A DNA stretch of 52,179 nucleotides from Acidobacteriota bacterium (GTDB lineage: Bacteria > Acidobacteriota > Vicinamibacteria > Vicinamibacterales > UBA2999): NCBI GenBank assembly GCA_016213695.1, contig JACQZV010000003.1, forward strand, positions 1-52,179, in the 5' to 3' direction. The position numbers and the translations under genes are program-made. The notes beneath the pieces are model-generated. The model saw only the letters and a program-made list of their open reading frames with translations. It made no database searches and had not been told where the DNA came from. Below are positions 1 to 52,179 of the stretch, in pieces. Position 1 is the first letter of the stretch. Each line of letters begins with the position of its first letter.

Positions 1-104
1 ACCTTCGTCATGGCCGCCGTCAAGGTCGTCTTCCCGTGATCAATGTGCCCGATCGTCCCCACGTTCACATGCGGCTTCGACCGATCGAATTTTTCCTTCG
101 CCAT
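1..104 (-). CDS. tuf: Elongation factor Tu, N-terminal fragment
   Basis: Only the first 34 codons lie in the window; the gene continues past the left edge. The reading starts [19 protein letters not shown] and runs into the P-loop GHIDHGKT of the GTPase domain, which is diagnostic of EF-Tu, the GTP-dependent carrier of aminoacyl-tRNA to the ribosome. It lies downstream of four tRNA genes on the same strand (Thr, Tyr, Gly, Thr), the arrangement known from the E. coli thrU-tyrU-glyT-thrT-tufB operon. It is probably co-transcribed with them from the promoter near position 1000. Confidence 0.97.
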
Positions 105-156
105 GACTGTGCCTCTCCGTCAGCTCTCAGCTCTTACCCCTTGACTGTCTGTGCCT

Positions 157-204
157 GTCCGCCTTCGCCGCGCGTCGCGCGGCTTTGGCGAGACAGCCTT
201 CGCT
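157..204. repeat. tRNA-spacer repeat, copy 1
   Basis: A 48-base segment starting GTCCGCCTTCGCCGCGCGTC lies between tRNA-Thr(GGT) and tuf. It recurs almost unchanged at 429-475 in the spacer between tRNA-Gly and tRNA-Thr, and its first part recurs in a degenerate form at 237-263. The 105-314 spacer also holds a perfect GC-rich hairpin at 289-307 (8-base arms CTCGCCGC/GCGGCGAG around GAA). These elements could be processing or pausing structures in the tRNA-tuf transcript, or members of a dispersed repeat family. No reading frame here looks coding. Confidence 0.7.
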
Positions 205-288
205 CGACCGGCTCGCGTGCGCTGGCTTGCCCAGCCGTCCGCCTTCGCTTTGCTTCGGCGAGATCGCGGCTGGCCTGCCGAGCCGTAG

Positions 289-307
289 CTCGCCGCGAAG
301 CGGCGAG
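289..307. repeat. Perfect hairpin before tRNA-Thr(GGT)/tuf spacer
   Basis: The arms CTCGCCGC and GCGGCGAG are separated by GAA, giving an 8-bp GC-only stem eight bases outside the CCA end of tRNA-Thr(GGT). There is no T tract on either strand, so a simple intrinsic terminator is unlikely. An RNA-processing or pausing role between the tRNA and tuf is possible but inferred. Confidence 0.55.
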
Positions 308-314
308 CGAAGGC

Positions 315-390
<76 letters not shown>

Positions 391-428
391 CTGCTCTCGC
401 CGCAGCAAGACGGTCGTCGCGTGACGAC

Positions 429-475
429 GTCCGCCTTCGCCACGCGTCGCGCGGCTTCGGCGAGACAGCCTTCGC
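429..475. repeat. tRNA-spacer repeat, copy 2
   Basis: This segment, starting GTCCGCCTTCGCCACGCGTC, is a near-copy of 157-204 and sits in the spacer between tRNA-Gly(TCC) and tRNA-Thr(GGT). The differences are a few single substitutions. The motif GCGAAGGCTGGAGC also precedes both downstream tRNA 3' ends (308-321 and 524-537), so whole spacer modules seem to have been duplicated along with the tRNA boundaries. Confidence 0.7.
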
Positions 476-530
476 CTGTCTCTGGCCTGCCTGGCCGGAG
501 CTCCGCGACCCGACCCCGTGGAGCGAAGGC

Positions 531-605
531 TGGAGCGGGAGACGGGGATCGAACCCGCGACCAACAGCTTGGAAGGCTGTGACTCTACCACTGAGTTACT
601 CCCGC
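531..605 (-). tRNA. tRNA-Gly(TCC)
   Basis: This is a minus-strand cloverleaf with acceptor GCGGGAG/CTCCCGC, D-arm TAACTCAGTGGTAGAG, anticodon stem ACAGC/GCTGT with loop CTTCCAA (anticodon TCC) and T-arm GGGTTCGATCCC. The 3' TCCA is encoded. It decodes GGA/GGG and belongs to the tRNA-tuf operon. Confidence 0.96.
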
Positions 606-736
606 CCATGTCGCTGCCACCTGTCTCTGCCGCGTGTCGCTCTTCTCGCCATTCAACTCGCTGCGCCCGCTCAGTCACCGTTCGCGTTGACCCTCGATCG
701 CCTGCCAGGAGCAAGACCCCAAAGGCCGAATTCGAA

Positions 737-823
737 TGGTGGGGAGGGGAGGGTTCGAACCTCCGTAGCCACTAGGGCGGCAGATTTACAGTCTGCTGCG
801 ATTGACCGCTCCGCCACCTCCCC
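737..823 (-). tRNA. tRNA-Tyr(GTA)
   Basis: This is an 87-base class II tRNA on the minus strand with acceptor GGGGAGG/CCTCCCC, anticodon stem GCAGA/TCTGC around CTGTAAA (anticodon GTA) and a long variable arm as expected for bacterial tRNA-Tyr. The T-loop is GGTTCGAAC and the 3' ACCA is encoded. It is the second tRNA of the operon. Confidence 0.96.
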
Positions 824-893
824 GATCGATCCATCTATTGTCTGTGTGGAGTCCGTGTTTTCGGTGCTTCTCTGGACGCGACGAGCCAACCGG

Positions 894-970
894 TGGAGCT
901 GGCGGAGGGATTTGAACCCCCGACCGGCTGATTACAAATCAGCTGCTCTACCGGACTGAGCTACGCCAGC
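894..970 (-). tRNA. tRNA-Thr(TGT)
   Basis: This is a minus-strand cloverleaf with acceptor GCTGGCG/CGCCAGC, D-arm TAGCTCAGTCCGGTAGAG, anticodon stem CTGAT/ATCAG around TTGTA (anticodon TGT) and T-loop GGTTCAAATCC. The 3' TCCA is encoded. It is the promoter-proximal gene of the tRNA-tuf operon, starting about eight bases after the predicted transcription start. Confidence 0.96.
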
Positions 971-984
971 CAGACAAAGGGCAA

Positions 985-1014
985 ATAGTAGCACTTCCCG
1001 TGCCAGCCTCGCAA
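985..1014 (-). promoter_or_regulatory. Predicted sigma70-type promoter of the tRNA-tuf operon
   Basis: On the minus strand a -35 element TTGCGA (1014-1009) and a -10 element TACTAT (990-985) are separated by 18 bases. The predicted start falls near 978, just ahead of tRNA-Thr(TGT). Both position and element quality fit a strong stable-RNA promoter. The rest of 971-1121 holds no gene. Confidence 0.6.
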
Positions 1015-1121
1015 GCGCCTCAATAGCCTCGTGCAGAGCCGATAACCACCGCCACTGCCGCAGTTGCGGTCACCCTTCAGTCCCCGCACCGTCTGTCTTC
1101 CGGACGGTCCGCGCCGGGATA

Positions 1122-1841
1122 CTAAGGGTCCCTCCGGCGCTGCCGCGCCGCCTCAAAGAGCGTAACTCCTGCCGCGACAGACACATTGAGACTGTCAACA
1201 TGCCCCTGCATCGGGATGGCCGCGAGCGCGTCGCACCGATCCCGCACCAGACGGCGCAGCCCCGTCCCCTCGGCCCCGAGGACAATGGCGGTCGGCAGCC
1301 TGAAGTCGACTGCGTCGTAGGTGAGGCCGGCGTCGCCGGCCAGTCCGATCGTCCACACGCCGGCGGCTTTGAGTTCTTCCAGCGCGCGCGCGATGTTGAC
1401 CACCTCGGCAATGCGGACGTGGGCGACGGCGCCGGCCGACGCCTTGGCCGCCGCGCCGCCAAGCGCCGCGGACCGGCGGCTCTGCACCACGACGCCGTCG
1501 GCGCCCGCGGCATCCACGGTCCGGAGAATCGCCCCGAGATTGTGCGGATCTTCGATGCCGTCGAGCACCACGAGCAGCGGCGGACCGGCGGCGCCCCGGA
1601 CGAGATCCTCGACGCTGCAGGCGCGGGCATCCTCGACGAGAGCGACCACGCCCTGATGGACGCCGCCGCGCGCCTGCCGGGCGAGCTCACCGACTGGGAT
1701 GCGACGCACCGGGACGCCGCGCTCGGTTGCCAGCGCCAGCGTCTCCCCGACACGGCCGCTCGCGCGGTCCGTGACGCGCAATTCCCGCACCCGGCCGGTG
1801 CGCAGCGCCTCGAGGACGGGGTTGATGCCATACACGATCAT
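1122..1841 (-). CDS. rlmB: 23S rRNA 2'-O-methyltransferase of the TrmH/RlmB family
   Basis: The 239-aa product has the SPOUT-class layout of RlmB. A short N-terminal substrate-binding domain opens MIVYGINPVLEALRTG, and a C-terminal knotted methyltransferase domain follows. SpoU motifs are visible: 'LDGIEDPHNLGAILRT' (motif 1), 'VLGAEGTGLRRLVRD' (motif 2) and 'IPMQGHVDSLNVSVAAGV' (motif 3). RlmB methylates G2251 of 23S rRNA in E. coli; a tRNA target of the wider TrmH family cannot be excluded. The gene is 55 bases downstream of gltX on the same strand, a common pairing. The length is normal. Confidence 0.9.
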   Translation of the reverse strand: MIVYGINPVLEALRTGRVRELRVTDRASGRVGETLALATERGVPVRRIPVGELARQARGGVHQGVVALVEDARACSVEDLVRGAAGPPLLVVLDGIEDPHNLGAILRTVDAAGADGVVVQSRRSAALGGAAAKASAGAVAHVRIAEVVNIARALEELKAAGVWTIGLAGDAGLTYDAVDFRLPTAIVLGAEGTGLRRLVRDRCDALAAIPMQGHVDSLNVSVAAGVTLFEAARQRRRDP

Positions 1842-1896
1842 GGGGTCGTACCCAGGTGATGGGCCGCAGCCGGGTCCGACCCCGGAACGCGACGAC

Positions 1897-3396
1897 TCAA
1901 GGTCGCGACTCCGCGAGCGCGTCTCGAAACGCGGCGGCGCGTGCGGCGGCGCCCGGGATCCTGCACACGCCGGAATCGGCCAGCCGCGACCCGCGCTCGA
2001 TCGCCGGCACGGCCACGTCGAGCTCCAGTCCTTCCGCTTCGCCGGTCAGCGCCAGCCGAATCGGGTGCAGCAGGGACTTCCCTTTCTGCCCGGTCCGCTC
2101 GCGAACGCGCGCAACCATCGCCCGAAACGCCTCGCGATCGGCCAGCGGCCGATCGCCGGCCGCCTCCTCCGCGAGCGCCTGGACGACAGGACGTGCCGCG
2201 TCGGCTTCGGCGCGGACCGCGGTATCGCCGAGCGCGCGCGCCGCGGAATAATCGAACAGGAAGCGGAGCCGCGCCGGCACCTGCTCGAGGCGATCGACAG
2301 AGGCTGCAGCCGCCGGAACGACGGACGCCAGAAAGTCGACGGCCGCGGGGCCGGGCGCGGCGATCCATCCTTCCCGCTGCAGATACGGGAGCGCCAGCGC
2401 CACAAGCCGATCCGGCGGCGCCTGCTTCAGGTAGTGCCGGTTGACCCACGCGAGCTTTTCGACGTCGAACACGCCGGCGCTGCGCCCGACGTCCTCGATC
2501 CTGAACCGCCGCGTGAGCTCCTCGAGCGGCAGCAGTTCCTCGTCGCCGCCGGGCGACCACCCGAGCAGCGCCAGGTAGTTGGCGAACGCCTCGGGAAGGT
2601 AGCCGCGCGCCCGGAACTCGGCCACCGACGTGGCGCCGTGCCGTTTTGACAGCACCCCATGGTCAGGACCGAGTACGAGCGAGACGGGCGCGAAGGCCGG
2701 CGCCCGCCAGCCGAACGCCTCGTAGAGCAGCAGCTGCCGGGGCGTGTTCGAGATATGGTCCTCGCCCCTGACGACATGCGTGATCTCCATCAGCGCATCG
2801 TCGATCACGACCGCGAAGTTGTAGGCGGGGGTCCCGTCGGACCGCATCAGCACCGGATCCCCGATGACGTCGGTGCTGACGCCGACCTCGCCGCGGACGA
2901 GGTCCTGAAACAGCACGTCGCGTCCCTCGGGCACGCGGAAGCGGATCACGGCCGGCTCGCCGCGGTCGACGCGCGCGCGCGCGTCCGCCCGCGGTATCTC
3001 ACGGCAGCGACCGGCGTACTTCGGCGGACGCCCCTCGCGCAGCGCGGTGTACCGATCCATCTCGAGCTGCTCGGACGGACAGAAGCACTGATACGCCTGG
3101 CCGCGCGACAGCAACTCCACGGCATGCGCCCGATAGATGTGCGTGCGCTCCGACTGCCGGTACGGCCCGCGGTCGCCTCCCCGCTCCACGCCTTCGTCCC
3201 AGTCGAGGCCGAGCCACCGCAGATCCTCGACGATGGCCCGCTCGGACTCGGCCGTCGAGCGCTCGACGTCGGTATCTTCAATGCGGAGGACGAACGTGCC
3301 GCCGGCGCTGCGCGCGAGCAGCCAGTTGAACAGCGCCGTACGGGCGTTGCCGACGTGCAGCTGCCCGGTGGGGCTGGGGGCGAAGCGGACTCTCAT
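1897..3396 (-). CDS. gltX: Glutamyl-tRNA synthetase
   Basis: The 499-aa class I synthetase charges tRNA-Glu, and tRNA-Gln too if the lineage uses GatCAB. The HIGH-type motif QLHVGN is at residues 12-17 and the KMSKS-type motif LSKRHG at 249-254. A Cys-x-Cys pair at 104/106 with Cys131 could hold zinc as in E. coli GltX. The start MRVRFAPSPTG was chosen because its ATG overlaps the ispDF stop as ATGA (3396-3393) and matches family N-termini; the open frame upstream is only a shadow of ispDF. It lies between ispDF and rlmB in one transcription unit. Confidence 0.97.
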   Translation of the reverse strand: MRVRFAPSPTGQLHVGNARTALFNWLLARSAGGTFVLRIEDTDVERSTAESERAIVEDLRWLGLDWDEGVERGGDRGPYRQSERTHIYRAHAVELLSRGQAYQCFCPSEQLEMDRYTALREGRPPKYAGRCREIPRADARARVDRGEPAVIRFRVPEGRDVLFQDLVRGEVGVSTDVIGDPVLMRSDGTPAYNFAVVIDDALMEITHVVRGEDHISNTPRQLLLYEAFGWRAPAFAPVSLVLGPDHGVLSKRHGATSVAEFRARGYLPEAFANYLALLGWSPGGDEELLPLEELTRRFRIEDVGRSAGVFDVEKLAWVNRHYLKQAPPDRLVALALPYLQREGWIAAPGPAAVDFLASVVPAAAASVDRLEQVPARLRFLFDYSAARALGDTAVRAEADAARPVVQALAEEAAGDRPLADREAFRAMVARVRERTGQKGKSLLHPIRLALTGEAEGLELDVAVPAIERGSRLADSGVCRIPGAAARAAAFRDALAESRP

Positions 3397-4541
3397 CGCC
3401 GCGCCACCAGCGCCACGGCGTGCACCGCGATCGACTCGCCGGCGCCGATCGAGCCGACGCCCTCGTTGGTCTTGCCCTTCACGCTCACCTGGTCGGGCGC
3501 GATTCCGATCGCGCGCGCGAGCGCCGCCCGCATGGCGTCGGCATGCGGCGCAATCTTCGGACGCTCGGCAATGACGACGACGTCGACGTTGACGACAAGG
3601 AAACCCGAGGCCCCCACGATCGCCGCGGCGCGCGCGAGCAGCGCCACGCTGTCGGCGTCCTTCCACGCCGGATCCGTGTCGGGAAAGTGGCGGCCGATAT
3701 CGCCGGCGCCGATCGCGCCGAGGATGGCGTCGGTGACCGCATGACAGACCGCGTCGGCATCGGAGTGCCCGGCGAGCCCCTTGTCGAACGGGATCGCGAC
3801 GCCGCCGAGCACGAGGCGCCGGCCCGCCACGAGGCGGTGGAGGTCGTAGCCGTTGCCGACTCTCATCGCCGACGCGCCGAGCAGGCGTTCGGCGAGCACC
3901 AGGTCGTCGGCCGTCGTGATCTTCACGTTCCGCGGATCGCCGGGAACCTGCTGCACGGCATACCCGGCGCGCTCGACGAGCGCCGACTCGTCGGTGACAT
4001 CGGCGCCGGCCCGCTCCGACGCCAGCGCCTCGCGCAGCAGTTCGACACGAAACGCCTGCGGCGTCTGCGCGAGAAAGACCTGGCCGCGCGGCAGCGTGTC
4101 GACGATGAAGCCGCGCCCGTTGCCGCGCTTGACGGTGTCGGTGGCCGCCAGCGCGGCAATCGCGGCGCCGTGCGCGATCGCCGCATCGATCGTCTGCGAA
4201 ATCAGCACCGGGGTCACCAGCGGCCTCGCCGCGTCGTGAATCACGACGACCCCGGCCGCGGCAGGGAGGCGCGCGAAGGCGCGCGTGACCGAATCCTGAC
4301 GACGGTCGCCGCCTTCGACGATCTCGATCGGCTTCGACCTCGAACGAAGGTAGGCCGGCGCGTCCGCCGCCAGCTCCGGCGGAAGCGCAACGATGAGATC
4401 CGTAATGCGCTCGTGCTGCACGAACGCGTCAACACTGCGCTCGAGAATGGGCCGGCCGGCCAGTGACAGCAGCTGCTTCGGCAGGCCGCCGCCGAAGCGG
4501 GTACCCCGTCCGCCGGCGGCAATAATCGCGGTTACATGCAC
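3393..4541 (-). CDS. ispDF: Bifunctional IspD-IspF (MEP pathway)
   Basis: This 382-aa fusion carries two isoprenoid-pathway enzymes. The first 225 or so residues are IspD (2-C-methyl-D-erythritol 4-phosphate cytidylyltransferase), with the nucleotide-binding motif VTAIIAAGGRGTRFGG, PKQ and HDAARPLV. The C-terminal 157 residues starting MRVGNGYDLHRL are IspF (2-C-methyl-D-erythritol 2,4-cyclodiphosphate synthase), with the metal ligands DLH and HSDADA. The two steps flank the IspE step, whose gene is at 33.4 kb. The GTG at 4541 (VHVTAIIAAGG) was preferred over an ATG 51 bases upstream because family members start just before the AIIAAGG motif; no clear Shine-Dalgarno decides it. Confidence 0.93.
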   Translation of the reverse strand: MHVTAIIAAGGRGTRFGGGLPKQLLSLAGRPILERSVDAFVQHERITDLIVALPPELAADAPAYLRSRSKPIEIVEGGDRRQDSVTRAFARLPAAAGVVVIHDAARPLVTPVLISQTIDAAIAHGAAIAALAATDTVKRGNGRGFIVDTLPRGQVFLAQTPQAFRVELLREALASERAGADVTDESALVERAGYAVQQVPGDPRNVKITTADDLVLAERLLGASAMRVGNGYDLHRLVAGRRLVLGGVAIPFDKGLAGHSDADAVCHAVTDAILGAIGAGDIGRHFPDTDPAWKDADSVALLARAAAIVGASGFLVVNVDVVVIAERPKIAPHADAMRAALARAIGIAPDQVSVKGKTNEGVGSIGAGESIAVHAVALVARR

Positions 4542-4628
4542 CGCACGCGATTGTACCGCCGGTCGGCGATGCCGGGTCGGCGACGCCTCCATCGTGCGCG
4601 CCGCCAGAGCCAGTCTGCGTGCGCTGCG

Positions 4629-5255
4629 CTACGTGCGGGCCGCGCCCGTGAATTCGTGCATGCGCTGCGCAGTTATGTCGAGCACGTGCGCCAGGCGCCG
4701 CTCGTCGAGCTCGAAGGGCGCAAACACCACGACCAGCGCGCGCGTCGTCCCGGTGGTGACCATCGTCCGCGCCGAGTCCGAGGTGGGATTGCCGAACGGA
4801 CCGCGATCGTCGGAGAGCGTGATGCGTCCGCCGACGTGCACATCGTCTTTGCGGATGCCCGGGTACGACTCGCCCGGCAGGCCGAGGCGCAGCGTCACGT
4901 CGCCCTCGATGCAGGCCGCGTCGTAGAGGCCGTACGGCAGCTGACACTCCAGCGAGCACCAGTTGCAGACGTCCACCATGGAGTTGATGCGCGGCAGCCC
5001 GTCGCCCTTCTGCACGCGCCGCAGCAGCGCCTCCGACGAGGGACGACGCTTCGTGGGATCGATCCCGACGCGCTTGTACATCGTCCGCACCGCGGCCGTG
5101 TCGTCCGGTGGACGGGCGCGCACGGCCGCCTCGGCCGCCGCCAGCGGCGCGTCCAGACGCGGCTCGAGGTCCACGACCGAGGCACCCTCGAGCCAGAGGA
5201 CGCCAGGACGGACGATCACGTCCAGCTCAGGCGCGAGTGTGAACCGGGGCAACAT
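4629..5255 (-). CDS. Stand-alone B3/B4 tRNA-binding domain protein (COG3382-like)
   Basis: The product resembles the B3/B4 domain of phenylalanyl-tRNA synthetase beta (the editing module) as a free-standing protein of about 208 aa. Family features seen are the central block VDVCNWCSLECQLPYGLYDA, which resembles the 'D..N..sl....p.g.yD' signature, and GRITLSDDRGPFGNPTSDS. Solo B3/B4 proteins are known but poorly characterised; a role in trans-editing of mischarged tRNA or in modified amino-acid binding is inference. The start MLPRFTLAPELD gives a 29-base overlap with the upstream plsC; an alternative ATG at 5276 would add seven Arg-rich residues. Confidence 0.75.
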   Translation of the reverse strand: MLPRFTLAPELDVIVRPGVLWLEGASVVDLEPRLDAPLAAAEAAVRARPPDDTAAVRTMYKRVGIDPTKRRPSSEALLRRVQKGDGLPRINSMVDVCNWCSLECQLPYGLYDAACIEGDVTLRLGLPGESYPGIRKDDVHVGGRITLSDDRGPFGNPTSDSARTMVTTGTTRALVVVFAPFELDERRLAHVLDITAQRMHEFTGAART

Positions 5256-5976
5256 CCGCCTCCGCGTCAGGGACAATGGTCTCGCGGACTCGCTCGGCGA
5301 ATGCCTTCGCCGCCCTCCCTCCGAGCCCGGCCGTCTCGATCGGATCGTGCACGACGAGCCGCACGTGCCCGGGATAAGTGGCCAGCCGGCCCTTCAGCAT
5401 GACGTGCCGGCTGCCGACGACCGACAGGGGAACGACGGGCAGGCCGGCTTCGAGCGCCAGGAGGAACCCTCCGCCTTTGAACCGCGCGACGCGGCCGTCG
5501 CCGCTGCGCGTCCCCTCCGGAAACACGATGAGCGACAGCCCGCGCGACGTCAGCGCCGACGCCCACGAGAAGATCCCGGTTCGATTGGGCCGCGCGCGAT
5601 CGACCAGCATGTGGCCGGTCCGCCGCAGGTGCCACCCGAGAAACGGAAACCGGCCCAGCGACTCTTTCGCCATGATGCGCAGCTGGTACGGAATCGACCA
5701 GAACAGAATCGGAATGTCGTAGATGCTCTGGTGATTGGCCACGAAGACGTACGTCCGGCCGGGCACGAGCCGGTCGAGGCCGCGCACCTCCACCGTGACG
5801 CCGGTCGTGCGCAGAATCAGGCGCGACCAGGTGCGCGCGCACCAGTGCGCGAAGTACCCGCGGCGCTCGAACAGGCTCGAGCCGATCGACAGGGTGCCGA
5901 GCACGACGGTGAACACCGAGATGGCGGGAATCAGGAAAAAGACGGTCCGCCACCAGTGATATGGAGGGATTCTCAA
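5227..5976 (-). CDS. plsC: 1-acyl-sn-glycerol-3-phosphate acyltransferase
   Basis: The 249-aa membrane acyltransferase converts lysophosphatidate to phosphatidate in phospholipid synthesis. The catalytic motif NHQSIYD (the NHx4D box) and the glycerol-phosphate-binding motif FPEGTRS are present in the expected order and spacing. An N-terminal hydrophobic segment (residues 11-32) anchors it to the membrane. The length matches the PlsC family. Its 3' end overlaps the B3/B4 gene, so the two are likely co-translated. Confidence 0.92.
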   Translation of the reverse strand: MRIPPYHWWRTVFFLIPAISVFTVVLGTLSIGSSLFERRGYFAHWCARTWSRLILRTTGVTVEVRGLDRLVPGRTYVFVANHQSIYDIPILFWSIPYQLRIMAKESLGRFPFLGWHLRRTGHMLVDRARPNRTGIFSWASALTSRGLSLIVFPEGTRSGDGRVARFKGGGFLLALEAGLPVVPLSVVGSRHVMLKGRLATYPGHVRLVVHDPIETAGLGGRAAKAFAERVRETIVPDAEADVAPVHTRA

Positions 5977-6012
5977 CGCACACTCAAGACGCTGTGAGGC
6001 GCGAGAGGCGAC

Positions 6013-7092
<1,080 letters not shown>

Positions 7093-7149
7093 GACGCCCC
7101 CCGGAACCAGTGACGAAGTGTGGAACGTTAGAGCCCCGCGCGAAGAAAA

Positions 7150-8532
7150 TCAAGTCAGGAGCTCGTCGAGCGCCTCCCCCACCGCGCGCACTCCCACGAG
7201 CTCGCACGTCTCGGCCTGCAGCGACGAATCGCGGGCGTCGAGGTTCACCGCGGGCATGACGATGCGCGTAAACCCCATCTGCGCGGCTTCGCGCACGCGC
7301 AGCGCGGCCTGCGGAATCCCCCGGATCTCGCCGCTCAGGCCGACTTCACCGAAGACGGCGGTGGCCGGCGCGAGGCTGCGGTTGCGCACGCTCGAGGCGA
7401 TGGCGGCCACCACGCTCAGGTCCGCGGCCGGCTCCTCCACCGTCATGCCGCCGGCGATGTTCACGTACACGTCGTCGCCCGCCAGCGCCAGGCCGGCGCG
7501 CTTTTCGAGGACCGCCAGCAGCAGCGAGACGCGGTTCTGATCGAGGCCAATCGCCATGCGGCGCGGGTTGCCGTACGTGCTCGCGCTGACGAGCGCCTGC
7601 ACCTCGACGAGGATCGGGCGCGAGCCCTCGACGCAGCACAGCACCGCCGAGCCCGGCGTCCCGGAGGCGCGCTCCGAGAGAAAGAGCTTCGACGGGTTCG
7701 CGACCGGTTGCAGGCCGGCGCCGGTCATCTCGAACACGCCGAGCTCGCTCACGGCGCCGAATCGGTTCTTCACCGCGCGCACGACCCGGTGCGCATGGTG
7801 GCGCTCGCCTTCGAAATAGAGCACGGTGTCCACGACGTGCTCGAGCACCTTCGGCCCGGCCAGGCTGCCGTCCTTGGTGACGTGTCCGACGAGCACGGTG
7901 GGAATGTTCTGTCCCTTGGCGGCGAACAGAAACTGCGTGGCCGCCTCACGCACCTGGCCGATGCTGCCGGGCGCGGACTGAAACTTGATCGAGAAGACGG
8001 TCTGTACCGAGTCGACGATGACGAGCGCGGGTTTGAGGCGCGCGATCTCCTCGAGAATCCGCTCGATGCACGTCTCCGCCAGCAGGTACAGGGGCGCCTC
8101 GCCGACGCCGAGCCGGTCGCCGCGACTCTTGATCTGATGCTCCGACTCCTCGCCCGAGGCGTACAGGACGGGGCCGACCGCGCGCGCGAAGTGGGCCGCC
8201 GCCTGGAGCAGCAGCGTCGACTTGCCGATGCCCGGCTCGCCGCCGAGCAGGACGAGCGATCCCGGCACGATCCCGCCGCCGAGCACGCGGTCGAACTCGT
8301 TGATGCCGGTCGAGAGCCGCACGGCGTCGGCGATGTCGACATCGGCGTAGAGTTTCGCCGCGCCGCCCGCGCCGAACTGCGCGTAGCGGTTTCCGGCCGC
8401 CGGCGCCGGCGCCCCGCCGACGCGCTCCTCGACCATCGCGTTCCACGCGCCGCATTCGGTACAGCGGCCGTTCCACTTCGGCGCCTGCGCGCCGCACTCC
8501 TGGCAGACAAAGACGGTTTTCGGTGGCTTCAT
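7150..8532 (-). CDS. radA: DNA repair protein RadA (Sms)
   Basis: RadA is a RecA-like ATPase that drives branch migration during recombinational repair. From the N-terminus there is a C4 zinc finger (VCQECG...GRCTECGAW), the Walker A GGEPGIGKST, the RadA-specific KNRFG motif and a C-terminal Lon-protease-like domain. The 460-aa length is typical. The ATG at 8532 (MKPPKTVFVCQECG) was preferred to one at 8550, since family members place the zinc finger about ten residues from the start. It sits between alr and the PIN/TRAM gene, 40 and 57 bases away. Confidence 0.96.
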   Translation of the reverse strand: MKPPKTVFVCQECGAQAPKWNGRCTECGAWNAMVEERVGGAPAPAAGNRYAQFGAGGAAKLYADVDIADAVRLSTGINEFDRVLGGGIVPGSLVLLGGEPGIGKSTLLLQAAAHFARAVGPVLYASGEESEHQIKSRGDRLGVGEAPLYLLAETCIERILEEIARLKPALVIVDSVQTVFSIKFQSAPGSIGQVREAATQFLFAAKGQNIPTVLVGHVTKDGSLAGPKVLEHVVDTVLYFEGERHHAHRVVRAVKNRFGAVSELGVFEMTGAGLQPVANPSKLFLSERASGTPGSAVLCCVEGSRPILVEVQALVSASTYGNPRRMAIGLDQNRVSLLLAVLEKRAGLALAGDDVYVNIAGGMTVEEPAADLSVVAAIASSVRNRSLAPATAVFGEVGLSGEIRGIPQAALRVREAAQMGFTRIVMPAVNLDARDSSLQAETCELVGVRAVGEALDELLT

Positions 8533-8572
8533 GGCTGGAGCAGGCCCCAAGTCTCGGGCCTTGCCTGCTGTC

Positions 8573-9727
8573 TTATGCGTATTGTCTCTCGATCCGCGCC
8601 CCGATGCGGCAGACGATCTCGTACGGGATCGTGCCGATCGCCGCCGCCATCTCGCGCACGTCGATCTGCTGCCACGACTCCGCGCCCTGGCGCCCGATGA
8701 TCACCACCTCGTCGCCGGGCTGGACCTCGTCGAGGCCGGTGACGTCGATGGTCATCATGTCCATCGACACGGCGCCGACAACCGGCACCCGGCGGCCGCG
8801 CACCAGCACGTGCCCGCGCCCTTCGAGACGCAGGTCCAGGCCGTCGGCGTACCCGGCGGGCACCACCGCCACCGTCGCCGGCGCGGCGCTGCTGAAGCGG
8901 GAGCCGTACCCGACCGCTTCACCGGGGCGCAGCCCCTTCACCGCGACGACCCGGCTCGTCAGCGACATCACCGGCACGAGCGGAATGGTCGCCGAGAGCG
9001 GCGGCGGCACGATGCCGTAGAGCAGCAGCCCGGGACGGACGATGTCGTACCAGACGCGCGAGTCGCGCAGCAGCGCGGCGGAATTGGCGGCATGCCGGCG
9101 CACGGTGGCGCCGACATGTCTGAGCGCTTCCTCGAAACGCAGCCGCTGCTGCTCGAACAGCGGCTGATCCGGATCGTCGGCGGTCGCGAAATGCGTGTAG
9201 ACGGCCTCGAGCCGCAGATGCGCGCCGCTCAGCACGCCGGGCAGCGTGCGGCCGAGATTGTCGAACCGGAAGCCGAGCCGGTTCATCCCGGTATCGATCT
9301 TCAGGTGATAGGGGCAGGTCGTCTTCCGGCGCGCGGCGGCGGCCTGCACCGCGCGCGCGGCCGACGGCGTGGAAATGGTCGGGGTCAGCACGTACTCGAA
9401 CAGGCCGTCGAGGTCGCTGACGCTCAGCGCGCCGAAGACAAGGATCGGCAGCCTGACGCCCGCGCGCCGCAGCACGATCCCCTCCTCGATATCGGCGCAC
9501 GCGAGCATCGTGGCGCCCGCCTGTTCGAGCGCCAGCGCCACGCGCCCGGCCCCGTGGCCGTAAGCGTTGGCCTTCACGACGGCGATGATCTCGGGGGGAG
9601 GAGGTGCGACCGTGCCACCCTGCGACGGTGCGATGGTGCGGGGTTCGCTGGCGACAAAGTCCCGAATCGCGCGGAAGTTGGCCTGCAGCGCCGCGAGGTC
9701 GACGCGCGCGACGGTGCTGCGGATCAT
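8573..9727 (-). CDS. alr: Alanine racemase
   Basis: This is a PLP-dependent racemase making D-alanine for peptidoglycan. The PLP lysine lies in VVKANAYGHG near residue 52 and the second catalytic base region in GEAVGYGSRF near 273. The fold-III barrel and the C-terminal beta domain (GYADGLDLRLEGRG, VVGAVSMDMMTIDVT) are complete at 384 aa. A short Pro/Gly-rich insert (residues 33-45) before the lysine strand is unusual but does not touch the motif. It lies 17 bases downstream of dnaB and is likely co-transcribed with it. Confidence 0.95.
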   Translation of the reverse strand: MIRSTVARVDLAALQANFRAIRDFVASEPRTIAPSQGGTVAPPPPEIIAVVKANAYGHGAGRVALALEQAGATMLACADIEEGIVLRRAGVRLPILVFGALSVSDLDGLFEYVLTPTISTPSAARAVQAAAARRKTTCPYHLKIDTGMNRLGFRFDNLGRTLPGVLSGAHLRLEAVYTHFATADDPDQPLFEQQRLRFEEALRHVGATVRRHAANSAALLRDSRVWYDIVRPGLLLYGIVPPPLSATIPLVPVMSLTSRVVAVKGLRPGEAVGYGSRFSSAAPATVAVVPAGYADGLDLRLEGRGHVLVRGRRVPVVGAVSMDMMTIDVTGLDEVQPGDEVVIIGRQGAESWQQIDVREMAAAIGTIPYEIVCRIGARIERQYA

Positions 9728-9744
9728 GGAGCGGCGGGCAGACC

Positions 9745-11094
9745 TTACGCGGTGGCCGCGAGATTCGCGAACCTCGTCTGCTCGCGCAGGAACGCCAGCC
9801 GCACGACGCCGGTGGGGCCGTTGCGCTGCTTGCCCACGATGAGCTCGGCCGTCCCGGCGTCGGGATGATTCGGGTCGCGGTTGTACGCGTCCTCGCGGTA
9901 GATCAGGATGACCACGTCGGCGTCCTGCTCGAGCGCGCCGGACTCGCGGAGGTCCGAGAGCTGCGGCCGGTGGTCGGCGCGCGACTCGGGCGCGCGGCTG
10001 AGCTGCGACAGCACGACAATCGGGACGCTCAACTCCTTGGCGAGCCCCTTGAGCGACCGCGAGATGGCGCCCAGCTCGAGCGTGCGGTTCTCGAAGCGCC
10101 CGCGCCCCGTCATCAGCTGGATGTAATCGACCACGATCAGGCTCAGGCCGTGCTCGGCCTGCAGCCGGCGCGCCTTCGCGCGCATTTCGAGCACGCTGAT
10201 GCCCGCCGTGTCGTCGATATGCAGCCGCATCGCCGTGAGCATCTCGAGTGCCTGCGAGATGCGGCCGTAGTCCTTCTGCCCGATCGCGCCGGTCATGAGG
10301 CGATGGCTGTCGATCTGCGCCTCCGCCGTCAGCAGCCGCAGGAAGAGCGCCTCCTTCGACATCTCCAGGCTGAAGATGCCGACGGTGCGGTCGGGCTGCA
10401 CCGCGACGTACTGCGCCATGTTCAGCGCCAGGCTCGTCTTGCCCATGGAGGGGCGCGCGGCGATGATGACCAGGTCGCCGGCCTGGAAGCCCCGCGTCAT
10501 CCCGTCGAGATCGGCAAAGCCGGTCGGCACGCCCGTGATCAGGCGCTTGTGCTCGAAGAGCTGCTCGATCTTCGGGTAGCTCTCCCGCACGAGATCGCTC
10601 ATCGGGATGAACCCGGCCTTGATCCGATCGTCGGCGACGGCGAAGATCGCGCTCTCGGCGTCGTCGAGAATCAGGTCGGATTCCTGGTCGGCCTCGTAGG
10701 CGCTCGTGAGGATCTTGTTCGCCGCGAAAATCAGGTTCCGCAGCGTCGCCTTTTCCTTGACGATGCGGGCGTAATACTCGACGTTGGTGGCGCGCGGCAC
10801 GCCGTCGGCCAGCGACGCGACGTACGCGGGGCCGCCGACCTGGTCCAGCTCCCCGTTGCGCCCGAGCTCCTCCTTGAGGGTGACGAAATCAATCGCCTGC
10901 CCGCGCTCGTTCAGCGCCACCATCCGGTCGAAAATGCGGCGGTGCGCGTCGCGATAGAAGTCGCGCGCGTCGATCGCCTGCGCCGCCAGGTTGAACGCGT
11001 CGTTGTGCACCAGAATCGCGCCGAGGATCGATCGCTCGGCTTCGAGATTGTGCGGAAGCGAGCGCTCCGCAGCAGCAACAACGGTCTCGGCCAT
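9745..11094 (-). CDS. dnaB: Replicative DNA helicase DnaB
   Basis: The 449-aa hexameric helicase unwinds DNA ahead of the replisome. The N-terminal primase-binding domain starts PHNLEAERSILGAIL, and the RecA-fold domain carries Walker A ARPSMGKTS near residue 215 with the H3/H4 regions (IVVDYIQLM, LSQLSRAPESR). No intein interrupts the ATPase site. Unlike many bacteria, rplI is not next to it; rpsF-rpsR-rplI lies at 29.5 kb. dnaB opens the long minus-strand run that ends with rlmB. Confidence 0.97.
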   Translation of the reverse strand: MAETVVAAAERSLPHNLEAERSILGAILVHNDAFNLAAQAIDARDFYRDAHRRIFDRMVALNERGQAIDFVTLKEELGRNGELDQVGGPAYVASLADGVPRATNVEYYARIVKEKATLRNLIFAANKILTSAYEADQESDLILDDAESAIFAVADDRIKAGFIPMSDLVRESYPKIEQLFEHKRLITGVPTGFADLDGMTRGFQAGDLVIIAARPSMGKTSLALNMAQYVAVQPDRTVGIFSLEMSKEALFLRLLTAEAQIDSHRLMTGAIGQKDYGRISQALEMLTAMRLHIDDTAGISVLEMRAKARRLQAEHGLSLIVVDYIQLMTGRGRFENRTLELGAISRSLKGLAKELSVPIVVLSQLSRAPESRADHRPQLSDLRESGALEQDADVVILIYREDAYNRDPNHPDAGTAELIVGKQRNGPTGVVRLAFLREQTRFANLAATA

Positions 11095-11148
11095 GTGATT
11101 GAAGGAATGTGGAAATCCCGCGCGCCGATCGTTACGCGCGAGAAGCAG

Positions 11149-11173
11149 AGTGTAGCAGAAAAGATGTGATAAT
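11149..11173. promoter_or_regulatory. Divergent -10 elements between dnaB and the MFS gene
   Basis: Within the 84-base gap, the minus strand has TACACT (11154-11149), a fair -10 box giving dnaB a leader of about 45 bases. The plus strand has TGTGATAAT (11165-11173), an extended -10 box lying five bases before the GTG of the transporter, which would give a leaderless mRNA. Neither side shows a convincing -35 hexamer. Confidence 0.35.
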
Positions 11174-11178
11174 CCGGC

Positions 11179-12432
11179 GTGGCCCCGCCGTGGTACCGCA
11201 CGATCGGCCGCGACGAGTGGCGCGTCCTGGCAGCCGCCAAGTTAGGGTGGATGCTCGATGCGATGGATTTCATGCTGTACGCCATGGCCATCGGACAGCT
11301 GCGGACGTATTTCGGCTTCAACGACGCCACGGCCGGCATGCTCGGGACGATCACGCTCGTCATGTCGGGGGCCGGCGGTGTTCTGTTCGGGTATCTGGCC
11401 GACCGCGCCGGCCGCGCGCGCTCTCTCATGGCCACCATCCTGCTTTTTTCGGTGGCGTCGCTCGGCGCTGCGACGTCGCAGAGCGTCGTGCAGCTGCTCT
11501 TGTGGCGCGCGCTGCTCGGGATCGGCATGGGCGGCGAGTGGGCCTCCGGCGCCGTCCTGATCAGCGAGACCTGGCCACCCGCGCATCGCAACAAGGCGAT
11601 CAGCATCATGCAGTCGGGCTGGGCCATCGGCTACATCATCGCGGCGCTGCTGGCCGCCGCCGTGCTCGGCGCGCCGGGCGCCGGCCCCGACGCGTGGCGA
11701 TGGCTGTTCGTCGCGGGCGTGCTGCCGGCGCTCTTCACCCTGTGGATCCGCCGCAACGTGCCAGAGCCGGACGCCTGGACGCGCCGCGGACGCGCCGCAG
11801 CCGCGGTCCGGAACCCCTTTCGCGTGATCTTCGGGCGCGCGCTCGCCGGCCGCACGATCCTCGTCATCCTGCTCGGATCGGCCGTCCAGTTCGCCTACTG
11901 GGGCATCTTCTTCTGGCTCCCGGCGTTCCTGGCCCGCCCCGTCTCCGAGGGAGGCGCCGGCATGGGCGTCGTGGGATCGCTCGGCTGGATCATCCCGGTG
12001 CAGATCGGGGCGTATTTCGGCTATCTCACCTTCGGCTTCATCGCAGACCGGCTGGGCCGGCGCCGCACGTTCGTGCTGTTCATGCTGGCGGCAGCGCTGC
12101 TCGTGCCCATCTACGGGCAGATGGCGCGGAGCCCGGTGATCCTCATGCTGCTCGGCCCGGTGCTCGGCTACTTCGGCCACGGCTACTTCAGCATGTTCGG
12201 CAGCTTCGTGGCGGAACTGTTCCCGACGGCAGTGCGCGCCACGGGCCAGGGGACCAGCTACAACATCGGGAGGATGGCGGGCGCCCTCGCGCCCTATACG
12301 ATTGGCGCCGTCGCCACGCTGCCGGGCATCGGCATCGGGCTCGCGCTCGGCGTCACCTCGGCGTTCTTCCTGCTCGCCGCAGCGCTCGTCTTCACGCTGC
12401 CCGACCGCAGCGGCCAGGCGCTCGAGGCGTGA
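11179..12432 (+). CDS. MFS transporter (metabolite:H+ symporter type)
   Basis: The 417-aa protein has about twelve membrane helices split by a central loop (about 195-215). The signature between helices 2 and 3, GYLADRAGRARS, and its counterpart after helix 8, GFIADRLGRRRT, are intact, as is GMGGEWASGAVLISE in helix 5, typical of the sialate/aromatic-acid/metabolite symporter branch. The substrate cannot be read from sequence. GTG at 11179 is the likely start; no Shine-Dalgarno precedes it, but an extended -10 box does, consistent with a leaderless transcript. It stands alone on the plus strand, divergent from dnaB. Confidence 0.85.
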   Translation: MAPPWYRTIGRDEWRVLAAAKLGWMLDAMDFMLYAMAIGQLRTYFGFNDATAGMLGTITLVMSGAGGVLFGYLADRAGRARSLMATILLFSVASLGAATSQSVVQLLLWRALLGIGMGGEWASGAVLISETWPPAHRNKAISIMQSGWAIGYIIAALLAAAVLGAPGAGPDAWRWLFVAGVLPALFTLWIRRNVPEPDAWTRRGRAAAAVRNPFRVIFGRALAGRTILVILLGSAVQFAYWGIFFWLPAFLARPVSEGGAGMGVVGSLGWIIPVQIGAYFGYLTFGFIADRLGRRRTFVLFMLAAALLVPIYGQMARSPVILMLLGPVLGYFGHGYFSMFGSFVAELFPTAVRATGQGTSYNIGRMAGALAPYTIGAVATLPGIGIGLALGVTSAFFLLAAALVFTLPDRSGQALEA

Positions 12433-12462
12433 ACAGTTGTCGGTTGTCAGTTGTCAGTTATG
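12430..12462. repeat. GTTGTC(A/G) tandem run between convergent genes
   Basis: The stretch reads as three consecutive near-copies of a heptamer, CAGTTGTCGGTTGTCAGTTG and onward, spanning the stop of the MFS gene and the 3' end of the PH-domain gene. It is AT-richer than its surroundings. It could be a dispersed repeat or a convergent-terminator remnant, but no clear hairpin with a T tract is present. Confidence 0.5.
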
Positions 12463-12895
12463 CCGTCTGCGACTGGATCTTCCGGCGAAACTCCAACGGG
12501 GCGGCGATGTTGTGAAAGACCTCGCGCACGCCGCCGGTTCCACTCAGCGTGACGGAGCCGTAATTGAAGATGCGGCCCATGAGGCTCTGGTCGATCGAGA
12601 TCGCCTCGACCTGCCGCAGCAGCAGTTCCAGCGTGCGCCGGCGAACCAGGCCGACCTTGACGATCACCCGTTTCGTCGTCACGCCGAACTCGGACGTTCT
12701 GTACGCGACCCAGGCCGGCACCGCCATGACCAGCCCGATCGCCAGGACGAGCGCACCGACGGTCGGTTCGACCAGCACGAGCAGGAGCAGACCGGCGGCG
12801 GCAACGAGCGTCGCCTTGCCGAAAATCAGCCAGTGGAGCGTCGCCTTGTGCACCACCGTTTCGTCCGGGAGCAGATTGGCTTCGATATAGCCCAT
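12458..12895 (-). CDS. Small PH-domain membrane protein (bPH2/YdbS type)
   Basis: The 145-aa protein starts MGYIEANLLPDETVVHKATL, followed by two close membrane helices (about 26-66) and a bacterial PH-like domain containing the conserved VTTKRVIVKVGLVRRRTLELLL and the downstream VEAISIDQSLMGRIFNYG. That pattern is the hallmark of the YdbS/YdbT family, whose function is not established. The ATG at 12895 was chosen because it begins exactly at the family N-terminus; upstream codons overlap the next gene. The start is four bases from the DUF2007 stop. Confidence 0.82.
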   Translation of the reverse strand: MGYIEANLLPDETVVHKATLHWLIFGKATLVAAAGLLLLVLVEPTVGALVLAIGLVMAVPAWVAYRTSEFGVTTKRVIVKVGLVRRRTLELLLRQVEAISIDQSLMGRIFNYGSVTLSGTGGVREVFHNIAAPLEFRRKIQSQTA

Positions 12896-12899
12896 CGCG

Positions 12900-13175
12900 T
12901 CACTCCGAGGGTGTGTCGGGGTCCTGGTCGTCAGCGAGCGCGAGCTCACCGCGGTCCGCGCGCGCGAGCAGCTCGCGCGCGCGGTCGGCAAGTTCGCGCG
13001 GCACCAGGATGTCCACGACGCCGAGACCATCAAGGGAGATCCCGTACATCGTCCTCAGCGTTTCACCGCGCACGGAGGTGGGAATCTCATTGGCCAGGAG
13101 GAACGCGCGCACCTGTTCCTCCTCGAACTGGCCCTGAACCGTCGTGACGACGACGAAATCTGGCGCGGTGGACAT
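12900..13175 (-). CDS. DUF2007-family small protein
   Basis: The 91-aa product fits DUF2007 (putative signal-transducing small proteins): a beta-alpha-beta core starting with VVVTTVQGQFEEEQVRAFLLANEIPT, a second half with the family-typical DILVPRELADRARELL, and an acidic tail. Family members are thought to bind ligands or act as small regulators, without firm data. It is directly upstream of the PH-domain gene, four bases apart, so the pair is probably one transcript. Confidence 0.75.
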   Translation of the reverse strand: MSTAPDFVVVTTVQGQFEEEQVRAFLLANEIPTSVRGETLRTMYGISLDGLGVVDILVPRELADRARELLARADRGELALADDQDPDTPSE

Positions 13176-13205
13176 TTGTTTCGGCAGCGTGTTCCGGCAG
13201 CGATG

Positions 13206-14477
13206 CTACCGGGTTCCGCGCGCCACCCTGAACAGTCCGAGGTCGATCGATTCGCCCATCAGCTTGTAGCCCGCCGCGTTCGGGTGCGTGTAGTCGCCGC
13301 AGTTGAACTCCGGCTTGAGCGACTCGCTTCCCGCATACACCGGCCCGCCTTTCATCAGCGGGTCGAAGTCGATCACCGCATCGAACTTCGCCTGCGTGCG
13401 GATCCACGCGTTCACCGCGAGGCGCTGCGCCTCCATGTCCGCGTTCCATCCCATCATCGTCTCGGGGCGGCCGCGCGGAATGATGGTGACGCCGATGATG
13501 GAGAGTCCTTTGGCGTGGACGCGGTCGATGACCTCCTGCGTGCCGGCGATCACCGTGTCGGCCCTGGCGCCGCCGGTGATGTCGTTGGTCCCCTCGAAGA
13601 AGATGACGTGCGTGGCGCCGGCGCGCTCGAGCAGGTCGCGATCGAGCCGCGCCAGCCCGGCGGGGCCCTGGCCGCCCGGCGGCGCAATCCGGTTGCCGGC
13701 GATCCCCTCGTTCACGACCGCTTTCACGCCGCCTGGGGGGAGCGACGCCAGCCGCGTCGCCAGCACATCGGTCCACCGCTGATACCGATCCGGCACGACC
13801 GTGTCGCCCTCGTTCGTGCTGCAGCGGCCGTCGGTGATTGAGTCGCCGAACGCGACGACGACGCCCGACGCCGCGTTCGACATGACGTCAACCTTCGCGA
13901 GCCAGTAGAAGGGATACCCCGGCACGTTGCCGCCCGCCGGCACGGCGGCGAAGCCGCTCCCGGACGCGTCGGCGGCGTGGCTGCCCGGCGCGTAGTAATT
14001 AGTGACGAGGCCGAGCGTGTGCGCGCTGATGTCGGATGCCGAGGCGACATCCAGGCTCACGGCGACGCGCTGGAAGGCCTTGACGTCGATCGCCACCGGA
14101 TCGCTCCAGGCGCCCGCGCCCGGCGCGAGCGTCAGATCGCCGCGGCCGCTGAACGTCAGCTTCCTGTTCGTGCCCGGGAGCACGGCGGCGCCGTCGCCGG
14201 CCACGCCGACATACGCGGCCGCAAACGTGACCGGCGCCTGTCCCAGTGTGTTCTCCAGCTTGATGCGCATGGACGGCCCGGCCACCGTCGGCCGCACGAA
14301 CATCCGCACCGAGCTGTGGCTCAGTTCCGGCATCGTCTGGCGGGCGTTCTGCGAGACGGTCCACGCGGCCAGCCATCGCGCCTGGCCCTGGGCGCGGGCG
14401 GCGGCGGGCGCGAGCAGCGCCACCGATACGATGAGTGCGGTCGCGATCGCTCTCGCGCCGTGAAGCAGTGTCGTCAT
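13206..14477 (-). CDS. Secreted SGNH/GDSL hydrolase
   Basis: The 423-aa protein carries a signal peptide (residues 1-29, cleavage after ARAQ likely). An N-terminal beta-rich domain of about 170 residues precedes an SGNH esterase domain. The nucleophile is Ser213 in GDSITDG, block III has GTND (FEGTNDITGG), and the catalytic Asp/His pair is in DYTHPNAAG near the C-terminus. The layout matches the SGNH group that acts on extracellular esters or glycan acetyl groups; the exact substrate is unknown. It would be exported. No operon partner is obvious, although the SDR gene lies 29 bases upstream on the same strand. Confidence 0.88.
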   Translation of the reverse strand: MTTLLHGARAIATALIVSVALLAPAAARAQGQARWLAAWTVSQNARQTMPELSHSSVRMFVRPTVAGPSMRIKLENTLGQAPVTFAAAYVGVAGDGAAVLPGTNRKLTFSGRGDLTLAPGAGAWSDPVAIDVKAFQRVAVSLDVASASDISAHTLGLVTNYYAPGSHAADASGSGFAAVPAGGNVPGYPFYWLAKVDVMSNAASGVVVAFGDSITDGRCSTNEGDTVVPDRYQRWTDVLATRLASLPPGGVKAVVNEGIAGNRIAPPGGQGPAGLARLDRDLLERAGATHVIFFEGTNDITGGARADTVIAGTQEVIDRVHAKGLSIIGVTIIPRGRPETMMGWNADMEAQRLAVNAWIRTQAKFDAVIDFDPLMKGGPVYAGSESLKPEFNCGDYTHPNAAGYKLMGESIDLGLFRVARGTR

Positions 14478-14506
14478 CTGAATCTCTCCGTGGAAAAACC
14501 CCCGCC

Positions 14507-15100
14507 CTACCTCGGATCGAATACGTGGCCGCTGCCCGTGCCTTCCACGCTCTGCACGTACGCCTGCGCCACGGTGGCAACCGGAATCCCGCCCGACGTC
14601 GGACGCCCGAGCTTCTGCAGCGTCTCGATGATCCAGGGCGGGCTCACCACGTTCACGCGGATGCCGCGCGGCGCCTCGAGCGCCGCGGCGCGGCCGAACC
14701 CTTCGAGCGCGGAGTTCACCAGGCTGACCGCCGATGAACCCGGCGCGGGATTGCGGGACAGATACCCGGCCGTCAGCGTGAACGACCCGTTGTCGGCGAC
14801 CGCGTCGAGGCCGAGACGGAACACGTTGACCTGTCCCATCAGCTTGTTGCGCAGGCTGAGCTCGAAGTCGGGATCGGCAAGGTCCTTGAGCGGCTTGAAC
14901 GCGGCGCGTCCGGCGGCGCTCACCACGGCGTCCACGCGGCCGATGCGCGCGAAGAGCGCCCGGATCGACGCCGGGTCGGCAATATCGACGCGCTCGGGCG
15001 CCTTCTGCAGGCTGGCGAGCACGAGATCGTGCCGGCCGCCGAGCGCGGCCGCCACCGCCGAGCCGATCGTGCCCGTCGCGCCGATGACGAGGATGCGCAT
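14507..15100 (-). CDS. Atypical short-chain dehydrogenase-fold protein
   Basis: The 197-aa protein has a Rossmann NAD(P)-binding motif GATGTIG (residues 7-13) and the overall SDR order, and matches the short 'PRK07578-like' branch (from memory) in its ending SVEGTGSGHVFDPR. The catalytic Tyr-x-x-x-Lys is absent: Val125 and Asn129 occupy those sites in SSAVSLVNSALEGF. It may therefore bind a dinucleotide without classical SDR chemistry. A typical Asn-Ala-Gly segment is replaced by VVSAAG. Neighbours give no firm pathway. Confidence 0.8.
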   Translation of the reverse strand: MRILVIGATGTIGSAVAAALGGRHDLVLASLQKAPERVDIADPASIRALFARIGRVDAVVSAAGRAAFKPLKDLADPDFELSLRNKLMGQVNVFRLGLDAVADNGSFTLTAGYLSRNPAPGSSAVSLVNSALEGFGRAAALEAPRGIRVNVVSPPWIIETLQKLGRPTSGGIPVATVAQAYVQSVEGTGSGHVFDPR

Positions 15101-15167
15101 GAACCGAAGATTATGCTCGAAACCCGGGTTCGTGGAAGGCCATCATGATGCTCTGCATGTGCCGTCG

Positions 15168-16148
15168 CTAGTCCGCAGGGTGACTGTTCGGCCGGACCCA
15201 ATGCACGCTGACCAGGATGCCGACGGCGTCGCGCGAGATCGCCGGTGAAATACGCGTCCGCTTCTCCGCTGCGGGGTAGACGATCGTCGTCCTGTGCATG
15301 AGCGCCCCCGCGGCAAGTCCGAGGCCCGCGCCAAGGGCGCCGGCCAGGATCGGAGCGTCCGCGCATTCTTCCCGTCCCGGACCCACGCAGGCGGCTACTG
15401 TGCCGGCAGCCGCACCCGCGCCGGCCCCGATGAGCACGGCCATGCGGAGTGGCTGGCGGCGCACGGCGACCTGGCGAAGGGTCTCCCGCCTGAAATGCTT
15501 CTCGCCCGCGTCGGCCTGGACCGTGATCTCATCTGCCGTGAGGCGCGTCAGGCGACCGGTCGTCCTGACCCCCGACTGGTCCTCGACCCGGAGCCGATCG
15601 TCCAGGTTGACCCGAAGCGCAAGGTCCTCGAGCAGGCTGGCTTGAACACCGCGGGCGGCACGCGACGCCGGAATGGGAGCGCGGCTCTCTGGCGCGCGAT
15701 AGACGGTCCTCATCCGGGAGATGAGTGCCCCCATAGCCAGTCCAACGCCCGCGCCGATCGGGGCGGCGCCGGCCGATCCGACGACGAGGCAGTCCCGACT
15801 GCCTTCGTGCGAACAGACTGCCAGCGCGCCAAGGACCGCGAACACGCCGATCCCGACGAGTGCGCTCTTGCGGAGCGAGTGGCCGCGCACGGCGACCTCA
15901 CGAACAGTGTCGCTCGTGAAACGCTTCTCGCCGGCATCGGTCTGGATGGCGATCTCATCGCGCGTGAGGCGGATCAGGCGCCCGGCGGCCGTGCCCCCCA
16001 GCTGATCCTGGACCTGAAGCTGATCGTCGAGGTTCACCCGAAGCGCGAGCTGGTCGAAGGACTGAAGGGCCTGAGCCGAGCCTGGCGACGGGGCCAGCAG
16101 CATGAAGGCAGCAAATGCGACGATCACCGTCCGGCGCGTCCACCACAC
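15168..16148 (-). CDS. Exported protein of two tandem beta-plus-glycine-zipper repeats
   Basis: I do not recognise a named family. The 326-aa product has a signal peptide (about 1-26, ending SPGSAQA). Two homologous units follow, about 31-151 and 173-292. Each has a polar beta-rich part (LALRVNLDD, GRL.RLT.DEI, DAGEK.F, LR.VAVR) and a hydrophobic glycine-rich hairpin ending GALxxR or GALMHR before VY. The glycine-zipper stretches could span or associate with a membrane. The units differ by enough substitutions that the duplication is old. Cys pairs (residues 112/120 and 254/262) are conserved in both units, hinting at disulfides. Confidence 0.75.
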   Translation of the reverse strand: MWWTRRTVIVAFAAFMLLAPSPGSAQALQSFDQLALRVNLDDQLQVQDQLGGTAAGRLIRLTRDEIAIQTDAGEKRFTSDTVREVAVRGHSLRKSALVGIGVFAVLGALAVCSHEGSRDCLVVGSAGAAPIGAGVGLAMGALISRMRTVYRAPESRAPIPASRAARGVQASLLEDLALRVNLDDRLRVEDQSGVRTTGRLTRLTADEITVQADAGEKHFRRETLRQVAVRRQPLRMAVLIGAGAGAAAGTVAACVGPGREECADAPILAGALGAGLGLAAGALMHRTTIVYPAAEKRTRISPAISRDAVGILVSVHWVRPNSHPAD

Positions 16149-16177
16149 CGCGAACGGTCCGATCCAGGTATGCGTGG

Positions 16178-17068
16178 CTACCTCCTGTCCCCCGTCCCCC
16201 CCGACATCTGTTCGAGCACCTTGAAGAGCACCGCGAAGTCGTACTTGGCGAAGCCCATGCCGCGGGCCGCCGTGAGGAACTCATTGGTGACGGCCGTCGT
16301 CGGGAGCGGCACGTCGAGCCGCCGGCCCATTTCGAGCGCGAGCAGCATGTCCTTCTGCATCATGTTCACGTCGAACCAGGCTTCATCCGGCAGCTTGAGG
16401 ACGAACGGGCCGCGGTACTGCACCATGGGCGACGCGACGACGCCGTGGGTGAAGACGTCCACCGCGACCTCGCGCGGGATGCCGCTCTTCTCGGCGAGCA
16501 TGATGCCTTCGCTGAAGGCGAGCATCTGCACGGCGAGCTGCAGGTTGTGAGCGATCTTGAGCGAGAGCGCGAGGCCGTTGTCGCCGACGTGGGTCACTTT
16601 GGGTCCGATATCGTCCAGGATTGGCTTGACGCGATCGAAGGTCGCGCGCGTGCCGCCCACCATCACGCTCAGCTTGCCCGCCTCGAGCGTCGACACGCTG
16701 CCGGACACGGGTGCGTCGACCATGTCGGCGCCTTTCGCGCGGACCTTCTCGGCGACGGCCCGGCTGACGGCCGGGCTCACCGTGCTCATGTCGATGACGA
16801 TCTTGCCCGGTCGCAGACCGGCCAGAAGCCCGTCGGGGCCGTCGGACACCGCTTCGAGCGACTTCGAATCGGTGACCATCACAAACGTCGCGTCCGCCGC
16901 TTCAGCGACCGCGCGTGGTGAGTCGCCCCACTTCATGCCGCGATCGACCAGCCACTGCGCCTTCGAGCGCGTGCGGTTGTACCCGACGACGGTGTGCCCC
17001 TTGTCGAGCAGCCGGTTCGCCATGCGGCTGCCCATCGCCCCAAGACCGATGTATCCGAGATTCGCCAT
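16178..17068 (-). CDS. Beta-hydroxyacid dehydrogenase (3-hydroxyisobutyrate/tartronate semialdehyde reductase family)
   Basis: The 296-aa NAD(P)-dependent enzyme has the dinucleotide motif GYIGLGAMGSRMA at its N-terminus, the substrate-binding DAPVSGSVST near 117-126 and the catalytic lysine in GLALSLKIAHN near 170. The length and motif order fit the GarR/MmsB/HibD family, which interconverts 3-hydroxyacids and semialdehydes. A Shine-Dalgarno GGAGGA lies about a dozen bases before the ATG. It is divergent from the dicarboxylate symporter gene and near two aldehyde dehydrogenases, so a role in hydroxyacid or semialdehyde catabolism is likely. The substrate is unknown. Confidence 0.88.
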   Translation of the reverse strand: MANLGYIGLGAMGSRMANRLLDKGHTVVGYNRTRSKAQWLVDRGMKWGDSPRAVAEAADATFVMVTDSKSLEAVSDGPDGLLAGLRPGKIVIDMSTVSPAVSRAVAEKVRAKGADMVDAPVSGSVSTLEAGKLSVMVGGTRATFDRVKPILDDIGPKVTHVGDNGLALSLKIAHNLQLAVQMLAFSEGIMLAEKSGIPREVAVDVFTHGVVASPMVQYRGPFVLKLPDEAWFDVNMMQKDMLLALEMGRRLDVPLPTTAVTNEFLTAARGMGFAKYDFAVLFKVLEQMSGGTGDRR

Positions 17069-17128
17069 AGACTGACAGTCCTCCCCAGCCGGAATACGCT
17101 ATCACGCGCGGCACGTCGGAATCAGGTG

Positions 17129-17134
17129 TAGTAT
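17129..17134 (+). promoter_or_regulatory. Candidate -10 box for leaderless transcription of the symporter gene
   Basis: TAGTAT lies eight bases before the ATG at 17143 and no Shine-Dalgarno is present in between. Transcription would start at or next to the start codon. A -35 element is not clear, so this is a weak prediction, strengthened only by the same arrangement at two other plus-strand genes in the window. Confidence 0.35.
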
Positions 17135-17142
17135 CTGCGGCC

Positions 17143-18474
17143 ATGGACGCCACCGTCGCCACCCGCTCCGCCGCCGCTGCCCGCCGGAAACCGTTCTACA
17201 TGACGCTGTGGGGCCAGGTGCTCCTCGGAGTGGCGCTGGCGATCGTCGTCGGCTACGTCGCGCCCGACACCGCCGTCGCGATGCGTCCGCTCGGCGACGC
17301 CTTCATCCGCCTGATCACGATGGTGATCACGCTGGTGATCTTCTGCACGATTGCGGCGGGGATCGCGGGCATGGACAGCATCAAGAAGATCGGGCGCATC
17401 GGCGGGAAGGCGCTCATCTATTTCGAGGTCGCCACGAGCGTCGCGCTCGTCATCGGCCTCGCGGTCGGCGCGCTCACGCAGCCGGGCGCCGCGTTCAACG
17501 CCGACCCCGCCGCGCTCGACGCCAACGCCGTCGCCAGCTACGCGGGCCAGGCCAAGGGGCAGACGATTACCGACTTCCTCCTGCAGATCATCCCCACGTC
17601 GGTCGTCGACGCGTTCGCCCGCGGCAGCATCCTGAGCGTGGTGTTCGTCTCGGTCGTCTTCGGCTTCGCGATCTCGTCGCTCGGCTCGCGCGGCAAGGCG
17701 CTGCTCGACGTGCTCGAGGGCCTGACCCAGGCCGTCTTCGGCGTGGTCAACATCTTCATGCGATTCGCGCCCATCGGCGCCTTCGGCGCCATGGCGTTCA
17801 CCGTCGGCCGCTACGGCCTCAGCTCGCTCGGCCCGCTCGCCCAGCTCATCGCCACGCTCTGGATCACATCGGCGCTCTTCGTGCTGATCGGGCTCGGCGC
17901 GATCTCGGCTGTGGCGGGGTTCAGCATCATCACCTTCCTGAAGTACATCCGGGAGGAGATCGTCCTGGTGCTGTCGCTCAGCTCCTCGGACCCGGCGCTG
18001 CCGTCGCTGATGCGGAAGCTGGAGAAGCTCGGCTGCTCCAAGGCGCTCGTGGGACTGGTGACGCCGACCGGGTACGTGTTCAATCCGGACGGCAGCTGTC
18101 TGTACATGGGCCTTGCGGCCGTCTTCGTGGCACAAGCCACCAACACGCCGCTGACGATGACGAACTACATCACGCTCTTTGCGGTCGCGGCGCTGACGCA
18201 CAAGGGGGCGGTCGGCGTGCAGGGCGCCGCCTTCATCGCGCTCGTGGCCACGCTGATGGTGATTCCGTCCATCCCGGTTGCCGGCATGGCGCTCATTCTC
18301 GGCGTCGACCGGTTCATGAGCATGTGCCGGGCGACATTGAACATGCTCTGCAACGGCGTGGCGACGCTCGTCATCGCGGTGTGGGACAACGAGCTCGATC
18401 GCGCCACGCTGCGGGCGAATCTGGCGGCGCTGACCTCAGGCGCCGCGGACGTAAACGCCGCGCCGGCTGTGTAG
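17143..18474 (+). CDS. dctA: Dicarboxylate/amino-acid:cation symporter (DctA/GltP family)
   Basis: The 443-aa membrane protein belongs to the DAACS family (glutamate-transporter fold). Visible marks are the first helix of the core (FYMTLWGQVLLGVALAIVVG), the serine-rich reentrant loop VLSLSSSDPALPSLMRKLE, the TPTGYVFNPDGSCLYMGLA helix 7 motif and the C-terminal DRFMSMCRATLNMLCNGVAT with substrate-binding Asp, Arg and Asn. The residues fit the C4-dicarboxylate/DctA branch, but amino-acid substrates are possible. It is on the plus strand between an oxidoreductase and an aldehyde dehydrogenase on the minus strand, so it may import the substrate of that block. Confidence 0.88.
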   Translation: MDATVATRSAAAARRKPFYMTLWGQVLLGVALAIVVGYVAPDTAVAMRPLGDAFIRLITMVITLVIFCTIAAGIAGMDSIKKIGRIGGKALIYFEVATSVALVIGLAVGALTQPGAAFNADPAALDANAVASYAGQAKGQTITDFLLQIIPTSVVDAFARGSILSVVFVSVVFGFAISSLGSRGKALLDVLEGLTQAVFGVVNIFMRFAPIGAFGAMAFTVGRYGLSSLGPLAQLIATLWITSALFVLIGLGAISAVAGFSIITFLKYIREEIVLVLSLSSSDPALPSLMRKLEKLGCSKALVGLVTPTGYVFNPDGSCLYMGLAAVFVAQATNTPLTMTNYITLFAVAALTHKGAVGVQGAAFIALVATLMVIPSIPVAGMALILGVDRFMSMCRATLNMLCNGVATLVIAVWDNELDRATLRANLAALTSGAADVNAAPAV

Positions 18475-18484
18475 AGCGCCCGCG

Positions 18485-19933
18485 TCAGCCGCGCAGGTAG
18501 ACCGCTTTCCGGTCGACGAAGAACTCCAGGCCGCTTTCGCTGTTCTCGGGCAGGCCGGCGCCCGACTGCTTGACGCCGCCGAACGGCATCGAGGGCTCCT
18601 TGTAGCCGGTGTGCACGTTGACGTGCGCCAGACCGGCTTCGATGCCGTCGATGTACCGCTTCGCCGCACCGATATCCGTGGTGTAGATCGCCGACGACAA
18701 CCCGTAGATCGAGTCGTTGGCCAGAGCGAGCGCCTCATCGAGCGAGTCGAACTCGGACACGGCCAGCACCGGACCGAAAATCTCGTCGCGGAAGAGCGCC
18801 ATCTCCGGCCGCACGCCGACAAAGACCGTCGGACGGATGAAATAGCCGTCCGGCGGCAGCCCCGCGCCGCCGCCCGCAACCATGCGCGCGCCGTCCGCCT
18901 GGGCCCTGCCAATGGCGGCACAGATGTCTTGGTACTGCTGGGGGCCGGCCACCGGACCCATATCGGTCGTCTCGAGCACTCCATCGCCGACCGCCATCCG
19001 GCCGCAGCGCGCCGTGAGCTGTTCCAGGAACGATCCGGCAATGCCGCGCTGCAGCAGGATGCGGCTCGTAGACGTACACCACTGGCCCGCGTTGGCGAAG
19101 CCGGCCGTGACCGCCGCCTCCAGCGCTGCGCTCAGGTCGGCGTCCTCCATCACGATCAGCGCATTCTTCCCGCCCAGCTCGAGCTGCGTGCGCGTCAGGT
19201 TGGCGGCGGCCTTCGCCTGGATCTTCTTGCCGACCTCGGTGGAGCCGGTGAACGAGAGTGCGCGAACGCCCGGATGTTCGACGATGTGATTGCCGATGGA
19301 CGAGCCGAGGCCGGTGACGCAGTTGAAGACGCCCGCGGGCAGGCCGGCGCGCTCGAACAGGCCGGCCATGAAGACGCCCGACCACGGCGTGAACGACGCC
19401 GGCTTGAACACGACGGTGTTTCCGGTCAGCAGCGCCGGCAGCGTCTTGCGGCACATCACGTTCATCGGGAAGTTCCACGGGCTGATCACACCCACCACGC
19501 CCACGGGCTCGTATTGCACCCATGTCGTGAGGTCGCGGAACGCGCCGGGCCCGGTGTGGCCGTAGAACGCCGACACCTGCGTCAGGTGGTAGCCGCCTTC
19601 GACCAGCGCGGAGTCCACTTCGGCGCGCGATTCGCGAATCGTCTTGCCGTTCTCAAGCGTGACGATGCGGGCCAGCTCTTCGCGTGATGCCTTGAGCAGC
19701 CTGAGAAATTCCGCGATGTGCTGCTGGCGCTCGGGCACCGACGTCCGGCGCCACGCACGGAACGCCGCCTCGGCGGCGCCGATCGCCTCGTCGATGTCGT
19801 CGGGGGTCGAGGCCTGGAAGGCGCCGAGGCTGCTGCCCCTACGTACCGGATTTTCATCCTGAAACGTCTGCCCGCTCCGGGAACATTTCCATTGGCCGGC
19901 AACGAAGTTCTTCAGCGCGTCGGCCATGTTCAC
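18485..19933 (-). CDS. NAD(P)-dependent aldehyde dehydrogenase
   Basis: The 482-aa enzyme is a complete ALDH-superfamily member: Rossmann motif FTGSTEVG (229-236), catalytic Glu252 in ELGGKN and nucleophile Cys286 in AGQWCTSTSR. Its closest look is the alpha-ketoglutaric semialdehyde/vanillin-type branch, but substrate assignment needs alignment. The GTG at 19933 overlaps the upstream cupin stop as GTGA, which favours it over the ATG at 19927; both give the same protein core. It ends only ten bases from the convergent symporter stop, with no clear terminator in between. Confidence 0.88.
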   Translation of the reverse strand: MNMADALKNFVAGQWKCSRSGQTFQDENPVRRGSSLGAFQASTPDDIDEAIGAAEAAFRAWRRTSVPERQQHIAEFLRLLKASREELARIVTLENGKTIRESRAEVDSALVEGGYHLTQVSAFYGHTGPGAFRDLTTWVQYEPVGVVGVISPWNFPMNVMCRKTLPALLTGNTVVFKPASFTPWSGVFMAGLFERAGLPAGVFNCVTGLGSSIGNHIVEHPGVRALSFTGSTEVGKKIQAKAAANLTRTQLELGGKNALIVMEDADLSAALEAAVTAGFANAGQWCTSTSRILLQRGIAGSFLEQLTARCGRMAVGDGVLETTDMGPVAGPQQYQDICAAIGRAQADGARMVAGGGAGLPPDGYFIRPTVFVGVRPEMALFRDEIFGPVLAVSEFDSLDEALALANDSIYGLSSAIYTTDIGAAKRYIDGIEAGLAHVNVHTGYKEPSMPFGGVKQSGAGLPENSESGLEFFVDRKAVYLRG

Positions 19934-20439
19934 CTGGACGATGGGGCCGACACGTTGCCGGGAAACCGGGCCTCGAGATACGTGACGTGGCCGTTAATCC
20001 TGCTGAACCAGTGAGCCGTCCCTGGCGGGATCACGATGATGTCTCCCGGCTTGATGTCATTCGAGACGCCTCCCGTGATGCCCGCGGTCCGGTTCTTCGG
20101 ATCGGGCATCGACCCGCCCGTGGTGTACGTGCCGCCGCCGTCGAGGATGTAGTACACCTCGGTCACGTCCGCGCCATCGCCGTCTTTCGTGTGGACGCTG
20201 GCGTTGTTCGGGCCTGCCACCCGGCGCCGGACGACGAACGGCGGGACGATTCGAGCGGACTGACCCGCGACGATCCCGAGCGCCGGCTTGTCGGCATCGA
20301 GCATCCTGTTCCACTGGGCGGACGCAATGAACCGGCCGGGCGGGGTCATCACGCCCTGGGCCATGCCCACGAGGTCGTGCAGCGAGAGTGCCGCAAGGGT
20401 GACGAGCAGCGCACCGCGCAGGAGTCTCTTCATCATCAC
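19930..20439 (-). CDS. Exported cupin-domain protein (A)
   Basis: This 169-aa protein has an N-terminal signal peptide (MMMKRLLRGALLVTLAALS) and a single cupin barrel. The first cupin motif is around SVHTKDGDGADVTEVYYILDG and the second around GDIIVIPPGTAHWF, giving two His and one Glu candidates for metal binding. The substrate is unknown. The paralogue B lies 13 bases upstream, so the two are co-transcribed and may work together. The stop codon overlaps the start of the aldehyde dehydrogenase gene. Confidence 0.8.
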   Translation of the reverse strand: MMMKRLLRGALLVTLAALSLHDLVGMAQGVMTPPGRFIASAQWNRMLDADKPALGIVAGQSARIVPPFVVRRRVAGPNNASVHTKDGDGADVTEVYYILDGGGTYTTGGSMPDPKNRTAGITGGVSNDIKPGDIIVIPPGTAHWFSRINGHVTYLEARFPGNVSAPSSR

Positions 20440-20452
20440 TGGTCTCCTCGAC

Positions 20453-21058
20453 TTATCGGGGCGCCGTCCCGAGCGCCATCAGGGGAGCGACGCCGTCCGG
20501 ATCGACACGCACCACGACGTAGCTCGTGAACTCGTCGGCGTCTTCCCACTTGTGCGGCGTGCCCGCCGGGATGATGAGGACATCGCCCTTCGCAATCGTG
20601 ACGTCCCTGGCCCCGGCCGCCGTTGTGCCGCCGCTTCCCCGTCCGTTGCCGACGCTCACGGGGCGGCGCTTCCAATCGGCGATCGTGCCGCCGAGCTTCA
20701 TATGACCCCGGCCTTCGAGCACGTAATAGACCTCCGCCACGTCGTCGTGAACCGCATAGTTCGGGTTCTTCTGCCCCTTGTTGCGATAGACCACGCTGAT
20801 GCCAACCTGGTGCGCGTCGCTGCCGCCGCCGGCCTTGACCATGTTCATCGGCACGTCGTCATCCTTGGCCGCGATCATCTTCTTCTTGTGTGCCTCGATC
20901 TGTGCGGCCGTGATGAGGGTCCCCGGCAGATCGTAACGGTGACCGGGCAGCGCCACGGGGGACGGATCAGTGGGGCGCTGCTCCTGTGCGGCGACGGCCG
21001 CCGCGACGCCCACCACCAACATTCCCGCGGCGCGGTATCTGCAGATCCTGCGATACAT
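20453..21058 (-). CDS. Exported cupin-domain protein (B)
   Basis: The 201-aa paralogue of the downstream cupin carries a signal peptide (residues 1-24 or so, MYRRICRYRAAGMLVVGVAA) and a cupin barrel with DDVAEVYYVLEGRGHM and GDVLIIPAGTPHKWED. It is longer by a lysine-rich helix (AAQIEAHKKKMIAAKDDD) before the barrel. The pair resembles exported cupins often annotated only as 'cupin domain-containing'. A catalytic role in the periplasm is possible but not shown. Confidence 0.78.
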   Translation of the reverse strand: MYRRICRYRAAGMLVVGVAAAVAAQEQRPTDPSPVALPGHRYDLPGTLITAAQIEAHKKKMIAAKDDDVPMNMVKAGGGSDAHQVGISVVYRNKGQKNPNYAVHDDVAEVYYVLEGRGHMKLGGTIADWKRRPVSVGNGRGSGGTTAAGARDVTIAKGDVLIIPAGTPHKWEDADEFTSYVVVRVDPDGVAPLMALGTAPR

Positions 21059-21141
21059 GATGTCCCTCTCCCATCCGTAAGCGTCACGGACCTGTCCCGC
21101 GTCTTCGGCGTTCCGTGGCGGTGTGAAGTGGCGCGGCTGAG

Positions 21142-22620
21142 CTAGATTCCCCCGAGGCAGATGTACTTGATCTCCAGAAACTCCTCGATCCCGTACTTCG
21201 ACCCTTCGCGGCCGAGACCCGACTCCTTGACGCCGCCAAACGGCGCCACCTCGGTCGAGATGATACCGGTGTTGACGCCGACGATCCCGGTCTCGAGCGC
21301 CTCGGCCACACGCCAGACGCGGCCGATGTCGCGGCCGTAGAAGTAGGCGGCCAGTCCGAACGGCGTGTCGTTCGCCAGCGCGATCGCCTCGTCCTCGGTG
21401 CGGAACCGGAAGAGCGGCGCGACGGGGCCGAACGTTTCCTCCTGCGCCACCAGCATCGCGGGCGTCACGTCGGCGAGCACGGTCGGCTCGAAGAAGCGGC
21501 CGCCGCGCGCGTGGCGCCTGCCGCCGCTCACGATGCGCGCCCCCTTGGCCAGCGCGTCCGCGACATGCTCCTCCACCTTCTGGACGGCGCGATCGTCGAT
21601 GAGCGGGCCCTGCGTCGCGCCCTCGTCGAGGCCCGGCGCGGGCTTCAGCGTCCGCACGGCCGCCGCGAGCCGGCCGGCGAACGCGTCGTAGACGCCGTCC
21701 TGCACCAAGAGGCGATTCGCGCAGACGCAGGTCTGTCCCGTATTCCGGTATTTCGACGCCATCGCGCCCTCCACCGCCGCGTCGAGATCCGCGTCGTCAA
21801 ACACGATGAACGGCGCGTTGCCGCCGAGCTCGAGCGAGATCTTCTTCACGGTGCCGGCGCACTGCGCCATCAGGAGCTTCCCGGTCTCGGTCGAGCCGGT
21901 AAACGACAGCTTGCGCACGTCCGGGTTCGACGTCAGCTCGCGCCCGATTTCCCCGGCCGCCCCCGTCAGCACGTTGAACACGCCCTTCGGCAACCCGGCG
22001 CGCTCTCCGAGTTCGGCGAGCGCGAGCGCGGAAAACGGGGTCTGCGACGCGGGCTTCAGCACGACCGTGCAGCCCGCCGCAATCGCCGGTCCCGCCTTGC
22101 GGGTGATCATCGCGAGCGGAAAGTTCCACGGCGTGATGCAGGCAACAACACCGATCGGCTGCTTGATGACGATGATGCGCTTGTCGCGCTGGTGGCCCGG
22201 GATGGTGTCGCCGTAGACGCGCTTGGCCTCCTCGCCGAACCATTCGAGAAACGACGCGGCGTAGCCGACCTCGCCGCGCGACTCGGCGAGCGGTTTGCCC
22301 TGCTCGAGGGTCATCAGTCGCGCCAGGTCCTCCTGGTTCGCCATCATCAGGTCGAACCAGCAGCGCATCACCGCTGCACGCTCCTTCGCCGTCCGGCTGC
22401 GCCAGCCGGGGAAGGCCCGCGCGGCGGCTCCAACGGCCGTCCGCGTCTCGGTCGCGCCGAGCTTCGGCACGAGGCCGATGACCTCGCCCGTCGCCGGGTT
22501 ATCGACGCCAATCGTGGCGCCGCCGCGGGCATCGAGCCACGCGCCGTCGATGTAGCAGGCCTGCCGGAAGAGTCTGGAATCGGCGAGGGAGACGCCGGTG
22601 GGTGCGGTGGTGGATGGCAT
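21142..22620 (-). CDS. gabD: Succinate-semialdehyde dehydrogenase-like ALDH
   Basis: Starting at MPSTTAPTG the product has 492 aa. Catalytic Glu is at 264 (ELGGNAP) and the nucleophile Cys at 298 (NTGQTCVCANR), with the double-cysteine CVC typical of GabD-type enzymes; FTGSTETGK is the Rossmann motif. These match the NAD(P)-dependent succinate-semialdehyde dehydrogenases that close the 4-aminobutyrate/4-hydroxybutyrate route to succinate. Related semialdehydes cannot be excluded. The ATG at 22620 was chosen over one at 22653 because the extra residues overlap a repeat and do not match the family. It lies 32 bases from the E2 gene, with a short repeat in between. Confidence 0.88.
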   Translation of the reverse strand: MPSTTAPTGVSLADSRLFRQACYIDGAWLDARGGATIGVDNPATGEVIGLVPKLGATETRTAVGAAARAFPGWRSRTAKERAAVMRCWFDLMMANQEDLARLMTLEQGKPLAESRGEVGYAASFLEWFGEEAKRVYGDTIPGHQRDKRIIVIKQPIGVVACITPWNFPLAMITRKAGPAIAAGCTVVLKPASQTPFSALALAELGERAGLPKGVFNVLTGAAGEIGRELTSNPDVRKLSFTGSTETGKLLMAQCAGTVKKISLELGGNAPFIVFDDADLDAAVEGAMASKYRNTGQTCVCANRLLVQDGVYDAFAGRLAAAVRTLKPAPGLDEGATQGPLIDDRAVQKVEEHVADALAKGARIVSGGRRHARGGRFFEPTVLADVTPAMLVAQEETFGPVAPLFRFRTEDEAIALANDTPFGLAAYFYGRDIGRVWRVAEALETGIVGVNTGIISTEVAPFGGVKESGLGREGSKYGIEEFLEIKYICLGGI

Positions 22621-22630
22621 GGTATGCCTC

Positions 22631-22657
22631 GCGGTCCGGCTCAAGCCGGACACTACG
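22631..22657. repeat. Short palindromic repeat (REP-like), copy between gabD and E2
   Basis: The core GGTCCGGCTCAAGCCGGACACTACG is a near-palindrome that fills the gap between the E2 stop and the gabD start. It contains the E2 stop codon (TAG, positions 22655-22653). Two more copies, in opposite orientation, lie inside the E2 gene at 23331-23408. The TCCGGCT/AGCCGGA arms could form a small hairpin in the mRNA. Confidence 0.7.
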
Positions 22658-23882
22658 TGCGTGTGAGTTCAGTTACGACGTCGCGCAGAAACTCAGCGGC
22701 GCGGGCGCCGTCGGCCACGCGATGATCGCACGAGAGCGTGAGCGACACCATCGGGCGCACCGCCGGCGCGCCGTTCACGGCCACCACGCGATCGGCGATG
22801 GCACCGACGGCGAGGATCGCGGCCTGGGGCGGCACGATGATCGCGGTAAAGGCGTCCACGTCGAACATGCCGAGGTTGCTCAGCGTGAACGTGGCGCCCG
22901 CGACGTCGCCCGGCTGCAGCCGGCCGGCGCGCGCGCGCTCCGCCAGCTCCCGCCGCCGCGCCGCAAGGTCGCCGATTGCCAGCGTGTCGGCGCGCGCGAT
23001 CACGCCCGTCACCACCGCGTTCTCCACCGCCAGCGCGAGCGCGATATTCACGTCGGCGTGCGCGACGATGCCGTTGCCGGTCCAGCTCGCGTTCAGCCGC
23101 GGGTGGCGCCTGAGCGCGCGAGCGACGGCGGCGACGATCAGATCCGTGTGCGTGAGCTTGACGCCGTGCGATCGCTCGACCTCCGGCAGGAGCGCCTCGC
23201 GCGAGGCGGTGAGCGCGGTCGCATCCACGTCGCGCGTGACGAAGAAGTGCGGCACCGTCGTCCAGCTCTCGGTCGTGCGCTCGGCCATGAGCCGGCCGAT
23301 CGTCGTGGGAGCTTCGGCGGCAGATGCCCCGGTCCGGCTGAAGCCGGACGCTACGGACGAATCGGACCCCGCCTGCTCAGTCGTAGTGGCCGGCTTCAGC
23401 CGTAGGCGTTCTGCGGCGGCAAGAATGTCGTCCGCCAGGATCTCCCCGCCCGGGCCGGATCCGGTCAGGCGGCTGAGATCGACGCCATGCTCGCCGGCCA
23501 GGCGGCGCGCCTTGGGAGAGATCCGCGGCGCCTGCGCTGCTGGCGTGCCGGCATCGGCCCTGGCGACCGCGGCCGGCTGCGGCGCCGCATCGGTCCGGCG
23601 GGCGGTCGGCGCGTCCGCGGGCGCCGCCGCGGGCGGAGCCTCCCCGGGCGCGACGAGCCATGCGATCGTGTGGCCGACGGCGATGACGTCACCGGGCCGC
23701 GCGGTGACGCCGGCAAGGATCCCGTCGCCGGCGGCCTCCACTTCGACGACGGCCTTGTCGGTCTCCACCTCCAGGAGCATCTCGCCCTTGCGGACCGGCT
23801 CGCCCTCCTTCTTCAGCCACGCGACGAGCTTGCCGGTCTCCTGCGCCATCTCGAGCGCAGGCATCACCACGCTCACGGCCAT
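22653..23882 (-). CDS. 2-oxoacid dehydrogenase E2 (lipoyl acyltransferase)
   Basis: The 409-aa protein has a lipoyl domain with Lys43 in EVETDKAVVEVEA, an E3-binding domain (about 119-156, ISPKARRLAGEHGVDLSRLTG) and a catalytic acyltransferase domain with the DHRVADG motif near the C-terminus. It would form the core of the complex with the E1alpha/E1beta pair 1.5 kb upstream. Residues 160-185 of the linker come from an inverted pair of short repeats, in the otherwise Ala/Pro-rich inter-domain linker. No E3 gene is in the window. Acetoin, branched-chain or pyruvate specificity is undetermined. Confidence 0.9.
   Translation of the reverse strand: MAVSVVMPALEMAQETGKLVAWLKKEGEPVRKGEMLLEVETDKAVVEVEAAGDGILAGVTARPGDVIAVGHTIAWLVAPGEAPPAAAPADAPTARRTDAAPQPAAVARADAGTPAAQAPRISPKARRLAGEHGVDLSRLTGSGPGGEILADDILAAAERLRLKPATTTEQAGSDSSVASGFSRTGASAAEAPTTIGRLMAERTTESWTTVPHFFVTRDVDATALTASREALLPEVERSHGVKLTHTDLIVAAVARALRRHPRLNASWTGNGIVAHADVNIALALAVENAVVTGVIARADTLAIGDLAARRRELAERARAGRLQPGDVAGATFTLSNLGMFDVDAFTAIIVPPQAAILAVGAIADRVVAVNGAPAVRPMVSLTLSCDHRVADGARAAEFLRDVVTELTRT
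23331..23408. repeat. Inverted pair of REP-like repeats inside the E2 linker
   Basis: A copy GGTCCGGCTGAAGCCGGACG (23331-23350) is followed about 30 bases later by an inverted copy (GGCCGGCTTCAGCC, 23388-23401). Together they encode residues 160-185 of E2, including the peptide VASGFSRTG. Both lie in frame in the flexible linker, so the protein stays intact. The same core recurs at 22631-22657. Confidence 0.75.
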
Positions 23883-23885
23883 CGG

Positions 23886-25244
23886 CTAGCGCCCCGCGCC
23901 GATCTTCTCGTGGCCGGCCTCCGCGCGCGCCGCGGCCGCGATCATCTCGACCACCTCGGGATTCCGCGGCGCCTCCGTCTCCCGCACGATCGGAAGCGTG
24001 CCGCCGACCGTGACGAACGGCGCGCCGGCGACGAGCAGCTCCTCGGCCGGGAAGCGCGTGATCACTTCATGCCCCGTCGGCGTGACGACGATCTCCTCTT
24101 CGATGCGCGCGGCGCTCCACCCGTCGGTCGACGGCCAGAACGTCTCGAGCGCGAACACCATGCCGGGCTTGATCTCGTGCGGATGCTCGAGCGACACGAG
24201 CCGGCTGATCATCGGCCGCTCCCAGATGGCCAGGCCGATGCCGTGGCCCATCTGCAGCGCGAACGCCGCTTCTTCGTTCGGGAAGCCGAACTCCTGCGCC
24301 CGGGGCCACACCGCCGCCACGTCCGCTGTCGAGCGTCCCGGCCGAATCAGCTCGATCGACGCGTCGAGGTAATCGCGGCACCGCTTGTACGCGTCCACGA
24401 GGGCGCGCGACGCCGACCCCACCGCGAACGTCCGGTAGTAGCAGGTGCGATATCCCATGTACGAGTGGAGGATGTCGTAATAGACCGGATCGCCAGGCCT
24501 GAGCGCGCGATCCGAGAAGAGGTGCGGGTGGGGGCTGCAGCGCTCGCCGGAAATCGCGTTGACGCCTTCCACGTACTCGGAGCCAAGGTCGTAGAGCCGC
24601 TCGGCGACGAGCGCCACCGCCTCGTTTTCCCGCATCCCCGGCTTCATCGCCTTGTAGAGGTCGTAATAGGCGGCGTCCACCATCATCGCCGCCATGTTCA
24701 GCAGGATGATTTCGTCGTCGGTCTTGATCTCGCGCGCGACGCACAGCAGCGCCTGCCCATCGACGACGGTGATCCCCTCACGCTGCAGGGCGAACATGAC
24801 GGGCGGCTCGACGATATCGACGCCGAGCGGCTCCTTGTGCAGTCCGCGCTTCTCCAGCTCGATCCGGATCTTCTTCGCCACGTCCTCGGCGCGCCCCATC
24901 TCCGGCGTCATCGCGCCGCGCATCGAGGGGATACCGGCACGCGAGCGCTCGCCGAGCCAGGGACAATGAAGCTGATGATGGCGGGCGGCGGAGCCGAAGT
25001 CCCACAGGATCGGCTCGTCGTGCTGCGGCAGCAGCGTGAAGCGGCTGATCTTGTCCTGCGCCCACGTGCCGATGTGGGTCGAGGTGATGTACCGCACGTT
25101 GTTCATGTCGAAGCAGAGCAACGCGCCCATGGAAGACTTCGCCAGCAGCTCCTTGATGCGCGCGAGCCGCTCGCGCCGCAGCCGGTCGAAGTCGACCCGC
25201 TGCTCCCAGTCCACCGCCATCGTGCCGAAGGTTTTCAATGCCAC
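23886..25244 (-). CDS. M24-fold protein (Xaa-Pro peptidase/creatinase-like) with one metal ligand replaced
   Basis: The 452-aa protein has the two-domain M24 ('pita-bread') layout: N-terminal domain about 1-170 and catalytic domain from about 175. Metal ligands visible are Asp257 (YYDILHSY), His334 (GHGIG), Glu367 (ALETF) and Glu382 (RIEEEIV). The site of the second Asp, eleven residues after the first, is Cys268 (YRTCYYRT), where canonical members read Y.SD.TRT. This suggests a mononuclear metal site or a non-peptidase activity. The gene lies between E1beta and E2, three bases from the E2 start. Function: unknown; M24-fold members include prolidases, creatinase and DMSP lyase DddP. Confidence 0.8.
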   Translation of the reverse strand: MALKTFGTMAVDWEQRVDFDRLRRERLARIKELLAKSSMGALLCFDMNNVRYITSTHIGTWAQDKISRFTLLPQHDEPILWDFGSAARHHQLHCPWLGERSRAGIPSMRGAMTPEMGRAEDVAKKIRIELEKRGLHKEPLGVDIVEPPVMFALQREGITVVDGQALLCVAREIKTDDEIILLNMAAMMVDAAYYDLYKAMKPGMRENEAVALVAERLYDLGSEYVEGVNAISGERCSPHPHLFSDRALRPGDPVYYDILHSYMGYRTCYYRTFAVGSASRALVDAYKRCRDYLDASIELIRPGRSTADVAAVWPRAQEFGFPNEEAAFALQMGHGIGLAIWERPMISRLVSLEHPHEIKPGMVFALETFWPSTDGWSAARIEEEIVVTPTGHEVITRFPAEELLVAGAPFVTVGGTLPIVRETEAPRNPEVVEMIAAAARAEAGHEKIGAGR

Positions 25245-25271
25245 TGCACATCTCCATCACCGCCACGACAA

Positions 25272-25338
25272 GCCACGGAGGCACAGAGACACGGAGGGAC
25301 GACAGACATGTCTCTCCGTGACTCCGTGTCTCCGTGGC
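25272..25338. repeat. Imperfect inverted repeat between the M24 and E1beta genes
   Basis: The arms GCCACGGAGGCACAGAGACA and GACTCCGTGTCTCCGTGGC fold back on each other around ACGACAGACATGTCT. Such GCCACGGAG/CTCCGTGGC hairpins look like a dispersed intergenic repeat. It is the only gap of any size (103 bases) between the M24 and E1beta genes, so it could act as an mRNA processing or attenuation site separating E1 from M24/E2. Confidence 0.6.
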
Positions 25339-25347
25339 CCGTCGGGA

Positions 25348-26382
25348 TCATTTGTTGCACATCTGCCGCACGAGATCGACCACGTCGCGTTCGGCGGGCA
25401 CCGTCGCATCCTCGAGCGGAGGCGAAAAGGGAATCGGCACGTGCCGGGCGCCCAGGCGGCGCACCGGACCGTCCAGCTCGTAGAAGGCCCCCTCGGCGAT
25501 GACCGACGCGAGCTCACCGGTCACGCCGTAGCGGAAGGAGCCCTCGTCGATGACGAGCGCGCGCGACGTCTTCCGCACCGACTCAATCAGCGTCTTCTCG
25601 TCGAGCGGCCACGTCGTCCGCGGATCGACCACCTCGGCGCTGATCCCGATCTCTTCGAGCATCGCCGCGGCGCCGAGCGCCACCTGCACCATGCTGCTCG
25701 TGGCGACCAGCGTGACGTCGCGCCCCTCCCGCTTGATGTCGGCCACGCCGAACGGGATCGTGTAGTCGCCCTCCGGCACGGGTCCCTTGACCTTGGCGTA
25801 GCTGATCTTGTCCTCGAAGAAGACGACCGGGTTGTCGTCGCGGATCGCCGTCTTCAGCAGCCCCTTGGCGTCGTACGGCGTGGACGGGATCGCCACCTTG
25901 AGACCTGGGACGTGGCTCGGCCAGGCGTGCAGCGACTGTGAATGCTGCGCCGCCGAGCGCCGCGTCGCGCCCATCGTCGCGCGAATCACCATCGGCACCT
26001 TCCACCGGCCGCCCGACATGTAGTGACTCTTGGCTGCCTGGTTCACCACCTGATCCATGACGAGCGCGATGAAGTCGCCGAACATGATGTCGACGATCGG
26101 CCTGAGGCCGGTCATCGCGGCGCCGACCGCCAGCCCGGTGAAGCCGGCTTCCGAGATCGGCGTGTCGATGACCCGGTCCTTGCCGAACTCCTCGACCAGC
26201 CCTTTCAGCACCTTGAACGCGGTGCCGGCCTCCGCAACGTCTTCGCCCAGGAGCACGACCTTCGGATCGCGCCGCATTTCCTCGGCGAGCGCCTCACGGA
26301 TCGCCTCGCCGAACGTGATCTCTCGAACCGGGGCGTCCGCTTTCGGCGGAACCCGCCCGGCGTGTGCGACAGCCTCAGGCAT
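25348..26382 (-). CDS. 2-oxoacid dehydrogenase E1 beta subunit
   Basis: The 344-aa transketolase-like subunit starts MPEAVAHAGRVPP; the E1beta body begins at REITFGEAIREALAEEMRRD. Visible marks are GEDVAEAGTAFKV, DTPISEAGFTGLAVGAAMTG and FGDFIALVMDQVVNQAAK, all expected in E1beta of pyruvate/acetoin/branched-chain complexes, and the C-terminal domain (VIDEGSFRYGVTGELAS). Its ATG overlaps the E1alpha stop by eight bases (ATGCCTGA), so the subunits are translationally coupled. An ATG at 26394 is possible but would overlap more. Confidence 0.93.
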   Translation of the reverse strand: MPEAVAHAGRVPPKADAPVREITFGEAIREALAEEMRRDPKVVLLGEDVAEAGTAFKVLKGLVEEFGKDRVIDTPISEAGFTGLAVGAAMTGLRPIVDIMFGDFIALVMDQVVNQAAKSHYMSGGRWKVPMVIRATMGATRRSAAQHSQSLHAWPSHVPGLKVAIPSTPYDAKGLLKTAIRDDNPVVFFEDKISYAKVKGPVPEGDYTIPFGVADIKREGRDVTLVATSSMVQVALGAAAMLEEIGISAEVVDPRTTWPLDEKTLIESVRKTSRALVIDEGSFRYGVTGELASVIAEGAFYELDGPVRRLGARHVPIPFSPPLEDATVPAERDVVDLVRQMCNK

Positions 26383-27343
26383 AAATGTCCTCATCCACCC
26401 TGCCCGGATCCGGGTACGGGGCCTTCATCGCATAGTCGACCGCGGCATCCATCTCGGCGGTCAGCTCCTCCGTGATCCGGTCGAGCGCCGCCTGATCGGC
26501 GATCCCCTGCGCCAGGAGCCATGCCGCGTGGAGCGCAATCGGATCCCGATCGGCCATCCACCGCTGCTCTTCCTGCTTCGGCCGGTAGTAGTCGCGCGCG
26601 ACGTCTCCGACGTGATGCCCGCGGTACCGGTAGGTGTTGAGCAGCAGAAACCCCGGACCGTCGCCCCGCCGGGCCCGATCGATCATCGCGGAGGCGGCCG
26701 CGTGCACCGCGCGTACGTCCTGTCCGTCCACGGCCTGCGCGGCCACACCGAACGCCGCGGGCCGCGCCATGATGTCACCGGCCGTCGTTTCCGAATAGTG
26801 CGTGTACTCGTTGTACAGATTATTCTCGCAGGCGTAGATGACGGGCAGCTTCCACAACTGGGCCAGGTTCATCTCTTCGTAGAGGACGCCCTGCCCGAGC
26901 GCGCCCTCGCCGAAGAAGCAGACCGACACGCGGCCGGTTCCCTGATACTTGGAGGCGAACGCCGCGCCCGTCGCAATGCCGGCGCCGCCGCCGACGATCG
27001 CGTTGGCCCCGAGGTTGCCGGTGCCCGGGTCGGCAATATGCATCGACCCGCCCTTTCCCTTGCAGTAGCCGGCTTCCTTGCCAAGCAGCTCGGCGAACAT
27101 CAGGTGCGGCACCGCGCCCTTGGCGAGGCAGTGGCCGTGGCCCCGGTGCGTGCTCGTGATGTAGTCGTCCGGCTGCAGCGCCTCGCACACGCCGACGGCG
27201 ACGGCTTCCTCGCCGATATAGAGGTGCGCCAGGCCCGGCATCAGCGCGCGCGTGTAGAGATCGTTCACACGCTCTTCGAAAAGGCGGATCGCCATCATCT
27301 GCCGGTACATCCGGACCGCAGGAGGTCTGGTGCTTGTGGTCAT
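26375..27343 (-). CDS. 2-oxoacid dehydrogenase E1 alpha subunit
   Basis: The 322-aa thiamine-diphosphate subunit has the TPP-binding region as GEG (145-147) followed about 28 residues later by ENN (173-175), the variant of GDG...NN seen in acetoin-dehydrogenase-like E1alpha. The phosphorylation-loop-like segment RYRGHHVGD and the STHRGHGHCLAKG motif are present. The pair E1alpha/E1beta with E2 and no E3 in the block resembles AcoABC-type clusters. The substrate is undetermined. The start MTTSTRPPAV follows a 29-base gap from the upstream exported-protein gene. Confidence 0.92.
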   Translation of the reverse strand: MTTSTRPPAVRMYRQMMAIRLFEERVNDLYTRALMPGLAHLYIGEEAVAVGVCEALQPDDYITSTHRGHGHCLAKGAVPHLMFAELLGKEAGYCKGKGGSMHIADPGTGNLGANAIVGGGAGIATGAAFASKYQGTGRVSVCFFGEGALGQGVLYEEMNLAQLWKLPVIYACENNLYNEYTHYSETTAGDIMARPAAFGVAAQAVDGQDVRAVHAAASAMIDRARRGDGPGFLLLNTYRYRGHHVGDVARDYYRPKQEEQRWMADRDPIALHAAWLLAQGIADQAALDRITEELTAEMDAAVDYAMKAPYPDPGRVDEDIYA

Positions 27344-27372
27344 AGAGATACCCCTGGCATGCGGTCCGCGCC

Positions 27373-28227
27373 CTACTTGACGCCGGCGCCGGTGCCCGGC
27401 CGGAAGGCGCCCGCCGAGCCGTACTGGTTGTCCTCGTTGCAGATGAACTCGAGCAGGTCGCCCGCGCCGGTACGCGCGTCCGGGCGCAGCAGGCGCGCGG
27501 TGAACCTCAGGTTGACCGGACGGGACAGCGCGCCAGGGTCCTCGAGCGTGACCTCGTTGACGAGCGTCCCGTAATTCACCCGCGTGTACCGCTCGATGAT
27601 GTGGAGCCGTTCGGTGTGCGGCGTGCCGCGGCGGTCGAACCAGAAACTGTCGTTGAAGCCGACCGCGTCGATGACAAGCGTGTCGCCGTCCCATCGGCCG
27701 ACGGAGTGCCCCACCCATGTCGGCACCGGATCGACCGGGTGCGGGCGTCCGTCCATGTACACCACGCGATGGCCGCCGGCGTCGCCCAGCTCGTGCAGGA
27801 TATAGATGTGCGAGAGCCCCTTCGCCGTATACGACATCGACAGCTTCCAGGGATAGGGATTGGTCCGCAGCACGCTCATGGGCAGGCAGGCCGTGTACGG
27901 GTCGTCCTGCGACCGCCGCGCGTCCCTGAGCTTCCCGGCCCACGGCAGCAGCGGCAGCTCGCCGGGCTTCAGCCCGCCGTCGCGCTCGATGTCGGCGACC
28001 GTGCCGCCGCCCACCCACGGTCCCGTCAGATCGACCGTACCGTCCGGCAGACGCGGAACGGGACGGGCATTGGCCTCGCTCTCGGGGAGCGTCGGGATGC
28101 CGGGGTTGATAAAGGCCACGCCGCCGTTGACGGTCTGGCTCGTGCCGCCGCCCTGCGCGTGGAGATGTTCGATGACTGCGGCCGACAGCGTCACCACCGC
28201 GAGTGACGCAATCAGGAATGGCTTCAT
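27373..28227 (-). CDS. Exported protein of the 'PDG..DLTGxW' type, unknown function
   Basis: I do not recognise a named function. The 284-aa product has a signal peptide (1-25, MKPFLIASLAVVTLSAAVIE and HLHAQ) and a beta-rich body. The block PRLPDGTVDLTGPWVGGG is the repeated signature of a family common in Acidobacteriota exported proteins, and downstream parts such as VGRWDGDTLVIDAVGFNDSFWFD and LHIIERYTRV are also conserved in that family. The single pair of Cys (near 115 and 264) could form a disulfide. It lies between the E1alpha gene and the NHL propeller gene on the same strand. Confidence 0.7.
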   Translation of the reverse strand: MKPFLIASLAVVTLSAAVIEHLHAQGGGTSQTVNGGVAFINPGIPTLPESEANARPVPRLPDGTVDLTGPWVGGGTVADIERDGGLKPGELPLLPWAGKLRDARRSQDDPYTACLPMSVLRTNPYPWKLSMSYTAKGLSHIYILHELGDAGGHRVVYMDGRPHPVDPVPTWVGHSVGRWDGDTLVIDAVGFNDSFWFDRRGTPHTERLHIIERYTRVNYGTLVNEVTLEDPGALSRPVNLRFTARLLRPDARTGAGDLLEFICNEDNQYGSAGAFRPGTGAGVK

Positions 28228-28251
28228 GTCAACCCGGGATTATGGCATGGG

Positions 28252-29529
28252 CTACCAGGCGGCGCGCAGCGGCGTGCCGACCACGAGCGCCGGGCTCGCG
28301 CCGGGACGCGGGCGGAACTTCTGCGCGCGCCCGTTGTTGACCTCGGCGATGTACAGATTGCCGTCCGGGTCGACGCTCATGCCGTGGACGTTCCAGAACG
28401 CGCCCGGCCAGTCGCCGCGGCTGCCCCACGAGTACTGGTACCGGCCGTTCAGATCGTACTTCACGACCTTCGACGTGTCGTTGTCGACGGTCCAGAGGTG
28501 CTTGTCAGCCGACAAATACAGGACCTGCGGCGTCGACGGGAACCCGGTGGGAAATTGATCGAGGTACGTGCCGTTCTCGTCGAAGACCTGGATGCGCGCG
28601 TTCTCACGGTCGGTCACATACACGCGCCGGGTATCGGGGTCGACGACGACGCCGTGCACCGCATTGAACGTACCGGGAGTCGTATCCCGCGGCGTGACGC
28701 TCTTCTCGCCCCAGGTCAGCAGGAACTTCCCGTCCTTGTCGAACTTGACCACGCGCGTGTTGGCGTACCCGTCCGACACGTAGAGCGTGCTGTCGGGCAG
28801 CCAGGCCAGAAACGTCGGCCGGTTGAAATGCGTCGCATCGGTGCCCGGCACGCCGCGGACGCCGAGCGTCTGCACGAGCTGGCTGCCGTCGTTGGTGAAC
28901 TTGTAGACGGCATGCTGGCGGTCGTCCACCACCCACACGTGCTTCTCCGCGTCGTAGGGATTGATGAACACGGAGTGCGGGCGCCGGAAGATCTCGTCCC
29001 ATTGCGTCCACGCGTCGACGATGTTGCCGTCCGCATCGACGATGAAGAGACAGTGCTCCCAGCGGGCGTCGACGCCGAGCTTCCCTTTCCAGCCGTTCCA
29101 GCCGTCGCTGCCCGAGTTGCCCGGGCTGCTGAGCGGCCCGACCGACGCGTTGCGGAACGGGGTCTGCGACACGGGGAACGACAGGCTCGGCCCGACGGCC
29201 GGGTACGGCACTTCCGCCGGCCGCTCGAGCGCGGGCAGTTCCCCGCGCATCAGCACGTACACGCGATTGGCGCTCTCGGCGAAAATTCCCTGGACGGCGC
29301 CCCACGTCCACTTCTCGTGTCCGGGGAGCTGCGCCAGCGGCTTCGGCCAGTTCTCGACGACCGTATAGGGACCGGTCTGATCCTGGCCGCCCTTCTCGCC
29401 GGCCACCGCCGGCCCTGCGGCCGGCGCCGGCGGCGTCCCGACCGTCGCACCGGGGCGACTCAGCTGCACGCCGATCGCGACGCCAACGACGAGCGTCAGC
29501 AGCGCGACGGCGAGGCTCCGCGCGCTCAT
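28252..29529 (-). CDS. Exported NHL-repeat beta-propeller protein (PAL-like)
   Basis: The 425-aa protein has an N-terminal signal anchor (5-25) and several NHL repeats. The blades read FRRPHSVFINPYDAEKHVWVVDDR, LYVSDGYANTRVVKFDKDGKFL, VHGVVVDPDTRRVYVTDREN and VHGMSVDPDGNLYIAEVNNGRAQKF, about six in total. The spacing is that of peptidyl-alpha-hydroxyglycine amidating lyase-type propellers. Enzymatic activity cannot be inferred from repeats alone. Its ATG overlaps the rplI stop as ATGA, so it is translationally coupled to a ribosomal protein gene. Confidence 0.8.
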   Translation of the reverse strand: MSARSLAVALLTLVVGVAIGVQLSRPGATVGTPPAPAAGPAVAGEKGGQDQTGPYTVVENWPKPLAQLPGHEKWTWGAVQGIFAESANRVYVLMRGELPALERPAEVPYPAVGPSLSFPVSQTPFRNASVGPLSSPGNSGSDGWNGWKGKLGVDARWEHCLFIVDADGNIVDAWTQWDEIFRRPHSVFINPYDAEKHVWVVDDRQHAVYKFTNDGSQLVQTLGVRGVPGTDATHFNRPTFLAWLPDSTLYVSDGYANTRVVKFDKDGKFLLTWGEKSVTPRDTTPGTFNAVHGVVVDPDTRRVYVTDRENARIQVFDENGTYLDQFPTGFPSTPQVLYLSADKHLWTVDNDTSKVVKYDLNGRYQYSWGSRGDWPGAFWNVHGMSVDPDGNLYIAEVNNGRAQKFRPRPGASPALVVGTPLRAAW

Positions 29530-29987
29530 GCCGCCGGGTCGCCTTCCTTGACGACCTGCACCGTGAGCGGAACCGTCACCTCGCGATGCAGCTTGAGCGG
29601 CACGGTGTGCGGGCCGAGCGTCTTGATCGACTCGGGCAGAATCAGCTTGCGCCGATCGATGTCGAAGCCCTTGCCCTTGAGGAACTCGGCGATGTCGGCC
29701 GACGTCACCGAACCGTACAGCTGGTTGGTCTCGCCGCCGACCCGCCGGGCGATCGCGATCTCGACGGTGGCGAGCCTGGCGGCGATCGCCTCGGCCTGCC
29801 CCTTCTCCTGCGCCTCGCGCGCCTCGGCGATCCGGCGCTCGCGCTCGATGTGCGTGCGGTTCGCGTCGGTCGCCACGAGCGCCAGCTTGCGGGGCAGCAG
29901 GTAGTTGCGGGCGTAGCCGTCGGCGACCTTGACGATCTCGCCGCGCCGGCCCAGGTTGTCGACGTGCTCTCTGAGTATGACGTCCAT
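29526..29987 (-). CDS. rplI: 50S ribosomal protein L9
   Basis: The 153-aa L9 has the N-terminal domain MDVILREHVDNLGRRGEIVKVADGYARNYLLP, the long connecting helix and the C-terminal rRNA-binding domain (LYGSVTSADIAEFLKGKGFDIDRRKLILPE). It is the last gene of the rpsF-rpsR-rplI run, separated from rpsR by a 105-base spacer that holds an inverted repeat. Its stop codon overlaps the start of the downstream exported propeller gene. Confidence 0.97.
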   Translation of the reverse strand: MDVILREHVDNLGRRGEIVKVADGYARNYLLPRKLALVATDANRTHIERERRIAEAREAQEKGQAEAIAARLATVEIAIARRVGGETNQLYGSVTSADIAEFLKGKGFDIDRRKLILPESIKTLGPHTVPLKLHREVTVPLTVQVVKEGDPAA

Positions 29988-30002
29988 GGAGACCTCAATC
30001 GT

Positions 30003-30090
30003 CTCTAAAGTCTTTAGTCTTTAGTCTTTAGTCCTGGCCTTGGGTCTCCAGGCACTCCTGAAGACCAAAGACCTGAGACCAAAGACAAAC
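30003..30090. repeat. GTCTTTA tandem plus inverted repeat between rpsR and rplI
   Basis: Three GTCTTTA copies (GTCTTTAGTCTTTAGTCTTT) are followed about 20-40 bases later by GACCAAAGAC-type inverse copies. The whole stretch can fold as an imperfect hairpin. AT content exceeds the flanks. It splits the ribosomal operon and could regulate or process the rpsF-rpsR-rplI transcript. Confidence 0.6.
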
Positions 30091-30092
30091 CG

Positions 30093-30401
30093 CTACTCGC
30101 TGGTATACGGGAGCAGCGCGAGTTGCCGCGCGCGCATGAGCGCCGTGCGCAGCTTCCGCTGGTGCATCGCGCAGGTTCCCGAGATCCGGCGCGGCATGAT
30201 CTTCGCCCGCTCCGGCACGAACGACATCAGCAGCTTCGTGTCCTTGTAGTTGATGTCGTCGATCTTCTCCGCGCAGAACTTGCAGATCTTGCGGCGCCGG
30301 AACATCGGCCGCCGGGCCCCGTCCTTCCCCTGCTGCTGCCCCTGCGCGCCGCGGCCGCGGCCGCCGCCGCTCGTGCCTCCCGCATGTCGTCGCCCGTTCA
30401 T
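30093..30401 (-). CDS. rpsR: 30S ribosomal protein S18
   Basis: The 102-aa product carries the S18 core from about residue 33: MFRRRKICKFCAEKIDDINYKDTKLL with the Cys pair, then FVPERAKIMPRRISGTCAMHQRKLRTALMRARQLALLPY. The N-terminal Gly/Gln/Arg-rich extension (about 30 residues) is longer than in E. coli and is disordered. The start overlaps the rpsF stop by four bases. There is no ssb gene between rpsF and rpsR. Confidence 0.96.
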   Translation of the reverse strand: MNGRRHAGGTSGGGRGRGAQGQQQGKDGARRPMFRRRKICKFCAEKIDDINYKDTKLLMSFVPERAKIMPRRISGTCAMHQRKLRTALMRARQLALLPYTSE

Positions 30402-30856
30402 CGGATGTCCTCCGTGACTTCAAAACGGTCGTCCTCGTCCCGCTCGTCCTCGAACTCGCCGCGCTGGCCCTCGCCGGGCTGCCGGTCGGGCGCCAGGCCG
30501 CGCGCGACGCGGCGTCGACGCGACTGCTCGGTCCGCGTGGTGCGCCGGCGCTCGACCACCTGCTCGGTCTCATCGACGCGGACGACGAGATGCCGGATGA
30601 CATAGTCGATCACCTTCAGGCGGCGGTCGATTTCCTTCATGAGGTCGCCCGCCCCGTGGATGACCTCCAGCACGTAGGTGCCTTCCTTCTGGTGGGCGAT
30701 TTCGTAGGCGAGCCGGCGGCGGCCCCAGTTTTCGGTCTTTTCGATCCGGCCGCCCATGCGCTGCACGACGGCTTCAATCTGCGTGTGCAGATCCGACACC
30801 TGGTCGTCGGTTGCCACGGGTGAGACCACGTAGACGAGTTCGTACTTCCTATCCAT
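30398..30856 (-). CDS. rpsF: 30S ribosomal protein S6
   Basis: The 152-aa S6 begins MDRKYELVYVVSPVATDDQV and contains the RRLAYEIAHQKEGTYVLEV motif typical of the family. A C-terminal arginine-rich then acidic extension (about residues 100-152) is not needed for the S6 fold and is variable in bacteria. It pairs with S18 in the 30S platform, and its stop overlaps the rpsR start. Confidence 0.95.
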   Translation of the reverse strand: MDRKYELVYVVSPVATDDQVSDLHTQIEAVVQRMGGRIEKTENWGRRRLAYEIAHQKEGTYVLEVIHGAGDLMKEIDRRLKVIDYVIRHLVVRVDETEQVVERRRTTRTEQSRRRRVARGLAPDRQPGEGQRGEFEDERDEDDRFEVTEDIR

Positions 30857-30933
30857 ACGTCTCCTTCTGGACTACGGCTGCCTGCACGCCCGGTTCCCTG
30901 TCCCGGGTCCCGGATTCTTCTGGCAGCAAGGAG

Positions 30934-31512
30934 TCAGTCGACTTCCGGCCCCGCGGCGTCCGGGTTGTACTGGTTCATGACCTTCTCGATGCCCGCCGCG
31001 GCGAACATCTCAGCGGCATCGGCCGCCCGGGCAATGACCTCTTCAAGCTCGACGCGTTCGGCCGGCTCGAATCTCGCCAGCACGTAATCGGCGAGATCCC
31101 ACCTGCGGTCGCCGCGTCCGATGCCGATGCGCAGACGCGGGAAATCGGTCGTGCCCAGCTGCTGGACGATCGACTTCAGACCGTTGTGCGTGCCCGCCGA
31201 CCCACGGGCGCGCGCGCGAAGGCGTCCAAGCGGCAGATCCACATCGTCGACGACGACCAGCAGGTCGGCGGCCTCGACGCTGTAATAGCCCGCAAAGTCC
31301 GCCACGGCGACGCCGCTCAGGTTCATGAACGTCTGCGGCTTCGCCACCACGTACCCGCCGCCGCCGAACTGCTTCGCAAACGACACCTGACCCCGGGTGC
31401 GCCACCCGAGGTCGCGCCGCTTCGCGATCGTATCCGCGACCATGAAGCCGACGTTGTGCCGGGTGTCGCGATACTCGGCGCCCGGATTGCCCAATCCAAC
31501 GATTAGCTTCAC
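30934..31512 (-). CDS. pth: Peptidyl-tRNA hydrolase
   Basis: The 192-aa enzyme releases tRNA from stalled peptidyl-tRNA. Motifs: GLGNPGAEYRDTRHNVGFMV with the catalytic His, KPQTFMNLSG with the Asn, and GSAGTHNGLKSI. The length is normal. It is 30 bases downstream of rplY and lies in the same run as prs, in the order known from Pseudomonas (prs-rplY-pth). Confidence 0.97.
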   Translation of the reverse strand: MKLIVGLGNPGAEYRDTRHNVGFMVADTIAKRRDLGWRTRGQVSFAKQFGGGGYVVAKPQTFMNLSGVAVADFAGYYSVEAADLLVVVDDVDLPLGRLRARARGSAGTHNGLKSIVQQLGTTDFPRLRIGIGRGDRRWDLADYVLARFEPAERVELEEVIARAADAAEMFAAAGIEKVMNQYNPDAAGPEVD

Positions 31513-31542
31513 GTCCGGTCCGGCGCGTTCCCCGGCGCGCCG

Positions 31543-32238
<696 letters not shown>

Positions 32239-32248
32239 ATGCTGTGTC

Positions 32249-33202
32249 CTACACGAACAGCGAGGAGACCGACGTCTCCTCGTGAATGCTCCTGATCGCC
32301 TGCCCCAGCAGCCGCGCCACCGACAGCACGACGATCTTCTTCACCTGCTGCGCCTCACCGCGCAGCGGAATCGTATTGGTGACGATCAACTGATCGATCG
32401 GCGCGCTCTGGACGCGCTCGATCGCGGGGCCCGACAACACCGGGTGCACCGCGCACGCGAGCACCCTCCCCGCCCCCGCCGCCTTCAGGGCGGTGGCCGC
32501 CTTCTGGATGGTCCCGGCGGTATCGATGATGTCGTCCTGCAGAATGCAGGTGCGCCCCTCGACGTCGCCGATCACGTTCATCACCTCGGCCGTCCCATCG
32601 TCGGTGCGGCGCTTGTCGATCACGGCCAGTTCCGCATCGAGACGCTTGGCGTACGCCCGGGCCCGCTCGGCACCGCCCGCGTCGGGCGAGACGATCGTCA
32701 GCTTCGGGTTGTCGGTCCGCCCGAGATACTCGATGATGACCGGCGCCGCGAACAGATGGTCGACCGGAATGTCAAAGAACCCCTGGATCTGCGCCTTGTG
32801 CAGGTCCATCGTCAGCACGCGGTTGGTCCCCGCGGCGCTCAGCAGGTTCGCCACCAGCTTCGCCGAAATCGGGACGCGCGGCTTGTCCTTGCGGTCCTGC
32901 CGCGCGTAGCCGTAGTACGGAATCACCGCCGTGATGCGCGCCGCCGACGACCGCTTGAACGCGTCGATCATCACCAGCAGTTCCATCAGGTGCTGGTCAA
33001 CCGGCGTGCACGTCGGCTGGACGATGAAGACGTCGGCGCCCCTGATATTCTCGTCGATCTGGAACGAGACCTCGCTGTCGGGGAACCGCCGCAGCCGCGC
33101 CTGGCCGACGGGGATGCCGAGAAACTCGGCGATCTCCTTGGCCAGCGTCTGGTGCGCGCTGCCCGAGAATACTTTCAGGTCGCTGAATCCGGTTGCGGTC
33201 AC
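32249..33202 (-). CDS. prs: Ribose-phosphate pyrophosphokinase
   Basis: This 317-aa PRPP synthetase supplies 5-phosphoribosyl diphosphate for nucleotide, His and Trp synthesis. Motifs present are YYGYARQDRKDKPR, the PRPP-binding loop around DDIIDTAGT, and the metal-binding MDLHKAQIQGFF. The GTG at 33202 (VTATGFSDLKVF) fits the family N-terminus (typically 'M..LKlFsG'), and a GGGGAAGG run lies just before it. A longer ATG-started frame at 33262 is unlikely because it overlaps the tRNA-Gln spacer. Confidence 0.95.
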   Translation of the reverse strand: MTATGFSDLKVFSGSAHQTLAKEIAEFLGIPVGQARLRRFPDSEVSFQIDENIRGADVFIVQPTCTPVDQHLMELLVMIDAFKRSSAARITAVIPYYGYARQDRKDKPRVPISAKLVANLLSAAGTNRVLTMDLHKAQIQGFFDIPVDHLFAAPVIIEYLGRTDNPKLTIVSPDAGGAERARAYAKRLDAELAVIDKRRTDDGTAEVMNVIGDVEGRTCILQDDIIDTAGTIQKAATALKAAGAGRVLACAVHPVLSGPAIERVQSAPIDQLIVTNTIPLRGEAQQVKKIVVLSVARLLGQAIRSIHEETSVSSLFV

Positions 33203-33280
33203 GCCTTCCCCACTCAGAGCTCGTCGCATCGGTCGCTCATCGGCACCACGGCCCCCGGCCACCGCACGACTGTCAGGGGC

Positions 33281-33355
33281 TGGTTGGGGCGGAAGGATTC
33301 GAACCTTCGAATACGGGATCCAAAGTCCCGCGCCTTACCGCTTGGCCACGCCCCA
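33281..33355 (-). tRNA. tRNA-Gln(TTG)
   Basis: This is a minus-strand cloverleaf: acceptor TGGGGCG/CGCCCCA, D-arm TGGCCAAGCGGTAAGG, anticodon stem CGGGA/TCCCG around CTTTGGA (anticodon TTG) and T-arm GGTTCGAATCC. The 3' ACCA is encoded. It lies between ispE and prs, exactly where tRNA-Gln sits in the Pseudomonas lolB-ispE-tRNA-Gln-prs run. Confidence 0.96.
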
Positions 33356-33414
33356 CCACGGTCACAGTCATGACGGGATCCCACGGACGCCGTCGGCCAG
33401 GGTGGCGCAAACGC

Positions 33415-34362
33415 TTAGTGTAGTCGAGACAGCGGGTTGCGGGCAAGGAAACGCGGCCGACTGAGCCGTCCGTACTCGCCGCGCCCGAGCGACTCGGTGA
33501 GCAGCACCCGCCAGCCCGACCCCGACAGGCGTTCGACCGCCCCCACCGCCTCGCGCCGCTTCTGAAACAGGCCGAAGACCGCCGACCCGCTGCCTGACAT
33601 GGCGGCCGCCAGCGCCCCCGCCCGCCGGAGCGCCGCTTTCATCTGATCGATCTCGGGATGGTGCCGCGCGATCGGCGCCTCGAGATCGTTGATCATCTGC
33701 GCCGAGCGCGACGGCCAGGGGCCCGGTACGTGCTGCGGTTCTCGGACGATCGGACCGCGCGACAGCTCGCGCTCCGCGTCGTACCAGCCGTAGGCTTCCG
33801 ACGTCGAGACGCCAAAGCCGGGCACGAGCAGCACGACCCAGTGCCGCGGCAGATCGGCGAGCGGATAGATCTCGTCGCCGCGCCCGAGGCCAAGCGCGGT
33901 GCCGCCCGCGAGAAAGAACGGGACGTCGGCGCCGAGCGTGGCGCCGACGTCGGTGAGCTGCGGCGGCCGCACGGGCACGTGCCACGCGCGGGCGAGCGCC
34001 ACGAGCGCGGCCGCGGCATCGGCGCTGCCGCCGCCGAGGCCGGCCTCCAGGGGAATCCGTTTGTCGAGACGGACGACCATGTCGCGCACCGGGCCAGCGC
34101 GCCGGAGCGCGCGCCACAGCGCCTCCGCCGCGCGCCAGATCAGGTTCGTCCCGTCGAGCGGCACGCCGGCCACGTCGCACTCGATGGCAAAGGCGCCCGC
34201 GCGGGGCAGGCACGCGATCGTGTCGTGAAGGGCGATCGACTGAAACACCGTCCGCAGCTCGTGAAACCCGTCCGGACGGGTGCCAAGGACGCGCAGATCG
34301 AGATTGATCTTCGCGTGGGCGCGCACGATGACGGGTTTCGCGGGTCGGGGCGGTCTGCTCAC
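33415..34362 (-). CDS. ispE: 4-diphosphocytidyl-2-C-methyl-D-erythritol kinase
   Basis: The 315-aa GHMP kinase phosphorylates CDP-ME in the MEP isoprenoid route. Motifs are KINLDLRVLGTRPDGFHEL at the N-terminus and the ATP-binding PLEAGLGGGSADAAAA (about residues 103-118). The C-terminal GHMP motif AAMSGSGSAVFG is also present. It operates between the IspD and IspF activities of the fusion at 3.4 kb. Upstream is the PAP2 gene, downstream tRNA-Gln. Confidence 0.96.
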   Translation of the reverse strand: MSRPPRPAKPVIVRAHAKINLDLRVLGTRPDGFHELRTVFQSIALHDTIACLPRAGAFAIECDVAGVPLDGTNLIWRAAEALWRALRRAGPVRDMVVRLDKRIPLEAGLGGGSADAAAALVALARAWHVPVRPPQLTDVGATLGADVPFFLAGGTALGLGRGDEIYPLADLPRHWVVLLVPGFGVSTSEAYGWYDAERELSRGPIVREPQHVPGPWPSRSAQMINDLEAPIARHHPEIDQMKAALRRAGALAAAMSGSGSAVFGLFQKRREAVGAVERLSGSGWRVLLTESLGRGEYGRLSRPRFLARNPLSRLH

Positions 34363-34401
34363 GCGGGTCGGGGCAATTCTCTCACGCCGGCCGGTGCGAT
34401 C

Positions 34402-35271
34402 TCATTCGCGCTCGCCGGTGCGCGCCGGCTGCCGGGTAAACATCAGCGCGATGCCGCCGCGAACCGGCGCCGGCGTGACGGCGAACTCCGATCGCCCGTG
34501 CCGGCCGACCACCACCCAGCCCGTCGCGATGCCCACCGCGGAGCCGAACAGCACGTCGCTCAGAAAGTGCCGGTTGTCGTGGAGCCGCGACGTTCCCACA
34601 TACGCAGCCGCCAGCAGCGTCGGCCATGCGCGTCGATATCCGAAGTGGCGCTCGAGAACCGCCGCCGTCGCGAACGCCGTGGCCGCATGGCCTGACGGAA
34701 ACGCGCAGCATTCGCCCGTCGGGCGTTCGCGGCGAGTCACATTCTTCATTCCCAGCACGATCGCCTGCGACACGACCTGCGCGCGCACGAGATCGATGCC
34801 CAGATGCGACACCCTGCTCGTCCTGGATTCCCCGTCTGGGCGCGGCAGGACGTACCGCCCCAGCAGGTAGAGAGCCGCCCCGGTGCCCGCCTGAACATAC
34901 GGGGCCCCAATCCACTTTCCGGGCGTCCAGAAGCGCTCGAACGACGGCGAGCCCACGAGGTGCCTGTTGGTATCGTCATCGGCGGGATGCCCGAGCGCGG
35001 CGGCGCCGGCGCCGATGCCGAGAATGACCCAGGTCGATCGCCGGCGCGGAAACGCCGCGAAGTCGGCCGCCGTCGCCCGGAACAGGGCCTGCAGCCCGGC
35101 GTGGCCCCGCGCCACGACGCGATCCTGGCCTGGATTCGGCGAAGAACTGGCGGGCGCCGGCGCGACGATGACGCCTTCGGCTGACTTCGTTTGCGCGTGC
35201 AGGAGCGCCGTCGACGCAGGCAGGATGAGGACGGCTGCCAGCACCAACGCCCGATGGGGAGCGGTATGCAT
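34402..35271 (-). CDS. Membrane PAP2-family phosphatase
   Basis: The 289-aa protein has a signal peptide (1-26) and the three phosphatase motifs: KNVTRRERP (KxxxxxxRP), FPSGHAATAF (PSGH) and SRLHDNRHFLSD (SRxxxxxHxxxD). This fits acid phosphatase-like PAP2 enzymes that dephosphorylate lipid phosphates such as undecaprenyl-PP or phosphatidate. The C-terminal tail is not conserved. It stands between the LolB-like gene and ispE, an insertion compared with the Pseudomonas gene order. Confidence 0.88.
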   Translation of the reverse strand: MHTAPHRALVLAAVLILPASTALLHAQTKSAEGVIVAPAPASSSPNPGQDRVVARGHAGLQALFRATAADFAAFPRRRSTWVILGIGAGAAALGHPADDDTNRHLVGSPSFERFWTPGKWIGAPYVQAGTGAALYLLGRYVLPRPDGESRTSRVSHLGIDLVRAQVVSQAIVLGMKNVTRRERPTGECCAFPSGHAATAFATAAVLERHFGYRRAWPTLLAAAYVGTSRLHDNRHFLSDVLFGSAVGIATGWVVVGRHGRSEFAVTPAPVRGGIALMFTRQPARTGERE

Positions 35272-35288
35272 GAGTCTTCCGGCGCGCC

Positions 35289-36074
35289 TCAGTTCCGCAG
35301 CGGCCCGGCCGCCCGAAGCTCCTCCAGGCTGAGCTCGGCGGTTCCCGGCGGCACGTCGATGCTGAACGCAGCCGGATCAAGCGTGACGTTCGTGTCGAGC
35401 TGCGCCACGGTGGCCGTGAGGTCGACAACCGACGCCGAGCCGCGCGACCGCAGCCGGACGATGCGCGGAAACGCGCCCTCCCAGGCGGCATATGCCACCT
35501 CCCAGCCGGGGCGCCGGCCGGCGAGCGTGCGCCAGGCGGCGCCGGCGCGCTCTATGTACATCGTCGCGTCCCCACCGAGATCGATGGAGACCCACCCGTT
35601 CTGATGCAGCCGGCCACCGAGCGGCGTCGCATCGGGCACGAGGCAGCCGGTCATCACGGCCTGCAGGTCGGCCGGCGACAAGGCGACGCCGGTCAGCGCG
35701 CCGAGAATGTCTTCAGGCCGCTCCGCGCGCACCACGCGGGCGTCGCGAGGCAGCAGCAGCGCGGCGGTGCCGCCGCGCGCGGCGAGGATGAAGGCCGGCG
35801 GCCCGAACGGCGCGACGCCTTCAAGACGCATCGACGCGGGGCGCTCGAACCCCACGATCGCGCGCCCGCGAATGCCGCGCCCGCCGGCGCGTCCCGCGAG
35901 CGCCAGTTCCCCGGTCAGCGTGCGGACGCCGGCGCACGACGCGGACACGGCGCGATAGGCGTCGGCGAAATCGGGGAACGGCGCGCCGGTGTCGGAGGGA
36001 AGAGTGACGCGCCTGGCGGCGCATCCGCTCGCGGCCAGGCCCACGGCACAGGCCAGAAGGCACAACTTGTTCAG
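35289..36074 (-). CDS. lolB: Outer-membrane lipoprotein, LolB candidate
   Basis: The 261-aa product has a lipobox signal (MNKLCLLACAVGLAASGCAA, Cys at residue 18). The body has a beta-strand-rich fold with LTGELALAGRAGGRG, a middle section with EDILGALTGVALSPADLQ, and VMTGCLVP that follows the LolB pattern of 'e..L...lG..lP...L..w..G.p'. Synteny TPR-lolB-ispE-tRNA-Gln-prs-rplY-pth is that of Pseudomonas. The likely start is a CTG codon at 36074 that overlaps the TPR stop as CTGA, with AAGGGA about ten bases before it; a TTG at 36065 is the alternative. LolB identity is inferred from fold hints plus position. Confidence 0.6.
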   Translation of the reverse strand: MNKLCLLACAVGLAASGCAARRVTLPSDTGAPFPDFADAYRAVSASCAGVRTLTGELALAGRAGGRGIRGRAIVGFERPASMRLEGVAPFGPPAFILAARGGTAALLLPRDARVVRAERPEDILGALTGVALSPADLQAVMTGCLVPDATPLGGRLHQNGWVSIDLGGDATMYIERAGAAWRTLAGRRPGWEVAYAAWEGAFPRIVRLRSRGSASVVDLTATVAQLDTNVTLDPAAFSIDVPPGTAELSLEELRAAGPLRN

Positions 36075-37465
36075 GGCCTGAGCCGTCCCTTGGCGTCGGC
36101 GATCTTCTTTTCGATCGCCGCGCGGTTGACGCCGGCCGTGTCGCCTTCGAGCGCGCGCATCCACGCAGCCACCGCGTCCTGCCAGCGGCCGCGGCGCGCG
36201 AGCAGATCGGCCAGGTGATCGAGCACCTCCGCGTTCCCCGGCAGTTGCGCGGCGGCGGGCGCGAGATACTTTTCCGCCTGGTCGAGATCGCCGCGCCGGA
36301 AGTAGGCCCACCCCAGGCTGTCCAGATAGAAGGGATTGCCGGGGTCGAGGTCGAGCGCGCGCTGCACCAGACGGACCGCTTCGTCCAGCTGCCGGCCGTC
36401 TCCGGCCAGCATGTAGCCGAGATGGTTGAGGACCTGCGCGTTGCCGGGGTCGGCGTCAATCACCTGCCGCAGCGTCCGCTCCGCGTCCGGAGTGCGCCCC
36501 GCGTCCTTGTAGAGATCGGCCAGCGCCACCTGCGTCGCGGTGTCGCGGGGAAACGCCCGGGCGGTCGGCTCGAGCACCGCCAGCGCCTGCTGGACCTGCC
36601 CGCGCTCGAAGAGCGCGCGGGCACGCACGCGCGGGAACCGCGGATCGTCGGCGTGCTGGTTCTGCGCCTCGGCCGCGAGCGCGGCGGCGCGCTCGTAGTC
36701 GCCGGCGCTCAGGAGCGCCGCGACCCGCCGGAACTTGAGGCCCCGGTTGGTCGGCTCGAGCGCCAGCGCGCGCGTGTAGCTGTCGACCGCTTCCTTCAGC
36801 AGCCCGGCCTGCTCCTGGTACTGCGCCAGCGTCGACGCCACGCGCGGCTCGTCATCGACGATGACCTCGAGCGTTTCGATCGCGTTCTTCAGATCGCCGG
36901 TGGTGGCATACGCCTGCGAGAGCAGCAGCCGGCCCTGGATGGACTCCGGATTCTGGAGGAGCACGCGGCCGAAGGCGTCCACGGCCTTGGCAGCCTCGCC
37001 GGTCCGCAGATACAGGCGCCCGAGCGAGAAAAAGATGTCGAGGCCGGCCGAAGGGCCGAGCGCCACGCGCTCGAGATGCGCGATCGCCTGGCGCGCGGCG
37101 CTCTCGAACTGCGCCGCCGCGGTGCGCGGATTGAGCGCATCGACGCCCGCGGCGCCGATCAGCCCGAGGACGCGGTGCGCCTCGATATTGTTCTCATCGA
37201 GCTTCAGCGCCGCGAGCCCGGCCTGTTCGGCCTCCGCGCGCTGGTTGCGCTCGAGATGAAACGACGCGATCTCCGCGCGCACTTCCGCAGAGGCCGGATC
37301 GGCCGCCGCGGCGCGCTCGAGCGCGGCAAGCGCCCCCGCGTTGTCGCCAAGTTTCGCGAGGCGGCGCGCCATGAGGAACTCGAAGTAGGCGCCAGGACTC
37401 TGTCCCGCGGCCGGCGCGGCGGCGACCGTCAGGAGCGCGGCGAACAGCCATCGGCGGAACTTCAT
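36071..37465 (-). CDS. Exported TPR-repeat protein
   Basis: The 464-aa protein has a signal peptide (1-21, MKFRRWLFAALLTVAAAPA) and about ten tetratricopeptide repeats (for example NHLGYMLAGDGRQLDEAVRLVQRALDLDPGNPFYLDSLGWAYFRRGDLDQAEKYL, a classical TPR block). TPR proteins upstream of lolB are known in Pseudomonas (PA4667 type) and may assist outer-membrane assembly or LPS processes. It opens the minus-strand run with the lipoprotein gene (CTGA overlap). It is divergent from the small zinc-ribbon gene with a 29-base intergenic gap. Confidence 0.85.
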   Translation of the reverse strand: MKFRRWLFAALLTVAAAPAAGQSPGAYFEFLMARRLAKLGDNAGALAALERAAAADPASAEVRAEIASFHLERNQRAEAEQAGLAALKLDENNIEAHRVLGLIGAAGVDALNPRTAAAQFESAARQAIAHLERVALGPSAGLDIFFSLGRLYLRTGEAAKAVDAFGRVLLQNPESIQGRLLLSQAYATTGDLKNAIETLEVIVDDEPRVASTLAQYQEQAGLLKEAVDSYTRALALEPTNRGLKFRRVAALLSAGDYERAAALAAEAQNQHADDPRFPRVRARALFERGQVQQALAVLEPTARAFPRDTATQVALADLYKDAGRTPDAERTLRQVIDADPGNAQVLNHLGYMLAGDGRQLDEAVRLVQRALDLDPGNPFYLDSLGWAYFRRGDLDQAEKYLAPAAAQLPGNAEVLDHLADLLARRGRWQDAVAAWMRALEGDTAGVNRAAIEKKIADAKGRLRP

Positions 37466-37480
37466 GACAACAAAGGATTT

Positions 37481-37489
37481 TAGTATAGT
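37481..37489. promoter_or_regulatory. Overlapping divergent -10 boxes (TPR gene / small zinc-ribbon gene)
   Basis: The nine bases TAGTATAGT read as TATAGT on the plus strand (37484-37489), five bases before the ATG at 37495. On the minus strand they read as TATACT, about sixteen bases before the TPR ATG. The two start sites would share one AT-rich centre. -35 elements are not evident, so confidence is low. Confidence 0.4.
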
Positions 37490-37494
37490 GCCTC

Positions 37495-37671
37495 ATGGCC
37501 GTTGACGCCGAATTGCTCGAAATTCTTGCGTGCCCGAACTGCAAGACGCCGGTCAGGCTCGTCAAGAACGGGACCGCGCTCAAGTGCGATCAGTGCCACC
37601 GCGTCTATCCGATCAAGGACGACATCCCCGTGATGCTGATCGACGAGGCGACCATCGAAACGGACCGGTGA
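37495..37671 (+). CDS. Trm112-like zinc-ribbon small protein
   Basis: This 58-aa gene was missed by size filters. The protein reads MAVDAELLEILACPNCKTPV, then a second Cys pair KCDQCHRVYPI, then DDIPVMLIDEA. That is the Trm112/YcaR (UPF0434) pattern: two CxxC knuckles separated by about 15 residues and a 'I.DgIP.ll...A' tail. In bacteria this family often precedes LPS genes (ycaR beside lpxK and kdsB in E. coli). Its stop (TGA) overlaps the GTG start of the GT9 gene as GTGA. No Shine-Dalgarno; a -10-like box sits five bases upstream. Confidence 0.85.
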   Translation: MAVDAELLEILACPNCKTPVRLVKNGTALKCDQCHRVYPIKDDIPVMLIDEATIETDR

Positions 37672-38759
37672 AGATCCTCCTCGTCCGCCTGCGCCTGATT
37701 GGCGACGTCGTCTTCACCACGCCGCTCGTGCGCGCGCTGCGGCTCCGCTACCCGGACGCGCACCTGACCTACGTGGTCGAGCCGCTGGCCGCTTCCGTCA
37801 TACGCGGCAACCCGTACCTGACCGAACTGCTCGTGGCGCCCAGGCGCGGCGGGGCCGCGCGGCTGCGCGACGATCTCGCCCTGGCGCGCACGCTGCGGCG
37901 GGGCCGGTTCGATCTCGCCATCGATCTCCACGGGGGGCCGCGCGGCGCGTGGCTCACGTGGGCGAGCGGCGCGCCGATGCGCATCGGCTACGCAACGGCC
38001 GGCCGCAGCTGGATGTACACCCACGTCGTGCCGCGGCCGGCGGACCTGTCGGCGCGCCACTCGGTCGCGAAACAGTGGGATCTGCTCGGGCCGCTCGGCA
38101 TCGGACCGTGCGACCCGGCCCGCGACGCCGTGGAGATGCCCGCCGAGCCGGCCGCCGCCGAGCGCGTCGCGCGCCGGCTGGCACAGGCGGGGATCGGCCC
38201 GGCCGACGAGCTGGTGGTGCTCCACGTCCGCGCCGGCAATCCCTTCCGCCGGTGGCCGCCGGAACATTTCGCCGCGCTGGTGGCCCACCTGGCACGCCGC
38301 GGCCCGGGCCGCCGGTTCATGCTCACGTCGGGCCCCTCCGACGCCGACGCCGCCCGCGCCATCGTCGACGAGATCAGGAGGTCGGCGGCGCCCGCCGCCG
38401 CGGTGTCGCACGCGCAATTTGACGTCGCCGAGCTGCGCGCGCTGGCGGCGCGTGCCACGGTGTACATTGGAGGCGACAGCGGCCCCCTGCACATCGCGGC
38501 GACCACGCGCACCCCGGTGGTCGCGCTGTTCGGCCCCACGCTGGCCGGGCGCTCGATGCCCTGGCGCGATCCGCGCTGGTTCGCCGAGGCCCTCGACGCG
38601 GGGCCGCTGCCGTGCCGGCCGTGCCGGCAGCGGGAATGTGAACCGGGCGACTTCCGCTGCCTGACCCGCATCGGCCCCGAGCGCGTCGCCGCCGCCGCGG
38701 AACGCGCGCTGGTGGCGGTGCACGCGGCGGCGCAGGAACGGAGGGCACTCCACGCATGA
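37668..38759 (+). CDS. Glycosyltransferase family 9 (ADP-heptose:LPS heptosyltransferase-like)
   Basis: The 363-aa protein begins MKILLVRLRLIGDVVFTTPL, the opening of GT9 heptosyltransferases, and contains the acceptor-side RHSVAKQWDLLGPLGIG and the donor-binding block IGGDSGPLHIAATTRTPVVALFGPT. The C-terminus has a Cys-rich segment (CRPCRQRECEPGDFRCL) seen in many heptosyltransferases. It would transfer heptose to the LPS inner core. GTG at 37668 overlaps the preceding gene by four bases. The next gene (O-antigen ligase) also overlaps by four. Confidence 0.9.
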   Translation: MKILLVRLRLIGDVVFTTPLVRALRLRYPDAHLTYVVEPLAASVIRGNPYLTELLVAPRRGGAARLRDDLALARTLRRGRFDLAIDLHGGPRGAWLTWASGAPMRIGYATAGRSWMYTHVVPRPADLSARHSVAKQWDLLGPLGIGPCDPARDAVEMPAEPAAAERVARRLAQAGIGPADELVVLHVRAGNPFRRWPPEHFAALVAHLARRGPGRRFMLTSGPSDADAARAIVDEIRRSAAPAAAVSHAQFDVAELRALAARATVYIGGDSGPLHIAATTRTPVVALFGPTLAGRSMPWRDPRWFAEALDAGPLPCRPCRQRECEPGDFRCLTRIGPERVAAAAERALVAVHAAAQERRALHA

Positions 38760-39946
38760 AGGCCGTCACGATGAGCGTGCCGCAGACGCAGGCCGGCGAC
38801 CTGCTCGAGCGGGTCACCGTCGCGCTCCTGCTCGGATTCGTGGCCGCGCTCCAGTTGTCGATCGCGCTGGCCAATATCCTCCTGGCGGCCATGCTCGCCT
38901 CGTGGGTGGTGTGGCGCGTCCGCGAGCGGGCGCGGCCGTCGGCGCCGGCGTTCTTCACGGCGCTGCTCGCGTACGGCGCCCTGACGCTGGTCGCCTCGGC
39001 GTTCTCCGTGGACCCACGGGAGAGCTTCATCGACAGCAAGCAGCTCGTGCTGTTTGCCATCGTGCCGGCGGTGTACGACATCGCGCGCGGACACCGGGCC
39101 TCGACCGTCGTCGACGTCATCATCTCGGTCGGCGGTGCCATCGCCGTAATCGGCGTCATCCAGTACGGCGTCCTGCACTACGACAACCTGGGCCAGCGGC
39201 CGCAGGGCACGCTGACGCACTACATGACCTACTCGGGCATCCTCATGCTCGTGCTCGGCGTCGCGGCGGCGCGTCTGGTGTTCGGCTCGCGCGACCGGAT
39301 CTGGCCCGCGCTGGTCATGCCGGCGCTCGTGGCGGCCATTGCGCTGACCTTCACCCGGAATGCGTGGATTGGCGCCTGCGTCGCGGTCGGCCTGCTGTGC
39401 ATCCTCAGGGACTTCCGCCTGACGGCGGTGCTGCCGGTCATCCTCGCCGCGCTGTTCGTGCTCGCGCCCGAGGGGCTGGTCTCGCGGCTGACCTCGACCT
39501 TCAACGCGCAGGATCCGGCCAATCAGGATCGCTTTGCGATGATGGAGATCGGCGCGCGGATCGTCGCCGACCACCCGCTGACCGGCGTCGGGCCCAACAT
39601 GGTGCCGCGCGTGTACGAGCAGTACCGGCCCGACTATGCGGTCAACAAGACCAACCCGCACCTGCACAACGTGCCGCTGCAGATTGCGGCCGATCGCGGC
39701 CTGCCAGCGCTCGCCGTCTGGCTCTGGTTCGTCGCGGCGGCCGCGCGCGCGCTCGTCCGGATGTTCCGGTCGGGATCGCATCGCGTCCTCGCCTCGGCGG
39801 CGCTGGCGTCGCTGGCCGCCATGCTGGCCGCCGGGCTCTTCGAGTACAACTTCGGCGACTCCGAGTTCCTGATGCTGCTGCTCGTCCTGATCACGCTGCC
39901 GTTCGCGGCGGCCCGCCCCGCCGATGCTGCCGCCGATCACGCCTGA
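38756..39946 (+). CDS. O-antigen ligase-family membrane protein (WaaL/Wzy_C)
   Basis: The 396-aa protein has about ten to eleven membrane helices and the central periplasmic loop of the O-antigen ligase/polymerase superfamily (region 250-300, LTGVGPNMVPRVYEQYRP and NPHLHNVPLQIAADRG). The GxG and HxxxL-type residues in the loop are as expected for Wzy_C. It could ligate O-antigen or teichuronic-type polymers onto the lipid A core, or polymerise them. Its ATG overlaps the GT9 stop (ATGA); its end overlaps the hldE-type gene by 23 bases. Confidence 0.85.
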   Translation: MKAVTMSVPQTQAGDLLERVTVALLLGFVAALQLSIALANILLAAMLASWVVWRVRERARPSAPAFFTALLAYGALTLVASAFSVDPRESFIDSKQLVLFAIVPAVYDIARGHRASTVVDVIISVGGAIAVIGVIQYGVLHYDNLGQRPQGTLTHYMTYSGILMLVLGVAAARLVFGSRDRIWPALVMPALVAAIALTFTRNAWIGACVAVGLLCILRDFRLTAVLPVILAALFVLAPEGLVSRLTSTFNAQDPANQDRFAMMEIGARIVADHPLTGVGPNMVPRVYEQYRPDYAVNKTNPHLHNVPLQIAADRGLPALAVWLWFVAAAARALVRMFRSGSHRVLASAALASLAAMLAAGLFEYNFGDSEFLMLLLVLITLPFAAARPADAAADHA

Positions 39947-40922
39947 ACGCGCGCGGGCGCTCGCCGCCGGGATGGGGCGCACGCATGTGCTCGTCGTCGG
40001 CGACGCCATGCTCGACAAGTTCATCGCGGGCCGGGTCACCCGCATCTCGCCGGAAGCGCCGGTGCCGGTGGTGATGTTCGACCACGAGAGCCACCGGATG
40101 GGCGGCGCGGCCAACGTCGCGCACAACGTGACGGCGCTCGGCGGCCGGGCCACGCTCGTCGCCGTCGTCGGGCAGGACGACACGTCGGCGACCCTGGCCC
40201 AGACCTGCCGCGACGCCGGCATCTCGCCCGCGTTCGTCAGCGACGCCGGCCGCCCGACGACGACCAAGGTGCGGATTGTCACCGAGCGCAACCAGCAGGT
40301 GGCGCGCGTCGACTACGAGAGCGACGCCGAGATCGCCGGCGACGTCGAGCACCGCGTGGTCGCGGCGCTGCAGCAGCACGCGGCCGACGCGGCGGCGATC
40401 GTCGTGTCCGACTACCTCAAAGGATGCGTGACCGCGCGCGTGAGGGCCGCCGCGGTGGAGGCCGGCCGCGCGCGGACGATTCCGGTGCTCGTCGATCCGA
40501 AGATCCCCCACATCGACTACTACGCCGGCGCGGCGGTGATCACGCCCAACCATCACGAGGCGGAAATCGCGGCCAACCTCCGCGTGCGGACCGATGACGA
40601 CGCCCGCGCCGCGGCGCGCGTGTTCCGGGAGCGGGCCGCCTGCGGCGCCGTGCTGATGACGCGCGGCGATCAGGGGATGTGGCTGCTCGGGAGCGGGGTC
40701 GAGGACTCGCTGCCCGCGTCGGCGCGCGAGGTCGCCGACGTCACGGGCGCGGGCGACACGGTGATTGCCACCATGGCGCTGGCGCTGGCGGCCGGCGCCA
40801 CGCTCGTCGAAGCCGCACGGCTGGCCAACGAAGCGGCGGGGATTTCAGTCGCGAAGTTCGGCCCCGCCGTCGTCGCCCCCGGCGAGCTCCTGCGCGCGCT
40901 CGAAGCGGCGGCGGGCACGTAA
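39924..40922 (+). CDS. hldE: D-glycero-beta-D-manno-heptose 7-phosphate kinase (PfkB family)
   Basis: The 332-aa PfkB kinase fits the N-terminal domain of HldE (RfaE1): the start HVLVVGDAMLDKFIAGRVTRISPEAPVPVV, GGAANVAHNVTALGG, ITPNHHEAEIAA and the catalytic DVTGAGDTVIATMALALA. It phosphorylates heptose 7-phosphate to the 1,7-bisphosphate in ADP-heptose synthesis. The adenylyltransferase half of HldE is absent here and would be a separate gene (HldA-type arrangement). It is the last gene of the LPS run and ends 18 bases before the convergent amidohydrolase gene. Confidence 0.88.
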   Translation: MLPPITPERARALAAGMGRTHVLVVGDAMLDKFIAGRVTRISPEAPVPVVMFDHESHRMGGAANVAHNVTALGGRATLVAVVGQDDTSATLAQTCRDAGISPAFVSDAGRPTTTKVRIVTERNQQVARVDYESDAEIAGDVEHRVVAALQQHAADAAAIVVSDYLKGCVTARVRAAAVEAGRARTIPVLVDPKIPHIDYYAGAAVITPNHHEAEIAANLRVRTDDDARAAARVFRERAACGAVLMTRGDQGMWLLGSGVEDSLPASAREVADVTGAGDTVIATMALALAAGATLVEAARLANEAAGISVAKFGPAVVAPGELLRALEAAAGT

Positions 40923-40940
40923 GCCAACTACCCATCCGCG

Positions 40941-42680
40941 TCAACGAGCGCCGCCGTCGTAGACGACGCGGCCGCCGACGATCGTGTAGGCCACCTTCGC
41001 CGCCCGGATCTCGCCGGCCGGCACCGTCGTGATGTCCTTCGTGAGCACGGTGATGTCGGCGAGCTTGCCGGGCGACAGCGTCCCCTTGAGGTCGTCCTCG
41101 AAGGCCGCATACGCATTCCGGATCGTGTAGGCCCGCAGCGCATCCAGGCGGCTCATCGTCTGATCGCCGTAAAAGACCGTCCCGTCGGCGAGCGTGCGGG
41201 TGACCGCGGCGTAGTAGTTCGCAATCGGGTCGATCCGCTCGACCGGCACGTCGGTGCCGTTGGTGACGATCGCCCCCGACTCCATCAGCTTCCGCCAGAC
41301 GTAGGCACCCCCGGCGGCGCGGGCATCGCCGAGCCGCCCGCGCACGAACGGCGCGTCGGAAGTGGCGTGCACGGCCTGCATCGACGCGATCACGCCGAGC
41401 TGCCCGAATCGTGGAATGTCGGCCGCCGAGAGATGCTGGGCGTGTTCGACGCGCCAGCGCAGATCGCGCCCGATCTTCCCGCTCGTCTTGAAGGCGTCCT
41501 CGAAGACGTTCAACACCTCCCGGCTGGCGCGGTCGCCGATTGCGTGCACTGCGAGCTGGTATCCCCCCTCGGCAGCGAGCGCCGCGGTCTGCCGCAGCAC
41601 GTCGAGCGAACGCGGCAGCCCGACACTGCCCGGCGCGTCCGCGTACGGATCGAGGAGCCACGCCCCACGCGACCCGAGCGCGCCGTCCATCGTGTACTTG
41701 AGCGCGCGAACCGTCAGATGGTGATCGCCGTAGCCCAGCGTCTTCGCCTCGGCCAGCGTCGCCGCCGGCGGCGGGCTGTCATCGACGCGCAGCATCACCC
41801 AGAGGCGGGTCTGGAGGGCGCCGACGTCAATCATCCGCTTCATCTGCTCGATCACGTCGAGCGACGTGCCGGCATCGTGGAAGCTCGTGATGCCGTTCGC
41901 GCTCGCTTCCCGGTCGGCGAGCACGAGGATCTGCCGCAGGCGTGCCGCTGTCTCGTCGTCGGTCAGCCGCGGCTCGCCCGCGCCCTGACGCACCAGCCCG
42001 GCGGCGGTCTCCCGCAGCAGGCCGGTGGGATCGCCGCCGGCGTCCTTCAGAATCTGACCACCCGCGGGATCTCCGGTCGACCGCGTGATGTCCGACAGCG
42101 CCATCGCCCGCGCGTTCACAAAGGCGGCATGACCGCTCGCGTGGCGCAGCACCACCGGGTTGTCGGGCGACACGGCGTCGAGCGACGCGTGCGTGGGAAA
42201 CCCCTCGACACTCGGCCGCGGCACGGCCGTCCACTTCTCCTGGTGCCAGCCGCGGCCGACGATCCACTGCCCGGGCCTGGCCCGCGCCACCGCAGCCGCA
42301 ACCTGCGCGACGATGCCGTCCCAGCTTGTCGCGTTCAGCAGATCCAGGCCCGTCTGGTACTCACCCAGGGCCGCGAAATGGCCGTGGCCTTCGATGAGGC
42401 CTGGAATCGCGAGCGCGCCGGCGTCGAGGTCGATCACCCGCGTCCACCAGCCGATGTGGGGCTCGACATCCCGCGCCGAGCCGATGGCCACGATCCGCCC
42501 CTCGCGGGCCGCCAGCGCCGGCGCCTCCGGCATCGACTCGTCCAGGGTGATGATGCGTCCGCCGCGCAGCACGAGGTCGGCGCGCGACCGCTGGACCCGC
42601 ACCCAGTAGAACGCCGCGGCGCCGCCGATGACCAGCAGGGCGACGACGAAGGCCAGCCAGCGGAACACGCGCCGCATCAT
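40941..42680 (-). CDS. Membrane-anchored amidohydrolase (YtcJ-like, metal-dependent)
   Basis: The 579-aa protein has an N-terminal anchor (7-28) and the full amidohydrolase_3 layout: EGHGHF for the metal HxH, then VLRHASGHAAFVNA, HAIGDRASREVLNVF, VEHAQHLS and the Asp in TNGTDVPVERI. This YtcJ-type family cleaves N-acyl or amide bonds of unknown substrates. It lies ten bases downstream of the M28 peptidase gene on the same strand, so the two may be co-transcribed. Confidence 0.87.
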   Translation of the reverse strand: MMRRVFRWLAFVVALLVIGGAAAFYWVRVQRSRADLVLRGGRIITLDESMPEAPALAAREGRIVAIGSARDVEPHIGWWTRVIDLDAGALAIPGLIEGHGHFAALGEYQTGLDLLNATSWDGIVAQVAAAVARARPGQWIVGRGWHQEKWTAVPRPSVEGFPTHASLDAVSPDNPVVLRHASGHAAFVNARAMALSDITRSTGDPAGGQILKDAGGDPTGLLRETAAGLVRQGAGEPRLTDDETAARLRQILVLADREASANGITSFHDAGTSLDVIEQMKRMIDVGALQTRLWVMLRVDDSPPPAATLAEAKTLGYGDHHLTVRALKYTMDGALGSRGAWLLDPYADAPGSVGLPRSLDVLRQTAALAAEGGYQLAVHAIGDRASREVLNVFEDAFKTSGKIGRDLRWRVEHAQHLSAADIPRFGQLGVIASMQAVHATSDAPFVRGRLGDARAAGGAYVWRKLMESGAIVTNGTDVPVERIDPIANYYAAVTRTLADGTVFYGDQTMSRLDALRAYTIRNAYAAFEDDLKGTLSPGKLADITVLTKDITTVPAGEIRAAKVAYTIVGGRVVYDGGAR

Positions 42681-42689
42681 CGTGGGCCC

Positions 42690-43895
42690 CTATTTCAGCG
42701 TGGCGCCCGCGAGCTGCGCGACGGCGCCGAGCGTCGTCTGCGCCGCGTTGAGGCCCAGCCGGAAATCCTTGTCGGAGAACGTCGCGTACCGGTCGGTCGG
42801 CTGATGCCAGTGCGGATCCCAGCCGGCGCCGATGTGCATGCCGCGCTCGTTCTCACGCAGGCTGATCGCAGGCACGACGTCCATGAAGGGAGTGGAATCG
42901 GTATTCGTCATGTGGGAGCCGACGGCCGCCGGATAGTCGGTCGCGTACTTCTCGTTCGCGTCCCGGAAGAAGAACGCCAGCGTCATGGCCGCATCGGCCA
43001 GCTTCGCCGTCGCCTGGAACTCGATGTTGACGTCGGCCTCGGGGCGCTGCTCCGGACTCACCGTCCCATCGCGACGCGCCATGCCGTGATCGAACAGCAT
43101 CATGTCGTGCTGGATCATGCCGAGCCAGCGCGGCTCCGGATACCGGCCCGACCCGGCGGGCGCCTCCCGGCCCTGCATCGACACCCGATCGGCGACGTAC
43201 GCGCGCGCGCCGAGCAATCCGGCTTCCTCGCTGTTCCACAGGATGAACCGGATGGACCTCTCCGTCTGCACGTCGGGCGCGCTGACGATACGCGCCAGCT
43301 CCATCACGAGCGCTGTCCCCGAGCCGTCGTCATTGGCACCTTCCCCCAGGCCCTGGCCATCCATGTGCGCGGCGACGATGTACATCTCGTCGGGCCGCGT
43401 GATCCCCACCTTCGTGCAGTAGACCTGCTCGCGCGCACCGAACGTCCGTGGCTGCCCGTTGAGCGCGCGCAGCGCCTGATCGGCTTGCGCGGCCGGATTG
43501 GTGTTGACGCCGGTCGGCCGGGTGAGGCCACGCAGGCGCGATCCACCCTGACCCATTCGGATTTCCCCACTCGCAATCGCCGGACTCGCCGGACCTCCAG
43601 CCCGGCCCGGCTGCGGCGGGGCCGGCGGGTTTACGACGTACCGGTGGCGTTCGGTTGCGCAGCCGTAGCTCTTGAGCTGGGCCTCGATCCAATCGACGGC
43701 CGCGCGGTTGCGGTCGGTGCCCTCCCGCCGATCGCCGAACACCGTCAGCCCCTTGATCGTCGCTTTATAGCGCTCCAGATCGAGACGCGCGACCAGCATC
43801 TTCGTGCGGTCTGGCGACGCGGGCTCCTGCCGTCCTGCCACACTGGTCACCAGCGCCAGCCCGCCAAGGGCCAGGATCGTGAGTGTTCTCTTCAT
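42690..43895 (-). CDS. Secreted M28-family metallopeptidase
   Basis: The 401-aa protein has a signal peptide (1-21) and the M28 zinc ligands: the His/Asp motif AHMDGQGLGEGANDDGSG (His, Asp), NSEEAGLLG (catalytic Glu-Glu), TNTDSTPF (Asp) and HWHQPTD (His). These fit the cocatalytic di-zinc aminopeptidase (Ap1/PSMA type), which removes N-terminal residues from peptides outside the cytoplasm. A GGAG Shine-Dalgarno precedes the ATG. The length is typical. An inserted Gly/Pro-rich region (about 88-140) sits before the catalytic block. Confidence 0.9.
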   Translation of the reverse strand: MKRTLTILALGGLALVTSVAGRQEPASPDRTKMLVARLDLERYKATIKGLTVFGDRREGTDRNRAAVDWIEAQLKSYGCATERHRYVVNPPAPPQPGRAGGPASPAIASGEIRMGQGGSRLRGLTRPTGVNTNPAAQADQALRALNGQPRTFGAREQVYCTKVGITRPDEMYIVAAHMDGQGLGEGANDDGSGTALVMELARIVSAPDVQTERSIRFILWNSEEAGLLGARAYVADRVSMQGREAPAGSGRYPEPRWLGMIQHDMMLFDHGMARRDGTVSPEQRPEADVNIEFQATAKLADAAMTLAFFFRDANEKYATDYPAAVGSHMTNTDSTPFMDVVPAISLRENERGMHIGAGWDPHWHQPTDRYATFSDKDFRLGLNAAQTTLGAVAQLAGATLK

Positions 43896-43919
43896 ATTCA
43901 GCTCCGGCCGGGGCGTGCG

Positions 43920-45512
43920 TCAGTGGCGGAAATGTCTCCGCCCTGTGAAGACCATCGCCAGCCCGTGCTCGTCGGCGGCGGCGATCACGTCCTGATCGCG
44001 CACCGAGCCGCCCGGCTGCACCACGGCGGTCGCACCGGCGGCCGCCACGGCGTCGAGCCCGTCGCGGAACGGAAAGAAGGCGTCGGAGGCGGCGACGGAC
44101 CCGCGGAGCGCGCCGGCGCCGCCGCCCTCCGCTTTCATCTGCGCCACGCGGACGGCATCCACGCGGCTCATCTGCCCGGCCCCGATCGCGAGCGTCCGAT
44201 CGGCGGTGGTGAACAGCACGGTATTCGACTTCACATGCGCGCAGATGCGCCACGCGAACCGCAGCGCCTGCCACTCATCGGCGGTCGGCTGCCGCTTCGT
44301 CACGACGTTCAGCCCGCCGGCGCCCGGCCATGTCGCGTGGGCCTCGCGCACCTGGTCGCGCGCCTGCACGAGGACGCCTCCGACTATCGATCGCATCTCC
44401 AGTTCGTCGGCCGGCGCAGGGCGGCCGGCGGCGCCGGTCCCCGGCACCACCACGCGCATGTTGGCCTTGGCCGCCATGATCGCGCGGGCCTCCTCGTCCA
44501 CCGAGGGCGCACTCACCGCTTCGATGAACGTGGCCACGATCGCTCGTGCCGCCGCGGCATCGATCGGCCGGTTGAGCCCCACGATGCCGCCGAACGCGGC
44601 CAGCGCATCGGCGTCGCGCGCGCGCACGTACGCGTCGGCTGCACCGGCCCCGGTCGCGGCGCCGCACGGGTTGGTGTGCTTGATCACGACCGCCGCCGGC
44701 TCGTCGAATTCCATGACGATCCGGGCTGCCGCATCGAGGTCGAGCAGGTTCGTATACGAGAGCTCCTTGCCCTGGAGCACCGTGAATCCGGGATGCCGCC
44801 CGAACCCTTCGTACAGCGCCGCCGGCTGGTGCGGGTTCTCGCCGTACCGCAGATCGCGGACCTTCCGCAGATCGACGGCGACCATCGGCGGCAGGGCCGT
44901 GCCGGCCGCGCGCGCGAACCCCGCGGGGCCGGCCGTCACGGTACCGAGGGTGGCGGCAATGGCGCTGTCGTACCGGGCGGTATGCGCGAAGGCCTTTCGC
45001 GCCAGCTCGAACCGGAACTCGCGTGAGGGACCGCCTCCGCGATCGATCTGCGCGAGCACCGCGGCATAGTCGCCCGGCGAGACCACGACGAGTACGTCCT
45101 CGAAGTTCTTGGCGGCCGCACGCACGAGACTCGGGCCGCCGATGTCGATCTCCTCGACGAGCGCCTCGAACGGCGTGTCGGGATTCGCGGCCGCGGCCAC
45201 GAACGGATACAGATTGACGACGACGAGATCGATCAACGCGATGCCGTGGGCGGCCGCCGAGGCGAGATCGTCGGGACGGTGGCGGCGCGCCAGGATGCCG
45301 CCGTGCACGAGCGGGTGGAGCGTCTTGACGCGGCCGTCCATCATCTCCGGAAACCGGGTCACGTCGGCGATGGGAATGACGGCGAGCCCGCCGTGCTGCA
45401 GCGCGCGCGCGGTGCCGCCGGTCGAGACGAGCTCGAAACCGCGGCCGGCGAGGCCGCGCGCGAATTCCACCAGGCCGGATTTATCGGACACGCTCAACAG
45501 CGCTCTTCGCAT
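43920..45512 (-). CDS. purH: Bifunctional AICAR transformylase/IMP cyclohydrolase
   Basis: The 530-aa enzyme completes the last two steps of IMP synthesis. The N-terminal IMPCH domain starts MRRALLSVSDKSGLVEFARGL and contains STGGTARAL; the transformylase domain carries KHTNPCGAATG and RYGENPHQPAA. The length is slightly above E. coli PurH (529 aa), with no missing domain. It is divergent from the cold-shock gene with a 197-base interval and has no visible operon partner; the M28 gene downstream ends 24 bases away. Confidence 0.96.
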   Translation of the reverse strand: MRRALLSVSDKSGLVEFARGLAGRGFELVSTGGTARALQHGGLAVIPIADVTRFPEMMDGRVKTLHPLVHGGILARRHRPDDLASAAAHGIALIDLVVVNLYPFVAAAANPDTPFEALVEEIDIGGPSLVRAAAKNFEDVLVVVSPGDYAAVLAQIDRGGGPSREFRFELARKAFAHTARYDSAIAATLGTVTAGPAGFARAAGTALPPMVAVDLRKVRDLRYGENPHQPAALYEGFGRHPGFTVLQGKELSYTNLLDLDAAARIVMEFDEPAAVVIKHTNPCGAATGAGAADAYVRARDADALAAFGGIVGLNRPIDAAAARAIVATFIEAVSAPSVDEEARAIMAAKANMRVVVPGTGAAGRPAPADELEMRSIVGGVLVQARDQVREAHATWPGAGGLNVVTKRQPTADEWQALRFAWRICAHVKSNTVLFTTADRTLAIGAGQMSRVDAVRVAQMKAEGGGAGALRGSVAASDAFFPFRDGLDAVAAAGATAVVQPGGSVRDQDVIAAADEHGLAMVFTGRRHFRH

Positions 45513-45526
45513 CAGTGCACCCGCGC

Positions 45527-45555
45527 TTGACAGGTCCCGGACAGCCGCTTAGGAT
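45527..45555 (+). promoter_or_regulatory. Strong sigma70-type promoter of the cold-shock gene
   Basis: TTGACA (45527-45532) and TAGGAT (45550-45555) are separated by exactly 17 bases on the plus strand. The predicted start is near 45562, giving a 5' leader of about 148 bases before the ATG at 45710. This leader is as long as that of E. coli cspA and contains two hairpins. No equally good promoter faces purH. Confidence 0.7.
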
Positions 45556-45582
45556 AGCGCTCTGTTAAGGGGCGTTCCCGAG

Positions 45583-45624
45583 CCCTTCGACATGCGCGCG
45601 GCGATTCCGGGCGCGGTCGAAGGG
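45583..45624 (+). other. Leader stem-loop 1 of the cold-shock mRNA
   Basis: Arms CCCTTCGAC (45583-45591) and GTCGAAGGG (45616-45624) form a perfect 9-bp stem around a 24-base GC-rich loop that can itself fold (GCGCGC...GCGCG). The position inside the predicted leader suggests an RNA control element. The sequence could alternatively be a dispersed CCCTTCGAC/GTCGAAGGG repeat. Confidence 0.55.
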
Positions 45625-45642
45625 TCAGCGTAGAAGTCGAGG

Positions 45643-45669
45643 CCGCGCAAGCACTCGCGGTCTTTTTTT
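45643..45669 (+). terminator. Intrinsic-terminator-like hairpin in the cold-shock leader
   Basis: The stem CCGCG/CGCGG (7 to 8 bp with flanking G-U and G-C pairs) with an 8-base loop is followed directly by seven T residues. This is a textbook rho-independent terminator, located 40 bases before the csp ATG and within its leader. It would stop transcription unless bypassed, so attenuation is the simplest reading. Confidence 0.65.
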
Positions 45670-45709
45670 GTGTCTCGACGCTCACTGTACGAGCAAGGGA
45701 AGAAGAACG

Positions 45710-45913
45710 ATGCGTATTACAGGCAAGGTCAAGTGGTTCAACAACGCCAAGGGCTACGGGTTCATTGAGCGCGAGGGTGGCAGCGACGTGTTCGTCCACT
45801 ACTCCGCGATCAGCGGCAACGGCTTTCGGTCCCTTGACGAGGGCCAGGCGGTTGAATTCGAAATCGTCGACGGTCCCAAGGGTCCCCAGGCAGGGAACGT
45901 CACCAAGGCCTAG
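45710..45913 (+). CDS. cspA: Cold-shock domain protein
   Basis: The 67-aa protein is a single OB-fold cold-shock domain: [18 protein letters not shown] with RNP1-like KGYGFIER, the RNP2 DVFVHYSAI, and the C-terminal [20 protein letters not shown]. Such proteins bind single-stranded RNA and melt hairpins. The ATG at 45710 was chosen because AAGGGAAGA lies seven bases before it and it begins MRITGKVKW, matching the family; a longer frame upstream would run through the terminator. It has its own promoter and a structured leader. Confidence 0.93.
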
Positions 45914-45929
45914 AACCACCTCCTGACCT

Positions 45930-45956
45930 GCCCGGCGCCGGCACACGGCGCCGGGC
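45930..45956. terminator. Large GC hairpin after the cold-shock gene
   Basis: The arms GCCCGGCGCCG and CGGCGCCGGGC form a perfect 11-bp stem with a 5-base loop, just downstream of the csp stop and upstream (on the other strand) of the MXAN_5187-like gene's 3' end. There is no T tract on either side, so it may work as a bidirectional structural terminator or RNA stabiliser. Confidence 0.5.
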
Positions 45957-45981
45957 GCAACGTCGCTCCCTCGTCCTCCCC

Positions 45982-46581
45982 TCACTCTTCGTTCTTGGCG
46001 GCGCCCCGCAGGGCGCGGGCGGTAAACGCCACCTTTCCATCCTTCATGGCCACGCGGAACGCGACCTCCTCGGTGCCTCTGGCCCGGAGCGAGCCGATTT
46101 GCGTGCGAATCAGCTCGACGAACTTGTGGAACGGCAGCGGCGCCGCGTCCTGTCCCGCTTCCTGCCGCGCCTGTGCCAGCCGCTCGTACATCTCCTCCAC
46201 CTTCTCCATCTCGCGGAGCGGATCGGCCAGTGTGGTCACGTACAGCACGCGGTCCTTGACTTGCGGACGCCGATCGACCGCCGGCGTCGCGTGCGCGAAG
46301 GGGCCCGGCCGCCCTTCCTCCCGTGCCCGCAGCGCGCGGTCCCACAGGTCGATGAACGTCGCATAGCGCGTCTGGAGCGTGGTGAACCGGAACCGCTCGG
46401 CGTAATTCGGCAGATGCTGGCGGTCGAGCCGCTTGACGAGACGGTCCACCCGCGTGCGCGTCTCCCAGGGCGGCCGCGGCAGCCGGCCCGCGAAGTACAT
46501 GTTGTACTCCGCCTCGAGACGCTTCAGCTCGGCCTCGAGCACCGCCATCTCGCGCGTGACGTCGACGGAGGATTCCTCCAC
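45982..46581 (-). CDS. Coiled-coil protein with a MXAN_5187-like C-terminal domain
   Basis: The 199-aa protein has a charged N-terminal coiled coil (about 9-30, MAVLEAELKRLEAEYNMYFAG), a middle helix-rich part and a C-terminal region (AAPLPFHKFVELIRTQIGSL through GTEEVAFRVAMKDGKVAFTARALR) that I associate with the 'MXAN_5187 C-terminal' family from Myxococcus and Acidobacteriota proteins. The function of that family is unknown. It lies 51 bases from the nuoN stop on the same strand. The identification is from memory of a family pattern, so it is tentative. Confidence 0.55.
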   Translation of the reverse strand: MEESSVDVTREMAVLEAELKRLEAEYNMYFAGRLPRPPWETRTRVDRLVKRLDRQHLPNYAERFRFTTLQTRYATFIDLWDRALRAREEGRPGPFAHATPAVDRRPQVKDRVLYVTTLADPLREMEKVEEMYERLAQARQEAGQDAAPLPFHKFVELIRTQIGSLRARGTEEVAFRVAMKDGKVAFTARALRGAAKNEE

Positions 46582-46632
46582 GCGGGATCATTCTACCGGG
46601 CTTCGGGCTGCTGGCTGTGGGCGTCGGGATGG

Positions 46633-48072
46633 TCAGAAGATCGTCGCAATCGACTGCGCCGCGAAGTCGAGCACCGGCGTCGGCAGGATGCCGAGCGCGA
46701 TGATGGCGGCAATCGAGGCCACCAGCGCCGCCATCGCGACGGCCGACACCGGCGGAGGCGCGATCGCCGCCGGCCGGTCCGTCATGTACATCATCACGAC
46801 CACGCGGAGATAGAAGAATACCGAAACGACGCTCGTCAGCACGCCGATGACCGCGAGTCCGTAGTAGCCGGCGCTCACGGCCGCGCTGAAGATGTACCAC
46901 TTGCCGATGAACCCGGCGGTCGGCGGCAGCCCGCCGAGCGACAGGAGGCAGACCGTCATCAGCGCCGCCAGCGCGGGGCGCGTGTGCCACAGCCCCGCGT
47001 AGTCGCGCAGTTCGTCGTTGGCGGCCTCGCGGGTCCCGAGAAGCGCGATCACGCCGAACGCCGCCAGGTTCGTCACGGCGTACGCCAGCAGATAGAAGAG
47101 AATCGCCGCCTTACCCACCTGGTTCGCGGCCACGAGGCCCACAAGCAGATAACCCCCATGCGCGATGCTCGAGTAGGCCAGCATCCGTTTCAGGTTGCTC
47201 TGCGCCACCCCGACGACGGTCCCCAGAATCATCGTTGCCGCCGCCAGCAGCCACACGAGGGGCGCCCACTCGCCGCTGAACGGCTCGAAGACGGACAGAA
47301 ACACCCGGGCGAACGCGGCAAACGCCGCCGCCTTCACGCCGGTGGACATGAACCCGGTGACGACGGCCGGCGCGCCTTCGTAGGCGTCGGGCGTCCACAT
47401 GTGGAAGGGCACGGCGGAGATCTTGAACGCGAAGCCGACGAGCAGCAGGCCGAGCGCCACCAGGATGAGCGGGTTGCCGCTCATCGACTGGGCGGCCATA
47501 TAGGTGCCGACGCGGTCCAGCCGCGTGCTGCCCGCCAGCCCGTAGGTGAAGGCGATGCCGTACAGGAAGAACGCGCTCGAGAACGCGCCGAGCAGAAAAT
47601 ACTTGAACGCCGCCTCGATCGCCCGGCTGTCGTCGCGCCTGATGCCGGTCAGCACGTACACCGCAATCGAGAGGATCTCGAGCGCGATGAACACCACCAG
47701 CAGATCGTTGGCCGTGGCCATCATGATCATGCCGGCGGTCGCAAACAGCACGAGGGCGTAGTACTCGCCGGCCGGCAGGCCGTCTCGCCGGACCACGGTC
47801 GACGAGAACATGATGGTGAGGAGCGCGACGAGGAGCAGCACGAGCGTGACGAACAGCCCGAAGTTGTCGGCCACGACGACGCCGAAGCTGACGGCATTCC
47901 GGTTCCAGAGCAGCACGGCCGAAATCGCCGCGCCGACGAGACCGACGACGCCCAGGCCGCCGAGCGGCAGCTGCTCGCCGCGCGCGCGGAAGGCCTCCGC
48001 GCCCATGACGGCGAGAGCCGCCAGCGTGACGCAGAGCATCGGGACGACGGCGTCGATGCCGGAACTAAACAT
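46633..48072 (-). CDS. nuoN: NADH-quinone oxidoreductase subunit N
   Basis: The 479-aa NuoN is one of the three antiporter-like membrane subunits of complex I. It has about 14 helices, including SNLKRMLAYSSIAHGGYLLVG (the proton-channel Lys and discontinuous helix region) and MWTPDAYEGAPA. The length is usual. It is the last gene of the J-K-L-M-N run here and is separated from nuoM by a tandem-repeat stretch. Confidence 0.96.
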   Translation of the reverse strand: MFSSGIDAVVPMLCVTLAALAVMGAEAFRARGEQLPLGGLGVVGLVGAAISAVLLWNRNAVSFGVVVADNFGLFVTLVLLLVALLTIMFSSTVVRRDGLPAGEYYALVLFATAGMIMMATANDLLVVFIALEILSIAVYVLTGIRRDDSRAIEAAFKYFLLGAFSSAFFLYGIAFTYGLAGSTRLDRVGTYMAAQSMSGNPLILVALGLLLVGFAFKISAVPFHMWTPDAYEGAPAVVTGFMSTGVKAAAFAAFARVFLSVFEPFSGEWAPLVWLLAAATMILGTVVGVAQSNLKRMLAYSSIAHGGYLLVGLVAANQVGKAAILFYLLAYAVTNLAAFGVIALLGTREAANDELRDYAGLWHTRPALAALMTVCLLSLGGLPPTAGFIGKWYIFSAAVSAGYYGLAVIGVLTSVVSVFFYLRVVVMMYMTDRPAAIAPPPVSAVAMAALVASIAAIIALGILPTPVLDFAAQSIATIF

Positions 48073-48087
48073 GGGTCACCGTGTGGA

Positions 48088-48141
48088 CCGTTCCGGCCGT
48101 TCGGATCGTTCGGGCCGTTCGGATCGTTAGGGCCGTTCGGC
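48088..48141. repeat. Six tandem 9-base units between nuoM and nuoN
   Basis: The run reads CCGTTCCGG, CCGTTCGGA, TCGTTCGGG, CCGTTCGGA, TCGTTAGGG, CCGTTCGGC in order, i.e. six near-copies of YCGTTCGGN. It covers the gap after nuoM and its stop codon (TAA, 48129-48127). It may form alternative hairpins and lie between the two genes as an mRNA element; slippage during replication is a simple origin. Confidence 0.65.
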
Positions 48142-49635
48142 GCGCAGCGTCTGCGCGACCTGCACGCGCTGCACGACGGCGTTCACCGAGGCCTCCATCG
48201 GCTTGAGAAAGAGCGTCGGGAACACGCCCATGACGACCGCCACCGCACAGAGCGGCACGACGGCGGCCCACTCGCGCGGCCGCAGGTCGGGCAGCGCGGC
48301 GTTCTCCTCGTGCGTCACCGGGCCGTAGTACACGCGCTGGAACATCCAGAGCATGTAGACCGCCGACAGGATCACGCCCAGGCCCGCCACGACCACGAAC
48401 CGCGGGTCCCACCGGAACGCTCCGAGCATGATCAGGAACTCGCCGACGAAGCCGTTCAACCCGGGCAGGCCGATGGAGGCGAGCGTGATGATCATGAACG
48501 CGGCGGTCAGCCGCGGCATCACCGCCTTGAGCCCGCCGAACTCGCTGATGAGGCGCGTGTGGCGGCGGTCCGACAGCATCCCGACCAGGAGGAACAGCCC
48601 GCCGGTGCTCACGCCGTGCGCCAGCATCTGATACAGGGCGCCCTGCACCCCCTGCATGTTCATCGCGCAGATGCCCAGCACGACAAAGCCGAGGTGGCTC
48701 ACCGAGGAGTAGGCCACCAGCTTCTTCATGTCGGGCTGCACCATCGCCACGAGCGCGCCGTAGACGATCCCGATGACCGCCAGCAGCGCCAGGCCGGGCG
48801 CGAAGTACGCGGCCGCTTCCGGGAAGAGCGGGAACGAGAACCGCAGCAGCCCGTAGGTGCCCATCTTCAGCAGCACGCCCGCCAGGATGACGGAGCCGGC
48901 GGTGGGCGCCTGCACGTGCGCATCCGGCAGCCACGTGTGGAACGGAAAGAGCGGCACCTTGATGGCAAACGCGACGGTGAACGCCAGAAAGAACCACATC
49001 TGCGTCTGCGGCGCGATGTCGAGCGTGTAGAGCTTGAGCAGGTCGAACGAATAGGTGCCCGTCGCGGCGCTGTGGAGGTAGGCGAGCCCGAGGATGGCCA
49101 CAAGCATCAGAACGCTGCCCGCCATCGTGTAGAGCATGAACTTGACGGCGGCGTAGATGCGCTGGTCGTAGCCCCAGATCCCGATCAGGAAATACATCGG
49201 GACGAGCATCGCGTCCCAGAAGACGTAGAAGAGAAAGAGATCGAGCGACACGAACACGCCGATCATCGCCGCCTCGAGCGCCAGCATGAAGATCGAGAAT
49301 TCCTTCACCTTGCGCTCGATCGAACCCCACGACGACAGGAGCGCAATCGGCGACAGAAACGCCGTCAGCACCACGAGCAGCAGGCTGATGCCGTCGATGC
49401 CGATGAAGTAGTCGATCCCGAACGCCGGAATCCACGCGTGGCGTTCGACGAACTGAAATTCCGGCGAGGCGGCGTCGAACCGGGCCCAGATCACCAGCGT
49501 CACGGCGAAGGTCGCCAGCGTGACCGCCAGCGACAGCCAGCGGACCAGCGCGTCGCGCCGGCCGTCCCGGTTGCCGACGCAGAGCAGCACCAGGGCGCCG
49601 AGAAGCGGAACGAGCCAGGAGAGCGTCAGCAGCAT
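48127..49635 (-). CDS. nuoM: NADH-quinone oxidoreductase subunit M
   Basis: The 502-aa NuoM has the antiporter-like core with HTWLPDAHVQAPTAGSVILAGVLLKMGTYGLLRF and VQPDMKKLVAYSSVSHLGFVVLG, including the catalytic Lys residues. The length is normal. nuoL ends one base before it. The C-terminal three or four codons lie within the tandem repeat. Confidence 0.97.
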   Translation of the reverse strand: MLLTLSWLVPLLGALVLLCVGNRDGRRDALVRWLSLAVTLATFAVTLVIWARFDAASPEFQFVERHAWIPAFGIDYFIGIDGISLLLVVLTAFLSPIALLSSWGSIERKVKEFSIFMLALEAAMIGVFVSLDLFLFYVFWDAMLVPMYFLIGIWGYDQRIYAAVKFMLYTMAGSVLMLVAILGLAYLHSAATGTYSFDLLKLYTLDIAPQTQMWFFLAFTVAFAIKVPLFPFHTWLPDAHVQAPTAGSVILAGVLLKMGTYGLLRFSFPLFPEAAAYFAPGLALLAVIGIVYGALVAMVQPDMKKLVAYSSVSHLGFVVLGICAMNMQGVQGALYQMLAHGVSTGGLFLLVGMLSDRRHTRLISEFGGLKAVMPRLTAAFMIITLASIGLPGLNGFVGEFLIMLGAFRWDPRFVVVAGLGVILSAVYMLWMFQRVYYGPVTHEENAALPDLRPREWAAVVPLCAVAVVMGVFPTLFLKPMEASVNAVVQRVQVAQTLRAERP

Positions 49636-49636
49636 G

Positions 49637-51589
49637 TCACCGCCACAGGTAGTAGCCCAGGATCACGACCACGCCGATGAACATCGACCCGGCGTAGGCG
49701 CGCACCGACCCGGTCTGGATGCGGCGCAAGGCCCCGGATCCGGCCGCCACGAGCGACGCGGTCCCGTTGACCGCGCCGTCGATCACGGCCACGTCAACTC
49801 CGCGCCAGAGGCCCTCGGCCGACCCGACCCGAATCGGCGTGACCACGGCCGCGTCGTACAGCTCGTCGACGTAGTACTTGTTCAGCAGCAGGCGGTACAG
49901 GCCCGGAACGCGCGCCGCGACCGCGTCGGCCAGCTGCCGCCGCCGGAGCCAGACGGTCGCCGCCAGCGCGATGCCCCCGATGGCAATGGCGCTCGACACC
50001 GCCATCAGCGTCAGCTCCAGTCCGGCGGCGCCGCTGCCTTCGGCCAGCTCGGCGACCGGGTTGGCGCCAGGCGCGCGGAACGACGGCGCGAGCCACGCGC
50101 CGAGCGGGTTGGTGCCGCCGAGCGCGTGCGGCACGCCGGCGTAGCCGGCCAGCGCGGATCCGACGGCCAGCACGACGAGCGCCAGCGCCATCGCCGGTGG
50201 AGCGTCATGCAGGTGCGACGCTGCGGCGTGCGAGGGTGCGGGCGATGATGCCTCGCGGCGCTCGCCGTGGAACGTCAGACACACCAGGCGGAACATGTAG
50301 GTCGCCGTGAGGAGCGACGTGACCGCCGCGACCGTCCAGAGGATCCAGTGCCCCGCGGCGAACGTCTCGTACAGGATCTCGTCCTTGCTGAAAAACCCGG
50401 AGAGGAACGGCACGCCGGCAATCGCCAGCGAGCCGATGAGAAACGTCCAGTAGGTGACCGGCAGCAACCGCTTGAGCCCGCCCATGCGGCGGATGTCCTG
50501 CTCGCCGTGCAGCGCGTGAATCACCGCGCCCGAGCCGAGGAAGAGCAGCGCCTTGAAGAACGCGTGGGTATAGAGGTGGAAGATGCCGGCGCCGAACGCC
50601 CCCATCCCCATCGCCAGGAACATCAGCCCGAGCTGCGACACCGTGGAATAGGCGAGCACGCGCTTGATGTCGTTCTGCACGAGCCCGATCGTCCCGGCCA
50701 TGAGCGCCGTCACCGCCCCGACGATCGCCACAATCAGCAGCGTCCCCGGCGCGTGGCTGAAGAGCACCGCATTGCGGCCGATCATGTAGACGCCCGCCGT
50801 CACCATCGTCGCGGCATGAATGAGCGCGGAGACCGGCGTCGGGCCTTCCATCGCATCGGGGAGCCAGGTATAGAGGGGAATCTGCGCGGACTTGCCCGTG
50901 GCGCCGATGAACAGGAGCAAGGTGGCGACCGAGATCGCCCCGAACGCGCCCGCTTCGGGCGGCAGAGCCGCCACCACCGACGCCAGCCGCTGGAAGTCAA
51001 GCGTGCCGAAGCGCACCAGCAGGAACAGCATCCCGAGCACGAACGCGTAATCGCCGATCCGGTTGACGACGAACGCCTTCTTGCCGGCGTCCGCGGCGGA
51101 TGTCTTCGTGAACCAGAAGCCGATGAGCAGATACGAACAGAGCCCGACGCCCTCCCATCCGACGAAGAGGACGAGGAAGTTGCCGCCGAGCACCAGCACC
51201 AGCATGAACGCGGCGAACAGGTTCAGGTACGAGAAGTAGCGCGCGTACTCGCCGTCGGTCTCCTCGTGCATGTAGGCGGTCGAGTAGATGTGAATCAGCG
51301 CGCCGATGCCGGTCACGACCAGGATCATCACCGCCGCCAGCGGGTCGAGGCGGAACGTCAGGTCGAGCACGACGTCGCCGGACGCGATCCAGGTGTAGAC
51401 CGTCTGCTCGATGACGCGCGCGCCCTCGGCCATGCCGGCCAGCTCTCCGACGCTCAGCATCGCCACGACAAAGGAGGCGACCATGACGGCGCACGCGAGG
51501 CCGCCGGACGCGGTCTTGCGCAGCCGGCGCCCGAGCGCGGCGTTGACGAGAAAGCCGAGCAGCGGGAAGAGCGGAATCAGCGCGAGCAC
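49637..51589 (-). CDS. nuoL: NADH-quinone oxidoreductase subunit L
   Basis: The 650-aa NuoL is the distal proton-pumping subunit with the antiporter core (TWLPDAMEGPTPVSALIHAATMVTAGVYMI; NDIKRVLAYSTVSQLGLMFLAMG) and a long C-terminal lateral helix region. The GTG at 51589 (VLALIPLFPLLGFLVNAALG) was chosen because it starts exactly at the family N-terminus and lies four bases after the nuoK stop. Residues around [20 protein letters not shown] (51354-51296) are duplicated at DNA level at the window's right edge. Confidence 0.96.
   Translation of the reverse strand: MLALIPLFPLLGFLVNAALGRRLRKTASGGLACAVMVASFVVAMLSVGELAGMAEGARVIEQTVYTWIASGDVVLDLTFRLDPLAAVMILVVTGIGALIHIYSTAYMHEETDGEYARYFSYLNLFAAFMLVLVLGGNFLVLFVGWEGVGLCSYLLIGFWFTKTSAADAGKKAFVVNRIGDYAFVLGMLFLLVRFGTLDFQRLASVVAALPPEAGAFGAISVATLLLFIGATGKSAQIPLYTWLPDAMEGPTPVSALIHAATMVTAGVYMIGRNAVLFSHAPGTLLIVAIVGAVTALMAGTIGLVQNDIKRVLAYSTVSQLGLMFLAMGMGAFGAGIFHLYTHAFFKALLFLGSGAVIHALHGEQDIRRMGGLKRLLPVTYWTFLIGSLAIAGVPFLSGFFSKDEILYETFAAGHWILWTVAAVTSLLTATYMFRLVCLTFHGERREASSPAPSHAAASHLHDAPPAMALALVVLAVGSALAGYAGVPHALGGTNPLGAWLAPSFRAPGANPVAELAEGSGAAGLELTLMAVSSAIAIGGIALAATVWLRRRQLADAVAARVPGLYRLLLNKYYVDELYDAAVVTPIRVGSAEGLWRGVDVAVIDGAVNGTASLVAAGSGALRRIQTGSVRAYAGSMFIGVVVILGYYLWR
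51296..51354. repeat. 59-base direct repeat, copy 1 (inside nuoL)
   Basis: The segment is identical to 52121-52179, the last 59 bases of the window. In nuoL it encodes part of the conserved [18 protein letters not shown] region. An exact 59-base match in two different subunits is unusual and most likely reflects an assembly junction at the window edge. Confidence 0.8.
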
Positions 51590-51593
51590 GGGG

Positions 51594-51896
51594 TCACCAT
51601 TTGAGCGACGTGAACGCGTCGGGGTTGAGCGACTCGCGGTGCCGGAAGAGCGCAATCACGATCGCCAGGCCGACGGCCGCCTCGGCCGCGGCCACCGTCA
51701 TGACGAAGAACACGATGATCTGGCCGTCCACGCTGCCGAACTGCCGCCCGAACGCGACGAAGCTGAGATTCACCGCGTTGAGCATGATCTCGATCGACAG
51801 CAGGATCGTGATGAGGTTCCGCCGCAGGAAGACGCCCGCCGTGCCGATCGCGAACAGCATCGCGGAGACGATGAGGTAATGGCCCAGGGGAATCAC
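51594..51896 (-). CDS. nuoK: NADH-quinone oxidoreductase subunit K
   Basis: The 100-aa NuoK starts at a GTG (51896) that overlaps the nuoJ stop as GTGA. Motifs [38 protein letters not shown] (with the key Glu residues) and [21 protein letters not shown] are complete. It is a three-helix subunit linking the peripheral and membrane proton paths. It lies between nuoJ and nuoL, the usual order. Confidence 0.96.
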
Positions 51897-52179
51897 GACT
51901 CGTCCCCTTCCCGCCGCGCCAGGACGACGGCGCCGACCATGGCGACCAGGATGAGAATCGACGTCGCCTCGAACGCGAAGACGTAGTCGGTGAAGAGCGT
52001 GCGGCCCAGCGCCCGGACCGAGGTCACGGTCTCCGATCCGGCGCGGCCCGCGACCGGGACCTCGGTGCCGATGGCTCCGAGAAGCGACCACGCGAGCTGC
52101 ACGACCAGTAGCAGCGCCAGCAGCGCGCCGATGCCGGTCACGACCAGGATCATCACCGCCGCCAGCGGGTCGAGGCGGA
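51893..52179 (-). CDS. nuoJ: NADH-quinone oxidoreductase subunit J, C-terminal part (5' end missing)
   Basis: The NuoJ C-terminus is clear: [16 protein letters not shown], then [27 protein letters not shown], matching the last helix 'yllpFE.aSvlLLvAmiGAvvLa'. The gene runs off the right edge. From 52121 outward its sequence equals part of nuoL and reads in frame as [11 protein letters not shown], which does not fit NuoJ, so only the part up to about 52120 is reliable as nuoJ. Confidence 0.85.
52121..52179. repeat. 59-base direct repeat, copy 2 (window edge)
   Basis: This is an exact copy of 51296-51354. It is placed at the very end of the window, within the nuoJ reading, and is in frame with the nuoL reading. 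The position suggests a k-mer-type assembly end or a chimeric join rather than a biological repeat. Confidence 0.8.

Follow-up and report, generated by a model that had tools for sequence, protein, structure and literature searches.

An M24-fold protein with a cysteine at the bridging metal-ligand position, encoded within a conserved 2-oxoacid dehydrogenase operon of Acidobacteriota

What is the function of a peptidase-family protein that is encoded between two subunits of a 2-oxoacid dehydrogenase and has a cysteine in place of a metal-binding aspartate? The question is raised by the window, i.e. the whole 52,179-nucleotide stretch of contig JACQZV010000003.1 (assembly GCA_016213695.1, Acidobacteriota bacterium) that was analyzed. 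The features of the operon and its surroundings are as follows.

26375..27343, (-) strand: E1alpha of a 2-oxoacid (pyruvate/acetoin-type) dehydrogenase (TIGR03182, 305 bits, under the cut-off of 394)
25348..26394, (-) strand: E1beta (PRK09212, 402 bits, over the cut-off of 321)
23886..25244, (-) strand: M24-fold protein of 452 residues, read from a GTG start, with Cys where the bridging metal Asp normally is
22653..23882, (-) strand: E2, with lipoyl, E3-binding and catalytic domains
21142..22653, (-) strand: NADP-type succinate-semialdehyde dehydrogenase, GabD (NF008415, 866 bits, over the cut-off of 828)
20453..21058, (-) strand: cupin protein, hydrophobic at its N-terminus and likely a passenger
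19930..20439, (-) strand: second cupin protein
18485..19933, (-) strand: second aldehyde dehydrogenase, under all NCBIfam equivalog cut-offs listed
17143..18474, (+) strand: C4-dicarboxylate transporter DctA (561 bits, cut-off 513)
16178..17068, (-) strand: beta-hydroxyacid dehydrogenase of the GLYR/HIBADH/tartronate-semialdehyde reductase type; the acidobacterial operon reductase matches it at 71%

The gene order is thus E1alpha, E1beta, M24, E2, GabD, the two cupins and the second aldehyde dehydrogenase, all on the (-) strand, then DctA (+) and the reductase (-). The best PDB match of E1alpha is human PDH E1alpha. Acetoin and pyruvate dehydrogenase operons have the E1alpha-E1beta-E2 order in common with this one, but here the M24 gene is inserted between E1beta and E2, and the E1alpha is far from the next E1alphas (46–49% or less). 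One lipoamide dehydrogenase (E3) above the family cut-off is found in the genome, outside of the window, and this single E3 could complete the E1/E2 complex.

The 23886–25244 open reading frame matches Pfam Peptidase_M24 (PF00557) with 123.3 bits against a 23-bit cut-off, which together with a match to M24 structures places the protein in the M24 fold. The dinuclear metallopeptidases of this fold have the five ligands D,D,H,E,E; the protein of the window reads D257, C268, H334, E367, E382. The codons, all on the (-) strand, are:

24474..24476: Asp257, metal-ligand position, kept
24441..24443: Cys268 (TGC), at the site of the Asp that ligates both metals (DddP Asp307, PepP Asp271)
24243..24245: His334, metal-ligand position, kept
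24144..24146: Glu367, metal-ligand position, kept
24099..24101: Glu382, metal-ligand position, kept

Cys268 lies eleven residues past Asp257 in the translation and pairs in sequence alignment with Asp307 of DddP, which is among the six residues that ligate metal in that enzyme (PMC4108388). The aminopeptidase P counterpart, Asp271, ligates both metals (PMC5723419). The translation and the Pfam match agree with the preliminary description, which had read an M24 fold with Cys268 (TGC, 24443–24441) for the second metal Asp and with His334, Glu367 and Glu382 kept, in a gene embedded between E1beta and E2; all three genes are on the same strand. A second cysteine, Cys236 (24537–24539), and an HPH motif (His239, His241) are invariant in bacterial members with Cys268. 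Cys236 is absent from the haloarchaeal members; it is a possible second thiol close to the pocket.

The full-length AlphaFold model has a pLDDT under 50 at residues 236–267 and a model of the C-terminal domain only is of lower confidence; both are unreliable in the metal region. With the full model, of moderate confidence overall, Foldseek matched M24 structures (E = 1e-16) with DddP at the top, and DoeA and creatinase also ranked high.

The protein does not group with the characterized M24 families that were compared. It gives 110 bits against a cut-off of 600 for the DddP profile NF043017 (NCBIfam), 70 bits against 613 for the ectoine hydrolase DoeA/EutD profile TIGR02993, and 59 bits or below for the peptidase equivalogs. 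The DMSP lyase DddP (PDB 4rzy/4b28) shares the M24 fold and an N-terminal creatinase-type domain, and it is the best match both by sequence (85 bits) and by fold. However, identity is about 18–28%, DMSP context is lacking, and DddP metal ligands Asp297 and Asp307 and the proposed base Asp377 are replaced by Leu259, Cys268 and the Ala339/Ile340 region. Prolidase and aminopeptidase P have four of the five metal-ligand positions and the PH motif in common with the protein, but differ in the bridging Asp and in the histidines at −4 and +7 from the metal His. These positions, which correspond to E. coli APP His350 and His361 and were used here to mark a proline peptidase, are Leu330 and Trp341. At the +7 position, His is found among Cys-type members in roseobacters and one Streptomyces, and Tyr in haloarchaea. 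Because the peptidase histidines and DddP Asp297 and Asp377 are missing, the protein is neither a typical proline peptidase nor a DddP. DoeA/EutD (PDB 6twk), the second fold match, is likewise a non-peptidase M24 protein of a catabolic cluster, where it is found with an SSADH-like ssd gene (PMC13188858). The ectoine pathway is the nearest working analogue, but its deacetylase partner is not seen here, and the partners are instead a beta-HAD and E1/E2.

Cys268 is present in all 111 acidobacterial rows at 76–100% identity; the rows come from two overlapping sources with some genomes counted twice, so that the number of separate genomes is lower. The same Cys is found in full-length relatives from Streptomyces, Rhodococcus, Paenarthrobacter and roseobacters (54–62% identity) and in haloarchaeal relatives (32–35% identity), all from plasmid records, by which alone the distribution beyond Acidobacteriota was sampled and whose gene tables are incomplete. 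Across the Cys-type members the residue sits within the motif GYR[ST]CYYRTF, the T of RTF varying (F/C) in some acidobacteria. This motif together with D,C,H,E,E is proposed to define a Cys-type M24 subfamily, and the gene of the window shows both. In a tree of 40 M24 proteins the Cys type forms a single clade (support 91/86). Masking the motif gives a best tree that needs two label changes, and a single clade is not rejected (p-AU = 0.225); the Cys type would thus have arisen once or twice. A reading error at 24441–24443, raised in the preliminary description, is ruled out since Cys268 is invariant in independent assemblies. The same description had allowed for close homologues with Asp at this position; none was found among 59 relative genomes, the best 80 of 444 genome loci or the plasmid matches read. 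The closest relatives that do carry Asp form a family of acidobacterial paralogues, with ~34% identity over the full length. Judged across the Cys-type members, Cys268 is a fixed trait that marks a subfamily of soil bacteria, marine bacteria and salt-loving archaea, and not an oddity of one gene. The gene itself is carried by 11 of 297 acidobacterial genomes drawn evenly across the phylum. A search of viral contigs for more diverse relatives gave none.

The Asp-type paralogues (L012–L014, G000:C18) have HS rather than HG after the metal His, and in one (L014, G018:C82) a D-2-hydroxyacid-dehydrogenase-like reading frame comes next. Two other Asp-type M24 genes (L166, L168) adjoin trimethylamine methyltransferase-family genes, in L166 with sarcosine oxidase as well, which suggests quaternary-amine catabolism at those loci.

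Neighbors were counted at 80 related acidobacterial loci (the best 80 of 444), each gene being scored only where the flank suffices. Upstream of M24, E1beta is found at 69 of 73 testable loci, E1alpha at 61 of 66, the GLYR/HIBADH-type reductase at 54 of 59 and GntR at 42 of 59; E2 is downstream at 66 of 72. An SSADH-type aldehyde dehydrogenase is near M24 at only 22 of 47 loci, and ALDH annotation is loose; DctA is present at 11 of 47 loci. Among 59 relative genomes, 12 have the M24 gene, and these same 12, one contig-end fragment (G004) included, are the only ones with an E1alpha orthologue (68–100%); the next E1alpha is at 46% or less. Across 72,556 plasmids, roseobacter M24 clusters account for all of the 18 top E1alpha matches (59–61%), followed by matches of 49% or less. 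On these sequence comparisons, the operon is real and the pairing of M24 with E1alpha is specific and old. No description of an M24/2-oxoacid dehydrogenase pathway was found in the literature searched. In many Terriglobia, a TonB-dependent-receptor-like frame of about 1200 residues is divergent upstream of the operon, on the opposite strand (L061, L067, L092 and about 30 further loci), which may reflect import of a substrate that is larger or in short supply.

The loci that depart from this arrangement bear on what the M24 protein works with. Two acidobacterial genomes (L079, L131) have an adjacent ALDH-reductase-M24 triplet and no E1alpha above 45%. E1/E2 as the sole partner of M24 is thereby ruled out, and because the triplet is held without an E1alpha orthologue, M24 may be tied primarily to the enzymes that handle the semialdehyde. 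At a third locus, L083, only fragments of E2 accompany M24 and E1 is not nearby, the E1alpha orthologue being elsewhere in the genome; this M24 copy (L083:10534–10970) resembles a decaying duplicate of the operon. A related reductase also adjoins M24 in Streptomyces and Paenarthrobacter; the haloarchaeal oxidoreductase has no detectable membership in the reductase family of the bacterial loci. The best solved relatives of the acidobacterial reductase are the Geobacter beta-HADs 3pef/3pdu and the plant 3doj, members of a group known from the literature as succinic-semialdehyde/glyoxylate reductases (PMC5399074). The SSADH-like aldehyde dehydrogenases differ in subfamily by host: the window has GabD, Streptomyces YIM 121038 and roseobacters have a TIGR01780-like enzyme, and Edaphobacter and Haloferax a PRK09406-like one.

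From these data we infer metal binding, catalytic activity, reaction type and products of the M24 protein, which is probably a breakdown enzyme not yet characterized rather than a peptidase. We give about an even chance to an M24 enzyme that is no peptidase, differs from the characterized families tested, acts in a small-molecule catabolic module and liberates a semialdehyde together with a 2-oxoacid or an acyloin. The predicted pocket of Asp257, His334, Glu367, Glu382 and Cys268 would hold one metal, or two with a bridging thiolate, and the enzyme would hydrolyze or lyse a pathway intermediate in a metal-dependent manner. A short, succinic-semialdehyde-like acid-semialdehyde would be released and then oxidized by the aldehyde dehydrogenase or reduced by the GLYR/HIBADH-type reductase. 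In most genomes a 2-oxoacid or acyloin would also be released and converted to acyl-CoA by the co-inherited E1/E2 with E3. Counting against this reading are the SSADH-type enzymes near M24 at only 22 of the 47 loci and the haloarchaeal oxidoreductase, for which no link to the bacterial reductase family was detected. It is more likely that the semialdehyde is the first product and the 2-oxoacid step secondary, because GabD and the reductase are in the operon and two genomes have M24, ALDH and reductase only. The preliminary description had proposed a non-peptidase whose product feeds the dehydrogenase complex; the non-peptidase and the catabolic operon with E1/E2 hold up, but a semialdehyde is favored as the first product. 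A bolder version, which we consider unlikely as a whole, is a family that spans both prokaryotic domains, has an M24 metal center bridged or ligated by a thiolate and carries out a cleavage new to the fold. The intermediate would yield a semialdehyde and a 2-oxoacid, both consumed by the family's own dedicated oxidoreductases and E1/E2/E3, in an undescribed catabolic pathway of soil Acidobacteriota and other lineages. If true, a fixed Asp-to-Cys change at the bridging ligand would add a new chemistry at the metal site to a very large fold. Since the operon is conserved, the pathway is open to genetic tests in cultured hosts (Edaphobacter, Phaeobacter, Haloferax).

The leading alternative, though an unlikely one, is a catalytically dead M24 protein serving as a scaffold, a substrate sensor or an E1/E2 regulator, comparable to the predicted "pseudo-APP" domain of PID-5. 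The bridging Asp and the peptidase His are lost, and the gene is co-inherited with E1alpha. Mutation of the Asp equivalent to Cys268 abolishes aminopeptidase P activity (PMC10377022), so that a binding-only or regulatory role is possible. However, pseudoenzymes usually lose ligands, and here the four ligand positions, the HPH histidines (in bacterial members) and GYR[ST]CYYRTF are near-absolutely conserved; M24 also persists in the two genomes without an E1alpha orthologue. The invariance of Cys268, with the other ligands kept and His239/His241 retained in bacterial members, argues for selection on an active site and not for decay.

A pyruvate-type aldolase or C-C hydrolase, splitting a 4-hydroxy-2-oxoacid or beta-diketone into succinic semialdehyde and pyruvate, is a specific form of the preferred catabolic enzyme and is rather improbable. 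Succinic semialdehyde would pass to SSADH or the reductase and pyruvate to E1/E2, and both of these product-handling branches are present. In homoprotocatechuate breakdown, 4-hydroxy-2-oxoheptanedioate aldolase yields the same two products. Against this, genes of an upstream aromatic pathway are not seen in the operon and to our knowledge no M24 enzyme has such an activity.

It is very unlikely that the protein is a DddP-like DMSP lyase or a betaine/creatine-type enzyme, as the preliminary description had hinted. DddP is the best solved relative by sequence and fold, with DoeA and creatinase high by fold, but the profile score and the replaced aspartates speak against it, and none of the findings implicates DMSP or creatine. 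Acrylate, DMSP, methyltransferase and sarcosine-oxidase genes are not seen beside Cys-type genes, in contrast to the Asp-type M24 genes noted above. Least probable of all is the atypical Xaa-Pro dipeptidase or other peptidase implied by the database name "Xaa-Pro peptidase family protein", which has the fold and four of the five ligands in its favor but is contradicted by the active-site residues, i.e. the replaced bridging Asp and −4 His and, except in roseobacters and one Streptomyces, the +7 His, and also by neighbors that are mostly small-molecule catabolism genes.

The genes that accompany Cys-type M24 copies on Paenarthrobacter plasmids (L150:7199–11371; L137; L152) encode RidA and NAD(P)-dependent oxidoreductases, and one such copy is some 2 kb away from SulR, a flavin reductase of sulfonamide degradation. 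Degradation of the sulfonamide ring as the M24 function is unsupported, as the heterocycles pile up as dead-end products in Paenarthrobacter (PMC10873849). The haloarchaeal Cys-type genes (L143, L145–L148) are situated on megaplasmids with an acetolactate-synthase-like TPP enzyme, a luciferase-like oxidoreductase, EthD and SSADH.
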